A stretch of DNA of 64,000 nucleotides from Bacteroidales bacterium (lineage in GTDB: Bacteria > Bacteroidota > Bacteroidia > Bacteroidales > FEN-979), in assembly GCA_025355465.1 (NCBI GenBank), contig JANXZO010000046.1, forward strand, positions 1 through 64,000, given 5' to 3'. Numbering within the stretch: position 1 is the stretch's first letter; each line of letters opens with the position of its first letter. A program made the translations under genes and the position numbers. The notes below the pieces were generated by a model, which was not told the origin of the DNA, did not search any database, and saw only the letters and a list, made by a program, of their open reading frames with translations. Positions 1 to 64,000 of the stretch are shown here, piece by piece.

Positions 1-140
1 GATTAACACGCTCATATTCTATCTCTTATAGAAACTGAAAAAGAGAATGGGCACAACTCATAAAAGAGGGGGGTCACTATGGCCGGAATGGGGGGTCACT
101 ATGCTCCGGAATGGGGGGTCACTATGCTCCGGAATATACA
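1..140. mobile_element. Terminal part of an IS21-like insertion element (one end only)
   Basis: Three near-identical direct repeats lie side by side and end in ...TATACA, after which a FISUMP coding frame begins abruptly. Multiple tandem terminal repeats and a CA-3' end are typical of IS21-family elements, whose transposase binds such repeats. No istA or istB frame can be recognised in the first 67 bases, so only the outer end lies in the window. The exact boundary at base 140 is inferred from where the FISUMP reading frame starts to match its family. The alternative is an unrelated tandem repeat. Confidence 0.6.
68..135. repeat. Three tandem 22-23 bp repeats (GGGGGGTCACTATGCTCCGGAAT)
   Basis: Copies occupy 68-89 (one base shorter, with GGCC instead of GCTCC), 90-112 and 113-135. 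The last two copies are identical. The spacing without gaps and the location next to a gene disruption fit transposase-binding terminal repeats of an IS21-like element. Confidence 0.85.
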
Positions 141-500
141 GTCCAGGGCATCTGTATGGCGGGATGGCATGTTCCGACGGATGATGAGTGGACGGTTTTA
201 ACCACCTATCTTGGAGGGCAGGCGGTGGCCGGCGGAAAGTTAAAGGAGACGGGTACCAAACTGTGGCTGGCACCGAACAGTGCGGCTACCAACGAAAGCG
301 GGTTCACAGCCATACCGGGCGGAATGGGTTACCTTGCCAACTTTGGCTTCCTCACCATCAATAGTCTGTTCTGGAGTTCCTCGCAAAACAGTTCCGCCAC
401 CGCCTGGGACAGGATTCTTTACAGCGACGATGCCAGTATGGGCAGGCGTGGCGACGAGGACAAGAGTTTCTCAAAAAGTGTCCGCTGCATCAGAAATTAG
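111..500 (+). pseudogene. FISUMP-domain protein, 3' fragment disrupted by the IS end
   Basis: From about base 141 the frame encodes the C-terminal half of a Fibrobacter-succinogenes-major-paralogous (FISUMP) domain: the GWHVPTDDEWTVL motif, a central Gly/Asn-rich part, LFWSSSQ, and the closing SVRCIRN. These domains sit at the end of secreted lipoproteins in Bacteroidota and Fibrobacterota, and their function is unknown. The open frame in the track starts at 111, but its first ten codons are IS21-like repeat sequence. The signal peptide and N-terminal part are missing, so this is a remnant. No promoter is visible. Confidence 0.75.
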
Positions 501-587
501 CAACAGGTTTTATTGCAATTTTTATCGGCTTGGTGTTCGTTATCAGTTCACTGTATTGAGGCTCACTCAAGAGAGAATTCGTTGATT

Positions 588-2096
588 TTAAATTTTATAA
601 ATATCTTCCAATACACTCCAAATTTCCATTTCTATACTTTCATCATAAATTCCTGATTGCTTTATTAAATCAACAATAGTTTTCGCTTTCTCTGTTATCA
701 AGTCCAGAACTGATTTTTCGGGAATAATGACTGGAATTTTCTTGATGTAATTGGCAGGGTTATTTGCTGATGGATTAATGGTTCTTATCAATTTATTGCA
801 AGTAGGAGAGTTTAAAAAAGCCAACAAGTAATACGTTAAACTTTCATTTTTCGGAAAGACGCCTACAATACTTTGGTCAAAAAGTTTGTTTTCAATCAAA
901 GAGGCTGTTATGCTTGATGAACTAATCATTGGAACACCAATGCCAAATTTGAAGTAGTATTTTGGATTTTGATATCTTGATTTCTTGTCGGTTTTGTAAT
1001 GCTGAACAGCTTCTCTGCTCCAATTCATAAACCAACTTTCAGGTTTTATATACTTGGTGTTTCCACCTTTTACGATGGGTAAGAAGTGTTTGCCTCCATC
1101 AATCCCGTTTAAAATGTCAGCATTGTTTTTGTAATCAGAGGAAACGGAATCAGGATTTACAAGGTCGTAATTTTTGCCATTTTTCAGTTCGGGGCTTATT
1201 ACCTGTAGGAATCTTTTATCATCTCCTGAATAGAAACCCGTAACACAATCCGCAATGTCTCCGATTTTTAGTTTAGCGTGATTTATCAGCTTAGATACGT
1301 TGCTGTTTTCAGCTATTAAAAATGCATGGTCCGGATTATTGAAAACATCTTCTTGTATAAAAGCATAGGTTTTAAGTTTACTGTCTTTTACGTTGTTAAG
1401 TTGTTCTACTTCATAAAAATTATTGATTACAGAAAACGTATTATTCACACACGATTTAAAATCGCTTTTCTTTCTCAAAGTAATTATGGAAAGGTTTGCA
1501 TAACCAAAATTGACTCCCGGAAAAAAAGAAGAAGGAAACAAAGCCAATTCTACAATTTGTGTATTTGTGAAAATGTGTTTTCTCAAAGCCTTGTGCATAT
1601 GCAGATTGAGAAATGTGTCAGGAATGATAAAACTTAAAATCCCATCTTCTTTGAGTAATTGAATACAGCGATATAAAAACAATCCGTAGCTTTCTTTTGC
1701 ATATAAATCAGGATATATTTTTTTTAGAATGGTCCTTTTTGAATAGTCTTGCCAAGCCCCATAAGGTGGATTGGCAATAATTTTGTCGTAATAACCTCCA
1801 AAGCAAGAATTAAAATCCAAATCAGAATCTAATAAAGTATCGCATTCACGAATATTTACATTAAGAAAATGCGAAAATTTTTCATTTAAGACGTCAATAG
1901 ATTTTGAGTTTAATTCGCAAATATCAATGTGGGCAAATTCATTTTCATTTAGAATTGCTTCTACAAAAACACCATCACCACCACATGGTTCAAAAATTTT
2001 ATCGATAGGTTTTATCGATAACTTTGAAACCATATAGTCAACGATTGGAGTTGATTTGGTATAAAATGCTTGATATTTTTTTGCTTCGCTTATCAT
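588..2096 (-). CDS. Type II N6-adenine DNA methyltransferase (gamma class, TaqI/Eco57I-like)
   Basis: This 502-residue enzyme should transfer a methyl group from SAM to adenine N6 at the recognition site of the neighbouring nuclease. Seen directly: an N-terminal SAM-binding region with FEPCGGDGVFVEAIL (motif I), the catalytic NPPYG motif (motif IV) near residue 110, and a C-terminal region resembling the TaqI-type target-recognition domain (ISSSS..., LLAFLNS, IKKIPVIIP). The start is the ATG at 2096, which overlaps the nuclease stop as TAATG; the track start at 2102 would be TTG. It is the last gene of a three-gene operon (controller, nuclease, methylase) in AT-rich sequence unlike the GC-richer flanks, which suggests transfer. 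Specificity cannot be told from sequence. Confidence 0.88.
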   Translation of the reverse strand: MISEAKKYQAFYTKSTPIVDYMVSKLSIKPIDKIFEPCGGDGVFVEAILNENEFAHIDICELNSKSIDVLNEKFSHFLNVNIRECDTLLDSDLDFNSCFGGYYDKIIANPPYGAWQDYSKRTILKKIYPDLYAKESYGLFLYRCIQLLKEDGILSFIIPDTFLNLHMHKALRKHIFTNTQIVELALFPSSFFPGVNFGYANLSIITLRKKSDFKSCVNNTFSVINNFYEVEQLNNVKDSKLKTYAFIQEDVFNNPDHAFLIAENSNVSKLINHAKLKIGDIADCVTGFYSGDDKRFLQVISPELKNGKNYDLVNPDSVSSDYKNNADILNGIDGGKHFLPIVKGGNTKYIKPESWFMNWSREAVQHYKTDKKSRYQNPKYYFKFGIGVPMISSSSITASLIENKLFDQSIVGVFPKNESLTYYLLAFLNSPTCNKLIRTINPSANNPANYIKKIPVIIPEKSVLDLITEKAKTIVDLIKQSGIYDESIEMEIWSVLEDIYKI

Positions 2097-3010
2097 TACC
2101 AAAGTAAATATTGTAAAAGGTGGTTGTCTGTCAAATGCTGTGTAGTTTCGGAATTGAAGTCATTCTCCCAATCAATGTTGGTTTCAATCCAATTTTTCAA
2201 ATTATAGCCTGAATGTTCGGTGATTTTCTGATATGCTTCACTACCACAATATGCCTCCCAAATACCTGAGTTTTTGAGAGTATTGAAATAGCTGTTGTTT
2301 TCTTCAGCTCTTACAAAAAGCAAGCATTTGAAATTGTCATCAAGGTTTTGGTAAATGGTTGCTACCAATAAAAGTCGATTTGTATTTCCTTTTTCGTTTG
2401 AACCAAATCCACTTTTGAAATCAACGACATATTTCTGCTCCTTGGAAATGAAATGTAAATCCAACTCCAATTGAATTTCTCCGGACGTTACCAAACTCCA
2501 AACCGTATCGTAGTATGATTTTAGTTCTTGTTTTTCTTTGTCCGAAATGTTAAGATTGTTAATGTATTCAATAATTTCATCTGTGAGTTTCTTTTTCACT
2601 TCCGAGAATAAGGGCGGAACAAACAAGGAAACATCATGGATTGGATAGTAGAAACAGAGTTTGCAAAATGGGTCCCACAATTCACCAACTCTTCGTGAAA
2701 AGTCCATATATTCATAGGGTCTTACAGAATTTCGGCTTTCAATCATTACCGCAATATGGCAATAGGTAATCATCAGAATTGTTTCTAACTTCTCTTGATT
2801 AGTCCATTTTTCTTTCTCCGATTTTTGGAGTAGTGTAGCAATAAGGTTGTCCTTAGTTTGGTTTAACTTTTCATTTATTGCTCTTGCTCTCTTGTCTGAT
2901 TGAGTGTCAGCAAACTTTGTCATAACATCAGTTAAAAACTCACTTGCCCGGGCTCTGAAGTAAGCCAAAAGCTCTTGTTTCTTGTGTTTTGTATTTTTGT
3001 CTATATTCAT
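2096..3010 (-). CDS. Probable type II restriction endonuclease, PD-(D/E)XK-like
   Basis: This 304-residue protein lies between a controller and a methylase, as expected for a restriction enzyme. The region IQLELDLHF...KYVVDFKSGFGSNEKGN near residues 180-210 fits a PD-(D/E)XK nuclease core: an acidic residue, then a strand ending in D-F-K. The N-terminal half is helical and charged. I do not recognise a characterised isoschizomer, so the cut site is unknown. The start ATG at 3010 overlaps the controller stop (ATGA) and the stop overlaps the methylase start, giving tight translational coupling. Base composition is AT-rich. The nuclease role rests on context plus one motif. Confidence 0.7.
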   Translation of the reverse strand: MNIDKNTKHKKQELLAYFRARASEFLTDVMTKFADTQSDKRARAINEKLNQTKDNLIATLLQKSEKEKWTNQEKLETILMITYCHIAVMIESRNSVRPYEYMDFSRRVGELWDPFCKLCFYYPIHDVSLFVPPLFSEVKKKLTDEIIEYINNLNISDKEKQELKSYYDTVWSLVTSGEIQLELDLHFISKEQKYVVDFKSGFGSNEKGNTNRLLLVATIYQNLDDNFKCLLFVRAEENNSYFNTLKNSGIWEAYCGSEAYQKITEHSGYNLKNWIETNIDWENDFNSETTQHLTDNHLLQYLLW

Positions 3011-3327
3011 TTGCTGATTACTCGTTGTTGATATTTAATTCTTGCTTCGGCTGCTTTCAAAATCTCAAGTCCGTTTTCTTCGTCTTGAAGTTGGTATGTT
3101 ATCTTGTCGCTCAAATAGCGAACTTTTAATTCTGATTTGTCGATATGAAAAATTCTTGAAATGCCGTCAATGATTTGTTCGTTGGCATTTCTTTCGTTCT
3201 TCTCAATTTTGCTCAGTGTCGAGGTGTCAATGTCCAACTCTGCTGCAACCTTTCTTAATGGTAGGTTTGAATTTCCTCTGAGCGTTCTGATATACTCTCC
3301 AAATGTTATGTTGTCTGTTTTTGACAT
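3007..3327 (-). CDS. XRE-family helix-turn-helix controller of the RM operon
   Basis: A 106-residue DNA-binding protein with a classic XRE fold: GEYIRTLRGNSNLPLRKVAAELDID, then the recognition helix TSTLSKIEKNER. A C-terminal extension (YLSDKITYQL...EILKAAEARI) is shared with the second controller at 9161, so the two are paralogues. As the first gene of the operon it probably works like a C protein, setting the timing of nuclease and methylase. The ATG at 3327 is preferred because a promoter -7 box at 3351-3358 leaves a short leader with an AAGG; the track start at 3381 is TTG and lies upstream of that promoter. Confidence 0.8.
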   Translation of the reverse strand: MSKTDNITFGEYIRTLRGNSNLPLRKVAAELDIDTSTLSKIEKNERNANEQIIDGISRIFHIDKSELKVRYLSDKITYQLQDEENGLEILKAAEARIKYQQRVISK

Positions 3328-3350
3328 ATTTCGCCTTGGCATATTTTGTC

Positions 3351-3381
3351 CAAAGTTAAAAAATATTTTTTTACGGGTCAA
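3351..3381 (-). promoter_or_regulatory. Bacteroidota-type promoter of the RM operon
   Basis: On the minus strand TTG (3379-3381), 20 nt, then TAACTTTG (3351-3358) fits the TTG...TAnnTTTG consensus. The decamer GTTGATACAA lies just upstream (3383-3392) and recurs upstream of the paralogous controller at 9161. Confidence 0.55.
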
Positions 3382-3428
3382 TTTGTATCAACTTTTTTTC
3401 GCAAAAGGTGGCTGTGTTGTAAATTTTT

Positions 3429-3436
3429 TAAATTTG
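3429..3436 (+). promoter_or_regulatory. -7 box (TAAATTTG) for the outer-membrane protein gene
   Basis: TAAATTTG lies 23 bases before the ATG at 3460 and matches TAnnTTTG. No good -33 TTG is placed at the usual distance, so only the -7 element is supported. Confidence 0.4.
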
Positions 3437-3459
3437 TATAATAAACCAAACAAAAAAAC

Positions 3460-4188
3460 ATGAAAAAGATCTTTACATTACTCACGTTGGCCGGTCTGCT
3501 TTTTGCCGGCACAGCCCTGTCACAGAGCCGGCTCTCTTTCGGCCTGGCAGGATCCTTCCTCACCTCTGGCATCACCAACCAGAACAACTACGGATTGCCA
3601 TTTGAAATGGATTATGCCATCACCTTAGGTGGTGCCGGAAACCTTCATATGGAATATGATTTTAATAAACATCTTGGCCTTGTTCTGCAGGTTGGATACA
3701 CAAACCTCGGACAGAATTACACGGATGTTTACATGGACACCAACTACATAAGGCGTATCCAGCTGAACTATCTGACCATCCCCCTGATGTTCAAGTTCAG
3801 GACCGGAGGCGAAGTGGCCCGTTTCTTTGTAATGGCCGGTCCGCAGATCAGCTACCTGCTTTCAGCCACCCAGGTTTATTACAAACAGGACCTTGCCTAT
3901 AATAAGGAGGCATGGAATGATATTACCAAACATTGGGTGAAAATTGGCTCATCCACCATTACCGACCGTTACAACAGCATTGATGTGTCGGCAAGGATCG
4001 ATCTCGGCGTAGAAATCTCCATCATCAAGAATCTCTGGATCAACGGCGGTATTACCATGGGATACGGATTCCTCGACATCAATGCTTCCGACTGGCGGAT
4101 CCCCGATAATTCCAGCAATACATACAATCCGTCGCACAATCTTTTCGGTGGGTTCAACGTAGGGATCAATTATTGTTTCCAGCCGTAG
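3460..4188 (+). CDS. Outer-membrane beta-barrel protein (PorT/OMP_b-brl type)
   Basis: A 242-residue protein with a clear signal peptide (MKKIFTLLTLAGLLFAGTALSQ) followed by alternating beta strands rich in aromatic residues and glycine, ending in YCFQP. Typical small-barrel features are LNYLTIPLMFKFR near residue 105 and RFFVMAGPQISYLL. Such proteins sit in the Bacteroidota outer membrane and most have no known ligand. It is divergent from the RM operon and followed 28 bases later by a small membrane protein. I infer location and fold, not a specific function. Confidence 0.8.
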   Translation: MKKIFTLLTLAGLLFAGTALSQSRLSFGLAGSFLTSGITNQNNYGLPFEMDYAITLGGAGNLHMEYDFNKHLGLVLQVGYTNLGQNYTDVYMDTNYIRRIQLNYLTIPLMFKFRTGGEVARFFVMAGPQISYLLSATQVYYKQDLAYNKEAWNDITKHWVKIGSSTITDRYNSIDVSARIDLGVEISIIKNLWINGGITMGYGFLDINASDWRIPDNSSNTYNPSHNLFGGFNVGINYCFQP

Positions 4189-4216
4189 GAATCGACACCC
4201 AGATAATTTACTCCCC

Positions 4217-4606
4217 ATGAAAAAATTCAAGAAGATCCTCTGGATCATGGTCGTAGGCTTCCTGGTTATTCTGGCCATTTTCATTTACTGGAAGTTTTAC
4301 TTTACTTACAGTGAAGGGTCGAGGGCCGGGCTTTTGCAGAAGTTCTCCTACAAAGGGAATGTCATTAAAACCTACGAAGGCGAGCTGATCATGAGCAGTA
4401 TCGAAAGCACGAAAAGCGCGACGATCGCCTCAGAAAAATTCTATTTTTCGGTAGCTGAAAAGACTATTGCCGATCAGCTGATGCAGCTTGAAGGAGTTTA
4501 TGTGATTCTGCAGTACAAAGAGAAACACGGTATTCTCTTCTGGCGGGGAGAGACCCGGTATATTGTCGACGGAATTTCCACGCGCGACTCAGGACCGGCC
4601 AAGTAG
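4217..4606 (+). CDS. Small single-span membrane protein, function unknown
   Basis: A 129-residue protein with one N-terminal membrane segment (residues 5-26, ILWIMVVGFLVILAIFIYW) and a soluble domain containing GLLQKFSYKGNVIKTYEGELIM and VYVILQYKEKHGILFWRGETRYIV. Proteins of this shape are widespread in Bacteroidota and sometimes carry the misleading label 6-phosphogluconate dehydrogenase, for which I see no basis here. Its 3' end overlaps the open frame of the broken aldo/keto reductase on the other strand by about 140 bases. Confidence 0.7.
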   Translation: MKKFKKILWIMVVGFLVILAIFIYWKFYFTYSEGSRAGLLQKFSYKGNVIKTYEGELIMSSIESTKSATIASEKFYFSVAEKTIADQLMQLEGVYVILQYKEKHGILFWRGETRYIVDGISTRDSGPAK

Positions 4607-5126
4607 CAGCGGTTGCATGGGTCGAGGCCAATGACACGGAGCTGCCAATCTTTACTCCGGCAACCGTCCCTGCATCTGGCGGTCGACCATCCAGGCCGCG
4701 CAGGGTCTCTTCCAGCGGAGTAACAGGGTCTACGCCATGGATGTAGAGCAGGTCGGCGTATTCGATCTCCAGCCGTTTGAGGCTCTCATCCACCGAGTCG
4801 AGGATGTGCATCCGCGATAATCCAACCTGGTTGGCGCCGCTTCCCATGCGTCCGCGCACCTTGGTGGCGATCACCACCTGCTGCCGGTGGATGCCCAGCT
4901 CCCGGAGCGCTTTTCCCAGCATGATCTCCGACAGGCCGTCGGAATAGACGTTGGCTGTATCGATAAAGTTGATGCCTTTCTCCAACGCAATCTTTACCAG
5001 GGAGGTGACCTCTTCCTGGGGTAGCTGACCGATGGCGGTCCAGAAGCCTTTTCCCCCGAAAGTCATCGCTCCGAGGCAGAGTTCCGAAACCAGAACCCCC
5101 GTCGTTCCAAGCAGGTTGTATTTCAT
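4464..5126 (-). pseudogene. Aldo/keto reductase, N-terminal remnant
   Basis: The first roughly 147 residues (bases 5126 to about 4686) are a normal aldo/keto reductase start: LGTTGVLVSELCLGAMTFGG, the catalytic region GINFIDTANVYSDGLSE with Asp and Tyr, VVIATKVRGRMG, and YADLLYIHGVDP. After EETLRGLD the frame loses family similarity apart from a faint KIGSS (compare RYIGCSN) and then runs antisense through the 4217 gene. Family members are about 320-350 residues, so more than half of the barrel is missing. I read it as a deletion/frameshift remnant, possibly replaced when the neighbouring genes were joined. Confidence 0.75.
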
Positions 5127-5160
5127 ATAATTTTGATTCAGTTTAAATAAAAGGTCTTTG

Positions 5161-5168
5161 CAAAGATA
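5161..5168 (-). promoter_or_regulatory. -7 box (TATCTTTG) upstream of the aldo/keto reductase remnant
   Basis: On the minus strand TATCTTTGC matches the TAnnTTTG(C) consensus, 35 bases before the start codon at 5126. It shows that the remnant kept its promoter. Confidence 0.45.
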
Positions 5169-5260
5169 CCGGTTTCCCTCAATGAAAGCAAAATCGCAGG
5201 GAGAAAAAGATCAAAAAAATTAGTATTTTTACGGTTCGGTATCCCAAAACTTCCTGAACC

Positions 5261-6475
5261 ATGAAAAAGATCGCTGCCCTTACAACTCTCGGATTGCTGG
5301 TTTCCCTCGGATTATTTTCCCAGGATTTAGCCCAGTGGCGCGGACCACACCGCGATGGTATTTACGATGAAACCTCATTACTTAAAACTTGGCCAGAGGG
5401 TGGTCCGCAGCTGTTGTGGCATTTTGAAGGCCTTGGTCCGGGTCACGCTTCCGCTGCAGTTTACAAAGAGAGGATCTTTACCACAGGAACGATTGATGGG
5501 ATCGGCTACCTTTTCAATTTCGACATGGCCGGTAAACTGCTATGGAAAATACCTTACGGGGAGGAGTGGACCGAGAGCTATGCGGGAGGGCGCAGTACAC
5601 CCCTGGTTACCGATGGTAAAGTTTATCTGTTGAGCGGTTTTGGAAAACTGGTTTGCCGCAGCGCCGACAACGGCGACCTTCGGTGGACAATCGACGTGTT
5701 AAAGGATTACCAGGGGCCGAACATCAAATGGGGAGTGACGGAAAACCTGCTGATTGACGGGAACAAGCTGTTTTGTACTGTTGGCGGCCCCGAACACAAT
5801 GTTATCGCACTCGACAAGAATACCGGAAAGCTTATCTGGACCAGCAAAGGGAAGGGAGAGGAGAGTGCCTACTGCTCCCCGATGATCATCACCCTTGGAA
5901 ACCGAAAGATTTTCGTCACCCAGACGGCTAGTTCTATCCTGGGGCTGGATGCGCAGAGCGGCGCCCTTTTATGGAGTCATCCCCAGCCCAACAAATGGTC
6001 GGTACATGCCAACACCCCGGTATTTCGCGACGGATATCTCTATTGTCAGTCGGGCTATCAGCAGGGTGGGGTGATGCTTAAGGTATCGGATGATGGTGCC
6101 AGTGTGCAAGAAGTATGGCGGGCCAACTTAATGGACAACCGCATGGGCGGTTTCGTGGTGTTGAACGGCAAGCTCTTCGGTTCTGACGACTCCGGCAAAT
6201 TGTGGTATTGCGTTGACTGGAAGACCGGCACCAACATGTTTTCGGAAAAGATCACCGGCCGCGGAAGTATCATCAGCGCCGACGGGATGCTGTATCTCTA
6301 CGGCGAGAACGGTGAAATTGTGCTTGCACAGCCTGAGGCAAACAGTTTTAAAAAGGTCAGCGCATTTAAAGTATCCTACGGTGCAGATCAGCACTGGGCG
6401 CACCTTGTAGTTGTTAATGGCAAGCTTTTCGTGAGGCATGGAACTTCGCTGATGGTTTACGACCTGCAAAAATAG
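5261..6475 (+). CDS. Secreted PQQ-like beta-propeller protein 1
   Basis: A 404-residue protein with a signal peptide (MKKIAALTTLGLLVSLGLFSQ) and the family opening QWRGPHRDGIYDETSLLKTWPEGGPQLLWHFEGLGPGHAS, then repeated blades of the GxLxW / DGKVYLLSG type. The conserved AYCSPMII and CTVGGPEHNVIALDKNTGKLIWTS segments recur in the next two genes. These proteins resemble BamB/PQQ-dehydrogenase propellers, but I see no vicinal Cys pair or Ca/PQQ ligand set, so a redox enzyme role is not shown; ligand or protein binding in the periplasm is as likely. It is first of three tandem paralogues, only 37 bases before the second. Confidence 0.85.
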   Translation: MKKIAALTTLGLLVSLGLFSQDLAQWRGPHRDGIYDETSLLKTWPEGGPQLLWHFEGLGPGHASAAVYKERIFTTGTIDGIGYLFNFDMAGKLLWKIPYGEEWTESYAGGRSTPLVTDGKVYLLSGFGKLVCRSADNGDLRWTIDVLKDYQGPNIKWGVTENLLIDGNKLFCTVGGPEHNVIALDKNTGKLIWTSKGKGEESAYCSPMIITLGNRKIFVTQTASSILGLDAQSGALLWSHPQPNKWSVHANTPVFRDGYLYCQSGYQQGGVMLKVSDDGASVQEVWRANLMDNRMGGFVVLNGKLFGSDDSGKLWYCVDWKTGTNMFSEKITGRGSIISADGMLYLYGENGEIVLAQPEANSFKKVSAFKVSYGADQHWAHLVVVNGKLFVRHGTSLMVYDLQK

Positions 6476-6512
6476 CATCCCTCTTTTGAACCCGGATCCA
6501 GAAATTGTTGTT

Positions 6513-7787
6513 ATGAATTCCAACATCTTCCTTAGCTGTTTCATGGTCATGGTGGCCCTTCACCAGGTTTTACCGGCACAGCAAATTGCCCAGTGGCGTG
6601 GTCCTGATCGAAGCGGTGTATATCCGGATACCGGCTTGTTGAAATCATGGCCTGCCGGAGGTCCTGTCATGCTATGGTCGGCAACCGGAGCCGGAAAAGG
6701 GCACTCTTCGGTGGTGGTTTACGACAAGCAGGTTTATGTTACCGGGATGAAAGATTCCACAGATTATCTCTCCGCTTTTGACCTGAACGGCAAACTGCTA
6801 TGGCAGGTTCCATTCGGTCCTTCGTGGAGGAATTCCTTTCCCGATACACGCTGCACGCCAACTGTTGAAAACGATCAGATCTACCTTGTCAGCGGAAGCG
6901 GGACGGTTGGGTGTTACAGCACAAAAGACGGAAGTACGCTTTGGCAATTCGACGGGATAAAGCGGTACGACGGGAAGTTTGGTGAATGGGGGGTTTGCGA
7001 ATCGCTGCTGATCCTGGATGAGAAGTTGTTTTATACCCCGGGTGGCCCGAATACGACGGTGGTGGCCCTGGATAAGAACACAGGACAAACGATCTGGACT
7101 TCGGAAAGCCTCGCCGACACCAGCGCCTACGTCTCCCCGTTACTGGTAAGGTGGGGAAATAACCGGATTGTGGTCACCCTGCTATCAAACTATCTGGTGG
7201 GGGTGGATGCCGACAATGGAAAGATCCACTGGAAATTTAAATATTCGGCGTTATCTCCCGAAGCGGGATACAAAATATGGCCAGGAGCGCCCCAGACCAA
7301 TGCGATCACGCCGTTGTTCAGGGACGGGAACCTTTACATCACGGGTGGTTACAACCATGTTGGTGCAATGTTCAGGTTAACGGAGGATGGCACAGGGCTT
7401 CAGCAGGCATGGACCGATACTACGCTGGATTGCCATCACGGCGGGGTGGTTGAAATCGATGGCGCTATATATGGTTCAGGATGGCTGGACAATGCCCGCG
7501 GAAATTGGTGTTCGGTCGACTGGAAAACCGGTAAGCCCAATTATTCTGAAAAATGGTTTACGAAAGGATCGATAATTTCGGCAGACGGCAAGTTGTATTG
7601 TTATGAGGAGAAAAACGGAAATCTGGGCCTCGTGAAGGCTAACCCGTCTAAATTTGAGCTGATCAGTACCTTTAGAATTCCCTTGGGAAAAGGTCCGCAC
7701 TGGTCCCATCCCTCCATCTTTGGGGGAATACTTTACATACGCCATGGAGATGCCGTAATGGCTTACGATCTCCGGGAAAAGAATTAG
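6513..7787 (+). CDS. Secreted PQQ-like beta-propeller protein 2
   Basis: A 424-residue paralogue of the gene before it. The chosen start is the ATG at 6513, which opens a signal peptide (MNSNIFLSCFMVMVALHQVLPAQQ); the track start at 6486 is TTG and adds nine polar residues. The motif QWRGPDRSGVYPDTGLLKSWPAGGPVMLW follows at once. It has an extra loop relative to propeller 1 (SPEAGYKIWPGAPQTNAITP near residue 250) and keeps FYTPGGPNTTVVALDKNTGQTIWTS and SAYVSPLLV. No catalytic PQQ residues are recognised. Spacing to the third copy is 33 bases, so the three are likely co-transcribed. Confidence 0.85.
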   Translation: MNSNIFLSCFMVMVALHQVLPAQQIAQWRGPDRSGVYPDTGLLKSWPAGGPVMLWSATGAGKGHSSVVVYDKQVYVTGMKDSTDYLSAFDLNGKLLWQVPFGPSWRNSFPDTRCTPTVENDQIYLVSGSGTVGCYSTKDGSTLWQFDGIKRYDGKFGEWGVCESLLILDEKLFYTPGGPNTTVVALDKNTGQTIWTSESLADTSAYVSPLLVRWGNNRIVVTLLSNYLVGVDADNGKIHWKFKYSALSPEAGYKIWPGAPQTNAITPLFRDGNLYITGGYNHVGAMFRLTEDGTGLQQAWTDTTLDCHHGGVVEIDGAIYGSGWLDNARGNWCSVDWKTGKPNYSEKWFTKGSIISADGKLYCYEEKNGNLGLVKANPSKFELISTFRIPLGKGPHWSHPSIFGGILYIRHGDAVMAYDLREKN

Positions 7788-7820
7788 GGGACATTTTTAC
7801 CATTATCATATCCTGCAGAG

Positions 7821-9035
7821 ATGAAGAAGTTCATTTTACTTTCCGTTTTTATGATGGTCTCTGTTTCGCTTTTGGCGCAAACCATCGACCAGTGGCGCGG
7901 CCCCAAACGCGACGGCCTGTACAACGAAACCAACCTGCTGAAGCAGTGGCCTCCCGAAGGGCCGAAACTGCTCTGGAAAGCCGACAGCGTGGGTAACGGC
8001 TTTTCCTCGCCAATCATCACCGCCGAGCGGATCTACCTGCCGGGAGAGAAGGACAGCACGGGATATATCTTTGCCTTCGACCGGAGCGGAAAGTTGCTCT
8101 GGAAGGCCGACATGGGCCCCGAGTGGACCGTCAACTTTCCGGGTCCCCGCTGCACACCTGCCGTGGTTGGCGACCTGCTGTACTACCTTTCCAGCATGGG
8201 GAAGCTTCACTGCCTGGATGCCAGGACCGGTGCCACAAAATGGAGTACCGACTATATCAAAGATCTTCACGGCGTGAACCTACGTTTCGGGTACACTGAA
8301 TCGCCGCTGATTGAAGGTGACCGGATCTACTGCTCCCCGGGAGGCCCCGACACCAATGTGGTTGCCCTCAACCGGTTCGACGGCAAGCTGATCTGGAAGT
8401 CGAAGGCCATGGGTGATTCCTCCGCCTACTGCTCACCGGTACTTGTTCAGCTTCCCGGCCGCACGGTCTTTGTCAACCTGACCATTCATCATCTGATCGG
8501 GCTTGACGCGGCAACCGGTGAGCTGCTCTGGAGTTACAAAACGGAGCGCTGGCCCAACGACATCCATTGCAATGTGCCGTTGTTTGAAAACGGCAATATC
8601 TATCTCAACGACCGGGGTGGCAACGGATTTGTGAAGCTGCAGCTGGCTGCCGACGGGAAGAGCGTGACCGAGACCTGGCGCAATTTCAAGGCCGGGAATA
8701 TTCAGGGGGGCTTCATCAGGCTGGGCGATTACCTATACGGTTCACGCTACCGTCCCTCCCGTTTTGAGACGCTGTCGGCTGCCAGCGGAGAGGTTGTTGA
8801 TTCGCTTAAATTCAGCCATGGCAGTACCATTTACGCCGACGGACTGCTTTACTGTTACTCCGAGCAGGGAGCGGTGGGGCTGATCAAACCCGACAACGGC
8901 AAGTCGGAACTGATCTCCTCCTTTAAAATTACCGAAGGAACCCTGGAACATTTTGCCCACCCGGTGATCCGCGATGGCGTTTTGTACATTCGCCACGGAA
9001 AGGTTTTGCTGGCTTATGACATCCGGCGGAGATAG
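7821..9035 (+). CDS. Secreted PQQ-like beta-propeller protein 3
   Basis: The third tandem paralogue, 404 residues, with signal peptide MKKFILLSVFMMVSVSLLAQ and QWRGPKRDGLYNETNLLKQWPPEGPKLLW. It keeps the CSPGGPDTNVVALNRFDGKLIWKS and SAYCSPVLV blocks found in copies 1 and 2, and ends IRHGKVLLAYDI, as the others end with RHG...MVYDL. The arrangement points to local duplication followed by divergence, perhaps for different ligands or partners. Immediately downstream the sequence changes to AT-rich DNA with a second controller gene, which interrupts the propeller series. Confidence 0.85.
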   Translation: MKKFILLSVFMMVSVSLLAQTIDQWRGPKRDGLYNETNLLKQWPPEGPKLLWKADSVGNGFSSPIITAERIYLPGEKDSTGYIFAFDRSGKLLWKADMGPEWTVNFPGPRCTPAVVGDLLYYLSSMGKLHCLDARTGATKWSTDYIKDLHGVNLRFGYTESPLIEGDRIYCSPGGPDTNVVALNRFDGKLIWKSKAMGDSSAYCSPVLVQLPGRTVFVNLTIHHLIGLDAATGELLWSYKTERWPNDIHCNVPLFENGNIYLNDRGGNGFVKLQLAADGKSVTETWRNFKAGNIQGGFIRLGDYLYGSRYRPSRFETLSAASGEVVDSLKFSHGSTIYADGLLYCYSEQGAVGLIKPDNGKSELISSFKITEGTLEHFAHPVIRDGVLYIRHGKVLLAYDIRRR

Positions 9036-9105
9036 AAGTACCCCCAAAGAACCAATTTTACCACACATCATCAGAATGTTGATAAGAAATTAACCTTATT
9101 CAAGG

Positions 9106-9132
9106 TTGATACAACAAACTTTATTATTTTTG
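9106..9132 (+). promoter_or_regulatory. Bacteroidota-type promoter of the second controller gene
   Basis: TTG (9106-9108), 16 nt, TATTTTTG (9125-9132). The upstream decamer GTTGATACAA (9105-9114) is shared with the promoter region of the first RM operon. The spacer is shorter than usual. Confidence 0.5.
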
Positions 9133-9145
9133 ACACGATTGTCAA
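9130..9145 (+). promoter_or_regulatory. Candidate controller operator, TTGACA-N4-TGTCAA
   Basis: A perfect six-base inverted repeat with a four-base centre overlaps the -7 box and lies just before the controller gene. That is where a C protein or XRE autoregulator would bind. The binding role is inferred. Confidence 0.45.
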
Positions 9146-9160
9146 GAAATACAATTCAAG

Positions 9161-9475
9161 ATGAAAACAGAAAATTTAGGTGATTATATTAGACAGCTAC
9201 GAGAACAGGAAGAAATGCCACTACGCAAACTTGCTGCATTGCTCGATATTGACCAAAGCACACTAAGTAAATTGGAACGCGGAGCGCGACCAGTAAGCCG
9301 ACAAATGTTACCAATCATTGCAAAGACTTTTAAAGTGGACGAAAAAGAACTTGTCATAAAGTTCATGAGCAAACAAGTGGCTTATCAACTGGCAGACGAA
9401 AAATACGCTAAAGACATTTTGATTGCAGCAGAGGAAGAAATACAATACCTAACCAAAAAGAACGGTAGGAAGTAA
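9161..9475 (+). CDS. XRE-family helix-turn-helix controller (second copy)
   Basis: A 104-residue protein homologous along its whole length to the controller at 3007-3327: GDYIRQLREQEEMPLRKLAALLDID, recognition helix QSTLSKLERGAR, then FMSKQVAYQLADEKYAKDILIAAEEEIQY. The two share more than the HTH, including the C-terminal helix, so they are members of one RM-associated regulator family. The stop overlaps the next start as TAATG, the same coupling type as in the first RM operon. It probably controlled a type III RM operon that is now broken, and may still repress itself through the palindrome at 9130-9145. Confidence 0.8.
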   Translation: MKTENLGDYIRQLREQEEMPLRKLAALLDIDQSTLSKLERGARPVSRQMLPIIAKTFKVDEKELVIKFMSKQVAYQLADEKYAKDILIAAEEEIQYLTKKNGRK

Positions 9476-10839
9476 TGGAGTTACAATTAGAAAATTTAAA
9501 ATATCAGGACACCGCTATTCAGGCAGTCATTAAGGTGTTTGACGGAACAGAGAAAAACACTTTTGACAATGCTTGCACTGAGGGTATACGTTCAAATGTT
9601 TGTAAACTAATCGCTTCGCAGTTAGCCGACAATATTAAAGCTATTGCAAAAGAAAACGGCCTTGACGAAGAAACGGCAAAGTATTCAGCCGATAACGATC
9701 TCTGCATTGAAATGGAAACGGGAACAGGTAAAACACTTGTTTACATAAAAACCATTTACGAGTTATACAAACACTACGCTTTTACAAAATTCATCATACT
9801 TGTTCCGTCAATTGCAATTAGACAAGGAACTTTAGGCACTTTCAAAACATTTGAAAAGCAATTAGCTACTATTTACGGCTTTACAGTTTCGGCTTTTGAC
9901 TATGACAGCAAGAAGCTGAACAAAGTAACCAATTTCATTGAAGAACAGTATCCGCGGGTTATGATTATGACAACTGGTGCATTTTCTTCTGACGACAGAA
10001 TTTTAAACCGAACCCAAAGAGAAGATTTGTTTAATAATTTGCCATACATTGACGCAATTGCAAAAGTGCGACCAATCATTTTTATGGACGAGCCACAGGA
10101 AGGAATGGACAGCGACAATATGGTGGAACGTTTAAAAACGCTGTCAGCAGAGGAAAGAAAAGAACGTTACAGTGAAAAAGCAGGCCAATCTGTTTGGGAC
10201 TATAATAAAACAGAAGGAACAGACCATAAATTTATATTGATACAAATTCCTGAAGCTACGGACGAGAATAGTGAAGCTTATAAAGCGGGTTACAAAAAGA
10301 TCAGCGACATCACCATTGAACGAAATAAACGAGTGGTTGGAAAACTCATTGAAGAAAAGAAAAAGCAACAACCAGACCTGTTTACCAACGGACACAAAGC
10401 CGATGCAATAAATGGTTTAGGCTTTAAAGTTTTCAAATTGGTAAAATCAAATTTCCCAAGAGTTGAATGGGCTCCCGATATTGAGAAAACAGACGAAGAA
10501 AATATTGCAACCCTGAAAAAATACATTGCCGACAAAGAAGCCCAATTGGTTACAGCATTCAACCGAAACGAATTGCTGACAGAGATTTTATTAAAAAGCG
10601 GTTTTCAACTAAACTACAAGGCCGACAAACAAGACCAGTTTACAAAAAACGAAATTTTATTAGCGACAGACGGATTAAAAGAAACCTTAATTTGTTTAGA
10701 TGTAGCAATTGATGCCGACACAGTAGAGCATTTCAAAAAGCACACAGACAAAAAATTCATTTGCCTTGAACGAGCCTTGGATACTACAAAGAAATACAAC
10801 CTGAAGCACTATTTAGGTGATAAGTTTAATGTGTTTTAG
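9475..10839 (+). pseudogene. Type III restriction Res N-terminus fused in frame to Mod C-terminus (chimeric remnant)
   Basis: Residues 1 to about 215 are the start of a type III Res helicase: Walker A METGTGKT near 85 and the DEAD-box variant FMDEPQEGMD near 205. From about residue 235 the protein instead matches the C-terminal part of a type III Mod methylase: QSVWDYNKTEGTDHKFILIQIPEATDENSEAYKAGYKKISDITIERNKR, then GFKVFKLVKSNF and ILLKSGFQL. Missing are the Res helicase motifs after II and its nuclease domain, and the Mod SAM-binding and catalytic motifs. The parts are joined without a stop, which an in-frame deletion between adjacent res and mod genes would give. Neither restriction nor methylation should remain, although it could still be translated. 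Confidence 0.75.
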
Positions 10840-10884
10840 GGAATTACAATGCAATTGCAGCTGATTTCCCGTCTCCTCAAGCCC

Positions 10885-12312
10885 ATGACAAAGAAGAATA
10901 CAGAGCGAATCCTGCTGCTACTTGTGGCTGCTGTTGCTGCAGGGCTGCTGGTGTGGTGGTTTCTCTACGATCCTTCGGGGAAATTCTCCCTCTCCGTGCC
11001 GGGGATGGACCACCGTAAAAAGGGGCTTCCGGGACAGGGGGCGCCGGTAAAGATCGGGACACTCTTCACCTCCTTTAAAACGGCTGACGATCAGCCCGGA
11101 ACCAGCTGGCCGCGCTTCAGGGGAGAGGATTTTACGAACATCAGCAAAGAGCAGCTCCCGCTGATCGGTAAATTTGCACAAGGCGGACCGAAAATATTGT
11201 GGAAGAAGACGCTTGGCGAAGGGCACGCAGCGCCTGCCGTTTACAAAGGAAAGATCTACCTGCTCGATTACGACGAGGTGAAAAAGGAGGACCAGCTCCG
11301 TTGCTTTATGCTGACGACCGGGGAGGAGCTGTGGCGCCGGGGTTATAATGTAAGATTGAAGCGCAACCATGGCCTTTCGCGCACCATCCCGGCGGTAACC
11401 GAGAAGTTTGTCGTAACCATGGGTCCGCGGTGCCAGGTAATGTGCGTCGACCGTGCCACCGGAGCTTACCGCTGGGGCATTGAACTGGACCGTGAGTACA
11501 AGGCCGAAATTCCCTTCTGGTACACCGGTCAGTGCCCGATGATCGATGGCGACACGGCCATCATCGCGGTGGGAGGAACTTCGCTGATGATCGCGGTCGA
11601 CTGCAACACCGGGAAAAAAGTGTGGGAGACCCCCAATCCACGGTCCTGGAAAATGTCCCACTCGTCGGTGATGCCCATGGTGGTGAACGGCCGGAAGATG
11701 TACGTATATGCTGCCATTGGCGGAATCTGCGGCATTGCGGCGAACGGCCCTGACCGAGGCAAGGTGCTGTGGGAGAATACGGAGTTCGGTCCGAACGTGA
11801 TGGCCCCTTCGCCTGTGGTGATGCCCGACGGGCTGATCTTCGTCACGGCCGGCTATGGTGCAGGCGGAGCCCTGCTGAAGATCCGGGAAACGGGCGGGAA
11901 ATTCACGGCGGAGGTAAAACAGCGGTACAAACCCCTGGAGGGGTTGGCTTCGGAGCAGCAGACACCGGTTTATCAGGATGGTTATCTTTACGGTATCCTT
12001 CCGAAAGATGCGGGAGGGCTGCGAAACCAGTTTGTGGGCTGCAAGGCCACAGACTGCCAAACGATCGTGATGAGCAGCGGCAAAGATGAACGGTTCGGAC
12101 TCGGACCATACATCCAGGCCGACGGAAAATTTTATATCCTGAACGACGACGGAGAGATGACCATTGCAAAGGTCACCCCCGGTTCTTTCAAGGTACTCGA
12201 TAAGGCAAAGATCATCGACGGGCAGGATTCGTGGGGCCCGATCGCCATTACGGGTGGGTATTTGCTGATGCGGGATTCGAAAACGCTGGTTTGTATGGAT
12301 GTCAGACAATGA
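10885..12312 (+). CDS. Membrane-anchored PQQ-like beta-propeller protein 4
   Basis: A 475-residue protein. The ATG at 10885 (MTKKNTERILLLLVAAVAAGLLVWWFLYD) is preferred over the track start at 10849 because it opens a single N-terminal membrane anchor or uncleaved signal; the extra 12 residues may come from the junction with the inserted RM remnant. The propeller starts with SWPRFRGEDFTNISKEQ and GGPKILWKKTLGEGHAAPAVYKGKIYLLDYD and ends SKTLVCMDVRQ. It differs from copies 1-3 in lacking the QWRGP opening. It begins a series of closely spaced or overlapping genes (16 bases to the NHL gene) and probably belongs to the redox module. Confidence 0.82.
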   Translation: MTKKNTERILLLLVAAVAAGLLVWWFLYDPSGKFSLSVPGMDHRKKGLPGQGAPVKIGTLFTSFKTADDQPGTSWPRFRGEDFTNISKEQLPLIGKFAQGGPKILWKKTLGEGHAAPAVYKGKIYLLDYDEVKKEDQLRCFMLTTGEELWRRGYNVRLKRNHGLSRTIPAVTEKFVVTMGPRCQVMCVDRATGAYRWGIELDREYKAEIPFWYTGQCPMIDGDTAIIAVGGTSLMIAVDCNTGKKVWETPNPRSWKMSHSSVMPMVVNGRKMYVYAAIGGICGIAANGPDRGKVLWENTEFGPNVMAPSPVVMPDGLIFVTAGYGAGGALLKIRETGGKFTAEVKQRYKPLEGLASEQQTPVYQDGYLYGILPKDAGGLRNQFVGCKATDCQTIVMSSGKDERFGLGPYIQADGKFYILNDDGEMTIAKVTPGSFKVLDKAKIIDGQDSWGPIAITGGYLLMRDSKTLVCMDVRQ

Positions 12313-12328
12313 GCATTTAATGTAGCCT

Positions 12329-13303
12329 ATGAAACAACGGATCATTATTGGTATCGCCCTGTTGCTGCTTCTTGTGGTGATCGGGTTCATGGTGTGGGAT
12401 TTTTTCCTGAGCAGACCGGAAGGAGCCGCCAATCCTTACGCCTATGACCTGAGCGAGCTAAAAAAGAGCGACACTGCCCTCAACCGCTATGAAGAGGCAC
12501 TGCAGTTTACTCCCGGACTGGAGGAGATCCACGGTATTGCGGTGGATCCGGCCGGCAGGATCTTCGTGGCCGGAAAAAACGGGGTGAAGGTGTTTGACGA
12601 TTCCGGAAAGCTGTTACGGAAATTCAAATTCGACGGATATGCCGATTGCATCACCCTCGGCCTTTTCGGAAATATCCTGCTGGGGATGGGAGATCATGTG
12701 GAAATTTACAGTGCTGAAGGAAAACTCCTGGAAAAATGGAAGCCGGCCAATTCCGAATCGGTGATCACCAGTATAGCCGCTACGGGTTTGTTCGTTTTTG
12801 TGGCTGACGCGGGAGCGAAGGTTGTTTACCGGTACGACCACAGTGGAAAGCTCTTCAACCGGATCGGGGAGAAGGACCCCGAAAACAGGATCCCCGGGTT
12901 CATCATCCCGAGTCCGTATTTCGATGTATGCATCGGAAAAAAGGGGGAGCTCTGGGTGGCCAACACCGGCCGGCACGAACTGGAGCAGTTTTCGCCTGAC
13001 GGCAGGCTTGTTACCTCGTGGGGTGTTGCCTCCATGGCCATTGAAGGCTTTGCCGGTTGCTGCAACCCCTCCCACTTTGCCATCCTGGCCGACGGGTCGT
13101 TCGTCACTGCCGAAAAAGGAATTGAGCGGGTGAAGATCTACTCTCCCGGCGGCGTGTTGAAATGTGTTGTAGCCACACCCGAACAATTTGAAGAGGGAAC
13201 CAAGGGCCTCGATCTCGCAGTGGATCCGAAAGGGCGCCTCCTTGTGCTGGATCCGGTAAGGAATCAGGTCCGGATATTTGTTGAAAAACTGAAGAAAAAG
13301 TAA
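12329..13303 (+). CDS. Membrane-anchored NHL/six-bladed beta-propeller protein
   Basis: A 324-residue protein with an N-terminal membrane segment (IIIGIALLLLLVVIGFMVWDFF) and repeats of the NHL type: EIHGIAVDPAGRIFVAGKNGVKVFDDSGKLL, ELWVANTGRHELEQFSPDGRLV and LDLAVDPKGRLLVLDPVRNQVRIF. The segment GFAGCCNPSHFA near residue 232 contains a Cys pair followed by Asn-Pro-Ser-His, which recalls NHL proteins found next to NosR/NapH-like ferredoxin genes. It lies 3 bases before the Tat-type ferredoxin gene. A role as periplasmic partner in electron transfer or cofactor handling is inferred from context only. Confidence 0.72.
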   Translation: MKQRIIIGIALLLLLVVIGFMVWDFFLSRPEGAANPYAYDLSELKKSDTALNRYEEALQFTPGLEEIHGIAVDPAGRIFVAGKNGVKVFDDSGKLLRKFKFDGYADCITLGLFGNILLGMGDHVEIYSAEGKLLEKWKPANSESVITSIAATGLFVFVADAGAKVVYRYDHSGKLFNRIGEKDPENRIPGFIIPSPYFDVCIGKKGELWVANTGRHELEQFSPDGRLVTSWGVASMAIEGFAGCCNPSHFAILADGSFVTAEKGIERVKIYSPGGVLKCVVATPEQFEEGTKGLDLAVDPKGRLLVLDPVRNQVRIFVEKLKKK

Positions 13304-13306
13304 CCG

Positions 13307-13963
13307 ATGCTGAACAGGCGCGATTTTATTCAGACCCTTGTCCGCGGATCCATCCTCGCCGGCCTGACCCTGCTTACGGGGGCGTTGGTTTACCGCTCGC
13401 GCAAGGGAGGATGTGAATCGGGGTTTGCCTGCGGGAGCTGCCCAAAGTCTGACGGTTGCAATCTGGCTGAGGCCAAAGCCTTCAGGCAAACGGTGTGGCA
13501 GCTCGACCCCGCAAAATGTATCCAGTGCGGCCGCTGCGCCACCAACTGTGTGATGTCGCCTTCGGCCGTGAAGTGTTTTCACGTTTATGCCATGTGCGGC
13601 TACTGCGACCTCTGCGGAGGTTATTTTAAACCCGAAACCAAGGATCTCACCACGGCCGCCGAACATCAGCTGTGTCCCACAAACGCCATCAAACGCAAGT
13701 TCGTGGAGGATCCCTTTTTCGAGTACTCCATCGACAAGCCCCTTTGCATCGGTTGCGGAAAATGCGTTAAAGGATGTGGCGCTTTTGGCAACGGGTCGCT
13801 ACAGCTGCAGATCGACCACCACCTCTGCCAGAACTGCAACGAGTGTTCCATCGCCCGCAGCTGCCCGTCGGAAGCATTCAGCCGGGTACCGGCCGGCAAG
13901 CCTTACCTGCTGAAGAGTTTCGGGAAGGAGCTGTTGCCTGACAAGAAAACTACCTCCGGATGA
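13307..13963 (+). CDS. Tat-type periplasmic polyferredoxin
   Basis: A 218-residue protein starting MLNRRDFIQTLVRGSILAGLTLLTGAL, a twin-arginine-like signal or anchor. Several Cys clusters can bind iron-sulfur centres: CESGFACGSCPKSDGC, CIQCGRCATNC, CGYCDLCGGYF, CIGCGKCVKGC and CQNCNECSIARSC. This resembles NapG-like or related 4Fe-4S proteins that carry electrons outside the cytoplasmic membrane. Its stop overlaps the start of the NapH/NosR-like gene (ATGA), strong evidence that the two work together. Whether the signal is cleaved cannot be told. Confidence 0.8.
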   Translation: MLNRRDFIQTLVRGSILAGLTLLTGALVYRSRKGGCESGFACGSCPKSDGCNLAEAKAFRQTVWQLDPAKCIQCGRCATNCVMSPSAVKCFHVYAMCGYCDLCGGYFKPETKDLTTAAEHQLCPTNAIKRKFVEDPFFEYSIDKPLCIGCGKCVKGCGAFGNGSLQLQIDHHLCQNCNECSIARSCPSEAFSRVPAGKPYLLKSFGKELLPDKKTTSG

Positions 13964-15240
13964 AAGAGCGGATGAAAAAACTGTGCTGGATCCTGCTTTT
14001 TACCCTGGTTGTGGTGAATGGCTTTGCCGTACAGCGCTTCCCCAAGCCCGAATTCGAAACGGCCTACCTGCAGCCGCAAACCCACCAGCCTCCGCCCCGG
14101 GCCGAACTCCTGGCTGTGACAGATGTTGTGGTCCTCTTCCTGGCGCTCGCCGTCACCACCTGGCTGGTACTCAAACGCCGCTCCCGGATGGGGGTCTTCT
14201 TTATGTCGCTCGCGTCGCTGGCCTATTTCGGATTTTACCGGCAGGGGTGTGTCTGCTCCATCGGGGCGATTCAGAATGTGACACTGGCGCTCTTTGATCA
14301 CTCCTTTTTCATCCCGCTCACCGTCATCGCCTTTTTTATCCTGCCGCTGATCTTCACCCTCTTTTTCGGCCGTACCTTCTGTGCCGGGGTCTGTCCTTTC
14401 GGAGCGCTGCAGGACCTGGTGGCCTTCCGGCCTGTGAAGCTGGGTTCACGACTTAACGCTGTGCTGGGGATGATTCCCTATGTTTACCTGGGACTCGCTG
14501 TGCTTTATGCCGCCACCGGAACCGATTTCATCATCTGCCGGTACGACCCCTTCGTGGGAATTTTCCGGTTCGGCGCCTCCTTCGGGATGTTCATTTTTAC
14601 CGGGACGCTGCTGCTTTCGGGAATCTTCATTGCCCGCCCTTACTGCCGCTTCCTTTGTCCGTATGGGGTACTGCTCAACCGGACCAGCCGTTTCTCGCGG
14701 AAACATCTCACCATCACCCCCGCCGCATGCATTCAGTGCCGCCTTTGCGAAAACTCCTGTCCCTACGACGCCATCGACATTCCCGTGACCGGTAAAAACC
14801 CTATGGATAAGCAGCGCCGTATGCGGAACCTGATCTTCATCATCCTGCTTGTGCCGGTACTTGTTGGAATAGGCGGCTGGACCGGAGCACGGCTTCATGA
14901 GACCCTGGCCGGCGTCAACCCGAAGGTACGGCTGGCCAGCCTGGTGATGCATCCCGAATCCTATGCCGGGATGGCAGAACCCTTCGAGATCACCGCCTTC
15001 CGCTCCGCGGGCAAACCGGTTGCGCAGCTTTACGCCGAAGCCTCCTCCGTGCTCGGCCAATTCTATACCGGCGGCTGGATCCTGGGCGGATTTCTGGGAC
15101 TGGTATTCGGGCTGGTGATCGCCGGGAGGATGCTGGCGCGGTACAATCCCGATTATGTTCCCAACAAAGGCAACTGCTTCAGCTGTGGCCGCTGCGTGGA
15201 TTATTGTCCGGTTAAAGCCACAACAAATCCACCGTCATGA
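13960..15240 (+). CDS. NapH/NosR-like membrane ferredoxin
   Basis: A 426-residue integral membrane protein with about six hydrophobic spans. It has the two hallmark CxxxCP motifs of the NapH/NosR/CcoG group (RTFCAGVCPFGALQD near 147 and RPYCRFLCPYGVLLN near 230), a 4Fe-4S motif CIQCRLCENSCPYDAI, and a second C-terminal cluster CFSCGRCVDYCPVKAT. Another Cys pair (GCVCSIGAIQN) lies near 92. These proteins pass electrons across or along the membrane between quinol or cytoplasmic donors and periplasmic acceptors. It overlaps both neighbours (ATGA on each side), so it is translated with the Tat ferredoxin and the anchored propeller. Confidence 0.85.
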   Translation: MKERMKKLCWILLFTLVVVNGFAVQRFPKPEFETAYLQPQTHQPPPRAELLAVTDVVVLFLALAVTTWLVLKRRSRMGVFFMSLASLAYFGFYRQGCVCSIGAIQNVTLALFDHSFFIPLTVIAFFILPLIFTLFFGRTFCAGVCPFGALQDLVAFRPVKLGSRLNAVLGMIPYVYLGLAVLYAATGTDFIICRYDPFVGIFRFGASFGMFIFTGTLLLSGIFIARPYCRFLCPYGVLLNRTSRFSRKHLTITPAACIQCRLCENSCPYDAIDIPVTGKNPMDKQRRMRNLIFIILLVPVLVGIGGWTGARLHETLAGVNPKVRLASLVMHPESYAGMAEPFEITAFRSAGKPVAQLYAEASSVLGQFYTGGWILGGFLGLVFGLVIAGRMLARYNPDYVPNKGNCFSCGRCVDYCPVKATTNPPS

Positions 15241-17039
15241 GGAAGCTGGAACCGACCCCCCGGAACATCAGGCTGCTGCGTAACACCGCTACGGTGAGCG
15301 GGATCTTTGCCATGGTTCTGTGCGTGCTCATCCTCATCAACTTTCTTCAGGTAAAAAGGGCCGATCCGCTCAATACGCCGGCGTTGAAGATGCTGGTAGA
15401 ACGACTGAAATCTTCGCCCGGGGACAAGCAGCTTCAGCAGGAGGTGCGCGAACTCGACCTGGTGGCGCGAAAGGCCTTCTTTACCAGCCAGTGGCAGGTG
15501 CGCACCGGTGGCTATCTTCTCTTCTTCAGCCTGTTGCTGGTGATCATCTGTTTGAAGTCGATCGAAATGATGAAACCGGTTATTCCGGAACCTCCCGGCA
15601 AGGAGGATGATTTCTGGAATGAACGGATGCTGAACCGCAAATGGGTGGCATATGCCGGTATTACCCTGATCGTATTGTCGCTGGTGGCGGCATGGCTGAC
15701 CCACAACGAACTCGGGAACAACCTTCAGGCAGCCGCTTCCGGTGGTGCAATTTCGGAGGAGCCGGCAACCGGGGCAGCCTCTCCTTCAGGAAGCAGCGCT
15801 GTTCCGGCAGATTCAACCAGGGCCGACACAACGGCGAAGAGCGATACGGCAGCGGCTTCGAATCCGGTTGACGGTTTTCCGACGCTGAAGGAGATCCGGG
15901 CAAACAGCGCCTCCTTCAGAGGATTTGGCGGGAATGGTATAGATTTCCACACGAATCTGCCCATCTCCTGGGATGGCAAGAGCGGTAAAAACATCCTTTG
16001 GAAAACCGAAGTACCGCTTCCCGGATATAACTCTCCCATCGTTTGGAACGACCAGGTGTTCCTCTCCGGCGCCAGCGATGCAAAGCGTGAGGTGTACAGT
16101 TTCGATGCGAATTCCGGCAAGCTGAAATGGCGGTTTACCGTCGACAAAATTCCGGGAAGCCCGGCGGCCTCGCCGAAAGTCAACTCCGAAACCGGACAGG
16201 CGGCTCCCACCATGGCTACCGACGGACGCAGGGTTTACGCCATTTTTGCCAACGGCGACATGGTATCCCTCGATATGGAGGGAAAGAAAATATGGGCGAA
16301 GAATCTCGGATTGCCTGTAAACCATTACGGGCACTCCTCCTCCCTGATCATGTACCACGACATGGTTATCATTCAGTATGACCAGCGAAATGCCCCCTGT
16401 GTGATGGCATTGGCCGGAAAGAGCGGTGAGGTGGTATGGAAAACAGCCAGAAATGTGAAGATCTCCTGGGCCTCCCCGATCCTTGTGAATACAGGAAAAC
16501 GAACGGAGCTGATCCTGGTCGCGGAGCCTTCCATGAAGGGATACGATCCGGCTTCCGGGAAAGAGTTGTGGAGCATCGACTGTATTGGCGGAGAGGTGGG
16601 ACCTTCGGCAGCATTTGTCGGTGGAATAGCCTTCTCGGTGAACGAATATTCAAAGCTGGCCGCGGTGGAGCTGGGCGAGAACCCCAGGCTGCTGTGGGAG
16701 GGAACAGAGTATCTTTCGGATATCCCGAGTCCGCTGGCTACGGAAAAATACCTCTTCCTCCTCACCAGCTACGGAACGGCAGTTTGCTACGATGCAAAGA
16801 GCGGTGAGAAGCAGTGGGAAAAGGATTTTGGTAACCCCACCTACGCTTCGCCGATGCTGGCCGACGGGAAGATATATCAGATGGACAAGACCGGCATTAT
16901 GCACATCTTCAAACCCGATAAAGTGTATGCGTCGATTGCAGAACCCCAGCTGGGCGAGGGATCGGTGTGCACCCCGGCGTTCGGAGACGGAAGGATCTAT
17001 ATCCGCGGAAACCGGAATTTGTATTGTGTTGGAAGGTAG
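15237..17039 (+). CDS. Multi-span membrane-anchored PQQ-like beta-propeller protein 5
   Basis: A 600-residue protein with three N-terminal membrane segments (about residues 19-37, 88-106 and 140-156), an Ala/Ser/Thr-rich linker (about 165-205) and a C-terminal beta-propeller (GKNILWKTEVPLPGYNSPIVWNDQVFLSG ... RGNRNLYCVGR). The membrane part is unusual for this family and would place the propeller in the periplasm next to the NapH-like protein, whose gene it overlaps by four bases. I see no PQQ-binding catalytic residues. It probably forms part of a membrane complex with the two ferredoxins. Confidence 0.8.
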   Translation: MRKLEPTPRNIRLLRNTATVSGIFAMVLCVLILINFLQVKRADPLNTPALKMLVERLKSSPGDKQLQQEVRELDLVARKAFFTSQWQVRTGGYLLFFSLLLVIICLKSIEMMKPVIPEPPGKEDDFWNERMLNRKWVAYAGITLIVLSLVAAWLTHNELGNNLQAAASGGAISEEPATGAASPSGSSAVPADSTRADTTAKSDTAAASNPVDGFPTLKEIRANSASFRGFGGNGIDFHTNLPISWDGKSGKNILWKTEVPLPGYNSPIVWNDQVFLSGASDAKREVYSFDANSGKLKWRFTVDKIPGSPAASPKVNSETGQAAPTMATDGRRVYAIFANGDMVSLDMEGKKIWAKNLGLPVNHYGHSSSLIMYHDMVIIQYDQRNAPCVMALAGKSGEVVWKTARNVKISWASPILVNTGKRTELILVAEPSMKGYDPASGKELWSIDCIGGEVGPSAAFVGGIAFSVNEYSKLAAVELGENPRLLWEGTEYLSDIPSPLATEKYLFLLTSYGTAVCYDAKSGEKQWEKDFGNPTYASPMLADGKIYQMDKTGIMHIFKPDKVYASIAEPQLGEGSVCTPAFGDGRIYIRGNRNLYCVGR

Positions 17040-17054
17040 TGACAAAGTAAAAAG

Positions 17055-19412
17055 GTGACAAAGTACAACGATAATATTATTCAGCAGGTAGACCGGATCG
17101 TGGCTCGGTGTGGTCCCACTGTGGATGCTGTTATCCCGATCCTGCAAGGGATCCAGGAGGAGTTCAACCATCTGCCGGAGGCGGCCTTGAGGCGGGTATG
17201 TGAAACAACGGAGATCACACCGTCGCAGATCACGGGCATCTCCACCTTCTATTCCCAGTTCCGGCACAGCATTGCCGGGAAGCACATCATCAGGGTTTGC
17301 ACCGGAACCGCCTGTCACGTAAAGGGGGCCAACTTCGTTTACGATGCGTTCCGGCGTGAGATGAAACTGGAACCCGGCCAGGATACGGATGCTTCTGGAA
17401 TTTTCACCATCGAAAAGGTGGCCTGCCTCGGTTGCTGCACCATCGCCCCGGTGGTGAAGATCGACGACATGGTTTATGGACATGTTACTCCTGAAAAGAC
17501 GGGTGAGATCCTGAAAGACTTCCTGCAGAAACAGAGGCAAAACAAGGAAACAACCACCGGACTTCCGGTCGACGGACGGGCTTTTCAGGGTGAGATCCGC
17601 ATCGGGCTCGGCTCATGCTGCATCGCCAGCGGGAGTTCGGAGGTAAAGGCTGAACTGGAGAAGACGCTGGCCGGCACGCGGATCAATGTAGCTGTGAAGC
17701 AGGTGGGCTGCGTGGGCATCTGCAACCAGGTACCGATTCTGGAGATTGTGAAGCCCGGCGAGACCCCGGCCTATTATGCGAAGATCAAACCCGAAGAGGT
17801 TCGCGGTGTGATCCTGGATCATTTCCGGTCGGAAAGGATGAGCGATCGTCTGAAGACCGGTTTTATGAACCTCTTTGAGAACATGCTCTCCGACGGCGCC
17901 CCCAGGTCATTTCGCAGGTATAACGAAGACCAGCGCGACACGCCGCTGACCAGCTTCCTGGGGCCGCAGATAAATATTGCGACCGAGAACCGCGGGGTCA
18001 TCCGCCCCGGCGATATTGACGAATACCGGCGATCGGGTGGATTTTCGGCTCTCGAAAAATGTCACTCCGGGTTGTTGCCGCAGCAGGTCGTCGATGAAAT
18101 TTTAGCCAGCGGGTTACGTGGCCGTGGTGGCGCCGGCTTCCCCACCGGAAAGAAGTGGCAGCTGGTAAAGGATCAGGATACTACCGAAAAGTTCATCATT
18201 TGTAACGGCGACGAAGGCGACCCGGGCGCTTTCATGGACCGTATGCTGCTCGAATCTTACCCCTTCCGGGTGATCGAAGGGATGCTCATTGCGGCTTACG
18301 CAACAGGCGCAACCAAAGGAATTTTTTATATCCGGGCCGAATATCCGCTGGCCGTGAAAAGAATCGGCGATGCCCTGGCGGTTTGCCGTAAAGAGGGGAT
18401 CACCGGAACAGCTGATGACGGAAACGGGTTCGCCATCCAAATCCGCATCTTCGAAGGAGCCGGCGCTTTTGTTTGCGGCGAAGAGACCGCCCTGATCGCC
18501 TCGGTGGAGGGGCGGCGCGGGATGCCTGCCATGCGGCCGCCATACCCTGCCGTGAAAGGACTCGATGGCAAGCCCACCCTGATCAACAACGTGGAGACCC
18601 TCTCGCTGGCACCCTGGATCATCCGAAACGGTGCGGACAAATTTGCCGCCACCGGAACTGCCGGAAGCAAAGGGACGAAGGTCTTTGCCCTGGCCGGAAA
18701 GGTGAACCGCGGCGGACTGATCGAGATCCCGATGGGCATCACCATCCGCCGGATTGTTGAAGAGATCGGAGGTGGAATAGCCGGCGGCCGGAAGTTCAAG
18801 GCGGTGCAGATCGGCGGCCCGTCCGGAGGGTGTCTTCCTGCGTCGAAGGCCGACCTGCCGGTCGATTACGAAGCGCTCACTGCAGCCGGCGCCATGATGG
18901 GTTCGGGCGGACTGATCGTGCTGGATGAAACCGATTGTATGGTCGACATTGCCCACTACTTCCTCTCTTTCACCCAGAACCAGTCGTGCGGACGGTGTAC
19001 CTTTTGCCGTATCGGCACCCGCCGGATGCTTGAGATCCTCGAGAAGATCCGCTCAGGACAGGGAACAGATGCTGACCTTCACCATCTCGAACAATTGGCA
19101 AAAAGCACGCAGGCCGGGAGTCTGTGCGGTCTCGGAAAAACAGCCCCGAACCCGGTCCTCTCCACCCTGCATTATTTCCGGGAGGAGTATGAAGCCCATA
19201 TCCGTGGCCTCTGCCCGGCCGGTAAGTGCGCACCGCTGATCAGGTATCTGGTGAACGACAAATGCATCGGATGCACCAAGTGTGCACAGCGCTGCCCGTC
19301 GGACGCCATTGTCTATCAGCCCTATGAAAAACACACGATCGACCTGGAGAAATGTATCAAATGCGACATCTGCCGGCAAATTTGCCCTGTGGATGCAATA
19401 ACCATAAGCTGA
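17055..19412 (+). CDS. NuoE-NuoF fusion with C-terminal 2x[4Fe-4S] domain (NADH-binding diaphorase)
   Basis: A 785-residue cytoplasmic protein read from GTG at 17055. Residues 1-155 are NuoE-like with a [2Fe-2S] set C82-x4-C87 and C124-x3-C128. Residues 180-260 are a second thioredoxin-like [2Fe-2S] domain (GSCCIASG...VGCVGICNQ). The NuoF part follows: RGRGGAGFPTGKKW (NADH/FMN), CNGDEGDPGAFMDR, GGPSGGCLP and the N3-type cluster SCGRCTFCRIGT. It ends with two ferredoxin motifs, CIGCTKCAQRCPSDAI and CIKCDICRQICPVDAI. HndC/HydB-type subunits of hydrogenases and formate dehydrogenases look similar, but the NuoE fusion is less common. It would move electrons between NADH and FeS carriers. No hydrogenase or formate dehydrogenase catalytic subunit is nearby. 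Confidence 0.88.
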   Translation: MTKYNDNIIQQVDRIVARCGPTVDAVIPILQGIQEEFNHLPEAALRRVCETTEITPSQITGISTFYSQFRHSIAGKHIIRVCTGTACHVKGANFVYDAFRREMKLEPGQDTDASGIFTIEKVACLGCCTIAPVVKIDDMVYGHVTPEKTGEILKDFLQKQRQNKETTTGLPVDGRAFQGEIRIGLGSCCIASGSSEVKAELEKTLAGTRINVAVKQVGCVGICNQVPILEIVKPGETPAYYAKIKPEEVRGVILDHFRSERMSDRLKTGFMNLFENMLSDGAPRSFRRYNEDQRDTPLTSFLGPQINIATENRGVIRPGDIDEYRRSGGFSALEKCHSGLLPQQVVDEILASGLRGRGGAGFPTGKKWQLVKDQDTTEKFIICNGDEGDPGAFMDRMLLESYPFRVIEGMLIAAYATGATKGIFYIRAEYPLAVKRIGDALAVCRKEGITGTADDGNGFAIQIRIFEGAGAFVCGEETALIASVEGRRGMPAMRPPYPAVKGLDGKPTLINNVETLSLAPWIIRNGADKFAATGTAGSKGTKVFALAGKVNRGGLIEIPMGITIRRIVEEIGGGIAGGRKFKAVQIGGPSGGCLPASKADLPVDYEALTAAGAMMGSGGLIVLDETDCMVDIAHYFLSFTQNQSCGRCTFCRIGTRRMLEILEKIRSGQGTDADLHHLEQLAKSTQAGSLCGLGKTAPNPVLSTLHYFREEYEAHIRGLCPAGKCAPLIRYLVNDKCIGCTKCAQRCPSDAIVYQPYEKHTIDLEKCIKCDICRQICPVDAITIS

Positions 19413-19413
19413 C

Positions 19414-20961
19414 ATGGTAAAACTGACGATTGATCACATCCCCGTTGAAGTTCCTGAAGGCACCACCCTGATGGAGGCTGCCGCACAACTGGGTATTCAG
19501 GTCCCGTCGATGTGTTACCTGCCGGGTCACCATTGTCACCCCTCCTGTATGGTTTGTCTGGTGAAAGACGTAGCCACTAACCGGCTGGTCACTTCCTGTG
19601 CCTACCCGGCTACGGAAGGAATGAATATCATCACCCACTCACCGGAAGTGCGTGAAGCCCGTCGCAAAGCGCTGGAACTCCTCCTCAGCGACCATGTAGG
19701 CGACTGCGAAGCCCCATGCCGTCTCTCCTGCCCGGCCGGTATGAACATTCCGCTGATGAACCGGCTGATCGCCGATGGAAGGTTTGATGAAGCGCTTGTC
19801 GTTGTACGCGAAGAGATCGCCCTGCCGCTGATCCTTGGCTATATCTGTCCGGCTCCCTGCGAAAAGGCCTGCCGTCGCAAACCGCTGGAGGGCGCCGTAT
19901 CCATCTGTCTGCTGAAAAGGATCACGGCGCAGGATGAAAAAAGACGAAATGAAGAGACGGGAATCCATCGCGTGATGAATGGCAAGAAGGTAGCCGTGAT
20001 CGGTACCGGGCCTGCCGGACTGTCGGCTGCTTTCTACCTGCTCAGATCGGGCCACGAGGTGGTGCTCTTCGACAAAAATGAACTCCCCGGAGGTATGCTC
20101 CGGTACAGCATCCCCGAAGAGAAACTCCCCCGTACTGCGCTGGATGCCGAGATCGCTGTGATCCGCGGGATGGGAGCTGTCTTCAGGATGAACAACCAGA
20201 TTACGCAGGAAATTTTAGAAGCGGAGGCAGAAGGGCATTTTGATGCGGTGATCCTGGCTACCGGGAGCGCCTCTCAGCAAGAATCACTTAAAAGCATGGT
20301 CGGCCTGCCTGCGGTTTTCGCCTGCGGAAACATTCTCCGCGACCAGCCATTGGCTGTACGTTCGGCGGCCCAGGGCAGGATGGCTGCGTGGGAGGCTGAG
20401 ACCTATCTGCAGACCCGGCATTTCAAACTGCACCCACCAAATTTCAATTCGGCGTTTGGAGTACTGAGAGAAAGTGAACTCGGAGAGTATATAAAAGAGA
20501 GTCTCCCTGGTGCAAGAACCTCGCCAGTTGCAGGTTATACTGGTGGTTTCACCCCGGCCGAAGCGATCCTGGAGGCACGCCGTTGCATGCATTGCGACTG
20601 CCGCAAACCGGTTACCTGCAAACTCCGTATCTACGCTGCCGAATACCAGGCAAACCGCAAACGGTACGCAGCTTCTGAACGGAAACAGCTGACCAGAAAT
20701 TTTCAACACGACCTCGTTGTTTATGAATCCGAAAAGTGCATACGCTGCGGCCTCTGTGTTGAGATCACCCGGCGCGAAGGGGAGGCGCTGGGTCTTACGT
20801 ATGTGGGCCGGGGATTTGATGTGAGAATCGTGGTCCCATTTAATGAAACGATGACCAATGCCCTGTTAAAGACTGCCCGGCGCTGTGCGGAGGCTTGTCC
20901 GACGGGGGCACTGGCCGATAAGAGTGACAGGGTCACAGCGAAAGAGGGCAAGAGGGATTGA
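19414..20961 (+). CDS. NuoG-type [2Fe-2S] / GltD-like FAD protein lacking the NAD(P)H domain
   Basis: A 515-residue protein. The N-terminus is a NuoG-like ferredoxin with C34-x10-C45-x2-C48-x13-C62 and the following LLLSDHVGDCEAPC region. A GltD-like helical FeS domain comes next (SCPAGMNIPLMNRLI, GYICPAPCEKACRR), then an FAD Rossmann motif (KVAVIGTGPAGLSAAFYLL near 190). The usual NAD(P)H-binding insert is absent: ILATGS is followed after about 15 residues by the closing FAD motif VFACGNI...AAQGRMAA. The C-terminus carries CIRCGLCVEI and CAEACPTGAL. So it keeps FAD and FeS sites but should take electrons from a partner, most likely the NuoEF fusion one base upstream. Confidence 0.82.
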   Translation: MVKLTIDHIPVEVPEGTTLMEAAAQLGIQVPSMCYLPGHHCHPSCMVCLVKDVATNRLVTSCAYPATEGMNIITHSPEVREARRKALELLLSDHVGDCEAPCRLSCPAGMNIPLMNRLIADGRFDEALVVVREEIALPLILGYICPAPCEKACRRKPLEGAVSICLLKRITAQDEKRRNEETGIHRVMNGKKVAVIGTGPAGLSAAFYLLRSGHEVVLFDKNELPGGMLRYSIPEEKLPRTALDAEIAVIRGMGAVFRMNNQITQEILEAEAEGHFDAVILATGSASQQESLKSMVGLPAVFACGNILRDQPLAVRSAAQGRMAAWEAETYLQTRHFKLHPPNFNSAFGVLRESELGEYIKESLPGARTSPVAGYTGGFTPAEAILEARRCMHCDCRKPVTCKLRIYAAEYQANRKRYAASERKQLTRNFQHDLVVYESEKCIRCGLCVEITRREGEALGLTYVGRGFDVRIVVPFNETMTNALLKTARRCAEACPTGALADKSDRVTAKEGKRD

Positions 20962-20995
20962 GGGTGTGAGGGAAAGAGTAAATATTTTACCATTT

Positions 20996-21003
20996 TACAT
21001 TTG
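20996..21003 (+). promoter_or_regulatory. -7 box (TACATTTG) ahead of propeller 6
   Basis: TACATTTG fits TAnnTTTG. If used, transcription starts near 21010, so the TTG at 21001 in the track cannot be the start codon and the GTG at 21043 is favoured. No -33 TTG is seen at the right distance. Confidence 0.35.
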
Positions 21004-21042
21004 ACTGAATACATAAAAATACATGAATCTAAAAAATCCGAT

Positions 21043-22161
21043 GTGAAAAGGATATTGTTTTTAACATTGATTTTTTTGATTGCGGTTGGTTCTGCCTTTA
21101 CCCAGCCGATTAGCGCCTCCTGCTGGCCTCAGTTTCGCGGAGATCCGCAGCTCTCGGGGAGTTCGCCGGCGGCAGTGAAACCTCCATACCGGTTGCTCTG
21201 GACCTTCAAGGCGGGTGATGCGATCAAATCGTCGCCGGTGATCAGCGATGGTGTGATCTATTTCGGTTGTGATGATGGATTCATTTACGCGCTGGGTTCC
21301 GGCGGTGAAGTGAAGTGGAAATTCAATGCGGGCACTTCCATCGAAGCAGCACCGCTGCTGCTGAAACATACGGTTTTTGTCGGGTCAACGGAGGGGGTGT
21401 TGTTCGCCATTGATGCAGCCACCGGAGCATTGAGATGGAAATATGTAACCGACGGACAGATCTCCGGTTCACCGAACTGGGTAGCCGGCCCGGATAAACG
21501 GCAGGCGCGAATTCTTACCGGTAGTTATGATTTCAATCTGCATTGTGTGGAGGCTGAAACCGGCACGGGCCTTTGGAAATTTGAATCGGGGAACTATATC
21601 AACGGATCACCCGCCTTGTTTGGCAAACTGGCCATCTTTGGCGGATGCGACGGTTTCCTGCATATGGTCAATACGGAGAACGGAAAACCGGTAAGCCAGA
21701 TCGATGTCGGAACCTATGTTCCCGCTTCAGCCGCGATATCAGGAAACAAAGCATATTTCGGAAATTACGACGGAGCGTTTTTCTGCGTGGATATCCGGGC
21801 GCAGAAAACGCTTTGGAAAACCGAAGGCGGAGGCCCTTTTCTGGCTTCGCCGGCAGTAGCCAAAGGCAAGGTGATCAGCGGGGCACAGAACAAATATCTT
21901 TATTGCTTCAATGCTGAAAATGGAGTGCTCCTCTGGAAATTCAAAGCCCTGGGCAAGGTGGACGCTTCGCCTGTGGTTGCCGGAAACCTGGTTGTAGCCG
22001 CCTCTGGCGACGGCCGGCTGCATGTGCTGGAGATCGGAACGGGTAACGAGATCTGGAGTTATGAAACCGGCAGCGCCATATTTACCACCCCGGCCGTGAC
22101 TTCAAAAATGATCGTTGTGGGGGCCGCCGACGGCACCCTTTACGCTTTCGGGCCAAAATAA
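21043..22161 (+). CDS. Secreted PQQ-like beta-propeller protein 6
   Basis: About 372 residues from the GTG at 21043, which directly opens a signal peptide (MKRILFLTLIFLIAVGSAFTQP). The mature part has regular blades of the type GDAIKSSPVISDGVIYFGCDDGFIYAL and GTSIEAAPLLLKHTVFVGSTEGVLFAID, about seven to eight in number and more regular than in copies 1-5. This is BamB-like architecture. The stop codon touches the start of the glycosyltransferase gene (TAAATG). It is probably periplasmic; the ligand is unknown. The start is uncertain: the track begins at TTG 21001. Confidence 0.8.
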   Translation: MKRILFLTLIFLIAVGSAFTQPISASCWPQFRGDPQLSGSSPAAVKPPYRLLWTFKAGDAIKSSPVISDGVIYFGCDDGFIYALGSGGEVKWKFNAGTSIEAAPLLLKHTVFVGSTEGVLFAIDAATGALRWKYVTDGQISGSPNWVAGPDKRQARILTGSYDFNLHCVEAETGTGLWKFESGNYINGSPALFGKLAIFGGCDGFLHMVNTENGKPVSQIDVGTYVPASAAISGNKAYFGNYDGAFFCVDIRAQKTLWKTEGGGPFLASPAVAKGKVISGAQNKYLYCFNAENGVLLWKFKALGKVDASPVVAGNLVVAASGDGRLHVLEIGTGNEIWSYETGSAIFTTPAVTSKMIVVGAADGTLYAFGPK

Positions 22162-23457
22162 ATGAAGATGAAAATTGTCAATATTGTTCCGGGATTCGGC
22201 GGGACCTTTTATTGTGGAAACTGCCTTCGCGACAGCGCCTACGTGGCATCCCTCCGCGAGGCCGGACACGATGCCGTAACCCTCCCGATGTACCTCCCGC
22301 TTACGATGCTCCACGAGCCGGGAGAGCAGGAGGTTCCGGTGTTTTACGGCGCCGTGGGGATCTATCTGCGGCAGTTTCCGGTGTTAAGAAATATGCCGGG
22401 ATGGCTGGAACAACTTGTCAACAGCCGTCCCATGCTCAAATATGCCGCAAAAAAGGCCGGCTCCACGCGCGCCCACGGGATGGAGAAACTGACCGAATCG
22501 ATGCTCCTGGGAAGCGAAGGACTTCAGCATCACGAACTTCAGCAGCTTGTCGATTTCCTGAAATACAACCTGAAACCCGATGTGGTTCACTTTTCAAATG
22601 CCCTCCTTCTCGGAATGGCACGTCAGATCCGCGAAGAGGTGGGAGTGCCCGTCGTGTTCTCGCTGCAGGATGAAGATGTATGGGTGGATGCCATGGATAT
22701 AAGCTACCGGGAAAAGATCTGGAAAATGATGTCTGATAAGGTGGCCGATGTGGATGCCTTTATTGCCGTGAGCGAATGGTTTGCACGGGAGATGCAGCAC
22801 CGGATGAAGATCCCCGACGAAAAGCTGCATGTGGTCCACATCGGTGTGAACCCCGGTAAATATAAGATCCGGAAGCCGCAGAACAATCCGCTTGCCGTCG
22901 GCTACCTCTCGAGGATCAACCAAGAGAACGGGTTTGAGGTGCTGGTTGATGCCTTCATCCTGCTGAAAACGGATCCCCGGTTCAAAGAATTAAAACTTCG
23001 TGCCACCGGAGGTATGACAGCCGACGACAAACCATTCCTGCGAAGGCAGATTGCAAAACTGGAAACGGCCGGTATCTCAGGCGACCTTGAGGTTCTTTAT
23101 GACTATGAAAATGTGGATCCGGATGATTTCTTCGCTTCCGTCTCGCTGATCTCGGTACCGGTTTTGAAGGGCGAAGCTTTCGGACTTTACCAGGCAGAGG
23201 CACTGGCGTCGGGCATCCCCCTCGTTCAGCCCGCCCTCGGAGCCTTTCCCGAGATCATCAGCACCTCAGGCGGCGGCGTGATCTATCAGCCCAATACCGC
23301 AAAGGCGCTGGCAGAAAAACTGGCAGAAGTGCTGGCGGATTACCCCGGGTTGGAAGCAATGGGAGCCAGGGGCCGGAAATCCGTTGAGGAGCATTTCGAC
23401 TGCCGGAAGATGACTGCGAAGATGGTGGAGATCTATCAGATGGTGAGAACGAGATAA
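22162..23457 (+). CDS. GT4-family glycosyltransferase
   Basis: A 431-residue GT-B-fold enzyme. The N-terminal half begins KIVNIVPGFGGTFYCGNCLRD and has DVVHFSNALLLGMA. The C-terminal nucleotide-sugar domain has AVGYLSRINQENGFEVLVDAF and the GT4 E-x7-E motif GEAFGLYQAEALASGIPLV. It has no signal peptide, so it acts in the cytoplasm, presumably adding a sugar to a lipid or protein acceptor. The gene follows propeller 6 without a gap and precedes the ABC transporter by 19 bases, suggesting a shared envelope task. The substrate cannot be read from sequence. Confidence 0.85.
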   Translation: MKMKIVNIVPGFGGTFYCGNCLRDSAYVASLREAGHDAVTLPMYLPLTMLHEPGEQEVPVFYGAVGIYLRQFPVLRNMPGWLEQLVNSRPMLKYAAKKAGSTRAHGMEKLTESMLLGSEGLQHHELQQLVDFLKYNLKPDVVHFSNALLLGMARQIREEVGVPVVFSLQDEDVWVDAMDISYREKIWKMMSDKVADVDAFIAVSEWFAREMQHRMKIPDEKLHVVHIGVNPGKYKIRKPQNNPLAVGYLSRINQENGFEVLVDAFILLKTDPRFKELKLRATGGMTADDKPFLRRQIAKLETAGISGDLEVLYDYENVDPDDFFASVSLISVPVLKGEAFGLYQAEALASGIPLVQPALGAFPEIISTSGGGVIYQPNTAKALAEKLAEVLADYPGLEAMGARGRKSVEEHFDCRKMTAKMVEIYQMVRTR

Positions 23458-23476
23458 GAAGTTAAAATGAGATGTT

Positions 23477-24178
23477 ATGCTGGCGGAACTTAAAGATATT
23501 TACAAAAGCTACGAAACAAACTCACGGTTGCAGGGGGAGGACCGGCAGCGGAGCCTCGTTCTCGATGGGTTGTCGCTGCAGATTCCGGTTGCCGGATCCA
23601 TCGCCATTGTGGGGCCTTCGGGTTCGGGAAAAAGTACTTTGCTGAATATTCTGGGAACACTCGACCGGCCCACATCGGGAGCTGTGATCCTTAACGGAAA
23701 AAATATCTCAGATCTGGCAGAGGATGAACTCCCGACAATCCGGAACTCCTTTATCGGATTCGTTTTCCAGCTGCACCACCTGCTTCCCCAGCTCACTTTG
23801 CTGGAAAATGTTCTGCTTCCGGTGTTGCCGCAAAACAATAAACTGGTGATGAAGCAGGCAACGGAACGGGCTATCGGACTGCTCGAAAGGGTCGGACTGA
23901 AGGAGCATCTGACCAGGCATCCTTACCAGCTTTCGGTTGGTGAGTGTCAGCGGACGGCGCTCGTTCGGGCGCTGATCAACCGTCCGAAATTGTTGCTGGC
24001 CGACGAGCCAACCGGGTCGCTGGATGCAAATAACGCCACACTGCTCGGGGAACTTATGTCAAGCCTGGGAAAAGAGCAGGAATCTGCGGTGGTTGTGGTA
24101 ACACACGCTTCGGAGCTGGCTGCAAGGATGGACGAAACCTACCGGCTGACCGGTGGAAAACTAAACCGTATCCCCTGA
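23477..24178 (+). CDS. LolD/MacB-type ABC transporter ATPase
   Basis: A 233-residue nucleotide-binding subunit with Walker A GPSGSGKSTLLN (about 43-54), Q-loop FVFQLHHLLPQLT, a signature written LSVGECQR (variant of LSGGEQQR) and Walker B LLLADEPTGSLD. The family moves lipoproteins or acts in mechanotransmission with FtsX-type permeases rather than importing solutes. The gene ends one base before the large permease gene, so the pair forms one transporter. Confidence 0.88.
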   Translation: MLAELKDIYKSYETNSRLQGEDRQRSLVLDGLSLQIPVAGSIAIVGPSGSGKSTLLNILGTLDRPTSGAVILNGKNISDLAEDELPTIRNSFIGFVFQLHHLLPQLTLLENVLLPVLPQNNKLVMKQATERAIGLLERVGLKEHLTRHPYQLSVGECQRTALVRALINRPKLLLADEPTGSLDANNATLLGELMSSLGKEQESAVVVVTHASELAARMDETYRLTGGKLNRIP

Positions 24179-24179
24179 G

Positions 24180-27100
24180 ATGAATTACTGGCGGCTGATC
24201 TCCCGGAATCTTGCATACTACCGCCGGCCATACCTTGCGGTGCTGGCTGGCGTGGTTGTAAGTACAGCCGTTCTTACAGGAGCGCTCATGGTAGGCGATT
24301 CGGTTCGTTACAGTCTGGAAAGGATGACCGATCAGCGGCTTGGAAAAACACGGGTTGCCGTAGTCCCCGGAGAACGGCTTTTCCGGCAGATGCTAGCGGC
24401 GGATATTTCCCGGAACGCCGGCGTCATCGCGGTGCCCATCCTGAAAACCAATGGCATCGCCGTATGTGAAGAAAAAGGTACCCGGATCAACCGAGTTGAG
24501 ATCATCGGGGTGAGTGACCCGTTCAAAGAATTATGGGAGGAGCGTATCCTCATCCCGGGTGAAAATGAGGTGGTACTCAGCCAAAATGCAGCTGCCCGGT
24601 TGATGGTCTCTGTAAATGATGAGGTCCTGATACGGATAACCCCAGTTGAAAAGGCATCTCCCAATGCTCCTTTTGTTCCCGACCGGGCCGACCCGGTGGC
24701 CTTACGTTTGAGGGTAATTGCCATCGCCGGCGACGATAATGGTGGCAGGTTCAGTTTAAAAAGCGAGCAGTCCGCACCCCTCAATTTTTTCGTAAACCTT
24801 CACCAGCTTTCAGCCCGGCTCAAACTTGCCGGTATGGCAAACGCAATATTGGCGACAGGCAACAACGAAGGAACACTGACCCCGGCAGAACTCGACAGCC
24901 TGACCGGCCAGAATTGGCAGATGGCAGATGCCGGCCTGAAGATCAGTGCGCTTGATCAGCCGGATACCTGGGATGTCACTTCCGGCCGGATCTTCCTCAG
25001 CCCGGAACAGTCGCGGGCCATCGCCGCGGCCATTCCCAATGCCACTCAGGTTCTCACCTACATGGTGAATTCCATCTCCGATGGAGTGCTCTCAACGCCT
25101 TACTCCTTTGTAACAGCAGCCGATTCATCCATGCTTCACCTCCAGCCGGGTCCCCGTGAGATCCTTATCAACCGCTGGCTGGCCGGGGACCTGGATGCGG
25201 TTCCCGGAGATATGGTTAATCTAACCTATTGGGTGATGGGGCCAATGCGTTCTTTGAAGGAGGAGAGCGCCAGGTTTTTCGTCAAGGCCATCGTGCCGGT
25301 TGATGCGGTTTCGTCAGGCCGAAGGCTGATGCCCGATTTCCCGGGAATGTCGGGGGCCGGAAACTGCCGCGACTGGGAAACCGGCTCCCCGGTGGATCTC
25401 TCCCGGATCCGCAAACAGGATGAAGATTACTGGAAAGATTACAGAGGAACCCCCAAGGCGTTCATCAGCCTGAACACAGGACAAAAACTCTGGGCCAATG
25501 CTTTCGGAAATGTCACAGCCTTCAGGTTCAGGGCTGCCGGAACAGAATTGCCGAAGCTGAGCCGGGCGGTAATGCATCAGCTTCATCCGCTGCAAAACGG
25601 ATTGGTATTCCGGCCGGTTTACGAGGAGGGGAGAGCGGCCGCAGGTCATCCCACCGACTTCGGACAGCTTTTTCTCGGACTTAGTTTTTTCATCCTTGCT
25701 GCTGCCCTGCTCCTCACAGCCCTGCTCTTTTCGCTGCATATCTCCGGCCGCATTTCCGAAGCCGGGGTTCTGGCAGCTACCGGTTTCAGCCGGTCGCTCA
25801 TATACCGCCTGCTGATGGGGGAAGCACTCCTTGTGGCGCTGGCCGGAACCATTCTGGGAGCCTTGTCCGGGATCCCCTGCAATGCCCTTTTGCTGGCCGG
25901 GCTGAACACCCTCTGGTCAGGTGCCGTGCAGACCTCCTCGCTGGTGGCCTGTATCCGCATGCCGACACTTGTTACAGGCGCCCTGGCCGGACTCATCACG
26001 GCCATCCTTGTGATGATGCTTGCCCTTCGGCGGAAACTAAGGTTGCCAATTGCCTTGCTTGTTAAAGGGGCCCACCAACCGTCCCGGAAAACGGGTCTTC
26101 ACCGGCCGCGCAACATCGCAGCCGTTGCCCTCCTGGCGCTGGGAACTTTCGCTGTTGTGGTTACAGGGGCCAACCGGAAGGGTGAGAACAGCGAAACCGG
26201 CAGGAGTTCGGGAACAGGCGGTTTCCTGCTCTGGGCCGAATCCACCCTTCCCGTGCTGAAAGATCTGAATTCCGTTGAGGGGAAGAAGAGCCTCTCACTG
26301 GAGGATGAACCGGTCCTGAAGGGGGTCACCTTTATTCCGCTGCAGCGGCTGGAGGGTGATGATGCCAGCTGTCTCAACCTCAACAGGGTGTCAGATCCGC
26401 CGCTGCTGGCTGTTCCCGCTACCCTTTTTGATTCGCTGGGTTCATTCACGTTCAATGCCCTGGCACGCGATGTCGACCCGGCTCACCCCTGGAGGACGCT
26501 GACTCAAAACGACACTCCGGTAGTCAATGGGTTTGCTGATATGACCGTCATCACGTGGGGTTTGCAGAAACAGATCGGGGATACGCTCCGGTATACTGAT
26601 GAGAGGGGAAACAAGGTGCTCGTGAGGTTGGCGGGCGGACTGGACAACTCCCTTTTCCAGGGTAATGTCCTGATCTCCGATGTCCGGTTCCGTCAGCTCT
26701 TCCCTTCCGTGGCCGGGTCGCGGTTGATGCTGGTGGAAGGACCTGCACCGAAACGTGATTCCATCGCTTCAAGACTCGAAGCGCTCCTGCGCGATTACGG
26801 GATGCTGGCCGTTCCTGCGGCAGAAAAGCTGGCATCGTTCAACGCGGTAGAAAATACTTATCTCACCGTCTTTATGATGCTCGGCGGACTCGGAATGATC
26901 ATCGGTACCATCGGCCTGGGGATCATCCTCTGGCGCAATACCCGTGAACGGATGGCAGAATTTGCCCTGCTGAGGGCACTCGGACATCCGAAGCGGCGGA
27001 TTATGAGAAGGCTGGTCAGGGAATACCTGCACATCCTGATGGCCGGGACCGGGTTAGGTTTCGGCGGTGCATTGCTGGTGTTGCTCCCGAACTTTTTCAT

Positions 27101-27236
27101 TCCGGGATACCACTTTCCCTTTGTGTGGGTATCAGCCATACTCCTCCTCATCCTGGGTTCCGGTTTTGCCTGGATTTGGGCTGCAGCTGAAAAATCGATG
27201 CGGCGGGAGATTGTTACCGACTTACGCGAGGAGTAA
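24180..27236 (+). CDS. Large FtsX-family ABC transporter permease
   Basis: A 1018-residue permease with an N-terminal membrane segment (YLAVLAGVVVSTAVLTGALMVGDSV), a long periplasmic region to about 490, a middle group of spans (FLGLSFFILAAALLLTALLFSLHISGRISEAGVLAATGFSRS) and a C-terminal FtsX domain (FMMLGGLGMIIGTIGLGIILWRNTRERMAEFALLRALGHPKRRIMRRLV). Two FtsX units in one chain means the partner ATPase may act with a monomer. Its end is 5 bases from the convergent fusA end, with no terminator visible. It probably handles lipoproteins or surface glycoconjugates. Confidence 0.85.
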   Translation: MNYWRLISRNLAYYRRPYLAVLAGVVVSTAVLTGALMVGDSVRYSLERMTDQRLGKTRVAVVPGERLFRQMLAADISRNAGVIAVPILKTNGIAVCEEKGTRINRVEIIGVSDPFKELWEERILIPGENEVVLSQNAAARLMVSVNDEVLIRITPVEKASPNAPFVPDRADPVALRLRVIAIAGDDNGGRFSLKSEQSAPLNFFVNLHQLSARLKLAGMANAILATGNNEGTLTPAELDSLTGQNWQMADAGLKISALDQPDTWDVTSGRIFLSPEQSRAIAAAIPNATQVLTYMVNSISDGVLSTPYSFVTAADSSMLHLQPGPREILINRWLAGDLDAVPGDMVNLTYWVMGPMRSLKEESARFFVKAIVPVDAVSSGRRLMPDFPGMSGAGNCRDWETGSPVDLSRIRKQDEDYWKDYRGTPKAFISLNTGQKLWANAFGNVTAFRFRAAGTELPKLSRAVMHQLHPLQNGLVFRPVYEEGRAAAGHPTDFGQLFLGLSFFILAAALLLTALLFSLHISGRISEAGVLAATGFSRSLIYRLLMGEALLVALAGTILGALSGIPCNALLLAGLNTLWSGAVQTSSLVACIRMPTLVTGALAGLITAILVMMLALRRKLRLPIALLVKGAHQPSRKTGLHRPRNIAAVALLALGTFAVVVTGANRKGENSETGRSSGTGGFLLWAESTLPVLKDLNSVEGKKSLSLEDEPVLKGVTFIPLQRLEGDDASCLNLNRVSDPPLLAVPATLFDSLGSFTFNALARDVDPAHPWRTLTQNDTPVVNGFADMTVITWGLQKQIGDTLRYTDERGNKVLVRLAGGLDNSLFQGNVLISDVRFRQLFPSVAGSRLMLVEGPAPKRDSIASRLEALLRDYGMLAVPAAEKLASFNAVENTYLTVFMMLGGLGMIIGTIGLGIILWRNTRERMAEFALLRALGHPKRRIMRRLVREYLHILMAGTGLGFGGALLVLLPNFFIPGYHFPFVWVSAILLLILGSGFAWIWAAAEKSMRREIVTDLREE

Positions 27237-27241
27237 AAAGG

Positions 27242-29323
27242 TTACTTGTTTGCGTCGGCCCTTTTCTTCTCTTCCACTTTTTTGATCACCTCGTCCTGCA
27301 GGTTTTTGGGCAGCGGGGTGTATTTGTAGAACTCCATGGAGTAGTTGGCGCGACCGCTTGAAATATTACGGAGCTGCGTGGCATATCCGAACATCTCCAT
27401 CAGCGGAACAAACGCATTTACTTTTTGTGATCCCTTACGGTAACGGCGCATTGCTTCGATCTTGCCGCGACGGCGGTTGAGGTTGCCCACCACTTCACCG
27501 ATATATTCGTCGGGGGTGTTTACCTCAACCTTCATCATGGGTTCGAGAAGGATCGGGTCGGCTTTCATGAAACCATGTTTGAAACCGATGGAGGCGCAGG
27601 TCTGGAATGCCATGTCGGAGCTGTCGACGGGATGGAAACTGCCGTCGAGCAGAACGACTTTCACATCCACTACCGGATAACCAGCCAGGATGCCCCGTTC
27701 GAGGGTCTTCAGAATTCCCTTGTTTACCGAAGGGATATATTCGGCCGGGATGTTCCCGCCTTTGATCTTCTCGATGAATTCGTAACCGTTGCCGGAGTTG
27801 GGCTCGAGCCGCATCAGCACGTGGGCGAACTGACCCTTGCCACCGGTCTGCTTGGAGTGTTTGTAATTGGACTCCACCTCGGTGGTGATGGTTTCGCGGT
27901 ATGCCACGGAGGGTTCTCCCACGATGGCGTCGACCTTGAATTCGGTCTTGAGGCGGTCGACAATGATTTCAAGATGAAGTTCGCCCATCCCGGAGATTAC
28001 AGTCTCTTCGGTCTCCTCGTCAAATCTGACGTTAAAGGAGGGGTCTTCCATGGCCAGTTTGTGGAGTGCTTCACCAAGTTTCGTCATCTCGGCACGTTTG
28101 GCCGGATTGATCTTGAGCTCAATAACACTGGGCGGAACGTGGATCGACTCCAGCAACATACGGTGTTCGTCGGAACAAAGCGTATCGCCGGTCTTGGTCA
28201 CCTTCATCCCGATCAGTGCCACGATGTCGCCCGGACCAGCTTCGGAAATCTCCTCCCGGTCTTTGGCATGGATGCGGAAGATGCGGCCCACCCGTTCGTG
28301 CTTGCCTTTGCTGGCGTTGAATACCTGCATTCCGCTCTTCAGGGTTCCGGAGAAAATACGGGTAAATGTTTGTTGTCCTACAAAGGGGTCGTGAATAAGT
28401 TTGAAAGCCAGGGCGGAGAAGGGTTCTTTATGGGAAGGATGACAGGTATGAAGTTTCTCGGGGTTGTCGAGGTCGGTACCGGTCACGGCACCTACATCAA
28501 TAGGAGAGGGGAGGTAATCCACCACCGAATCAAGCAGCATGTGAACACCCTTGTTTTTGTAGGCGGCACCACAAAATACCGGTGTGATCAGCAGTTTGAG
28601 GGTGGCATCACGGAGTGCTTTTTGTATCAGTTCGGGCGAAACCTCTTTCTCCTCCATGAAGTGCTCCATGATCTCATCGTTGAATTCAGCCAGTTTTTCA
28701 ACCGCCCAGGCACGCGCCTCTTCAGTTTTCTGTATATAGTCTGCCGGGATGGGGATCTCAACCTGTTCCAGGTCGCGGAAGCTGTAGGCTTTTTTGTATA
28801 TGATGTCGATGATTCCTTCAAAATGCTCCTCGGCCCCGATGGGGATCTGGAATGGCACTGCGTTGGCATCCAGGTATTTGTTCATCTGGGAAACCACAGC
28901 CGGGAAGTCTGCGCCGGTCCGGTCCATCTTGTTGATGAAAGCAAAACGGGGTACACGGTAACGGTCGGCCTGGTTCCAAACGGTTTCACTCTGGGGTTCA
29001 ACACCTCCTACCGCACAGAAAACGGCAACCATCCCGTCGATGACGCGCAGAGAGCGTTCCACTTCAATGGTGAAGTCGACGTGTCCGGGGGTGTCGATAA
29101 GGTTGATCTGGTGATCTTTCCAGGCGCAGCTGATGGCGGCCGACGCGATGGTGATCCCGCGCTCCTGCTCCTGTTTCATGAAGTCCATGGTGGCAGCTCC
29201 GTCGTGCACTTCACCCATTTTTCGGTTGGTTCCCGTAAAGAAAAGAATGCGTTCCGTAACCGTGGTTTTGCCGGCGTCGATATGGGCGGCAATCCCGATA
29301 TTTCTCAATTTGTTTAATGGCAT
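27242..29323 (-). CDS. fusA: Translation elongation factor G
   Basis: A 693-residue translocase GTPase from the ATG at 29323 ([26 protein letters not shown]); the track start at 29356 adds a non-conserved stretch. All canonical G motifs are present: [17 protein letters not shown] with the catalytic His, and NKMDRTGAD. Domain IV and the C-terminus ([23 protein letters not shown]) are complete. It acts with GTP on the ribosome to move tRNAs and mRNA. It is transcribed alone from a TACCTTTG promoter and contrasts with the divergent paralogue at 34946. Confidence 0.97.
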
Positions 29324-29345
29324 GATAGGTCTATTTTTGGGGGTG

Positions 29346-29353
29346 CAAAGGTA
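29346..29353 (-). promoter_or_regulatory. -7 box (TACCTTTG) of fusA
   Basis: On the minus strand TACCTTTGC is an exact match to the Bacteroidota -7 consensus, 22 bases before the start codon. A -33 TTG at the usual spacing is not clear. Confidence 0.55.
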
Positions 29354-29436
29354 CAATAATTTTCTGATTTACAGTACAGAGACGAATATTAAATTTGAGT
29401 TAAATCAGGTAAAGTAAGGAAGGAGGCGTGTTTGCG

Positions 29437-30501
29437 CTATCTTGTCATCTCGCTGTTGCGCTTCTTCAGTTCAAGCGCCCTGGTGAAGTCGGCGATAGAA
29501 CCGGAAAGGTCGCCGAGGTTCTTTTTGGCAAATCCCCGGTAATAATATGCATCACCCTGATCGGGCCTCAACTGGATAGCGGTGGTGAGCGACTCCAGCG
29601 CTTTCTGGTATTTCTTCATCCGCAGCAATACAACACCCCTGTTGTAATAGGCTTCAAATATTCGCTTGTCCTTTGAAATTGCTTTTCCGAATGAGTTGAT
29701 GGATTTGGAATATTTTTCAATATAGGCTTCCGTACACCCTCTGTTGTTGTAGGAGGGGGCAAGGCCGGGCTTTTTGGAGATCAGCAACTGATATGATTTT
29801 ATGGATTGCGCATTGTCGCCAACCAGCCGGTAAAGGTAACCCATGCAAATAAGCAGCGCACTGTCGTCTTTTTGATCCAGCTCGCGTGCCTTCAGAAAGA
29901 GATTTATTGAGTTACTGTAGCGGTGCATTGTAAACATGTATGTCCCGAAGTTGTAATACGCATCGTAAAACTTGGGATCCTTCGTCGCATATTTGAAAAG
30001 GGCTTCGATCAGCAGTGTGTCGGCAGGCCGGTGCAGCGCGTTGTTGGTCCCCATAAGGTAGGCGGCAAACGTGTTATCCTTAACATAATCGGCGTTATCC
30101 CAGTACTCGGCTTTTTTAAGTTGGGTCACCGGTACTTTCATCGCCCGGCTGTACATGGTGAGAATGCTGTCTGGCATATTCAGCTGCATAAAGGCAATGC
30201 CAAGATAGAGGTTGCATAAGGAACGGTTGGTGGTGGTGTCGTTGAGGGCGCTTTTGAAATCAAAGATGGATTCCTGATAGGCACGTTTCCGCAACAAGCT
30301 GAGCCCGCGATAAAAATGGACAAACCCAACCGTATTTCCTTTGGGAAACAGATCATCCTTGTTGCGGTCGGCAATAGAGGTATAGTCTGTCTGGTAACCA
30401 ATATTGCAGATCTCCTTCAGTTCCAGTGTCTGACTCTTCGCCTGCAACGGGAGAAGAAAAATACAAACCAATGCCGTCAGTAAATACTGCACTCCTTTCA
30501 T
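29437..30501 (-). CDS. Secreted tetratricopeptide-repeat protein
   Basis: A 354-residue protein from the ATG at 30501 (MKGVQYLLTALVCIFLLPLQAKSQ, signal peptide); the track start is a TTG three codons upstream. The rest is helical TPR repeats, best seen at the end: IFEAYYNRGVVLLRMKKYQKALESLTTAIQ and GDAYYYRGFAKKNLGDLSGSIADFTRALEL. These bind other proteins in the periplasm. It is divergent from the K+ channel gene. No enzymatic domain is seen. Confidence 0.82.
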   Translation of the reverse strand: MKGVQYLLTALVCIFLLPLQAKSQTLELKEICNIGYQTDYTSIADRNKDDLFPKGNTVGFVHFYRGLSLLRKRAYQESIFDFKSALNDTTTNRSLCNLYLGIAFMQLNMPDSILTMYSRAMKVPVTQLKKAEYWDNADYVKDNTFAAYLMGTNNALHRPADTLLIEALFKYATKDPKFYDAYYNFGTYMFTMHRYSNSINLFLKARELDQKDDSALLICMGYLYRLVGDNAQSIKSYQLLISKKPGLAPSYNNRGCTEAYIEKYSKSINSFGKAISKDKRIFEAYYNRGVVLLRMKKYQKALESLTTAIQLRPDQGDAYYYRGFAKKNLGDLSGSIADFTRALELKKRNSEMTR

Positions 30502-30538
30502 TTTACTCAAAATTGATAAGTTAGCCGGAATTTTCTTT

Positions 30539-30546
30539 CAAATATA
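30539..30546 (-). promoter_or_regulatory. -7 box (TATATTTG) of the TPR gene
   Basis: On the minus strand TATATTTG matches TAnnTTTG, 37 bases before the start at 30501. A TTG lies 15 bases upstream, closer than usual. Confidence 0.4.
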
Positions 30547-30600
30547 GGCTTTTTTGGAAATCAATGATTTTTCTAACTTTACAAAAAATGCATTGGTTAC

Positions 30601-31431
30601 ATGAATTTCAGGCTTAAAACAAGGGAGCTGCTCCTTTTTATTACAATTGCACTGGGCATCTACATGCTATTGATCATCGGATTTGCCTGGCTCTATTATG
30701 GCACGAACAGCATCGGGCTGACTCCTTACTCAAAGCCATTTACCGAGACGATCGACTTTGAAAAGGCCATCTATTTCAGCATCGTATCGTTCCATACCAT
30801 CGGGTTTGGCGATATTCATCCCACCAGCGACCTTGGCCGGCAGATCGTGATGGTTCAGTCGACCCTTTCACTTTTCTTCACCGCAATTTTTTCGGGCTTC
30901 CTGGTCTATTTCGTCATCAAACGCCCCAGGGATATTTTTGCTACCGAAAGAGTCTATATCCGTTTTCGAAAACACCATTATTTTTTATCGATACGGCTTG
31001 GCAACCTGGGGCGCGATATCATCGACCTGAAGAGTAAATTCGAAGCATGGACCATCGTAAACAACACCCGCATCCGTGCCTTCCGGTCGGAAGAGGAGCT
31101 GGCCGACCTGGAAAAAATCCTGTACTTCGATATCGACCTTAATGAACCGGCCAATTTAAACCTGCGCAATGCCATCAAAACCTCCCTGGAAAACAAGACC
31201 CTGCTGCATATGAAATTTTCATTCATTGGCAACGATATCAAAACCGGAGAACAGGTAGCGTATGCAAAATACTACGACACGGGGCATCTTCGCTTCGGCA
31301 AGATGTTCCTGAATGTATATTCATGGGATACTAACGGCCGGCGAAAAAATTTCCGCTGGAATAATTTTGAGCGTATAGAAGAGATGAACCCGGAACTGGT
31401 TCAGGGGTTTCTTGAAGCTGAGGCGCCCTGA
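30601..31431 (+). CDS. Kir-like (KirBac-type) potassium channel
   Basis: A 276-residue channel subunit with two membrane helices (about 12-34 and 83-106) around a pore loop whose selectivity filter reads TIGFGD (residues 66-71), with Phe in place of the usual Tyr. The C-terminal half is the inward-rectifier cytoplasmic immunoglobulin-like domain (YIRFRKHHYFLSIRLGNLG ... YFDIDLNEP). GFG filters occur in some functional K+ channels, so K+ conduction is still expected. It would work as a tetramer in the cytoplasmic membrane. Its 3' end overlaps the next gene on the other strand by 31 bases. Confidence 0.82.
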   Translation: MNFRLKTRELLLFITIALGIYMLLIIGFAWLYYGTNSIGLTPYSKPFTETIDFEKAIYFSIVSFHTIGFGDIHPTSDLGRQIVMVQSTLSLFFTAIFSGFLVYFVIKRPRDIFATERVYIRFRKHHYFLSIRLGNLGRDIIDLKSKFEAWTIVNNTRIRAFRSEEELADLEKILYFDIDLNEPANLNLRNAIKTSLENKTLLHMKFSFIGNDIKTGEQVAYAKYYDTGHLRFGKMFLNVYSWDTNGRRKNFRWNNFERIEEMNPELVQGFLEAEAP

Positions 31432-32039
31432 TCGGATTCCACTTTTCCCTGCACTCCCGGGGGAAGGCGGAAATATAGTGTCGCCCTCCGGGCTGCATAA
31501 GCGATCCAGATGATCCACATGATCAGGATCTCCAGATAGAACATCGGGCCGAACAGAATATCCTGAAGCAAATGAAAATGTTCAGGATAAATGGTGCAAT
31601 GGAGCGTGAGCAGTACGAACCGGATCAATACGAGGGCCAGTATGATCAGGATGTTCAGGGGAATGTACCAAAGTTTAACCCTCCACGGCCCCGGGAGGAT
31701 CAAAAAGACGGCGGAAACGAGAAAAATCTGCTTCAGGCCGGAAAAATAGAACCAGTAACTCATTAAAAATCCGCCAGGCAGAACCAGACTGTTGCTTTCA
31801 CGCACAATCCCGATGTGCAGCACAGGATTCAAAATGGATGGCGTAACCCGAAGCAGGATGTCCCCGATGAAATTACTGATCCCCGTTAGCAGCGGCAGAT
31901 TTGAAATAACCTCTTCCTTCGATTCCCATAGCACCTGATAAGCGACCATGATGAACATAAACAACCACAATTCAGCAAACAGACGGTGGTTCCACGTTGA
32001 TTTCTGGTCATTCTTCCGATCTGGCAGGGAGGTGGACAT
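31401..32039 (-). CDS. Exosortase/archaeosortase-like membrane protein without catalytic Cys
   Basis: A 212-residue polytopic membrane protein with about five or six spans. The central part FYFSGLKQIFLVSAVFLIL followed by WYIPLNILIILALVLIRFVLL and EHFHLLQDILFGPMFY lines up by eye with exosortases, where the motifs are C-S-G, a buried Arg and a His. Here the Arg (140) and His (156) are kept but the Cys position is Phe 99. If the alignment is right it cannot perform the usual Cys transpeptidation. It could also be an unrelated membrane protein. It lies 21 bases downstream of the end of msrBA, possibly co-transcribed. Confidence 0.5.
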   Translation of the reverse strand: MSTSLPDRKNDQKSTWNHRLFAELWLFMFIMVAYQVLWESKEEVISNLPLLTGISNFIGDILLRVTPSILNPVLHIGIVRESNSLVLPGGFLMSYWFYFSGLKQIFLVSAVFLILPGPWRVKLWYIPLNILIILALVLIRFVLLTLHCTIYPEHFHLLQDILFGPMFYLEILIMWIIWIAYAARRATLYFRLPPGVQGKVESDQGASASRNP

Positions 32040-32060
32040 CCGGTACGTTTAAACTTTCAC

Positions 32061-33014
32061 TCAGAATCTTTTTACGTAACCATGACAATAGGGCGTTGTT
32101 CCTTTGTGATTGTAGTAGTCTTGGTGATAGTCCTCGGCCTTCCACAAGGTAGTGGCAGGTTTAACCTCCGTGACTACCCTGAACCCCTTTTCTTTGAGTT
32201 CGGCAATTAGTTTTTCAGTGATGGTTTTTTGCGATTCATTCCGGTAAAATACAGCTGACCTGTATTGCTCTCCCCAGTCGGGTCCCTGGTGGTTCCATTC
32301 CGTGGGATCGTGAATTTCGAAAAAGAGACGGGCAATGGTTTCAAAATTTGTAAGGGAAGCATCAAACACCACCTCAATGGCTTCATAATGCCCGGTTGTT
32401 CCGGTACACACCTCCTTGTAAGTAGGATGGTCTTTATGTCCACCGGTATATCCGACCTCGGTGGAGATCACCCCCCTGGATTTCATCATGTAGTATTCAA
32501 CCCCCCAGAAACACCCCCCGGCAAAAATAGCGGTATCGTAGTTTTTAGGTGCATTCGCAGGCAGGAAATCAAGCGAGATCGAGTTTACGCAATGACGTGT
32601 GTTCTTTGGCGTGAAACCTTCGCCCTTGAAAACATGCCCAAGGTGCGCCCCGCATCTGGCACATACGATTTCCGTTCGCATGCCGTCGGCATCAGGTATA
32701 TGCTTTACCGCCCCGTGAATTTCGTCGTCGAAAGCCGGCCAGCCGCATTGTGCATCAAACTTGTCGGTGGACCGGTAGAGCGGAGCTCCGCAACGTTTGC
32801 AAACATAGGTGCCGGGTTCGTTATACTTCTCATATTTTCCGGTAAACGGACGTTCCGTCCCTTTGTTGATGATCACCTGCTCCTCTTCGGGAGTGAGTTT
32901 CCTGTATTCCATGTTCTTCACAATTTTATCACTATTCCGGGTCTGTGTTTGTGAACACCCCATCGTGGTTGTGATCAGGGCAGCCATGATGAAACCAACG
33001 TGCTTGACAGACAT
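32061..33014 (-). CDS. msrBA: MsrB-MsrA fusion methionine sulfoxide reductase lipoprotein
   Basis: A 317-residue repair enzyme. It begins with a lipoprotein-type signal (IMAALITTTMGCSQ), placing it outside the cytoplasm. Residues about 35-150 are MsrB with paired zinc CxxC motifs (CKRCGAPL and CARCGAHL) and the catalytic RHCVNSISL. Residues about 160-317 are MsrA with the catalytic GGCFWGVE and the EVGYTGG and EWNHQGPDWGEQYRS blocks. Together they reduce both R and S methionine sulfoxides of exported proteins. The B-then-A order is common in Bacteroidota. Confidence 0.93.
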   Translation of the reverse strand: MSVKHVGFIMAALITTTMGCSQTQTRNSDKIVKNMEYRKLTPEEEQVIINKGTERPFTGKYEKYNEPGTYVCKRCGAPLYRSTDKFDAQCGWPAFDDEIHGAVKHIPDADGMRTEIVCARCGAHLGHVFKGEGFTPKNTRHCVNSISLDFLPANAPKNYDTAIFAGGCFWGVEYYMMKSRGVISTEVGYTGGHKDHPTYKEVCTGTTGHYEAIEVVFDASLTNFETIARLFFEIHDPTEWNHQGPDWGEQYRSAVFYRNESQKTITEKLIAELKEKGFRVVTEVKPATTLWKAEDYHQDYYNHKGTTPYCHGYVKRF

Positions 33015-33100
33015 TTTAATCTGATTTAGTCTTGCTAAATACGATAATCTGTCGGAATTATTTCAAAAAGCAGGGATAATATTTTGCACGTCCGGGAGAA

Positions 33101-33598
33101 TTAAAGGATCATGATCTTTTCCACCTTGGTGATCACACCCGAGGTAAGTCTGACGTAGGCAGCGCCGGGCCTTACTTTTCCAAGAACGTTGAAGGAGCTG
33201 CAGTTCGTGCCGCCGCGCATGGTCTTATGCATCAGGGTCTCGATTACGCTTCCATCGCATGCCAGAAGCTCGATTTTAACGGGTGCTGTCTCCTCAATGG
33301 TGTATACCAGGTTGATAATTTCCATCACCGGATTGGGGAGAATCTTTACCCGCATGTCGTCTCGCTGATGCACCGCACGCTGGTTCGGACATTCAACCAA
33401 CATGGGAGGAGGGTTGATCCCCCCGGGGTACAATTCATACTTGGCATATTTTTTAACCGGCGCCGGCTTTGGCTTGGGTTTGGGAATTATTTTCACAACC
33501 GGCTTCTTTCGGCATGGGCAGTCATCCTCCACCGGAACAGCAGAAAAGGATGATAATGAGAAGATAAGGAGAAGGAATAAAATATAGCCGCTTTTCAT
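33101..33598 (-). CDS. Small secreted protein with T9SS type A sorting domain
   Basis: A 165-residue protein from the ATG at 33598 (MKSGYILFLLLIFSLSSFSAVP, signal peptide); the track start is 12 codons upstream. A Lys/Pro-rich low-complexity stretch (KKPVVKIIPKPKPKPAPVKK) follows a CPC motif. The last 80 residues match a type IX secretion C-terminal domain: VKILPNPVMEIINLVYTIEE, VKIELLACDGSVIETL, PGAAYVRLTSGVITKVEKIMIL. Almost nothing remains between signal and sorting domain, so the cargo part is very small. It implies a T9SS elsewhere in the genome. Confidence 0.75.
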   Translation of the reverse strand: MKSGYILFLLLIFSLSSFSAVPVEDDCPCRKKPVVKIIPKPKPKPAPVKKYAKYELYPGGINPPPMLVECPNQRAVHQRDDMRVKILPNPVMEIINLVYTIEETAPVKIELLACDGSVIETLMHKTMRGGTNCSSFNVLGKVRPGAAYVRLTSGVITKVEKIMIL

Positions 33599-33733
33599 GA
33601 TGTTCAATTTCAGTTTTGTACGCAGCTCAACCACATCGGGTTACAGTTTTGATATGGGAATTAGTAACTGTGCACTTTTTCAGCCATTTTGTATCCCTCG
33701 GCAGATGTAAATTCAACCTGCCGCCAGAATGAT

Positions 33734-33741
33734 TACCTTTA
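33734..33741 (+). promoter_or_regulatory. Near-consensus -7 box (TACCTTTA) of the PfkB kinase gene
   Basis: TACCTTTA lies 22 bases before the ATG at 33764 and differs from TAnnTTTG only in the last base. Confidence 0.3.
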
Positions 33742-33763
33742 CCGCCCCAAAAGAGATAAGACC

Positions 33764-34777
33764 ATGAAGAAAATACTTGGAATGGGCAATGCCCTTGTTG
33801 ACATCATGATTCCGCTGGAAAGCGACACCATACTTCAAATGCTGGACCTCCCGAAAGGGAGTATGCAGTTGGTTGACAAGGATCGCAGCAACGCAGTACT
33901 TACCGCTTTGAGAGGGTATGAAAAGAGCCAGTCGGCCGGGGGGTCGGCGGCCAACACCATTCACGGACTTGCCATGTTGGGTGCCGGTACCGGTTATATC
34001 GGAGTGGTAGGCGAAGACGAATTGGGCGGGTTCTTTGTCCGCGACCTCATCCAGGCCGGAGTTGATCCGCATCTGATCCACAGTCAGGGTGAAACCGGTC
34101 GTGCCGTGGCCCTCGTGACCCCCGACTCGGAAAGAACTTTTGCAACCTTCCTCGGTGCAGCCATCGAACTGACAGCAGAGCACCTCGGAGTTGAGAATGG
34201 TCACACCGGAATGCCCTCTGCAGGAGGCGACATTTTCAAAGGCTACTCCTACTTCCATATCGAAGGGTACCTTGTGCAGAACCATGACCTGATCCGCAGG
34301 GCGGTTGAACTTGCCAGGTCCAATGGATTACTGGTGTCGCTCGACATGGCCAGTTACAATGTGGTAGAAGCCAACCGTGACTTCCTGTTGTCCATCATCA
34401 CCGACTATGTGGACATTGTCTTTGCCAATGAAGACGAAGCCAGGGCGCTCACCGGCCTGGAACCCGAAAAGGCGTTGGAGGAGATCGCCGCTATCTGTAA
34501 AATCGCCATCGTTAAAACCGGCAGCAGCGGTTCGCTGGTAAAATCAGGTTCCGACGTGCATACCATCGGAATCATCGAGGTGACTCCCATCGATACCACC
34601 GGCGCCGGCGACCTCTATGCAGCCGGATTCCTTTACGGACATTCCAACGGATTTTCTTTACAGCGCTGCGGCGAACTGGGAGCCCTGCTGGCAGGCAACG
34701 TAATCGAATTCATGGGATCAAAGATGCCCTCCGATCGCTGGACCCGGATCCGGGAACAGGTCTCCCCAACCCCTTAA
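33764..34777 (+). CDS. PfkB-family carbohydrate/nucleoside kinase (adenosine-kinase-like)
   Basis: A 337-residue cytoplasmic kinase from the ATG at 33764; the track start at 33689 adds 25 non-conserved residues. Motifs: GNALVDIMIPL at the start, SAGGSAANTIHGLAMLG (first PfkB signature), VFANEDEARALTG, IVKTGSSGSLV and the second signature DTTGAGDLYAAGFLYG with the catalytic Asp. Bacteroidota members are usually labelled adenosine kinase or sugar kinase; the substrate cannot be fixed from sequence. Confidence 0.85.
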   Translation: MKKILGMGNALVDIMIPLESDTILQMLDLPKGSMQLVDKDRSNAVLTALRGYEKSQSAGGSAANTIHGLAMLGAGTGYIGVVGEDELGGFFVRDLIQAGVDPHLIHSQGETGRAVALVTPDSERTFATFLGAAIELTAEHLGVENGHTGMPSAGGDIFKGYSYFHIEGYLVQNHDLIRRAVELARSNGLLVSLDMASYNVVEANRDFLLSIITDYVDIVFANEDEARALTGLEPEKALEEIAAICKIAIVKTGSSGSLVKSGSDVHTIGIIEVTPIDTTGAGDLYAAGFLYGHSNGFSLQRCGELGALLAGNVIEFMGSKMPSDRWTRIREQVSPTP

Positions 34778-34859
34778 GCATCTCCATCCGGCCGACGCAA
34801 CACGCTTTAATAGATTGATTCTTAATTCCTAATTCCGCTTTCTTAATTGGGTCAGGGGC

Positions 34860-34890
34860 TTGGTTAATTCCGTAAAAATTTCTATTTTTG
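34860..34890 (+). promoter_or_regulatory. Bacteroidota-type promoter of the second EF-G gene
   Basis: TTG (34860-34862), 20 nt, TATTTTTG (34883-34890), then a leader of about 50 bases to the ATG at 34946. Both boxes and the spacing fit the consensus. Confidence 0.65.
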
Positions 34891-34945
34891 TGGCCCTTTC
34901 ACGAAAATTTTAATTCTCAATCACTTATATAATTATTCAGCTGCC

Positions 34946-37081
34946 ATGAAGGTATATCAAACCAACGAAATCCGCAACATCGCCCTCATCGGGGGAGCCA
35001 AATCAGGAAAAACAACACTTGCTGAAGCCATGCTGTTCGAAGGTGGTGTAATCAGCCGCCGGGGAACAGTAGAAGACAAGAATACCGTTTCCGACTATCG
35101 TCCGATTGAACTTGAACGTCAGAACTCGGTTTCAGCTTCGATCCTCTATACCCTGGCCGACAACAAGAAGATCAACATGCTCGATACCCCGGGATTTGAT
35201 GACTTCTGCGGCGAAGTTATTTCAGCCCTTCGGGTAGCCGATACAGCTTTTATGGTAGTAAACGGACAGAATGGTGTGGAAGTTGGCACGGAGATTACCT
35301 GGCGGTATTCAAACAGGGCCAACACGCCGGTGGTATTTGTCATTAATCATCTGGATCAGGAAAATGCCAATTTCGACGAAACCATTCGTCAGTTGAAGGC
35401 TCAGTTCGGAAAGAATATCACCCTCATGCAGTATCCGGTCAATGCCGGAACCGGTTTTAACAGCATCATCGACCTGTTGAAGATGAAGATGTTTGTTTAT
35501 CCTAAAGGGGGCGGAAAACCCGAGATTAAAGACATCCCTGATGGCGAAAAGGGAAAAGCCGAAGAGATGTATGCCGCCCTCATGGAGGAGCTGGCTTCCA
35601 AAGATGAATCGCTGATGGAGGTCTTTTTCGATAAAGGTGTACTTACCGAGGAGGAGATGCTGAAAGCGCTGAAGACCGGCCTGATCAGCCGTACCATTTT
35701 CCCGGTGATGTGCGTGTGTGCAAAACAGAATATGGGTGTTGGCCGTCTGCTCGATTTTATTGCCGGGAGCGTTCCTGCACCAAACGAGATGCCCGGAACC
35801 AAAACCAAAGACGGAAAAGTGCTGAAATGCAACTCTTCCGACCCCACTTCGGCCTTCATCTTCAAAACTTCCATCGAGCAGCATCTGGGAGAGATCTCCT
35901 ATTTTAAAGTCTATTCCGGTGAGATCACCGAAGCCATGGATATGATCAACCCGGCCCGGCAGTCGAAAGAACGCCTGTCACAGCTCTTTGTCGTAAACGG
36001 CAAGAATCGCGAAAAGGTTGACAAAATGGTTGCCGGCGACATCGGTGCCACCATCAAACTGAAAAACACCTATACCGGAAACACCCTGAATTCTCAGAAG
36101 AATGCAGATGACGTAATTGAGAAGACAGTTTATCCTGAGCCCAAATTCAGGACAGCAGTGAAGGCGAAAAACACTGCCGATGATGAAAAGATCAGTACCA
36201 TCCTCCACGAACTTGCCAAGATGGATCCCACCCTCATCATGGGATATTCCCGCGAACTGAAGCAGATGATCCTCCAGGGGCAGGGTGAACTTCATCTTAA
36301 CCTGGCCAAATGGCATGTAGAGACACTGGAGAAAATTCCGGTCGAATATTACGCACCGCGCATTCCTTACCGCGAAACCATTACCAAACCCGCCAAAGCA
36401 ATGTACCGCCACAAGAAACAATCGGGCGGTTCGGGCCAGTTCGGAGAGGTGCATATGCTTATTCAGCCTTTCCGTGAAGGAATGACCGAACAAACTGAAT
36501 TTCCCATCCGCGGCCGCGATGTGACAGAACTCGAATGGGGCGGAAAACTCCAGATGAATAACTGTATTGTCGGTGGTTCCATTGATGCACGCTTTATGCC
36601 GGCAATCCTCAAGGGAGTTATGGAAAAGATGGAAGAGGGTCCCCTCACCGGTTCCTATGCCCGTGACATTGTTTTCAACGTTTACGACGGTAAGATGCAC
36701 CCGGTCGACTCCAACGAAATCTCCTTCAAACTCGCCGGCCGCCAGGCTTTTAAAGAGGCCTTCAAAAATGCAGGTCCCAAAATTCTGGAGCCGATCTACG
36801 ATATTGAGGTGATCGTTCCGGAAGACAAAATGGGGGAAGTTATGACCGACCTCCAGGGCCGCCGTGCCGTGATCATGGGAATGGACAGCGAAGGCAACTA
36901 CCAGAAGATCCTTGCCAAAGTGCCGCTGGCCGAGCTAAACCGATACTCTACAGCCCTGAGTTCCATTACCAGTGGCCGTGCCACCTACGGAATGAAGTTT
37001 GCCGAATACGCACAGGTACCGGGCGACATTCAGGACAAATTGCTGAAAGCCTACGAAGAACAGGAGAACGAAGAGGAATAG
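34946..37081 (+). CDS. Divergent elongation factor G paralogue (EF-G2 type) with altered GTPase motifs
   Basis: A 711-residue paralogue of EF-G with all domains present (IPYRETITKPAKAMYRHKKQSGGSGQFGEV; GRRAVIMGMDSEGNYQ; SGRATYGMKFAEYAQVP). The G domain is changed: P-loop GGAKSGKTT is intact, switch I lacks the RGITI Thr (reads ERQNSVSAS), the catalytic DTPGH is DTPGF (Phe 84), and NKxD is NHLD (134-137). Loss of the His predicts poor GTP hydrolysis. The EF-G2 of Bacteroides thetaiotaomicron has been described as a translocase working without GTP hydrolysis, and this gene looks like its counterpart. It has its own promoter and terminator. Confidence 0.85.
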   Translation: MKVYQTNEIRNIALIGGAKSGKTTLAEAMLFEGGVISRRGTVEDKNTVSDYRPIELERQNSVSASILYTLADNKKINMLDTPGFDDFCGEVISALRVADTAFMVVNGQNGVEVGTEITWRYSNRANTPVVFVINHLDQENANFDETIRQLKAQFGKNITLMQYPVNAGTGFNSIIDLLKMKMFVYPKGGGKPEIKDIPDGEKGKAEEMYAALMEELASKDESLMEVFFDKGVLTEEEMLKALKTGLISRTIFPVMCVCAKQNMGVGRLLDFIAGSVPAPNEMPGTKTKDGKVLKCNSSDPTSAFIFKTSIEQHLGEISYFKVYSGEITEAMDMINPARQSKERLSQLFVVNGKNREKVDKMVAGDIGATIKLKNTYTGNTLNSQKNADDVIEKTVYPEPKFRTAVKAKNTADDEKISTILHELAKMDPTLIMGYSRELKQMILQGQGELHLNLAKWHVETLEKIPVEYYAPRIPYRETITKPAKAMYRHKKQSGGSGQFGEVHMLIQPFREGMTEQTEFPIRGRDVTELEWGGKLQMNNCIVGGSIDARFMPAILKGVMEKMEEGPLTGSYARDIVFNVYDGKMHPVDSNEISFKLAGRQAFKEAFKNAGPKILEPIYDIEVIVPEDKMGEVMTDLQGRRAVIMGMDSEGNYQKILAKVPLAELNRYSTALSSITSGRATYGMKFAEYAQVPGDIQDKLLKAYEEQENEEE

Positions 37082-37101
37082 AAACCCTGCTTTAGTTATT
37101 G

Positions 37102-37130
37102 AAAACCCGGTCGTTTGGCCGGGTTTTTTT
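37102..37130 (+). terminator. Rho-independent terminator after the EF-G2 gene
   Basis: AAAACCCGG, a loop of eight bases, then CCGGGTTTTTTT: a stem with a T run, 20 bases after the stop codon. Confidence 0.88.
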
Positions 37131-37147
37131 GAATCCATCAAGCTGAA

Positions 37148-38410
37148 ATGAATCCAGACGATATATCTCCGGTAAAACATGATGCCTATGCTGTTCTGAA
37201 AGTCAGGGATTTCAGACTGTTTATGACGTTCAGGTTTTTTACAACCATCGCATTCCAGATGCAGGGTCTCATCGTTGGCTGGCAGATGTATGAGTTTACC
37301 CGGGATCCGCTTGCCCTGGGCCTTATCGGGCTGGCCGAAGCCCTGCCCAATATTGCCACCGCGCTCTATGCCGGTCATGCAGCCGATCGTTATAACCGTA
37401 AACGGATCATCGTATGGTTTACCCTCCTTTTCCTCGTCGGAACCACGCTGTTGTTTCTGTTTTCGATTAAAAAACTCGGCCTTGTTGCCGCCTTCGGCGT
37501 ATTTCCAATTTACCTGGTCGTCATGATCTCCGGAATTTCCCGGTCGTTTCTCTATCCCTCCATTGTTGCCCTTATGTCGCAGCTTATCCCAAGGCACCTT
37601 TACACCAACGCCTCCACGTGGAACAGCACCATGTGGCATGTGGCTGCCATCACAGGTCCTGCCCTCGGCGGAATGATTTATGGGTTTTTCGGAGTACGGG
37701 TTGCTTACCTTACGGTACTGTTTTTCCTGATGCTCGCATTGTCACTCCTTTTCTTCGTCAAAAATCGTCCGCTCCCACAGTTTGTGGAAGGTGAAAAACT
37801 CGTTCAACGCTTGTCTTCGGGATTAAGGTTTGTCTTTAAAAACCAGATTTTACTCGGGACCATGTCCCTCGACATGTTCGCCGTACTGTTTGGAGGTGCC
37901 GTAGCCATGCTTCCCGTTTTTACCGCAGAGGTCCTGATGGTGGGTCCGCAGGGGCTGGGATTCCTTCGGGCAGCGCCCATGCTGGGAGCGGTGATGATGT
38001 CGCTGGTGATGGCTCACCGGCCTCCGATGGTGCATGCCGGTCGCTTCCTGATGATCGGCGTGGCAGGTTTCGGGCTGAGCATCATCTGCTTTGCCCTGTC
38101 CAGAAACTTCTATCTCTCCCTTTTCCTGCTCATTTTGAGCGGCATGTTCGACAATATCAGTGTGATCATCCGCTCCACGGCCATGCAACTGCTTACCCCC
38201 GACGAGATGCGCGGCCGTGTCGCCTCCGTCAACGCCATCTTCATCGGATCCTCCAACGAGATCGGCTCCTTCGAGTCAGGTGTCGCCGCCAAAATCATGG
38301 GACTCATCCCCTCCGTCATTTTCGGCGGCATGATGACCCTGGGGATCGTCGGTTTCACGGCTAAGTTCGCACCCAGGCTGAGGAGGTTGAATCTGAGAGA
38401 GATCGATTAA
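37148..38410 (+). CDS. MFS transporter (EntS/MFS_3-like exporter)
   Basis: A 420-residue membrane transporter with about twelve spans. It begins with a short cytoplasmic tail and FRLFMTFRFFTTIAFQMQGLIVGWQMYE. The A-loop-type motif is GHAADRYNRKRIIVWF, and a second half-motif is DEMRGRVASVNAIFIGSSNEIG, characteristic of the MFS_3/EntS group that exports siderophores or drugs. No substrate can be named. It stands alone between the EF-G2 terminator and a convergent alcohol dehydrogenase. Confidence 0.85.
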   Translation: MNPDDISPVKHDAYAVLKVRDFRLFMTFRFFTTIAFQMQGLIVGWQMYEFTRDPLALGLIGLAEALPNIATALYAGHAADRYNRKRIIVWFTLLFLVGTTLLFLFSIKKLGLVAAFGVFPIYLVVMISGISRSFLYPSIVALMSQLIPRHLYTNASTWNSTMWHVAAITGPALGGMIYGFFGVRVAYLTVLFFLMLALSLLFFVKNRPLPQFVEGEKLVQRLSSGLRFVFKNQILLGTMSLDMFAVLFGGAVAMLPVFTAEVLMVGPQGLGFLRAAPMLGAVMMSLVMAHRPPMVHAGRFLMIGVAGFGLSIICFALSRNFYLSLFLLILSGMFDNISVIIRSTAMQLLTPDEMRGRVASVNAIFIGSSNEIGSFESGVAAKIMGLIPSVIFGGMMTLGIVGFTAKFAPRLRRLNLREID

Positions 38411-38438
38411 ATGATGAACAGGAAGGAGTGTGACGGGG

Positions 38439-39584
38439 TTACTGATAAAAACGCCCCACCAACGCTTCATATTCCCCCTCGCCGAATTTCAGGGCAGCGC
38501 CGTTCACCTTATTAGAAACCATTCCATCGATGATTGCCTGCGGGCTGGTGGCGGATATGTTCATTCCGGAAAGGCGGACAGGACAGCCGATTGAAAGGAA
38601 GAAATTTTCGATCCGGTCGATCGACTGGTCTGCAGTGAGCGGGGTGTCGAAGAGACGTGTCCCCAGTTCGGCAATACGCCCCGGTATTTGCGCTTTGAAG
38701 TGGCGCATCCACGCAGGGTAGACAATGGTAAGCGAAGCGCCGTGCGGAACATCGTAAAGCAGCGAAAGGATATGGCCGGCACTGTGAACGCCCCAGTCGC
38801 CGGAACTTCTGCCGTACATGGTGGTGCCGTTGAGCGCCATGGTGGCGGCAAACATGATCCTGGCACGGAGATCGTAATTGGTGAGGTCGTTGAGCAGGAG
38901 GGGCCCGAACTCCATGGCCTCCTTTACGATGGAGATCACAAACCGGTCGCTCAGCGAGGCTTCGCCGTTGCCGAACCAGGCTTCGAAACAGTGCGCGATC
39001 AGGTCGGCAATTCCGTATGCGGTGTAATCACGGGGCACAGAAATGGTAAGCCGGGGATCGAGGAAGGAGTGCTTCGGAAAAGTGAGGGGCGAACCAAAGG
39101 CCGCTTTTTGTCCCAGGGCATGGTTTGAAACGACTGCAAACGGGTTCATCTCCGATCCGGTGGCAGCCAGCGTAAGCACCGCCACCAGCGGAACAGCTTT
39201 CACCGCCCTGGCCTTGCCGGAGAAGAAATCCCAACCGGTGTGGGTCACGGGTATGGTAACCGAGATGATCTTGGCGGAATCGATAACGCTTCCTCCCCCA
39301 ACGGCAAGGATCATATCGACCTGGTTTTTCCGGCCAACCTCCGCAGCCCCGTCAACATCTTCGATAACGGGGTTGGATTTGATACCGCCATACTCGAATA
39401 CTTCCAATCCGTCTTGCTCAAGATATCCCTTCACCTGGTCGTAAAGCCCGCTGCTTTTAACAGAACCTTTGCCGTAAACCAACAGAACTTTGCTGCCGTA
39501 CTCTTTCAAAATCAGGCCAAGGTTGGCCAGAACATCTTTCCCGAAATGTAGGGTTGTCGGGTTATATATTGTGAAATTTTCCAT
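38439..39584 (-). CDS. Iron-containing alcohol dehydrogenase (butanol-dehydrogenase-like)
   Basis: A 381-residue cytoplasmic enzyme of the group III alcohol dehydrogenases, with the N-terminal YNPTTLHFGKDVLANLG, the NAD(P)-binding VGGGSVIDSAK, and metal ligands in the segments IADLIAHCFEAWF and GVHSAGHILSLLYDVPHGASL. The pattern resembles BdhA/YqhD enzymes that reduce butyraldehyde and other aldehydes with NAD(P)H. This fits the short-chain acyl metabolism seen elsewhere in the window. It is monocistronic. Confidence 0.88.
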   Translation of the reverse strand: MENFTIYNPTTLHFGKDVLANLGLILKEYGSKVLLVYGKGSVKSSGLYDQVKGYLEQDGLEVFEYGGIKSNPVIEDVDGAAEVGRKNQVDMILAVGGGSVIDSAKIISVTIPVTHTGWDFFSGKARAVKAVPLVAVLTLAATGSEMNPFAVVSNHALGQKAAFGSPLTFPKHSFLDPRLTISVPRDYTAYGIADLIAHCFEAWFGNGEASLSDRFVISIVKEAMEFGPLLLNDLTNYDLRARIMFAATMALNGTTMYGRSSGDWGVHSAGHILSLLYDVPHGASLTIVYPAWMRHFKAQIPGRIAELGTRLFDTPLTADQSIDRIENFFLSIGCPVRLSGMNISATSPQAIIDGMVSNKVNGAALKFGEGEYEALVGRFYQ

Positions 39585-39646
39585 GATTGATGGTTATAAT
39601 TCGTCCCAATTTCCGCATTCAGAAGTGTGTGGGAGCAGATAGAAAC

Positions 39647-40084
39647 TTATTTTGCTTTTGAACAGTAGTAGGTTCCCGAAGTATAGTCACTCGGGTTGGT
39701 CGGACTGTAGGATTTAAACGTTCCGGTGAGCGTCATATTGCCTGTGTTAAAAGTTCCCTCGATGAAGGATTGACCGTAAATACCCGTTCCCAGTATATAT
39801 TTGAAATAGCGGTTGCTCACAGGGGTGATTCCGGAAGTGCTATAGGCCTGGATCGTTTGCTGACCACCCGTATCAAACAGGATGATGAACTTGAGGCTCG
39901 TCAGGTAAAGGGTTCCTCCGATGTTATCGACATAAAAGTTGATCACCTGCGACTGGGAAGTTGATCCGGGCCAGGAACCGATGAGCTCCGGATTATCGGG
40001 TTGGGGAGTGGATTTTTTGCAGGCCGGGGATGCCATGAGCAGGAAAATAAAAAGCAGGAAAACGGATTTCGTAACGTATTTCAT
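39647..40084 (-). CDS. Small lipoprotein, function unknown
   Basis: A 145-residue protein with a lipoprotein signal (SVFLLFIFLLMASPACKK, lipobox around SPAC) and a beta-rich domain (ELIGSWPGSTSQ, then NMTLTGTFKSYSP). The layout recalls Bacteroidota lipocalin-like lipoproteins, though I cannot place the family. It is divergent from the kbl gene, with its own TATCTTTG promoter box. Confidence 0.7.
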   Translation of the reverse strand: MKYVTKSVFLLFIFLLMASPACKKSTPQPDNPELIGSWPGSTSQSQVINFYVDNIGGTLYLTSLKFIILFDTGGQQTIQAYSTSGITPVSNRYFKYILGTGIYGQSFIEGTFNTGNMTLTGTFKSYSPTNPSDYTSGTYYCSKAK

Positions 40085-40104
40085 AACTGTGGTTTGAAGT
40101 TGAT

Positions 40105-40112
40105 CAAAGATA
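40105..40112 (-). promoter_or_regulatory. -7 box (TATCTTTG) of the lipoprotein gene
   Basis: On the minus strand TATCTTTG matches TAnnTTTG, 20 bases before the start codon at 40084. Confidence 0.45.
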
Positions 40113-40155
40113 GGGATTATACCCTTTCCGGCTACGGTCGCCTCATTTTTTTTCT

Positions 40156-40163
40156 TAATTTTG
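40156..40163 (+). promoter_or_regulatory. -7 box (TAATTTTG) of the first kbl-like gene
   Basis: TAATTTTGC matches the -7 consensus, 33 bases before the ATG at 40197. Confidence 0.45.
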
Positions 40164-40196
40164 CCGGCTGTTTGATTTCAAAAGAAAGAACCTCCC

Positions 40197-41393
40197 ATGT
40201 ACGGAAAATTTCAGCAATATCTGCAGAAGCAGATAGAAGGCATTCATAACGACGGATTGTATAAAACGGAACGCGTCATCACCACTCCCCAGGGGGTTGA
40301 AATACAGACCAACGGCCGGAAAGTACTTAATATGTGTGCCAACAACTACCTCGGACTCTCGAACGACCCAAGGACGATGGCCGGAGCCAATATGACTTTT
40401 TTCAGGTATGGTTACGGGATGTCGTCGGTGAGGTTTATCTGCGGAACCCAGAAGATCCATAAAGATCTCGAAGCCAAGCTCAGCGAATTTTTGGGGATGG
40501 AAGATACCATTTTGTACTCCTCGGCTTTCGACGCCAACGGAGGAGTGTTCGAACCGCTGCTGGGAGAGCAGGACGCGGTCATCAGCGACGAGCTGAACCA
40601 TGCTTCCATCATCGACGGTGTAAGGCTTTGCAAAGCCCAGCGGTTCAAATACAAGAACAACGACATGGACGACCTGGAGGAGGTGTTGCAGGATGCTGGT
40701 GAAGCCCGCTTCAAGCTCATCGTCACCGATGGAGTTTTCTCCATGGACGGTATTATTGCCCAGGTCGACAAGATCTGTGATCTGGCCGAAAAGTACAATG
40801 CACTGGTAATGGTCGATGATTCGCATGCCACAGGATTTGTTGGAAAGACAGGCCGCGGAACGGTTGAACACTGCAATGCTCAAGGCCGGGTGGATATCAT
40901 CTCCACAACCTTCGGTAAAGCGCTTGGTGGCGCTTCCGGTGGGTCTGTTTCAGCCAAAAAAGAGATTGTAGAGATCCTTCGTCAGCGCTCAAGGCCCTAT
41001 CTTTTTTCAAATACTCTTGCTCCGGCCATTGCAGGCGCCACCCTGGAAGTGCTGAAGATGCTGAGCGAAACCACTTCGCTGCGTGACAAACTGTTCGAGA
41101 ATACCCAACTGTTTCGCAAAGGCATGCAGGATGCGGGATTCAGGATCGTTGACGGGATACATCCCATTGTCCCTGTCCTGTTCGGGCATCTTCCCAATGA
41201 TGCGAAACTTTCCCAGGAATTTGCCAATGCACTTCTTGAGGAAGGAGTGTATGTCATTGGATTTTATTACCCCGTCGTGCCCAAAGGCAAATCCAGGATC
41301 AGGGTTCAGATCAGTGCGGCCCATTCCCTGGAACAGATCGGTTTTGCGCTCGACAAGTTCAGGAAAGTAGGCAAGATGGTTAGGGCGATATAA
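40197..41393 (+). CDS. kbl: Glycine C-acetyltransferase (2-amino-3-ketobutyrate CoA ligase)
   Basis: A 398-residue PLP enzyme of the alpha-oxoamine synthase family, very close in motifs to E. coli Kbl: [55 protein letters not shown], and the PLP-lysine segment [13 protein letters not shown]. It joins glycine and acetyl-CoA to 2-amino-3-ketobutyrate or the reverse, in threonine breakdown. No threonine dehydrogenase gene is in the window. A second Kbl-like gene lies four genes downstream, after AcpS, an acyl-CoA synthetase and an ACP. Confidence 0.88.
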
Positions 41394-41660
41394 GTATCGA
41401 TCTCCTTTTACTCATATACGATGCCAACAACGGTAGTATTTACTTCTCCGGTTTTAAATAAAACACCTTTTTCATCGTAGATATTAACGCAATGGCCAGG
41501 AGGCCGTACCCGGAAAGTTTTCTTATGCTTTTTGTGGGGATGACAATCACAAAGGAACGTTATCAGACAAAGTTAATTTGAAAATTTGTTATTCGCTATT
41601 TTACCGAAATAATAATTTTGTACGCCAAAATAAGTTCATGGGATTACAGAAGAAATAATT
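41394..41660. other. Intergenic region with a stop-free minus-strand stretch
   Basis: This 267-base gap has no annotated gene. On the minus strand, bases near 41573 down to 41405 read without a stop for about 55 codons (ending CVNIYDEKGVLFKTGEVNTTVVGIVYE), but there is no ATG and an in-frame TAA precedes it. It may be a gene remnant or chance. The right end carries a TAATTTTG promoter box for acpS. Confidence 0.3.
41613..41620 (+). promoter_or_regulatory. -7 box (TAATTTTG) of the acpS-acs-acp-kbl operon
   Basis: TAATTTTG lies 41 bases before the acpS start and matches TAnnTTTG. The nearest upstream TTG is about 24 bases away, slightly long. Confidence 0.45.
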
Positions 41661-42041
41661 ATGATCTACGGAACCGGAGTTGATATCATCGAATGTGCCC
41701 GCATTCAGAAAGTGATGGAACGGGACCTTGGGTTTAAGGACAAGATATTTACACCCGGGGAGATAGAATACTGCGAATCGAAAAATCGCAATAAATACCA
41801 GCATTATGCGGCAAGGTTTTCGGCCAAAGAAGCTTTTATGAAGGCCATCGGTACCGGATGGAGATTCGGGATCCGGTTTGGCGATATCGAGGTTATCCAT
41901 GATGACCTCGGAAAGCCCCATATTCGCCTTCACGGAAAAGCAAAAGAATTGGCAGAAAACGAGGGGTTCTGGAAAATTCATGTATCTTTATCGCATGTTA
42001 AAGAATTAACAACTGCGATCGTGATTATAGAGCGTGAATAA
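41661..42041 (+). CDS. acpS: Holo-ACP synthase (4'-phosphopantetheinyl transferase)
   Basis: A 126-residue AcpS-type enzyme with the Mg-binding GTGVDIIE at the N-terminus and ARFSAKEAFMKAIGTG (residues about 51-66) carrying the second acidic ligand. It moves phosphopantetheine from CoA to the serine of an acyl carrier protein. Placed 28 bases before an acyl-CoA synthetase and two genes before an ACP, it may serve that ACP specifically, although it could equally be the general AcpS of the cell. Confidence 0.92.
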   Translation: MIYGTGVDIIECARIQKVMERDLGFKDKIFTPGEIEYCESKNRNKYQHYAARFSAKEAFMKAIGTGWRFGIRFGDIEVIHDDLGKPHIRLHGKAKELAENEGFWKIHVSLSHVKELTTAIVIIERE

Positions 42042-42069
42042 CGTATAACCTAAAAACCCCTTAAAACTC

Positions 42070-43773
42070 ATGTCAAACATCGGATCCTACGACGAAAGGA
42101 TTAAAAATTTCGATTGGAGTATTGCTGAAAAGGAACTTGATTACCAGCCAGGTAAAGTAATTAACATCGGCTGGTACTGTACCGACCGAATCTGCAAGCT
42201 CGGAAAAGCTGATAAAACGGCCCTCATCTGGGAGGGCTCTGCCGGCAACGAAAAACGCTACACATACAACGACATCCGCTTGGCTTCCAACACCATCGGC
42301 CAGTTCCTCCGCGACCTCGGCATCAACCCCGAAGACCGCGTATGCCTTTTCATGGATAAGATCCCCGAACTCTACCTGAGCTTCCTCGGAGTGCTCAAGA
42401 TCGGCGCCATTGTTCAGCCACTCTTTTCCGCCTTCGGCGATGAGTCATTGCACGTCCGGCTCGACAACGCCCAGACTACGGCCATCATCACCCAGCGTAA
42501 GCACGCTCCCAAGGTGCGCAAGATCCTCGACAAAATGCCTTATCTCAAGCACATCATCATCGTGGATCCGGATCCTGCCAAACCGCTCAACGACCGTGAA
42601 GTGGCTTTTGAACTCGAAAAAATGCCGAAAGTTGACCAGTTCGAGATCCACCCCACACTGGCCGAATCGCCGTCGGTCTTGCATTATACTTCCGGAACAA
42701 CCGGTCAGCCCAAAGGTGTGAAACACGTTCACTATTCGCTGATTTCGCAGTACCTCACCTCAAAGTGGGTCCTCGACCTGCTCGATACCGACATTTACTG
42801 GTGCACCGCCGACCCGGGCTGGGTTACAGGAACCTCATACGGTATCATCGGAGCCTTCAGCAACGGGGTTACGCAGTGCGTACTCGACGCCGGCTTCTCA
42901 GCCGACAACTGGTATAAGTTCATCGGGAAACACAAGATCAGCATGTGGTATTCGGCCCCGACAGCCATCCGCTCGCTGATGAAAGCCGGCGAAGAGGTGA
43001 TCAAAAAGTATGACCTCTCCTCCCTGCGCCACCTGGCTTCTGTGGGCGAGCCGCTCAACTCTGAGGCCGTTATCTGGAGCGAACGGGTATTCGGGAAACC
43101 ATTCCTTGACACCTACTGGCAAACCGAAACCGGCTCGATGATGATCACCAACTTCCCCGGCATGAAGATCAAACCGGGCTCCATGGGCAAACCGTTCCCG
43201 GGCATCACAGCCACGGTGATCCATCCCGAAACCTACGAACCTTTTACCGAGACCGGAAAGATCGGCCTCATCGCCATCAAACCCGGCTGGCCCTCCATGA
43301 TGCGCACTTACTGGCGTAATGAAGAGACCTACAATAAAAAATTCCAGAATGGCTGGTATCTTCCGGGCGACCGCTCCTCCATCGACAACGAAGGCTATTT
43401 CTGGTTCGTCGGGCGCGACGATGATGTGATCAACACCGGCGGTCACCTGGTCAGTCCGTTCGAGGTAGAATCCGCACTGCTCGAACATCCTGCCGTAGCC
43501 GAATCAGCCGTTGTCGCCAAACCCGACTTCGTAAACATGGAGGTGGTGAAGGCCTTTGTTACGCTGAAACCCGGATTTGTGGCCAGCAAGGACCTCGACC
43601 TCGACATCATGAACTTCGTACGCAAAAAACTTTCACCGCTCGCCATGCCGCAGGAGATCGAATTCATCGACAATCTCCCCAAAACACGCAGCGGAAAGAT
43701 CATGCGCCGTATCCTCCACGCCAAAGAGTGGGGAGAGGAGATCGGGGATACGAGCACACTTGAAAATGATTAA
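42070..43773 (+). CDS. Acetyl-CoA/acyl-CoA synthetase (AMP-forming, AcsA-like)
   Basis: A 567-residue ANL-superfamily enzyme. Motifs: HYTSGTTGQPKGVKHVH (P-loop), PGWVTGTSYGIIGAF, TYWQTETGSMMI, GWYLPGDRSS, and the acetylatable lysine motif TRSGKIMRR near the C-terminus. The pattern with W in YWQTETG and GDEPGWVTG-like text fits acetate-size substrates, and the length matches B. subtilis AcsA rather than the 650-residue Acs. It converts acetate (or a short acid) and ATP to the acyl-CoA. The ACP gene next to it raises the possibility that the acyl group is loaded onto ACP instead. Confidence 0.85.
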   Translation: MSNIGSYDERIKNFDWSIAEKELDYQPGKVINIGWYCTDRICKLGKADKTALIWEGSAGNEKRYTYNDIRLASNTIGQFLRDLGINPEDRVCLFMDKIPELYLSFLGVLKIGAIVQPLFSAFGDESLHVRLDNAQTTAIITQRKHAPKVRKILDKMPYLKHIIIVDPDPAKPLNDREVAFELEKMPKVDQFEIHPTLAESPSVLHYTSGTTGQPKGVKHVHYSLISQYLTSKWVLDLLDTDIYWCTADPGWVTGTSYGIIGAFSNGVTQCVLDAGFSADNWYKFIGKHKISMWYSAPTAIRSLMKAGEEVIKKYDLSSLRHLASVGEPLNSEAVIWSERVFGKPFLDTYWQTETGSMMITNFPGMKIKPGSMGKPFPGITATVIHPETYEPFTETGKIGLIAIKPGWPSMMRTYWRNEETYNKKFQNGWYLPGDRSSIDNEGYFWFVGRDDDVINTGGHLVSPFEVESALLEHPAVAESAVVAKPDFVNMEVVKAFVTLKPGFVASKDLDLDIMNFVRKKLSPLAMPQEIEFIDNLPKTRSGKIMRRILHAKEWGEEIGDTSTLEND

Positions 43774-43787
43774 TAACCGGATTGTAA

Positions 43788-43807
43788 AGATGCACCGCAG
43801 TGCGTCT
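43788..43807. repeat. Short palindrome resembling a REP-type element
   Basis: AGATGCAC-CGCA-GTGCGTCT forms an eight-base stem with one G-T pair, between the synthetase and ACP genes. Similar GAGACGCAC...GTGCGTCTC palindromes recur in some Bacteroidota genomes. There is no T run, so it is not a standard terminator; it could tune or stabilise the message ahead of the ACP gene. Confidence 0.45.
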
Positions 43808-43848
43808 CCGTAAAATATTACTAACCAAAAAATAAGGAGAACAAACCA

Positions 43849-44091
43849 ATGGACGAAATGAAAGAAGTTGTAAAAGCTTATGTGATCAAGGAGTATGTTG
43901 AAGATGATACCGAACTTACCTACGACACCCCGCTGATCTCGGGAGGTATTGTCGACAGCTTCTCGATGGTCTCCCTGAAACGGTTTCTCGAGAACAAATA
44001 CAACATCTCGATCCCCGACGACAAAGCAACTCCGGAAGCTTTTGATTCGGTGAATAAGATTTGTGTGCTCGTCAATGAATATTTAAAATAG
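43849..44091 (+). CDS. Acyl carrier protein (dedicated)
   Basis: An 80-residue acidic helical protein with the phosphopantetheine attachment site in GGIVDSFSMVSLKRFLE, i.e. Asp-Ser at about residues 36-37. The fatty-acid-synthesis ACP usually has GADSLD, so this is a specialised ACP. A strong AAGGAGA ribosome binding site precedes the ATG. It lies ten bases before the second Kbl-like gene and downstream of AcpS and a ligase, so it probably carries the acyl substrate for that enzyme. Confidence 0.85.
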   Translation: MDEMKEVVKAYVIKEYVEDDTELTYDTPLISGGIVDSFSMVSLKRFLENKYNISIPDDKATPEAFDSVNKICVLVNEYLK

Positions 44092-44100
44092 GAGGTTTAC

Positions 44101-45348
44101 ATGGCTTATACCGACAAAACCCGCGGGATGTATGGCGATGTTCTCACCGGCCTTAAAGATGCCGGACTGTATAAACAGGAACGCTACATCCACTCTGCCC
44201 AGGCTGCCGACATCGAAGTTGAATTCCCCGCCGGCGCCTCCCTGAAGAAAGTGATCAATATTTGCGCGAACAACTACCTGGGCCTGTCGAGCCATCCCGA
44301 AGTGGTGAAGGCTGCCCATGCCGGACTCGATTCCCACGGCTATGGCATGTCATCCGTACGCTTCATCTGCGGAACACAGGACATTCACAGGACGCTCGAA
44401 GGAATGGTCACCAAATTCCTCGGAACCGAAGATACCATCCTCTTCCCTTCCTGTATGGATGCCAATGCCGGCGTTTTTGAGGCCGTCCTCACCAAGGACG
44501 ATGTCATGATCTCCGACCGTCTGGTGCATGCTTCGATCATCGACGGGATCCGTCTTTGCAGCGCCATGCATGATACTTTCAAGCACTCCGACATGGAACA
44601 TCTGGAGGAGAAACTGCAGCTGCACAACGACAAGCGCCTGAAGTGCGTCATTACCGATGGCGTATTCTCAATGGATGGCGACACCGCCAAACTGGATAAG
44701 ATGGTAGAATTGTGCGAAAAGTATGATGCACTCCTTTTTGTCGACGAGTCGCATTCCAGCGGCTTCATCGGCAAAACCGGCCGCGGAACGCATGAGCAGT
44801 ACGGCGTTATGGGCAAGATCGACATCATCACCACCACTTTTGGTAAAGGTCTCGGAGGAGCTTCCGGCGGTTGCGTTTCCGGACGCAGGGAGCTGGTTGA
44901 GATGTGCCGCCAGAAGGCCCGTCCCTATCTCTTTTCCAATACCATCGCCCCGCCGGTTGTTGCCGGGGTCATCAAAGTGCTGGAGATCCTTTCTGCATCC
45001 ACCGACCGTCGCGATAAGCTGGAAAAGAACACTGCGTTCTGGCGCCAGGGCTTGACTGAAGCGGGTCTGATCATTAAGGCAGGCGACACCCCCATTGTGC
45101 CGGTGATGCTGTTCAACGCCAAGCTGGCGCAGGATGTATCGCGCGACTTGTACGAAGAGGGTATCTATGCCATCGGCTTCTTCTTCCCGGTAGTACCCCA
45201 GGGAGCTGCCCGCATCCGCACCCAGATCTCCGCAGGCCACGAGATCCACCATCTCGAAAAAGCGCTCGAAGCCTTCCGGAAAGTAGGAAAGAAATATGAT
45301 ATCCTGGGAAAAACAAAGCAGGAGATAATCGAGCGATATGGAATGTAA
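44101..45348 (+). CDS. Second Kbl-like alpha-oxoamine synthase, ACP-linked
   Basis: A 415-residue paralogue of the enzyme at 40197 with the same landmarks ([56 protein letters not shown] with the PLP lysine) but changes such as DANAGVFEAVL and an extended C-terminus (DILGKTKQEIIERYGM). The family condenses an amino acid with an acyl thioester. Some members (serine palmitoyltransferases and cysteate acyltransferases of several bacteria) take acyl-ACP, and this gene follows an ACP gene by ten bases. Substrates are therefore open: glycine plus acetyl-CoA, or another amino acid plus acyl-ACP. Confidence 0.78.
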   Translation: MAYTDKTRGMYGDVLTGLKDAGLYKQERYIHSAQAADIEVEFPAGASLKKVINICANNYLGLSSHPEVVKAAHAGLDSHGYGMSSVRFICGTQDIHRTLEGMVTKFLGTEDTILFPSCMDANAGVFEAVLTKDDVMISDRLVHASIIDGIRLCSAMHDTFKHSDMEHLEEKLQLHNDKRLKCVITDGVFSMDGDTAKLDKMVELCEKYDALLFVDESHSSGFIGKTGRGTHEQYGVMGKIDIITTTFGKGLGGASGGCVSGRRELVEMCRQKARPYLFSNTIAPPVVAGVIKVLEILSASTDRRDKLEKNTAFWRQGLTEAGLIIKAGDTPIVPVMLFNAKLAQDVSRDLYEEGIYAIGFFFPVVPQGAARIRTQISAGHEIHHLEKALEAFRKVGKKYDILGKTKQEIIERYGM

Positions 45349-45895
45349 ACTGGCCAACCCCGCCCCCCTGGGCCTTATGGGCTTCGGGATGACGACTGTT
45401 CTGCTGAACATTCACAATGCCGGATTTTTCCCTGTAAGCGCCATGGTGCTGGCCATGGGTATCTTCTATGGAGGCATCGCACAGGTGATCGCCGGCATTC
45501 TGGAATTCAAAAAGGGCAACACTTTCGGATTGACCGCCTTTACCTCCTACGGCATGTTCTGGCTTACACTCGTTGCCCTCTGGCTGCTGCCGGAGATCAG
45601 CAATGGCAAAGGGGTGAAAACCGACGAAGCCTACATGGGCTGGTATCTTTTCATGTGGGGAGTTTTCACGCTTTTCATGTGGATCGGAACCTTCGGGAAA
45701 AGTTTTTGCCTCCAGTTCGTCTTTCTCTCCCTCTGGATCTTGTTCTTCCTGCTGGCTATCCGCGACTGGAGTGGTTCGGCACTGATCGGCACCATCGCCG
45801 GCTACGAAGGGCTCATCTGCGGGCTCTCGGCTATCTATTTAGCGATGGCAGAGGTTCTGGAAGAGGCCAGGGGCAAGAAGATATTGCCCTATTAA
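45338..45895 (+). CDS. Acetate uptake transporter (SatP/GPR1/FUN34/YaaH family)
   Basis: A 185-residue protein with six membrane spans and the family signature near the start: LANPAPLGLMGFGMTTVLLNIHNAGF (the NPAPLGL motif). Further landmarks are MAMGIFYGGIAQVIAGILEFKKGNTFGLTAFTSYGMFW-like text. These channels carry acetate or succinate with protons or passively. The start overlaps the end of the Kbl-like gene by 11 bases, so acetate entry, activation and use by the cluster are coupled. Confidence 0.9.
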   Translation: MECKLANPAPLGLMGFGMTTVLLNIHNAGFFPVSAMVLAMGIFYGGIAQVIAGILEFKKGNTFGLTAFTSYGMFWLTLVALWLLPEISNGKGVKTDEAYMGWYLFMWGVFTLFMWIGTFGKSFCLQFVFLSLWILFFLLAIRDWSGSALIGTIAGYEGLICGLSAIYLAMAEVLEEARGKKILPY

Positions 45896-45983
45896 CGGGT
45901 AACTGCACCGGAAAAACGACTAAACAAACCATTTGGTCTAAATAGTTTTTCTCTGTTTCGGAGATTATCTATTTTTATTGCCG

Positions 45984-48506
45984 ATGAGAACCCGGAATGT
46001 CTGCCCTCCCATAGTCCTGCACCGGATCTGGGTATTTATCGTAATCGCCGGCTTTTTTCTGACTTCCGAAGTGCGGTCGCAGGAAACCAACAGGGTTCTT
46101 GATTCCGCGGCGCGAAGTACAAAAAACATAGCGGCTGTTCGCGTCCTCACCGGGCCAAAAATCGATGGTCGCCCCGATGACGCTATCTGGAAGAACATTC
46201 CGGCCACCGGGGATTTTGTGGAATATGCTCCCAGGAACGGATCACTTCCGGCACTCCCGACCAGGATCCGGTTCGCCTACGACGACAATGCCCTCTATAT
46301 TCTGGCCGTGATGTACGATCCGCGCCCCGACAGTATCTGCAAAGAGCTGGGCCGCCGCGATCAGATCGAACGGCTGAATACCGACTACATTTCATTCGAC
46401 ATCCTGCCTTACAACGACGGGTTGAACATGTACGAGTTCAAGGTGAGCCCGGCGAACCTGCAGAATGATTGCAAATATTCTGCCATCGGACAGGATATTA
46501 CCTGGGATGCGGTTTGGGAAAGCGCGACCCTTATCACCGACAGCGCCTGGATTGCGGAGGTTAAAATTCCGTACTCTGCGTTGCGGTTTCCTAAGGTCGA
46601 AAACCAGGTGTGGGGAATCAATATGTGGAGGAATATAAACCGGTATCATGAATTTTCCACCTGGTCGTGGGTCGACAATAAATCGCAGGATATATTCCGC
46701 TATTATGGAACGGTCTCCGGAATCAACAACGTGAAACCACCGGTCAGACTCTCCTTCTCCCCTTATATTTCGGGGTATGTAGAGAAAAATCCCGACAGCA
46801 AGAACTGGTCCTGGTTCCTGCGTGGCGGACTCGATCTCCGCTATGGTATCAACGAAAGTTATACCCTCGACATGATGTTGATCCCCGACTTCGGCCAGGT
46901 GCAGTCGGACGACAAGGTGCTCAATCTTACTCCGTTTGAAATACGGTACGACGAGAAGCGGCAGTTCTTTACAGAGGCAACCGAATTATTCAACAAATGT
47001 GAGATTTTCTATACGCGGCGGGTCGGGAGCACACCGAAAAATTTCAACGCAGGATACGACAGTCTGAAACCCGGTGAAAAGGTAACCAGCAACCCCGATC
47101 AGACAAGGATCATCAATGCCACGAAAATTTCGGGACGGAACGCAAAGGGGCTGGGTATCGGTTTTTTTAACGGGATGACAACCAACACATGGGCCACGCT
47201 TACCGATACGGTGAAAGGTGAATCCAGAAGGGTGATGACCCAGCCGTTTACAAATTATAACGTCCTTGTATTCGATCAGAACCTGAAGAATAACTCCTAT
47301 GTAACGCTGATCAACACCAATTACTGGACCCCGGAGGAAGGATACTCAGCCAATGTTACAGGGATGGAAACCATGATCAAAAACAAAAAGGCTACTTTCC
47401 AGGTATTTGGTCGGGTGAATGTAAGTCAGCTGTATAGCCGGGCAATCAGCCCGCAGTTCGGACATCAGTATGTCGTTGCCCTGGAAAAGCCAAGCGGCAA
47501 ATTTCAGTGTCAGCTCTTCCGGCAGGAAACCGGTGATACCTACGACCCGAACGACATGGGTTTTCTTCCATACAACAATGAAACTTTTAACCGGCTGAGG
47601 CTATCCTGGTATGATTTTGATCCGAAGGGAAAGATCATCAATACGCAGACCGACTTTCAGACAATCTATTCGACGCTCTATAAGCCCTACGACTTCAAAA
47701 CACTGGATTTCAGCCTGCACAATCAGATCACCTTCGTGAAATACTGGACAAACTCTCTCTATGCCGCCTTTCAGCCGCTGGGTTATAATGATTACTACGA
47801 ACCCAGGGTTTGGGGAAGGGTTTATAAGCGGCCGTTAAACTATTCGGGCGAATGGAGTTTCTCCTCCGATGGAAGAAAGCCATTCAGGTACATGCATAAT
47901 TTCGGGATTGGAATAAGCCCTGCCAACAATAACATCGAATATTTTATCGGGTTTACTCCGCGTATCAGATTTAGCGACCGGCTATCTGTCAGCCTTAACG
48001 TACAATACGAAAAGGAGCTCAACGCTTACGGCTGGGTTACCCAGGACGATAATTTGCCATTCGAACCGACCATCTATTTCGGCAGACGCGATGTTAACAC
48101 CATTAACAACATCCTTACGGCAAGTTATATTTTCAGCACAAAAGCCTCACTTTCGCTGCGGGCCCGGCACTACTGGTCGCAGGCAAATTATCTCTCATTC
48201 TATACACTGGAATGGGAGGGAACTCTCGCTCCGGCTCCCTTCATTCAGAATCAGAACATAATCTTCAATGCATTCACCGCCGATCTCCAGTTTATCTGGT
48301 ATTTTGCACCGGGCAGCGAGATGAGTGTCGTATGGAAAAACATCATCAATACCTGGGGCGATCAGCTGGTTCACAATTACCTGACCGACCTCAGCAACAC
48401 GCTCGCGGCGCCGCAATTGAACAGTTTTTCGGTGAGGATACTTTATTACCTTGATTACCTGAACCTTCGCAAGGTTTTTACCAAAAAACAAGAGAAGCAA
48501 AGCTAA
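45984..48506 (+). CDS. CBM9-domain / DUF5916 outer-membrane protein
   Basis: An 840-residue protein from the ATG at 45984 (the track start is a TTG two codons earlier). A signal peptide (IWVFIVIAGFFLTSEVRSQ) precedes a family-9 carbohydrate-binding-like domain (PKIDGRPDDAIWKNIPATGDFVEY, RIRFAYDDNALYILAVMYDP). The rest is a long beta-rich DUF5916 region, probably a barrel, ending in LNLRKVFTKKQEKQS. Such proteins are common in Bacteroidota, often near peptidases, and their role is not known. It has no partners of the SusC/D type here. Confidence 0.82.
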   Translation: MRTRNVCPPIVLHRIWVFIVIAGFFLTSEVRSQETNRVLDSAARSTKNIAAVRVLTGPKIDGRPDDAIWKNIPATGDFVEYAPRNGSLPALPTRIRFAYDDNALYILAVMYDPRPDSICKELGRRDQIERLNTDYISFDILPYNDGLNMYEFKVSPANLQNDCKYSAIGQDITWDAVWESATLITDSAWIAEVKIPYSALRFPKVENQVWGINMWRNINRYHEFSTWSWVDNKSQDIFRYYGTVSGINNVKPPVRLSFSPYISGYVEKNPDSKNWSWFLRGGLDLRYGINESYTLDMMLIPDFGQVQSDDKVLNLTPFEIRYDEKRQFFTEATELFNKCEIFYTRRVGSTPKNFNAGYDSLKPGEKVTSNPDQTRIINATKISGRNAKGLGIGFFNGMTTNTWATLTDTVKGESRRVMTQPFTNYNVLVFDQNLKNNSYVTLINTNYWTPEEGYSANVTGMETMIKNKKATFQVFGRVNVSQLYSRAISPQFGHQYVVALEKPSGKFQCQLFRQETGDTYDPNDMGFLPYNNETFNRLRLSWYDFDPKGKIINTQTDFQTIYSTLYKPYDFKTLDFSLHNQITFVKYWTNSLYAAFQPLGYNDYYEPRVWGRVYKRPLNYSGEWSFSSDGRKPFRYMHNFGIGISPANNNIEYFIGFTPRIRFSDRLSVSLNVQYEKELNAYGWVTQDDNLPFEPTIYFGRRDVNTINNILTASYIFSTKASLSLRARHYWSQANYLSFYTLEWEGTLAPAPFIQNQNIIFNAFTADLQFIWYFAPGSEMSVVWKNIINTWGDQLVHNYLTDLSNTLAAPQLNSFSVRILYYLDYLNLRKVFTKKQEKQS

Positions 48507-48539
48507 GCCGGGTTCACAGGTTTTTTCACAAAAAGAATT

Positions 48540-48547
48540 TATATTTG
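48540..48547 (+). promoter_or_regulatory. -7 box (TATATTTG) upstream of the broken AI-2E transporter
   Basis: TATATTTGC matches the consensus and lies 108 bases before the ATG at 48656, leaving a long leader without visible structure. Confidence 0.4.
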
Positions 48548-48655
48548 CTAAAACATTCATGCCTGAAATCCGATGGGCCTGCAATCCTGCGGCATCTTAT
48601 CCGGCCTCGCATAATGTTAATTTCCTGAGATGAATAACCCAACCACCCGAAAAAA

Positions 48656-49631
48656 ATGACGAAAAATCAATTTCCCGGAGATCAGCAGGTCGTTGCAAGA
48701 TCGCTGGAAGTGACCATAAAAGTTGGCTTGGCCTTGGGGCTTGTCCTGGTCTGTTTTTTTATCCTGAAACCCTTTATTCTTCTGATACTATGGGGAATTA
48801 TTATCGCCGTATCCGTACATCCGCTTTACAGGAAGCTGGGAACCCTGCTGGGGAATAGGCATAAACTCGCGGCCATCCTTTTTACATTGTTCCTGTTGAT
48901 CATCCTCATCACCCCGATCGCAATCCTTGGAGCATCACTTGTGGATGCAGTGATCTTTATCAAAAACACCTTTGAAGCCAAGCAAAGCATTATCCCGGCT
49001 CCGGTGGATGCTTGCCTCCCTCACCGGAGCCGGGCTGAGCCTGGTACTCTTCTTTGTATCGATCGTAATTTCAGGTGTACTGCTCATCTATTCGGATGAT
49101 ATCCGGCCGGTTACCCATACTTTCGCCGTTCGGATCATGGGGAACCTGGGTACAAAAGCCGTAGGAGATTCCGTGATCACTGTCCGGAACGTAATTCGAG
49201 GGATCCTCGGCATTGCGTTTATCCAGGCCGTTCTTGCAGGGCTGGGATTTATGGTAGCGGGGGTTCCGGGAGCCGGATTGTGGGCGTTCATTGCCTTTTT
49301 CCTGTGTATCATTCAGATCGGCCCCCTGCCTGTAATTCTTCCCGTATTGATCTTTGTGTTTGTCAAAGATTCCACGCTCACCTTCGCCCTGCTCACCGCC
49401 TGGTGCATTCCGATCCTGCTGATCGACAATGTACTCAAACCAATCATGCTCGGCAGAAAATCCCCCTCCCCGATGCTGGTCGTTTTCATGGGAGCGATCG
49501 GAGGCTTCATCTATTTCGGGATCATCGGGCTCTTTGTCGGATCGGTCGTCCTTTCATTGGGATATAACCTCTTCCTCATATGGCTCAGGGCAAACAACGA
49601 AAACGAAGGCGAAATACCCTTGGAATCGTGA
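48656..49631 (+). pseudogene. AI-2E family transporter, broken by internal frameshifting deletion
   Basis: The first frame (48656 to about 49005) encodes the N-terminal part with spans FILKPFILLILWGIIIAVSVHPLYRKL and the loop IKNTFEAKQSIIPAP. A second frame, entered near 49005 (RLRWMLASLTGAGLSLVLFFVSIVISG), encodes the C-terminal part with GLWAFIAFFLCIIQIGPLPVILP and SPSPMLVVFMGAIGGFIYFGIIGLFVGSVVLSL, ending at 49631. The join is in the amphipathic middle region, where roughly 40-50 residues usual for the family are missing. The family exports small solutes or Na+; this copy should be inactive unless it is an assembly error. Confidence 0.78.
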
Positions 49632-49651
49632 CCGGGAATTATTTATTTTTG
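49620..49651 (+). promoter_or_regulatory. Bacteroidota-type promoter of the thioredoxin-like gene
   Basis: TTG (49620-49622), 21 nt, TATTTTTG (49644-49651), with the ATG 16 bases further. Both boxes and spacing fit the consensus; it overlaps the end of the transporter remnant. Confidence 0.6.
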
Positions 49652-49666
49652 CAAAAACAGATCCCT

Positions 49667-50194
49667 ATGAAAACCATCGTAAAGTCGCTGACAATTTTTC
49701 TCGTGCTTACTTTTCTTTGTACCTCGTTCAACAGTTCAGCGCAATCTGCCGGTAAACCTTACAACGAAAACCAGGATGTGAGGGCCGATCTGAAAAAGGC
49801 GATTGACCAGGCGCAAAAAGAAAACAAAAATATCCTCATTCAGTTCGGAGGCAACTGGTGCTCCTGGTGTATGCGCTTTCACGCCCTGGTGAGTGGTGTC
49901 AGCAGCGTTGATTCGGTCATGAAGGCGAATTATGTTTATATGCTGCTGAACGTATCTCAGGATAAAGCAAAACGTGATTATACCCTTTTCCAGGAATTCG
50001 GATACCCCAACCGCTTTGGTTATCCTGTTTTTGTAATCCTCGATAAAAACGGGAAAAGATTGAATACTCAGGACTCCGATGCGTTTGAATATTTCAACCC
50101 GAAGGTGAAAGGGTATGATACTACAAAGGTGGTTCGATTCCTCACAATGTGGTCGCCGAAGGCAATAGACCCGGCTACCTATCAGAAAAAGTAG
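49667..50194 (+). CDS. Secreted thioredoxin-like protein
   Basis: A 175-residue protein from the ATG at 49667 (MKTIVKSLTIFLVLTFLCTSFNSSAQ, signal peptide); the track start at 49580 lies inside the preceding gene. The domain has the redox motif GNWCSWCMRFH (CSWC) near residue 62 and the cis-Pro loop GYPVFVILDKNGK. It is close to the thioredoxin_7/DUF255-like group that works in periplasmic disulfide handling. Its 3' end overlaps the porin gene on the other strand by 13 bases. Confidence 0.85.
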   Translation: MKTIVKSLTIFLVLTFLCTSFNSSAQSAGKPYNENQDVRADLKKAIDQAQKENKNILIQFGGNWCSWCMRFHALVSGVSSVDSVMKANYVYMLLNVSQDKAKRDYTLFQEFGYPNRFGYPVFVILDKNGKRLNTQDSDAFEYFNPKVKGYDTTKVVRFLTMWSPKAIDPATYQKK

Positions 50195-51558
50195 TAAACC
50201 CCGATAAGCAGCCTCAGATTTGCAACCTCCTTTGAGTCGACAGCATACCCGTATTCAGTCACCCTGCCGTAAGCCGTTGCAGTATACTCAACTTCGGCGG
50301 CGATCCTGAGTTTTTGGACATTCAGAATCATCCGGGGAGAGATCCGGTAGAGGTAATCGATATTTGTTCCGCGGGCATAAGCCGGACCCGTGATTATGTC
50401 CAGCGAACCAAGGTTGCGACTATAGGCGGCAAAAATTCCGGGTTGCCATTTTGTGCCGTTTGTATGAACCTCGCCCCATACTGCCAGCGAACGAATGCAG
50501 GTATAATCCACAAATCCCCTGAGCGGGTCTGTGATGCTGCGAACAGCATAACCTCCCACCATGGTATAGGAGTAGTTATTCTCCCCGTACTCCCCGCCAG
50601 CCTTCATGGTCAGGTTTTTCAGTTTCAGCTTGGCGTAAATATTTGCAGCGAACGCACCGGTTTTGGTATTTGTTTTATAGGAGGCCGTAACGGCATCATG
50701 GTGAAAAACCAAGTTATTGATCACGGTATCGTAGCCCTTTTTTATCACAACATCGGTATTCAGCCTTGGCGTGAGCAATAGGTAATTGATACCGGCCCCG
50801 GCCAGGAATTCCATCTTTTTTTCCTCATTCTTAAACCCATATTGCAACTGAAGGTCCAATTCAGGGAGTACCGAATTGCGGGCATATCGGGGCGAGGGTC
50901 CTGACGGGCCGTCGCTGACAAAATCTATCTGCGACAAAGCCGTTAACGAAATGTTGAAATGGCCAAACCCCCGGGTGACTTTTATCTGCGGATTGCGCGA
51001 AAAAACCACAAACGGCGCTCCGGTGTTGAACGACACGGTGGCAGGAGAGCACTCTGGTATAAACATCGGATGCCACCACTGTCCAACCAGGAGTTCTGTT
51101 TTCGGCCATGCAAGCTTTACCCAGGCATGCCGCAGCCGGAATGCATTGATGGCAGTATTGATATTGCCGAAGAACTCCCCTTCCACATAGGCGGATGTTT
51201 TGGCTCCCAGTGCATCAGGACCGGTGGCCGAGCAGGCAAGACGGGTTTGAATTGACAGGAAATTATAGCTGGCCTTCGCATTGATATCGTTCCCCTCAGC
51301 ATCTTTCCTGACAGCCTCCGGAAAAAGCAGAAACTGACTTTCACGCAAGCCCACGGTTTGCCGGCTGTCAAAGAAGATGTCAGTTTTCACATAGCCTGAA
51401 AACACTACCCCGAAAAGGGGAGCCTTCTTGGCCGGAATTTCATGCTGTTCCTCTTTGGCAGGTGGCTTGGGATCGCCAGTCTGAGCGGAGCAATTTATCA
51501 GGGAAAAGTAAAAAATGAGAACGAACAAAAGGGTGGTAATTCTGAGAAGTTGTTTCAT
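50182..51558 (-). CDS. Outer-membrane porin-like beta-barrel protein
   Basis: A 458-residue protein from the ATG at 51558 (MKQLLRITTLLFVLIFYFSLINCSAQ); the track start at 51816 lies inside the divergent gene. After the signal come a Lys/Pro-rich spacer and beta strands typical of a DcaP/phosphate-porin-like trimeric barrel: FSGYVKTDIFFDSRQTVGLRE at the start, RLRHAWVKLAWPKTELLVGQWWHPMF in the middle, and the C-terminal aromatic LLIGVYYFF. It would sit in the outer membrane. The substrate is unknown. Confidence 0.78.
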   Translation of the reverse strand: MKQLLRITTLLFVLIFYFSLINCSAQTGDPKPPAKEEQHEIPAKKAPLFGVVFSGYVKTDIFFDSRQTVGLRESQFLLFPEAVRKDAEGNDINAKASYNFLSIQTRLACSATGPDALGAKTSAYVEGEFFGNINTAINAFRLRHAWVKLAWPKTELLVGQWWHPMFIPECSPATVSFNTGAPFVVFSRNPQIKVTRGFGHFNISLTALSQIDFVSDGPSGPSPRYARNSVLPELDLQLQYGFKNEEKKMEFLAGAGINYLLLTPRLNTDVVIKKGYDTVINNLVFHHDAVTASYKTNTKTGAFAANIYAKLKLKNLTMKAGGEYGENNYSYTMVGGYAVRSITDPLRGFVDYTCIRSLAVWGEVHTNGTKWQPGIFAAYSRNLGSLDIITGPAYARGTNIDYLYRISPRMILNVQKLRIAAEVEYTATAYGRVTEYGYAVDSKEVANLRLLIGVYYFF

Positions 51559-51604
51559 GAAACAGGTTGGCTTAATTTTCGGTGGCAAAGGAACGACATT
51601 TTTG

Positions 51605-51612
51605 TAAATTTG
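51605..51612 (+). promoter_or_regulatory. -7 box (TAAATTTG) of the ADP-forming synthetase gene
   Basis: TAAATTTG lies 52 bases before the ATG at 51664. No clear -33 TTG at the usual spacing. Confidence 0.35.
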
Positions 51613-51663
51613 TAACCGATTACCAGTAATGATCAACATTCCGGAGCATTTACTTCCCCTGCT

Positions 51664-54348
51664 ATGAACATCCACAAACTCAACAACATCTTCAATCCGC
51701 AACGCATCGCGCTGATCGGCGTTACCACCAATCCCAACAGCGTAAGCGGCAAAGTGCTCATCAATCTTGTCGGCGGTGGCTTCAAAGGGGTAGTTTATCC
51801 GATCAATCCTGATCACGAGGCCGTGATGGGCATCCCGTGTTTTCCGGATTTGAAAAGTCTCCCTAAAATCCCTGACCTGGGAATTATCTGTTCACCTGCC
51901 GAAAAAGTTCTGAACACGGTGCGGGAGTGCGGGGCTTCGGGAATCCGTGGAGTGATCATTATCTCAGCCGGATTCCGGGAGACGGGAACAGCGGGAAAAC
52001 AACTGGAGGATGAGATCAGGGCAGAGATCCGGAAATGGGAAGGGATGAGGGTGTTAGGGCCAAACTGCCTGGGCATCATTGTTCCGGGGCTGAAGTTAAA
52101 TGCCAGTTTCGCGGCAAGTATGCCCAAACCGGGAAACATTGCCTTTATTTCACAGTCGGGGGCCCTCTGTACTTCCGTTCTTGACTGGGCCATGGAAGGC
52201 AGGATCGGATTTTCTCAGTTCGTCTCCATCGGAAACAGCATCGATGTGGAATTTGGCGATCTCATTGACTATTTCGGGGAGGATGAAAATACAAAATGTA
52301 TCATACTTTATATCGAGTCAATACAAAACCCCCGAAAATTCATGACGGCGGCAAGGGCTTTTGCCCGCAAGAAGCCGATCATCGTTTACAAGGCAGGCAG
52401 GTTTCCTGAATCGGCCAAAGTCGCTGCCTCACACACCGGGGCCATGGCTTCGGAAGATGCCGTTTATGATGCCGCATTTCAAAGGGTTGGACTGGCAAGG
52501 GTTTACGAGATCGGAGATATTTTCAGTGTTGCAGAATTGATCGGTCGAAACAAATTTCCAAAAGGACCGAGGCTCGGAATCATCACCAATGCCGGTGGCC
52601 CCGGGGTGATGGCAACAGATGCCCTGATTGCATCGAACGGGGTGCTGGCAGAATTGTCGCCGGAAACATTGGAAAAACTGAATGAGAACCTGCCAGCCTT
52701 CTGGTCTCACGGAAATCCGGTGGATGTTCTCGGTGATGCAAGGGCCAAACGTATTGCCAAAGCCACTCAAATAGTGCTGGACGACCCATCGGTGGATGCC
52801 GTTCTCGTCATCCTGACCCCGCAGGCTATGACCAATCCCGACGCTACTGCCAGGGAGATCACCCTGCTCGTTTCTGCCACGCAAAAGCCCATCCTGGCTG
52901 CCTGGCTTGGCGGACAGAGCATGCATGCCGCCGACGACATACTCATCGAAAGCGGAATTCCTTCGTTTCGCACACCCGAACAGGCCATCCGTGCTTTCAT
53001 GACACTGGTCGCCTATTCAAGAAACCTCGACACCCTCTACGAAACACCCAAAGACATTCCTGTCGAATTTTCGGTTGACCGGCTGCGCCTAAGGGAGGAA
53101 TTTAAACGCACCATCCATGGGAAAGAACCCATCCTCTCCGAAAATGACTCCAAGTCAATCCTCGAATCATATGGGATCAGCACCACCAAACCCGTTTTTG
53201 CATCGTCAGCAAAAGAGGCTATCGAAATGGCAGGAAAAATCGGCTACCCCGTTGTTCTGAAAATACAGTCGCCCGATATCACTCATAAATCGGATGTGGG
53301 AGGCGTTCAGCTCAACCTGGGCACCGAAAACCAGGTGAATGCCGCCTTCGAACGCATCATGGAAGCAGCCCGTACCCGACGCCCCGATGCAAGAATCGAA
53401 GGAGTAACTGTTCAAAAAATGGCTTCGGTAAGGGATGGGGCTGAGCTGATCCTCGGCATTAAAAAGGACAGTGTTTTCGGTACGGTATTGATGGTGGGGA
53501 TGGGGGGTATCAATGCAGAGTTATTTGGTGACAAGGCACTTGGATTTCCTCCGTTAAATGAACGTCTGGCCAGCCACATGCTGGAATCGCTTAAGATCTA
53601 TCCGATCCTTAAAGGATACAGGGGTAACCCCGCCATGAATATTCCGCAACTGATCCAGGTTTTGATCAGGTTGTCATACCTTGCGGCCGACTACCCCGAA
53701 ATCGCTGAGCTGGATATCAACCCTTTGCTTGTAACTACCGGGGAAGTTATTGCACTGGATGCGCGCATCGTGGTCGAAGACTACCCCGGCCCGCATGAGA
53801 GTAAGAACTATGCTCATCTCGCCCTGCATCCGTATCCTGAAAAATATGTGAAACAGACCCTTCTTCAGGATGGGACAGAAGTGCTGCTGCGGCCGATCAA
53901 ACCGGAGGATGAACCAAATTGGCTCGCAATGCTTGGAGCCTGCTCCAAAGAGTCACTTTACAGCAGGTTCCGTTACTTTTTTCACTGGCAATCGCACGAA
54001 GTCGCCACGCGTTTCTGTTACATTGATTACGATCGTGAACTGGCCATCGTGGCAGAAATAATTGTGAACGGGCAGAAGAATTTAATCGGTGTTGGCAGGC
54101 TTATCGCAGATCCTGATCACGAAACGGTGGAGTATGCCATTCTTGTCGTTGATGCATGGCAACACAAGGATCTCGGAAACAGCATTACCGACTATTGTCT
54201 GGATATCGCCGCACAATGGAATCTGAAAAAAATCGTGGCACAAACCACTCCCGATAACAAACGGATGATCTCGGTATTTCAGAAAAGAGGATTTGATGTT
54301 CATATCAATACTCATGATTCAACCGTGGATGTGATAAAGATCCTATAA
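51664..54348 (+). CDS. ADP-forming acyl-CoA synthetase (alpha/beta fusion) with C-terminal GNAT domain
   Basis: An 894-residue fusion. Residues 1 to about 140 are a CoA-binding domain (RIALIGVTTNPNSVSGKVL). The ligase domain follows with FISQSGALCTSVLDW and the phosphohistidine motif ASHTGAMAS near 259. An ATP-grasp domain (about 480-700; GYPVVLKIQSPDITHKSDVGGVQLNL) and a GNAT acetyltransferase (about 720-894; VEYAILVVDAWQHKDLGNSITDYCLD) complete it. The enzyme interconverts acyl-CoA, ADP and Pi with acid, CoA and ATP, giving ATP from acetyl-CoA in fermentation. Because the His is kept it should be catalytic, unlike Pat/YfiQ where the ligase part is inactive; the GNAT part may acetylate proteins. 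Confidence 0.88.
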   Translation: MNIHKLNNIFNPQRIALIGVTTNPNSVSGKVLINLVGGGFKGVVYPINPDHEAVMGIPCFPDLKSLPKIPDLGIICSPAEKVLNTVRECGASGIRGVIIISAGFRETGTAGKQLEDEIRAEIRKWEGMRVLGPNCLGIIVPGLKLNASFAASMPKPGNIAFISQSGALCTSVLDWAMEGRIGFSQFVSIGNSIDVEFGDLIDYFGEDENTKCIILYIESIQNPRKFMTAARAFARKKPIIVYKAGRFPESAKVAASHTGAMASEDAVYDAAFQRVGLARVYEIGDIFSVAELIGRNKFPKGPRLGIITNAGGPGVMATDALIASNGVLAELSPETLEKLNENLPAFWSHGNPVDVLGDARAKRIAKATQIVLDDPSVDAVLVILTPQAMTNPDATAREITLLVSATQKPILAAWLGGQSMHAADDILIESGIPSFRTPEQAIRAFMTLVAYSRNLDTLYETPKDIPVEFSVDRLRLREEFKRTIHGKEPILSENDSKSILESYGISTTKPVFASSAKEAIEMAGKIGYPVVLKIQSPDITHKSDVGGVQLNLGTENQVNAAFERIMEAARTRRPDARIEGVTVQKMASVRDGAELILGIKKDSVFGTVLMVGMGGINAELFGDKALGFPPLNERLASHMLESLKIYPILKGYRGNPAMNIPQLIQVLIRLSYLAADYPEIAELDINPLLVTTGEVIALDARIVVEDYPGPHESKNYAHLALHPYPEKYVKQTLLQDGTEVLLRPIKPEDEPNWLAMLGACSKESLYSRFRYFFHWQSHEVATRFCYIDYDRELAIVAEIIVNGQKNLIGVGRLIADPDHETVEYAILVVDAWQHKDLGNSITDYCLDIAAQWNLKKIVAQTTPDNKRMISVFQKRGFDVHINTHDSTVDVIKIL

Positions 54349-54389
54349 TAATTATTTCAAAATGCCGTTTACCTAAAAACTAAATTCAG

Positions 54390-54926
54390 ATGAAGATTAC
54401 TCGATTTTTACCTTTTTATGTGATGATGCTGGGAATTTTAATATTAAGTTCCTGCGTCACCGTTCACCCAAACCAGAAACTTTTAATCGGAAGCTGGAAA
54501 CCGGAAAGTGTTGTAAAATATGTCGATCAGAATACCGTACAGGCTCCATCGGCCACCACGTCAACCCCTGCAACTGCACAGCCGGTCAAAGCCAAAAGTG
54601 CAGATACTTCCGGCAAGGGAAGAGCCCCCGCCACCCCTGCTGTGCCGATCGACCAGAAAATGGCACTGATGCTCGATCGATTGATCGTGGCTGAAGAACG
54701 TTCAACCCTGGATATCAGTGCAAACGGAACCGGCGCCAAAATATACCACGGTAAAGTTCTCAAAGCCAAATGGAAGCTGAAAGCCAAGGGAACCCGGATC
54801 GTCGGAAAAGAACTGGAAGGAGGACGTAAGTTCGTCGCCGATATTGTCGAAATATCTGATAAACGGCTGGTGGTTATCGAACGTACACAGGTTGGCGATA
54901 TGAAAGTCGTTTATATTAAACAATAG
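54390..54926 (+). CDS. Lipoprotein with low-complexity linker, function unknown
   Basis: A 178-residue protein with a lipoprotein signal (VMMLGILILSSCVTV), a LIGSWKPESVVKYV segment like lipocalin-type Bacteroidota lipoproteins, an Ala/Thr/Pro-rich linker (about 50-85), and a small beta domain (STLDISANGTGAKIYHGKVLKAKWKLKAKGTRIVGKE). It stands alone and is closed by a strong terminator. No function can be named. Confidence 0.75.
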   Translation: MKITRFLPFYVMMLGILILSSCVTVHPNQKLLIGSWKPESVVKYVDQNTVQAPSATTSTPATAQPVKAKSADTSGKGRAPATPAVPIDQKMALMLDRLIVAEERSTLDISANGTGAKIYHGKVLKAKWKLKAKGTRIVGKELEGGRKFVADIVEISDKRLVVIERTQVGDMKVVYIKQ

Positions 54927-54936
54927 ACACAACAAC

Positions 54937-54993
54937 AAAGAGGCAGTTTCCAGGGGTCTTATCTGACTTTTTTTGGGAACGCCTCTTTTTTTT
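54937..54993 (+). terminator. Rho-independent terminator after the lipoprotein gene
   Basis: AAAGAGGC(a)GTTTCC pairs with GGGAACGCCTCTTT across a loop of about 23 bases and is followed by a T run. The single bulged A is the only interruption of the stem. Confidence 0.85.
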
Positions 54994-55001
54994 AAATAAC
55001 A

Positions 55002-55034
55002 TTTGGAATTAGTCTAAATTAAATTGTACATTTG
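55002..55034 (+). promoter_or_regulatory. Bacteroidota-type promoter of the second lipoprotein gene
   Basis: TTTG (55002-55005), 21 nt, TACATTTG (55027-55034), then the ATG 22 bases on. This is a near-perfect consensus and excludes the TTG at 55032 as start codon. Confidence 0.7.
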
Positions 55035-55055
55035 CAACACAAAAACATTATTTTT

Positions 55056-55811
55056 ATGAAGCACCTTTTGAAATTTTCATTATCAGCCGGATTATTCCTG
55101 TCACTTTTTCTGGCAGGATGCAGCAAATCGGAAGATTCAACCCCTTCAACTCCGTCCACCCCGGGTTCGCAAACTCCGGGAGTGAGCTTTAAGGATGGAT
55201 ACGGCGCCCTTGCTGCGGTAAAAACAGTTTCGTATCAAACCGTTTCCGGATTCTCGGTTCCCGTTGTGGTGAATACAGCGGTGGCTGCATTTCCCTCCAC
55301 AGCAGGTTCGGGCGGCAACCTGGTGGATGCAGGAAATGTTTCACTCAATGGCAAAATGCTGACCAAAACAGCCACCAATGCTTACGTATATCAAACCCTG
55401 ACGGACCCGTTGGTGTTTAACCAGTTTGCCTGGAAGGTAAGCGGTTCAGGGGCTGTTCCTGCCATCACCTATACCGATGACAGGCCAATGGCGGATTTTT
55501 CGGGATACGAAACTCTTCCGGGTACCATCACCCGGGCAAGCGGCCTTACCATAGCTCTCGGATCCGCCGTAACGGATGCTGATTCGGTGTATGTGGTATT
55601 GACGGATTACAGCAACGGTTACATTTTGAAACGTGTGGTCGGAAATGCGGCTCAATGCGTTTTTTCCGCTGCTGAGCTGGCTAAACTGGCTGCCGGACAA
55701 GGAATGTTACAGATCTGTCCGTGGAATTATAAAGCTGAAGACATCAGCGATAAACGATTTTACTTTGTGAATGAATCAGCCTACACGAAGATGGGGGTTA
55801 CGATCAATTAG
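55056..55811 (+). CDS. Lipoprotein with Ser/Thr/Pro-rich N-terminal linker
   Basis: A 251-residue protein from the ATG at 55056 (MKHLLKFSLSAGLFLSLFLAGCSKSED, lipobox LAGC). A short STPSTPSTPG linker leads to a beta-rich domain of unknown family (GYGALAAVKTVSYQTVSGFSVPVVVNTAVAAF, ending AYTKMGVTIN). The track start at 55032 is TTG inside the promoter. It is followed by three hairpin terminators. It is probably exposed at the outer membrane. Confidence 0.75.
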   Translation: MKHLLKFSLSAGLFLSLFLAGCSKSEDSTPSTPSTPGSQTPGVSFKDGYGALAAVKTVSYQTVSGFSVPVVVNTAVAAFPSTAGSGGNLVDAGNVSLNGKMLTKTATNAYVYQTLTDPLVFNQFAWKVSGSGAVPAITYTDDRPMADFSGYETLPGTITRASGLTIALGSAVTDADSVYVVLTDYSNGYILKRVVGNAAQCVFSAAELAKLAAGQGMLQICPWNYKAEDISDKRFYFVNESAYTKMGVTIN

Positions 55812-55825
55812 CCCATGGGAAAGAG

Positions 55826-55849
55826 ACCCCGGGTAAAACCGGGTTTTTG
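55826..55849 (+). terminator. First of three stacked terminators
   Basis: ACCC(C)GG pairs with CCGGGT, followed by a five-base T run interrupted by G; 14 bases after the lipoprotein stop. Confidence 0.7.
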
Positions 55850-55861
55850 TTTGGTTTCTAA

Positions 55862-55882
55862 CCCCGGGGTGGTTCCCGGGGA
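55862..55882 (+). terminator. Second GC-rich hairpin of the terminator stack
   Basis: CCCCGGG pairs with CCCGGGG across a short loop. Only ATTTGG follows, so on its own it is a weak terminator. The 11-base TTTGGTTTCTA flanks it on both sides as a direct repeat. Confidence 0.5.
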
Positions 55883-55895
55883 TTTGGTTTCTATG

Positions 55896-55923
55896 AAAAA
55901 CCCGCTGAAAGGCGGGTTTTTTT
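55896..55923 (+). terminator. Third hairpin of the terminator stack (strong)
   Basis: AAAACCCGC, loop TGAAA, GGCGGGTTTTTTT: a tight stem with a seven-base T run. The T run also contributes the TTTG of the next promoter. Confidence 0.88.
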
Positions 55924-55952
55924 GAAATTCTTTACATTAAATGGTACCTTTG
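55921..55952 (+). promoter_or_regulatory. Consensus promoter of the acyl-CoA dehydrogenase/icmF/buk operon
   Basis: TTTG (55921-55924), 20 nt, TACCTTTG (55945-55952). It is the best match to the Bacteroidota consensus in the window, and the ATG follows after about 50 bases. Confidence 0.75.
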
Positions 55953-56002
55953 TCAGGAGAAATGACAAGTTATTTAAAATTAATGCTTTAACCCAAGAAA
56001 CC

Positions 56003-57145
56003 ATGAATTTCGATTTCACCGAAGAACAGATCATGATCCAGCAATCTGCGCGGGACTATGCACAGCGCGAACTGATAAAGGACGTCCTGGAGCGGGATGC
56101 CAAAGCTGAATTTCCAACCCAACATGTAAAGGCCTTAGCCGAACTTGGTTTCCTGGGCATGCTTGTGGATACAAAATATGACGGAGGCGGGATGGATACT
56201 GTATCCTATGTTCTGGCCATGGAGGAGATCTCCAAAATCGACAGTTCTGTTTCGGTGATCATGTCGGTAAACAACTCCCTGGTATGTTATGGTATCGAGG
56301 CTTTCGGTACGGAGGAGCAGAAGGAGAAATGGCTTAAACCCCTCGCCCGAGGCGAAAAAATAGGCGCCTTTCTGCTCTCTGAACCTGAAGCTGGTTCCGA
56401 TGCCACATCACAGCGTACCACAGCCATTGATAAAGGTGATCATTACCTGGTAAACGGCGTAAAAAACTGGATCACCAACGGGAATTCAGCGAGCACCTAC
56501 GTGCTCATTGCACAGACTCATCCCGAAAAAGGACACAAAGGGATCAATGCATTTCTGGTTGACCGGCACGCTCCCGGTATTTCGCTGGGCCCGCACGAAG
56601 ACAAAATGGGAATGCGCAGCAGCGACACCCATTCGGTGATGTTTACCGACGTGATCGTGCCAAAAGAAAACCGGCTTGGAGAAGATGGTTTTGGGTTTAA
56701 ATTTGCCATGAAGACCCTGGAAGGCGGACGCATTGGCATTGCCGCACAGGCATTGGGAATTGCACAGGGTGCCTACGAACGGGCGCTGAAATATTCAAAA
56801 GAACGCAAAGCTTTTGGAACCGAGATCATCAACCACCAGGGGATCGCTTTCAAACTTGCCGAAATGCATACCCGCATTGAGGCAGCGCGCTACTTTTGTT
56901 TAAAATCGGCCTGGCTTAAAGATCAGGGAAAACCTTACGGTACAGCCAGTGCCATGGCAAAATACTGGGCTGCCGAAACAGCCATGTATGTTACAACCGA
57001 GGCAGTACAGATACACGGTGGTTATGGTTATGTGAAAGAGTACCATGTGGAAAGACTGATGCGTGAAGCCAAACTTACCCAAATCTATGAAGGCACCAGC
57101 GAAATACAGCAGGTGATAATTGCCCGGGCTATAATGAACGATTAA
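56003..57145 (+). CDS. Acyl-CoA dehydrogenase (short-chain type)
   Basis: A 380-residue flavoenzyme from the ATG at 56003 ([21 protein letters not shown]), the usual family length; the track start at 55922 lies in the promoter. Motifs: [13 protein letters not shown] and [13 protein letters not shown] for FAD binding, and the catalytic-Glu segment [13 protein letters not shown] near the end, as in butyryl- and isobutyryl-CoA dehydrogenases. It oxidises or forms a C2-C3 double bond, with electrons passed to ETF. It is one base before icmF, so the substrate is probably a C4 acyl-CoA. Confidence 0.92.
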
Positions 57146-57146
57146 A

Positions 57147-60100
57147 ATGAATATTCCCGAACCTTACAAACCCAAGAATCATATCCGCATTGTAACCGCT
57201 GCCTCACTTTTCGACGGTCACGATGCGGCCATCAACATCATGCGTCGTATCCTCCAGGCCAGTGGCGCCGAAGTGATACACCTTGGACATAACCGCTCGG
57301 TGCAGGAGGTGGTCGACTGTGCCATCCAGGAGGATGCACAGGCCATTGCCATTACCTCTTACCAGGGAGGTCACAACGAGTACTTCAAATATATGTACGA
57401 CCTGCTGAATGAGCGGGGAGCCGGGCACATCCGGATTTTCGGAGGCGGCGGGGGTGTTATCCTTCCGGATGAAATCAGCGACCTGCATGCATATGGTATT
57501 ACGCGGATCTATTCTCCCGATGATGGTCGGGAGATGTCTCTTCAGGGGATGATCAATGACCTTCTGGAACGGTGTGATTTCCCGGTTGGGTTATTACCGG
57601 CAGAACCCCGCGAAGATTTGACTTTGCAGGTATCCTCTGTAAATGAAATTGCCAACCTTATTTCAGCTGCTGAAAATTTTCCTGAGCAGGCCCGTCTGCT
57701 GCTGGATAAAATCTCGCTGGAGGCGGAAAAGAAAAGGATCCCTGTACTCGGGATCACGGGAACCGGAGGAGCAGGCAAATCTTCACTGGTTGATGAACTC
57801 GTAAGAAGATATCTGCACGATCTCCCCGGTAAAACGATGGCCATAATATCGGTAGATCCTACAAAACGTAAAACGGGTGGTGCGCTCCTGGGCGACCGCA
57901 TCAGGATGAACGCCATCTTCAATCCAAGGGTCTACATGCGGTCGCTGGCTACCCGGCAGTCGAACCTGGCCCTTTCAAAATATGTTAAAGATGCCATCAA
58001 TATTGTGAAGGCAGCCGGGTTTGACCTGGTGATCGTCGAGACTTCAGGGATCGGGCAATCCGACACCGAAATCGTCGATCACAGCGATGTTACGCTTTAT
58101 GTGATGACACCTGAATATGGGGCGGCAAGTCAGCTCGAAAAGATCGACATGCTTGACTGGGCAGACCTGGTGGCCATCAACAAATTTGATAAAAGGGGAG
58201 CGCTGGATGCACTGCGCGATGTAAAGAAACAGTATCAGAGAAACCAGAAACTATTCGATCTCCCGGTTGAAAAAATGCCGGTGTACGGAACCGTTGCATC
58301 GCAGTTTAACGATCCCGGAGTAAATGAACTTTACCGCGAACTGATCCGTAAGGTGGAAGCGAAGACAGGGGCTTCCTTTTCGAGTAAATATGCCGGTGGC
58401 ATGGAGATGGTGGAGAAGATCTACATTATCCCCCCGTCGCGTACCCGTTACCTTGCCGAAATTGCTGAAGGGGTGCGGAGTTATAACCTCTGGACAGAAT
58501 CCCAGGGCCAGGTAGCCCAACGTCTTTATTCAATTGTTCAGACTATCCAAACGCTACAGTCAGAGGCAGAAGGCAAAAACAGCAACAAGTTACCGGATCA
58601 AGGCCAAAAAACCGGGATGTTGTCCGAACTCGAAATGCTTTACGAGCGTACCCTCAAAGAACTTGACCCCGCGAACCACGACATCATCAGAAACTGGAAC
58701 GGGAAGGTGAAATCCTATACGGATGACCACTATGTTTACAAGGTGAGGAACAAAGAGCTATGCATTGAAACCCACACCGAATCCCTTTCGCGGCTGAAGA
58801 TTCCGAAAATATCGATGCCACGCTATGAAGCCTGGGGCGATGTGCTGAGATGGAATCTGAGGGAAAATGTTCCCGGCGAATTTCCTTATGCCGCCGGCGT
58901 TTTTCCGTTCAAGCGTGAAGGAGAAGACCCCACCCGGATGTTTGCAGGTGAAGGTGGACCAGAGCGTACCAATAAAAGATTCCATTATGTATCCCTGGGG
59001 ATGCCTTTTGTTAGGTTGTCAACAGCCTACGATTCTGTTACCCTTTACGGTTTCGATCCGGGGATGCGTCCCGATATCTATGGGAAGATCGGGAATGCCG
59101 GGGTGTCGATCGCCTGTCTGGACGATGCAAAGAAACTCTATTCCGGATTTGACCTGGTGAATTCCAACACGTCAGTCTCCATGACCATCAACGGTCCTGC
59201 ACCAACCATGGTTGGATACTTCATGAATGCCGCCATCGATCAGCAGTGCGAATTGTATATCCGGCAGAATGGCCTGGAGGCGGAGGTTGAAAAAAAGATC
59301 AAAGCGATCTACAAAAAGGCAGGAACAAGAAGGCCGGCGTATCAGGGTGAACTACCGCGGGGCAACAACGGACTGGGTCTGATGCTTCTTGGCATTACCG
59401 GCGACCAGGTGTTGCCCAAAGAAGTCTACGCAAAGATAAAATGTGAAACCCTGGCCAATGTGCGCGGAACAGTGCAAGCCGACATACTCAAAGAGGACCA
59501 GGCGCAGAATACCTGCATCTTTTCCATCGACTTTGCGCTGAAGATGATGGGAGATATCCAATCCTATTTCATCGAAAACAATGTCAGGAACTTCTATTCG
59601 GTGTCCATCTCAGGTTACCATATTGCCGAGGCAGGCGCCAATCCAATATCGCAACTGGCCTTTACCCTGGCAAACGGTTTTACCTACGTGGAATATTATG
59701 TTTCACGCGGGATGGATGTTAATAAATTTGCACCTAACCTTTCGTTCTTTTTCTCCAACGGCATCGATCCCGAATATGCTGTTATAGGCCGCGTAGCCAG
59801 GCTCATCTGGGCAAAGGCAATGAAATACAAGTATAAGGCGGATGCCCGTTCACAGATGTTGAAATACCATATTCAAACTTCCGGACGATCGCTGCATGCG
59901 CAGGAGATCGATTTCAACGACATCCGCACCACATTGCAAGCCTTGTATGCCATTTACGACAATTGCAATTCACTGCACACCAACGCATACGATGAAGCCA
60001 TCACCACGCCTACCGAAGAGTCTGTTCGCAGGGCCATGGCCATCCAGATGATCATTAACCACGAACTCGGACTGGCGAAAAATCAGAATCCGCTGCAGGG

Positions 60101-60563
60101 CGCCTTCATCATTGAAGAGTTGACCGACCTTGTAGAGGAGGCCGTAATGCTGGAATTTGAAAGGATTTCCGAACGCGGAGGCGTGCTGGGCGCCATGGAA
60201 ACCATGTATCAGCGCAGTCGTATCCAGGAGGAGTCACTTTACTATGAATCCCTGAAAAACAGCGGAAAACTGCCAATCATGGGGGTAAATACTTTCCTGT
60301 CGAGCAAAGGCTCCCCGACCATAACACCCGGGGAGGTGATCAGGGCAACGGAGGAGGAGAAGCAGTACCAGATTACGATGTTGGAACAGTTGCACGAAAC
60401 CAACAAGGAGATGTCGGCGGTGATGCTTTCCAATCTGAAAACCGCTGCAACGCAAAATAATAATATCTTTGAAAGCCTTATGGAGGCCGCCAAATACTGT
60501 TCGATTGGTCAGATCACCGATGCCCTTTTTGAAGTAGGCGGACAGTATCGCAGGAACATGTAA
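57147..60563 (+). CDS. icmF: IcmF, fused isobutyryl-CoA mutase with MeaB-like G-protein domain
   Basis: An 1138-residue fusion. Residues 1 to about 145 bind adenosylcobalamin ([18 protein letters not shown]; His 25 as cobalt ligand). Residues about 195-420 are the chaperone GTPase ([37 protein letters not shown]). The rest is the mutase barrel ([46 protein letters not shown]). Phe in GVFPFKR marks IcmF rather than methylmalonyl-CoA mutase. It interconverts isobutyryl-CoA and butyryl-CoA (some members also isovaleryl/pivalyl-CoA). With the flanking dehydrogenase and butyrate kinase it points to valine-derived or C4 acid metabolism. Confidence 0.9.
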
Positions 60564-60582
60564 AAACCCAAAAATCCGTCGT

Positions 60583-61659
60583 ATGAACCCGTTTAATATT
60601 TTGGTTGTAAATCCCAAAGATCAGCTCACGCAGATTGCCGTTTACCAGAATTACAAGGTGCTTTATATGATCAGTCGCCGGCACAGTGAACAGGAATTAT
60701 CTGCCTTTCCGACAATTTATGACCAGGTGAACTTTCGCAAAGACATCGTGATGCGGGAGCTGAAAAACAATGATTTTTCACTGGCGGAACTCACCATCGT
60801 AATCTCGCGTGGCGGATTGATCAAACCGGTACAGTCGGGTGTGATCGCGGTGAATGAACTGTTGAAACAAGACTTGATTCACAGTCCGGTCGGAGAAGAT
60901 ATCATCAATATTGCGGGTCTTCTGGCGGATGCCATTGCCAGCGAAGTTCCCGGAGCGCAAGCCATGATTGCAGATCCTACCGTGGTTGATGAATTGCAGG
61001 ATGTTGCCCGGATCACCGGCTCACCAGACCTGAAGCGCAAATCAATATTCCATGCCTTGAACCAGAAGGCCGTAGCAAAGATGCATGCCGAAACCCACAA
61101 GAAGAAATATGAGGAGATGAACCTCATCATTGCCCACATGGGAAATGGAACCACGGTTGGAGCGCATCGTAAAGGACGTGTCATCGATGTAAACCAGGGA
61201 TTCGAAGGCGATGGCCCTTTTTCCATGGTGAGGAGCGGTACACTTCCGCTGGGAGATGTTGTGAAGCTTTGTTACGGCGGCACAAAGACCCTGGATGAAA
61301 TGCTGTGCCTGCTCACCCATTGTGCCGGCGTAAATGCCCACCTGGGAACGATGGACATCAGCGAAATTGAGTACCGCATTTATCATGGAGATACCCATGC
61401 ACGGCTGATCATGGAGGCGATGGCTTACCAGGTTTCGAAAAGCATCGGCGAAATGTTCGCTGTACTTAAAGGTGATGTCGAGGCGATCCTCATCACCGGC
61501 GACCTAGCGCACAGCCAGTTTGTGGTCAGGTATATTATTGAACATGTTGAAAAATTTGCTCCCATCTTTATCTATGCCGGCGACAACGAAATTCAGGCAA
61601 TGGCTACCAATGCGCTACGTGTGCTGAAAGGTGAGATGGAGGTGCAGGATTATAAATAA
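60583..61659 (+). CDS. buk: Butyrate kinase
   Basis: A 358-residue ASKHA-fold acid kinase. It starts NILVVNPKDQLTQIAVYQN, has SRGGLIKPVQSG near 82-94, LIIAHMGNGTTVGAHRKGRVIDVNQGFEGDGPFSMVRSGTLP in the centre and AILITGDLAHSQFVV near the end. It makes ATP from butyryl- or isobutyryl-phosphate. A phosphotransbutyrylase (ptb), needed to supply butyryl-phosphate from butyryl-CoA, is not in the window. It follows icmF by 20 bases and so is the last gene of the operon. Confidence 0.93.
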   Translation: MNPFNILVVNPKDQLTQIAVYQNYKVLYMISRRHSEQELSAFPTIYDQVNFRKDIVMRELKNNDFSLAELTIVISRGGLIKPVQSGVIAVNELLKQDLIHSPVGEDIINIAGLLADAIASEVPGAQAMIADPTVVDELQDVARITGSPDLKRKSIFHALNQKAVAKMHAETHKKKYEEMNLIIAHMGNGTTVGAHRKGRVIDVNQGFEGDGPFSMVRSGTLPLGDVVKLCYGGTKTLDEMLCLLTHCAGVNAHLGTMDISEIEYRIYHGDTHARLIMEAMAYQVSKSIGEMFAVLKGDVEAILITGDLAHSQFVVRYIIEHVEKFAPIFIYAGDNEIQAMATNALRVLKGEMEVQDYK

Positions 61660-61661
61660 CG

Positions 61662-61715
61662 AACCGGAGCGAAGCGGAGTTCGGCGGAGCCAAATGGCGA
61701 AATAGTGAAATAGCG
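61662..61715. repeat. Two short imperfect tandem repeats
   Basis: Between buk and the hydrolase gene, CGGAGnnnnn repeats about three times with a ten-base period, then GCGAAATA / GTGAAATA / GCGAAATG repeat with an eight-base period. They extend up to the start codon of the next gene. No terminator is seen between the genes, so read-through is possible. Confidence 0.5.
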
Positions 61716-61717
61716 AA

Positions 61718-62557
61718 ATGAAATTATATCCGATTAATACAGGAAACCTGAAGCTTGACGGGGGGGCCATGTTTGGCGTAGTACCCAAGGTGATGTGGAG
61801 CAAACTTTATCCCTGCGATGAAAACAACCTTTGCAACTGGTCGATGCGGTGTCTGCTTATTGTTGACGGAGATCGAAAGATCCTGATCGATTGCGGTATT
61901 GGAAACAAGCAGCAGGAAAAATTTCTGGCCAACTATTACCTTAACGGGGATGACACCCTCGAAAAATCATTGGATAAACAAGGGTTTACGACCGATGACA
62001 TTACCGATGTGATCCTTACTCACCTGCACTTTGACCATGCCGGCGGCGCTATCCGGTGGAATACCGACCGGACGGGATTTGAACCGGCCTTTAAAAACGC
62101 AGACTACTACACCAGCCGGCAACAGTGGGAGTGGGGGACAAGCCCCAACAACCGTGAAAAGGCCTCGTTTTTGAAGGAAAATATCCTGCCTATCAAGGAG
62201 AGCGGACGTCTCCATCTTATCGAAACCGACACCGAACTTTTCCCGAACATCTTCGTAAGGCTTTTCAATGGCCATACCGATGGTCAGGTTATCCCCTTCA
62301 TCCGCTTCGGAGACAAGACCGTTGTTTACATGGCCGACCTGCTCCCGTCTGCAGCCCACATCCCGCTTCCCTACGTGATGAGCTATGACACCCGTCCGCT
62401 GATCACACTGACTGAGAAAGAGGCATTCATGGCTGAAGCAGCAGAGAAGGGATATATTCTCTTTTTTGAGCACGACATCCAGCATGAATGCTGCACAGTG
62501 CACGCAACAGAAAAAGGTGTAAGGCTGAAAGAGACCTTTGCGCTGGCCTCGGTTTAA
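61718..62557 (+). CDS. MBL-fold metallo-hydrolase (lactonase-like)
   Basis: A 279-residue cytoplasmic enzyme of the metallo-beta-lactamase fold with metal ligands in THLHFDHAGG (about 104-113), FNGHTDGQVIPF, MADLLPS and FFEHD. The closest group by pattern is the quorum-quenching/AHL-lactonase-like hydrolases, but no signal molecule can be assumed. It lies 6 bases upstream of the ABC permease gene, which suggests co-transcription. Confidence 0.83.
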   Translation: MKLYPINTGNLKLDGGAMFGVVPKVMWSKLYPCDENNLCNWSMRCLLIVDGDRKILIDCGIGNKQQEKFLANYYLNGDDTLEKSLDKQGFTTDDITDVILTHLHFDHAGGAIRWNTDRTGFEPAFKNADYYTSRQQWEWGTSPNNREKASFLKENILPIKESGRLHLIETDTELFPNIFVRLFNGHTDGQVIPFIRFGDKTVVYMADLLPSAAHIPLPYVMSYDTRPLITLTEKEAFMAEAAEKGYILFFEHDIQHECCTVHATEKGVRLKETFALASV

Positions 62558-62563
62558 TTCTCC

Positions 62564-63511
62564 ATGTTGACGAAGATCCTTGCATTGAGATTCATGCAGC
62601 TGTACCGGAGTTCCGGGGACGTAGGAATTTTCAGGGCACTTTTCGTTCTTCTCCTTATCCTTCCGCTGCTAATCCTCTTTCTGATCCAACGGATCGGAAT
62701 TCATCCCTGGCCAATGGTTGTGCCTTCTGTAGCCGGGCTTATTATCTGGGTGATACACAGTCGTCGCAAAGATTACAAATTCCTGAAATCTTTGATAAAG
62801 CACACCCGGGTACTCTTTTTTACAGAGTACCTCATTTTTACCTCTCCTCTGATTATTCTCATGCTATCAAAAGGACTTGTTTATCAGACATTGGCTTTCT
62901 CTTTACTGCTGGCTTTAATAGCCATTGCCGCTCCAACAGCCACAACCCTTACTTCGCATACTATAAAACTCCGCATGATCCCTGTGGGAATGTTTGAATG
63001 GCAAAGCGGAATCCGCAAAAACCTTGGTGCTTTTGTTGTGTTTTATTTTGCCGGACTTTTTGGCTTTTTTCATCCTCTATTTTCGGCGGTTGCTGCCCTG
63101 TTGATTACTGCGTTATTCATCTCATTTTATTCTGAGTATGAACCCAGAAATATGATTTGTGCAACCAGATATACAAGCAGGGAGTTTCTGCTGCTGAAAC
63201 TGGCCACACATGCAGGATACTTTGCTCTCATTCTGATGCCATTACTCTTCATTGCATTGATCCATCCCGGTTACCGGCTCATAACGTTGGGTTATTTTCT
63301 TGCCGCAATAAACCTCATGGTGTTTTCAATTTTGCTGAAATATTACCATTACCGTCCCGGTGCCTATTCCGGCGCACACCAGCTATTGGTGACCCTTGCT
63401 GCCATGGTTTGTGTATTGCTTCCCATGGCATTGCTGATATTTGTGCTTAACCTTTTCCTGGCCTTCGGTGCACTGGCAAATCTAAAACGCTTCCTGGATG
63501 ATCGCAATTGA
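62564..63511 (+). CDS. ABC transporter permease-like membrane protein
   Basis: A 315-residue integral membrane protein with about eight spans and no signal peptide (ALFVLLLILPLLILFLI; YLIFTSPLIILMLSKG; LGAFVVFYFAGLFGFFHPLFSAVAALLITALFI). I do not recognise conserved catalytic residues. Its stop codon overlaps the start of the ABC ATPase gene by 14 bases, so it most likely is the membrane subunit of that transporter. The substrate is unknown. Confidence 0.7.
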   Translation: MLTKILALRFMQLYRSSGDVGIFRALFVLLLILPLLILFLIQRIGIHPWPMVVPSVAGLIIWVIHSRRKDYKFLKSLIKHTRVLFFTEYLIFTSPLIILMLSKGLVYQTLAFSLLLALIAIAAPTATTLTSHTIKLRMIPVGMFEWQSGIRKNLGAFVVFYFAGLFGFFHPLFSAVAALLITALFISFYSEYEPRNMICATRYTSREFLLLKLATHAGYFALILMPLLFIALIHPGYRLITLGYFLAAINLMVFSILLKYYHYRPGAYSGAHQLLVTLAAMVCVLLPMALLIFVLNLFLAFGALANLKRFLDDRN

Positions 63512-64000
63512 AAATGTTAGTGTAGCCTACGGCGACAAACTGGTGATAGATGATCTCAGTCTGATTCTGCCGGATGGGCAAATACATGGACTTGTCGGGA
63601 TGAACGGTGCGGGTAAAACCACCCTCCTGAATGCCATGGCGGGTTATGTAAAGCCGCTCCGGGGTTCAGTCTTTATGAACGGACAGCCGTTGCAAAGAAT
63701 GGATCTCTCATTCCTTGAAACAGAGAATTTTTTCTACAGTCACATTACAGGACGCGAATACCTGGGGTTATTCACAGGGCCCGCCGGATCTCCCGGTCCC
63801 GATGAATGGAACCAGATGTTCCGGCTACCCCTTGACCAGATCATAGATGGTTATTCAAGTGGTATGAAGAAAAAACTTGCCCTTGCCGGCGTGCTCATGC
63901 AGGACAAACAACTTGTCATACTCGATGAACCATTTAACGGACTTGATCTTGAATCATCACGACTGCTTAGCATGATCATTACAAAATTGAAAGAACGGGG
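63498..64000 (+). CDS. ABC transporter ATPase, 3' end outside the window
   Basis: Not in the ORF track because it is cut by the window end. From the ATG at 63498 the frame reads MIAIENVSVAYGDKLVIDDLSL, Walker A GMNGAGKTTLLN (about residues 36-47), signature YSSGMKKKLALAG, and Walker B LVILDEPFNGLD near residue 143. The short helical region fits drug/lantibiotic-type ABC-2 exporters. It overlaps the permease gene by 14 bases, a sign of tight coupling. At least 167 residues are visible. Confidence 0.88.
   Translation, partial: MIAIENVSVAYGDKLVIDDLSLILPDGQIHGLVGMNGAGKTTLLNAMAGYVKPLRGSVFMNGQPLQRMDLSFLETENFFYSHITGREYLGLFTGPAGSPGPDEWNQMFRLPLDQIIDGYSSGMKKKLALAGVLMQDKQLVILDEPFNGLDLESSRLLSMIITKLKER

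Follow-up and report, generated by a model that had tools for sequence, protein, structure and literature searches.

A Res-Mod open frame in a Bacteroidales genome as the probable scar of one internal deletion in a type III HTH-res-mod island

The window analyzed here, a stretch of 64,000 nucleotides from a Bacteroidales contig, contains an open frame in which the beginning of a type III Res protein runs directly into the end of a type III Mod protein. We are highly confident that this feature is what one internal deletion left of a horizontally acquired type III HTH-res-mod island, and it is most likely a recent, inactive relic. What appears to be a gene fusion in reverse order would thus be a plain deletion in a res-first type III locus, and since a deletion explains the fusion, annotation of frames like this one should read relic and not fusion protein; the chimera would be an ordinary relic and no novel protein type. 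The case also shows how RM can be lost safely, namely by a deletion that takes in the 3' part of res together with the 5' part of mod and abolishes both activities at once. The chimera and its parts are as follows.

9475 to 10839, + strand: Res::Mod chimera, in frame, 454 aa (open frame and profile matches)
9475 to 10183, + strand: Res part, from the N-terminus through motif II (DEPQ), stopping before motif III (SATH) (homology to L002 and EcoP15I Res)
10181 to 10183, + strand: breakpoint, CAG common to the res and mod parents (parent comparison)
10184 to 10839, + strand: Mod part, beginning just past motif I (FxGSGTTG) and including the C-terminal domain (homology to the C-termini of relatives' Mod)

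The frame starts with ATG and holds 454 codons with zero internal stops, as the sequence-only reading had stated when it described two halves joined without a stop. PADLOC REase_III covers residues 1-252 (1.3e-45), Pfam ResIII residues 8-206 (4.5e-14), and PADLOC MTase_III residues 237-447 (1.5e-25). Both Walker A (METGTGKT) and DEPQ were found in the Res part. Residues 1-236 showed 96% amino acid identity to the Res of locus L002, and the Mod part showed 72-85% identity to the Mod C-termini of L006, L007, L010, L013 and others. These alignments assign residues 1-236 to the N-terminal portion of a type III Res and residues 237-454 to the C-terminal portion of a type III Mod. The two halves proposed earlier were therefore borne out by alignment to Res and Mod; however, the joint, which had been placed at residues 215-235, lies slightly downstream, since homology to the L002 res extends up to residue 236 and mod homology starts from 237.

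The EcoP15I Res contains RecA1 (7-269) and RecA2 (366-594), and its Mod contains the NTD (14-60), the MTase domain (62-262 and 390-516), the TRD (263-384) and the CTD (539-644) (PMC4490356). On this domain map, the Res part ends within RecA1, past motif II and short of motif III, and the Mod part begins within the MTase domain, past motif I. Specifically, chimera residues 6-213 align to about 9-234 of Res, and residues 237-288 align to 448-499 of Mod, of the EcoP15I type (type III; PDB 4zcf). Intact relatives carry the full Res and Mod of this type. In contrast, the chimera has lost motif III of RecA1, RecA2 and the nuclease from Res, with motifs Q to II remaining, and residues 1-417 of Mod, which comprise the N-terminal dimerization domain, motif IV (DPPY), the TRD and motif I; the loss of both catalytic cores had been recognized correctly. 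From the set that makes a functional type III Res (SF2 helicase motifs I-VI and a PD-(D/E)xK nuclease), the frame thus retains only what lies in residues 1-236, and DPPY, the TRD and motif I (FxGxG) of a functional type III Mod are absent because the Mod part begins past motif I.

We also searched the assembly to which the window belongs. The full Res and Mod of L013, used as queries, matched the assembly only with residues 1-238 and 418-637, which abut on contig C36. With these queries, neither the deleted res and mod segments nor a second Res or Mod of the HTH-res-mod family was found elsewhere in the assembly, so that the genome has one fused frame in place of two separate Res and Mod subunits. 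The sole other match, at G000:C10:19722-20774, is a different methyltransferase with 37% identity to the family Mod, and no Res relative to accompany it was found anywhere in the genome.

The gene order in relatives was determined in 78 distinct related loci, which came from a GTDB genome scan and represent the best 80 of 196 candidate loci. Mod lay downstream of res on the same strand in 72 of these 78 loci. Mod was absent from the other 6 of the 78 (again from the best 80 of 196), five of which are contigs that end within or just after res; in L033, also without mod, the res match stops about 1 kb short of the contig end. Res-first is therefore the rule in this type III family, its normal order being HTH-res-mod. 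This order differs from the classical EcoP1/EcoP15 order, in which mod precedes res (PMC3874151). Given that the relatives are res-first, no rearrangement or inversion of the order is needed for the chimera. Of the two origins offered by the sequence-only reading, the ancestral res-mod locus is accordingly supported (72/78 loci among the best 80 of 196), and a rearranged mod-res locus was rejected on the same count.

Intact HTH-res-mod loci, which that reading had proposed to look for in relatives, were found, e.g., L002, L003 and L013. Other genomes contain loci that are 91-96% identical in the Res part and have mod downstream of res, and G001, of the same family as the window's genome, has an intact HTH-res-mod locus (L013; 923 and 637 aa). 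In L002, L003, L004, L006 and L013, from Bacteroidota and others, the Res N-terminus is 81-96% and the Mod C-terminus 72-85% like that of the chimera, the order is as in the chimera, and an HTH gene lies upstream. Both halves are thus closest to the Res and Mod of one kind of locus with the order kept. DNA of L002 matched window positions 9040-10183 at 90% and 10243-10838 at 84%, with ~3.4 kb extra between the two matches; a single internal deletion accounts for the chimera, as the matches are collinear on either side of one breakpoint. This upholds the earlier claim of a Res-Mod chimera from a collapsed type III RM locus. Compared with the intact loci, the window locus would be an HTH-res-mod locus minus about 3.4-3.5 kb, with res codon 236 leading to mod codon ~417. 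Note that the deleted length is an estimate from relatives: none of the loci found was the exact parental allele, and for the Mod C-terminus the closest match reached only 85% (L006).

At the junction, the res parent reads AGTGAAAAAGCAG followed by ACGAC, the mod parent (L013 as an example) reads AGTGGAACAACAG followed by GACAA, and the window reads AGTGAAAAAGCAG followed by GCCAA. Short homology had been expected here, and the three bases CAG are indeed shared. An imperfect homology of 13 bases was also seen at the breakpoint, with 10/13 matching the L013 mod and 4-7/13 matching the mod of 14 other relatives; 10/13 is expected by chance at about 5e-4 per random position pair. This longer likeness is suggestive of breakpoint homology in the alignment to L013, and we claim three shared bases only, because the value of 10/13 holds for the L013 mod and falls to 4-7/13 in the 14 others, which are more distant. 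An exact microhomology this short, three bases, says little about the mechanism.

The island and its surroundings consist of the following features.

7821 to 9035, + strand: left flanking PQQ-type beta-propeller gene, host, outside the island (63.5% identical gene in G013/L098)
9040 to 9160, + strand: upstream region of the island, the HTH gene promoter region (about 90% identical DNA in L002 and L003, from 9040-9043)
9130 to 9145, + strand: operator-like palindrome TTGACA-CGAT-TGTCAA (conserved position in relatives)
9161 to 9475, + strand: XRE-type HTH gene, intact, probable operon regulator (HTH_31/HTH_3 at 2.4e-11)
10840 to 10863, + strand: right edge of the island, where the beginning of a third island gene probably survives as a remnant (likeness to L014)
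10885 to 12312, + strand: right flanking PQQ-type beta-propeller gene, host (orthologues in 10 same-family genomes)

Homology to the island spans about 9040 to about 10863, and the island's G+C is 0.367 vs 0.53-0.56 in the flanks. The right flanking gene has orthologues with 58-71% identity in 10 same-family genomes, and its start was placed at 10885 vs the program-called 10849, as the orthologues begin at or near the same methionine. The 63.5% identical homologue of the left flanking gene lies directly beside the orthologue of the right gene in G013/L098, where the gap is about 75 bases, and homologues of the two flanking genes are adjacent or closely paired in several same-family genomes. 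The best supported reading of these comparisons is that the RM island was horizontally acquired and inserted between two host PQQ-propeller genes, whose counterparts in relatives are neighbors. Four tandem PQQ-type beta-propeller genes (window 5261-9035 and 10885-12312) lie beside iron-sulfur and polyferredoxin-like genes; this cluster is conserved in the family, and the RM island is inserted into it. At the right edge, 18/22 bases agree with the beginning of the gene that follows mod in L014 (ATGCAGTTGCA), with a blastn match to 10859, and a probable remnant of this third island gene would now run into the flanking gene.

The HTH gene (104 aa) overlaps the chimeric frame by 1 base. Its product is 93-94% identical to those of L002/L003, and 91-94% identical across several relatives. 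The palindrome is located at -32 from the HTH start in the window and in 11 relatives, and at -29 in L060, and is kept even in relatives whose upstream DNA has otherwise diverged; from this conservation, it is probably the operator of the HTH protein. With RM genes downstream and a palindrome conserved in its promoter, the HTH gene has the arrangement of a C-like RM control gene.

We then counted window-only changes as nonsynonymous/synonymous (N/S), and obtained 10/15 for the res part, 5/7 for the HTH gene and 6/5 for the mod part. All three parts together gave 21/27 on the window branch, well below neutral, and for the res part, the window (10/15) and intact relatives (22/39) showed no difference (p = 0.81). 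The window branch has mostly lived as a selected gene, and since its N/S resembles that of intact loci, a recent deletion is probable. The low N/S could also stem from selection acting on the chimera. Dating by relaxed selection was therefore given up, as a res N/S equal to that of relatives yields only "recent or selected".

The sequence-only reading had taken the surviving open frame as a sign of recent formation or of a retained role, for example DNA binding. Recent formation probably holds. A deletion with random end positions keeps the frame in one case of three, so that the 454-codon frame is no argument for a retained role. The EcoP15I Mod C-terminal domain contacts Res, and a retained chimera might, under HTH control, bind DNA or hinder incoming type III RM subunits through this domain or through the Walker A/DEPQ half. 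The open frame, the intact HTH gene and palindrome upstream, and the N/S of 21/27 over the three parts are in line with this idea, which we nevertheless regard as very unlikely. Both folds are cut mid-domain (RecA1 before motif III and MTase after motif I), the Mod N-terminal dimerization part, the TRD and the Res RecA2/Pin are gone (PMC4490356), the chimera was found in no other genome (best 80 of 196 loci; about 835 genomes), and the time spent intact before the deletion explains the low N/S. A retained role is possible but unsupported, because there is no excess of amino acid changes, the recognition domain and RecA2 are gone, and no partner is present in the assembly. The broader proposal that an in-frame Res::Mod fragment under the HTH gene is kept to interfere with arriving type III RM subunits, and that in-frame collapse (window, L063 and L078) is a repeated route of domestication, appears slightly less likely still.

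An in silico join of two different RM loci or alleles has hardly any credence, even though the assembly is a draft of 75 contigs and a similar-looking fusion in L066 proved to be a 100-N scaffold gap, for which L066 was rejected as a further res::mod fusion. The window junction has no N run, the exact overlap of 3 bases is too short for a k-mer join, and the missing parts do not turn up anywhere else among the contigs, all of which argue against an assembly join; moreover, both flanks come from one syntenic host locus. That the frame belongs to a genuine, widespread Res-N/Mod-C protein family is extremely unlikely. A second in-frame res::mod fusion, L063, speaks for such a family, but its breakpoints differ, its res is interrupted by a frameshift and a stop, and it comes from a different phylum. 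Full-length homologues in several genomes were sought as the finding that would overturn the chimera, and no homologue with the same junction was found in the 78 loci (best 80 of 196 candidates), or in about 835 genomes (41 relatives, 396 genomes of the phylum and 399 of a related order). No relative came from viral contigs. On plasmids, none of the 20 best hits reached 60% identity, and they are annotated as separate genes; among these 20, the matches spanning the query were separate helicase and methyltransferase genes with about 30% identity. No stand-alone Res-N/Mod-C family thus emerged from the sampled loci and genomes. A literature search brought up no relevant paper on the fusion of res and mod or on their decay.

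For the single deletion that we favor, the course of events may be pictured as follows. An HTH-res-mod island would have been gained horizontally and placed between the two host propeller genes. Replication slippage or end joining at the 3-base (imperfectly longer) shared sequence may then have brought res codon 236 and mod codon ~417 together, the frame being kept by chance. We infer from known RM biology that the nuclease and methyltransferase were lost at once, so that the cell would never have experienced restriction without protection; the deletion would be tolerable because both vanish together. The resulting hybrid, beneath a still intact HTH regulator, is most likely a fragment without activity, too young to have gained stop codons.

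Internal deletion is a repeated route of decay of HTH-res-mod loci, as seen in the window, L063 and L078. L063:8001-11152, from a Methylococcaceae MAG, resembles the window in being an in-frame Res::Mod fusion through deletion at short shared sequence, with up to about 20 nt shared at the joint (AAGTGAAGCTTACAAA). On the other hand, its breakpoints (res about 880 and mod about 449) lie nowhere near those of the window, and a stop and a frameshift additionally disrupt its res. Because of these breakpoints, the broken res and the different phylum, the L063 fusion is an independent decay event. In L078:7998-11320, res and mod each have a separate large internal in-frame deletion, and KilA-N/Bro-like genes, named by eye, lie between them. 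The L074 mod has an in-frame deletion too. In-frame deletions seemed frequent among decayed loci, of which there were few cases.

A G+C-rich interrupted inverted repeat, GGGGTTTGCCCC...GCAAACCCC, was observed just upstream of several HTH-res-mod loci (L016:326-344, L017:7529-7547 and L029:7528-7546). This repeat could mark an island end, and seemingly only its right part is left near window position 9040.
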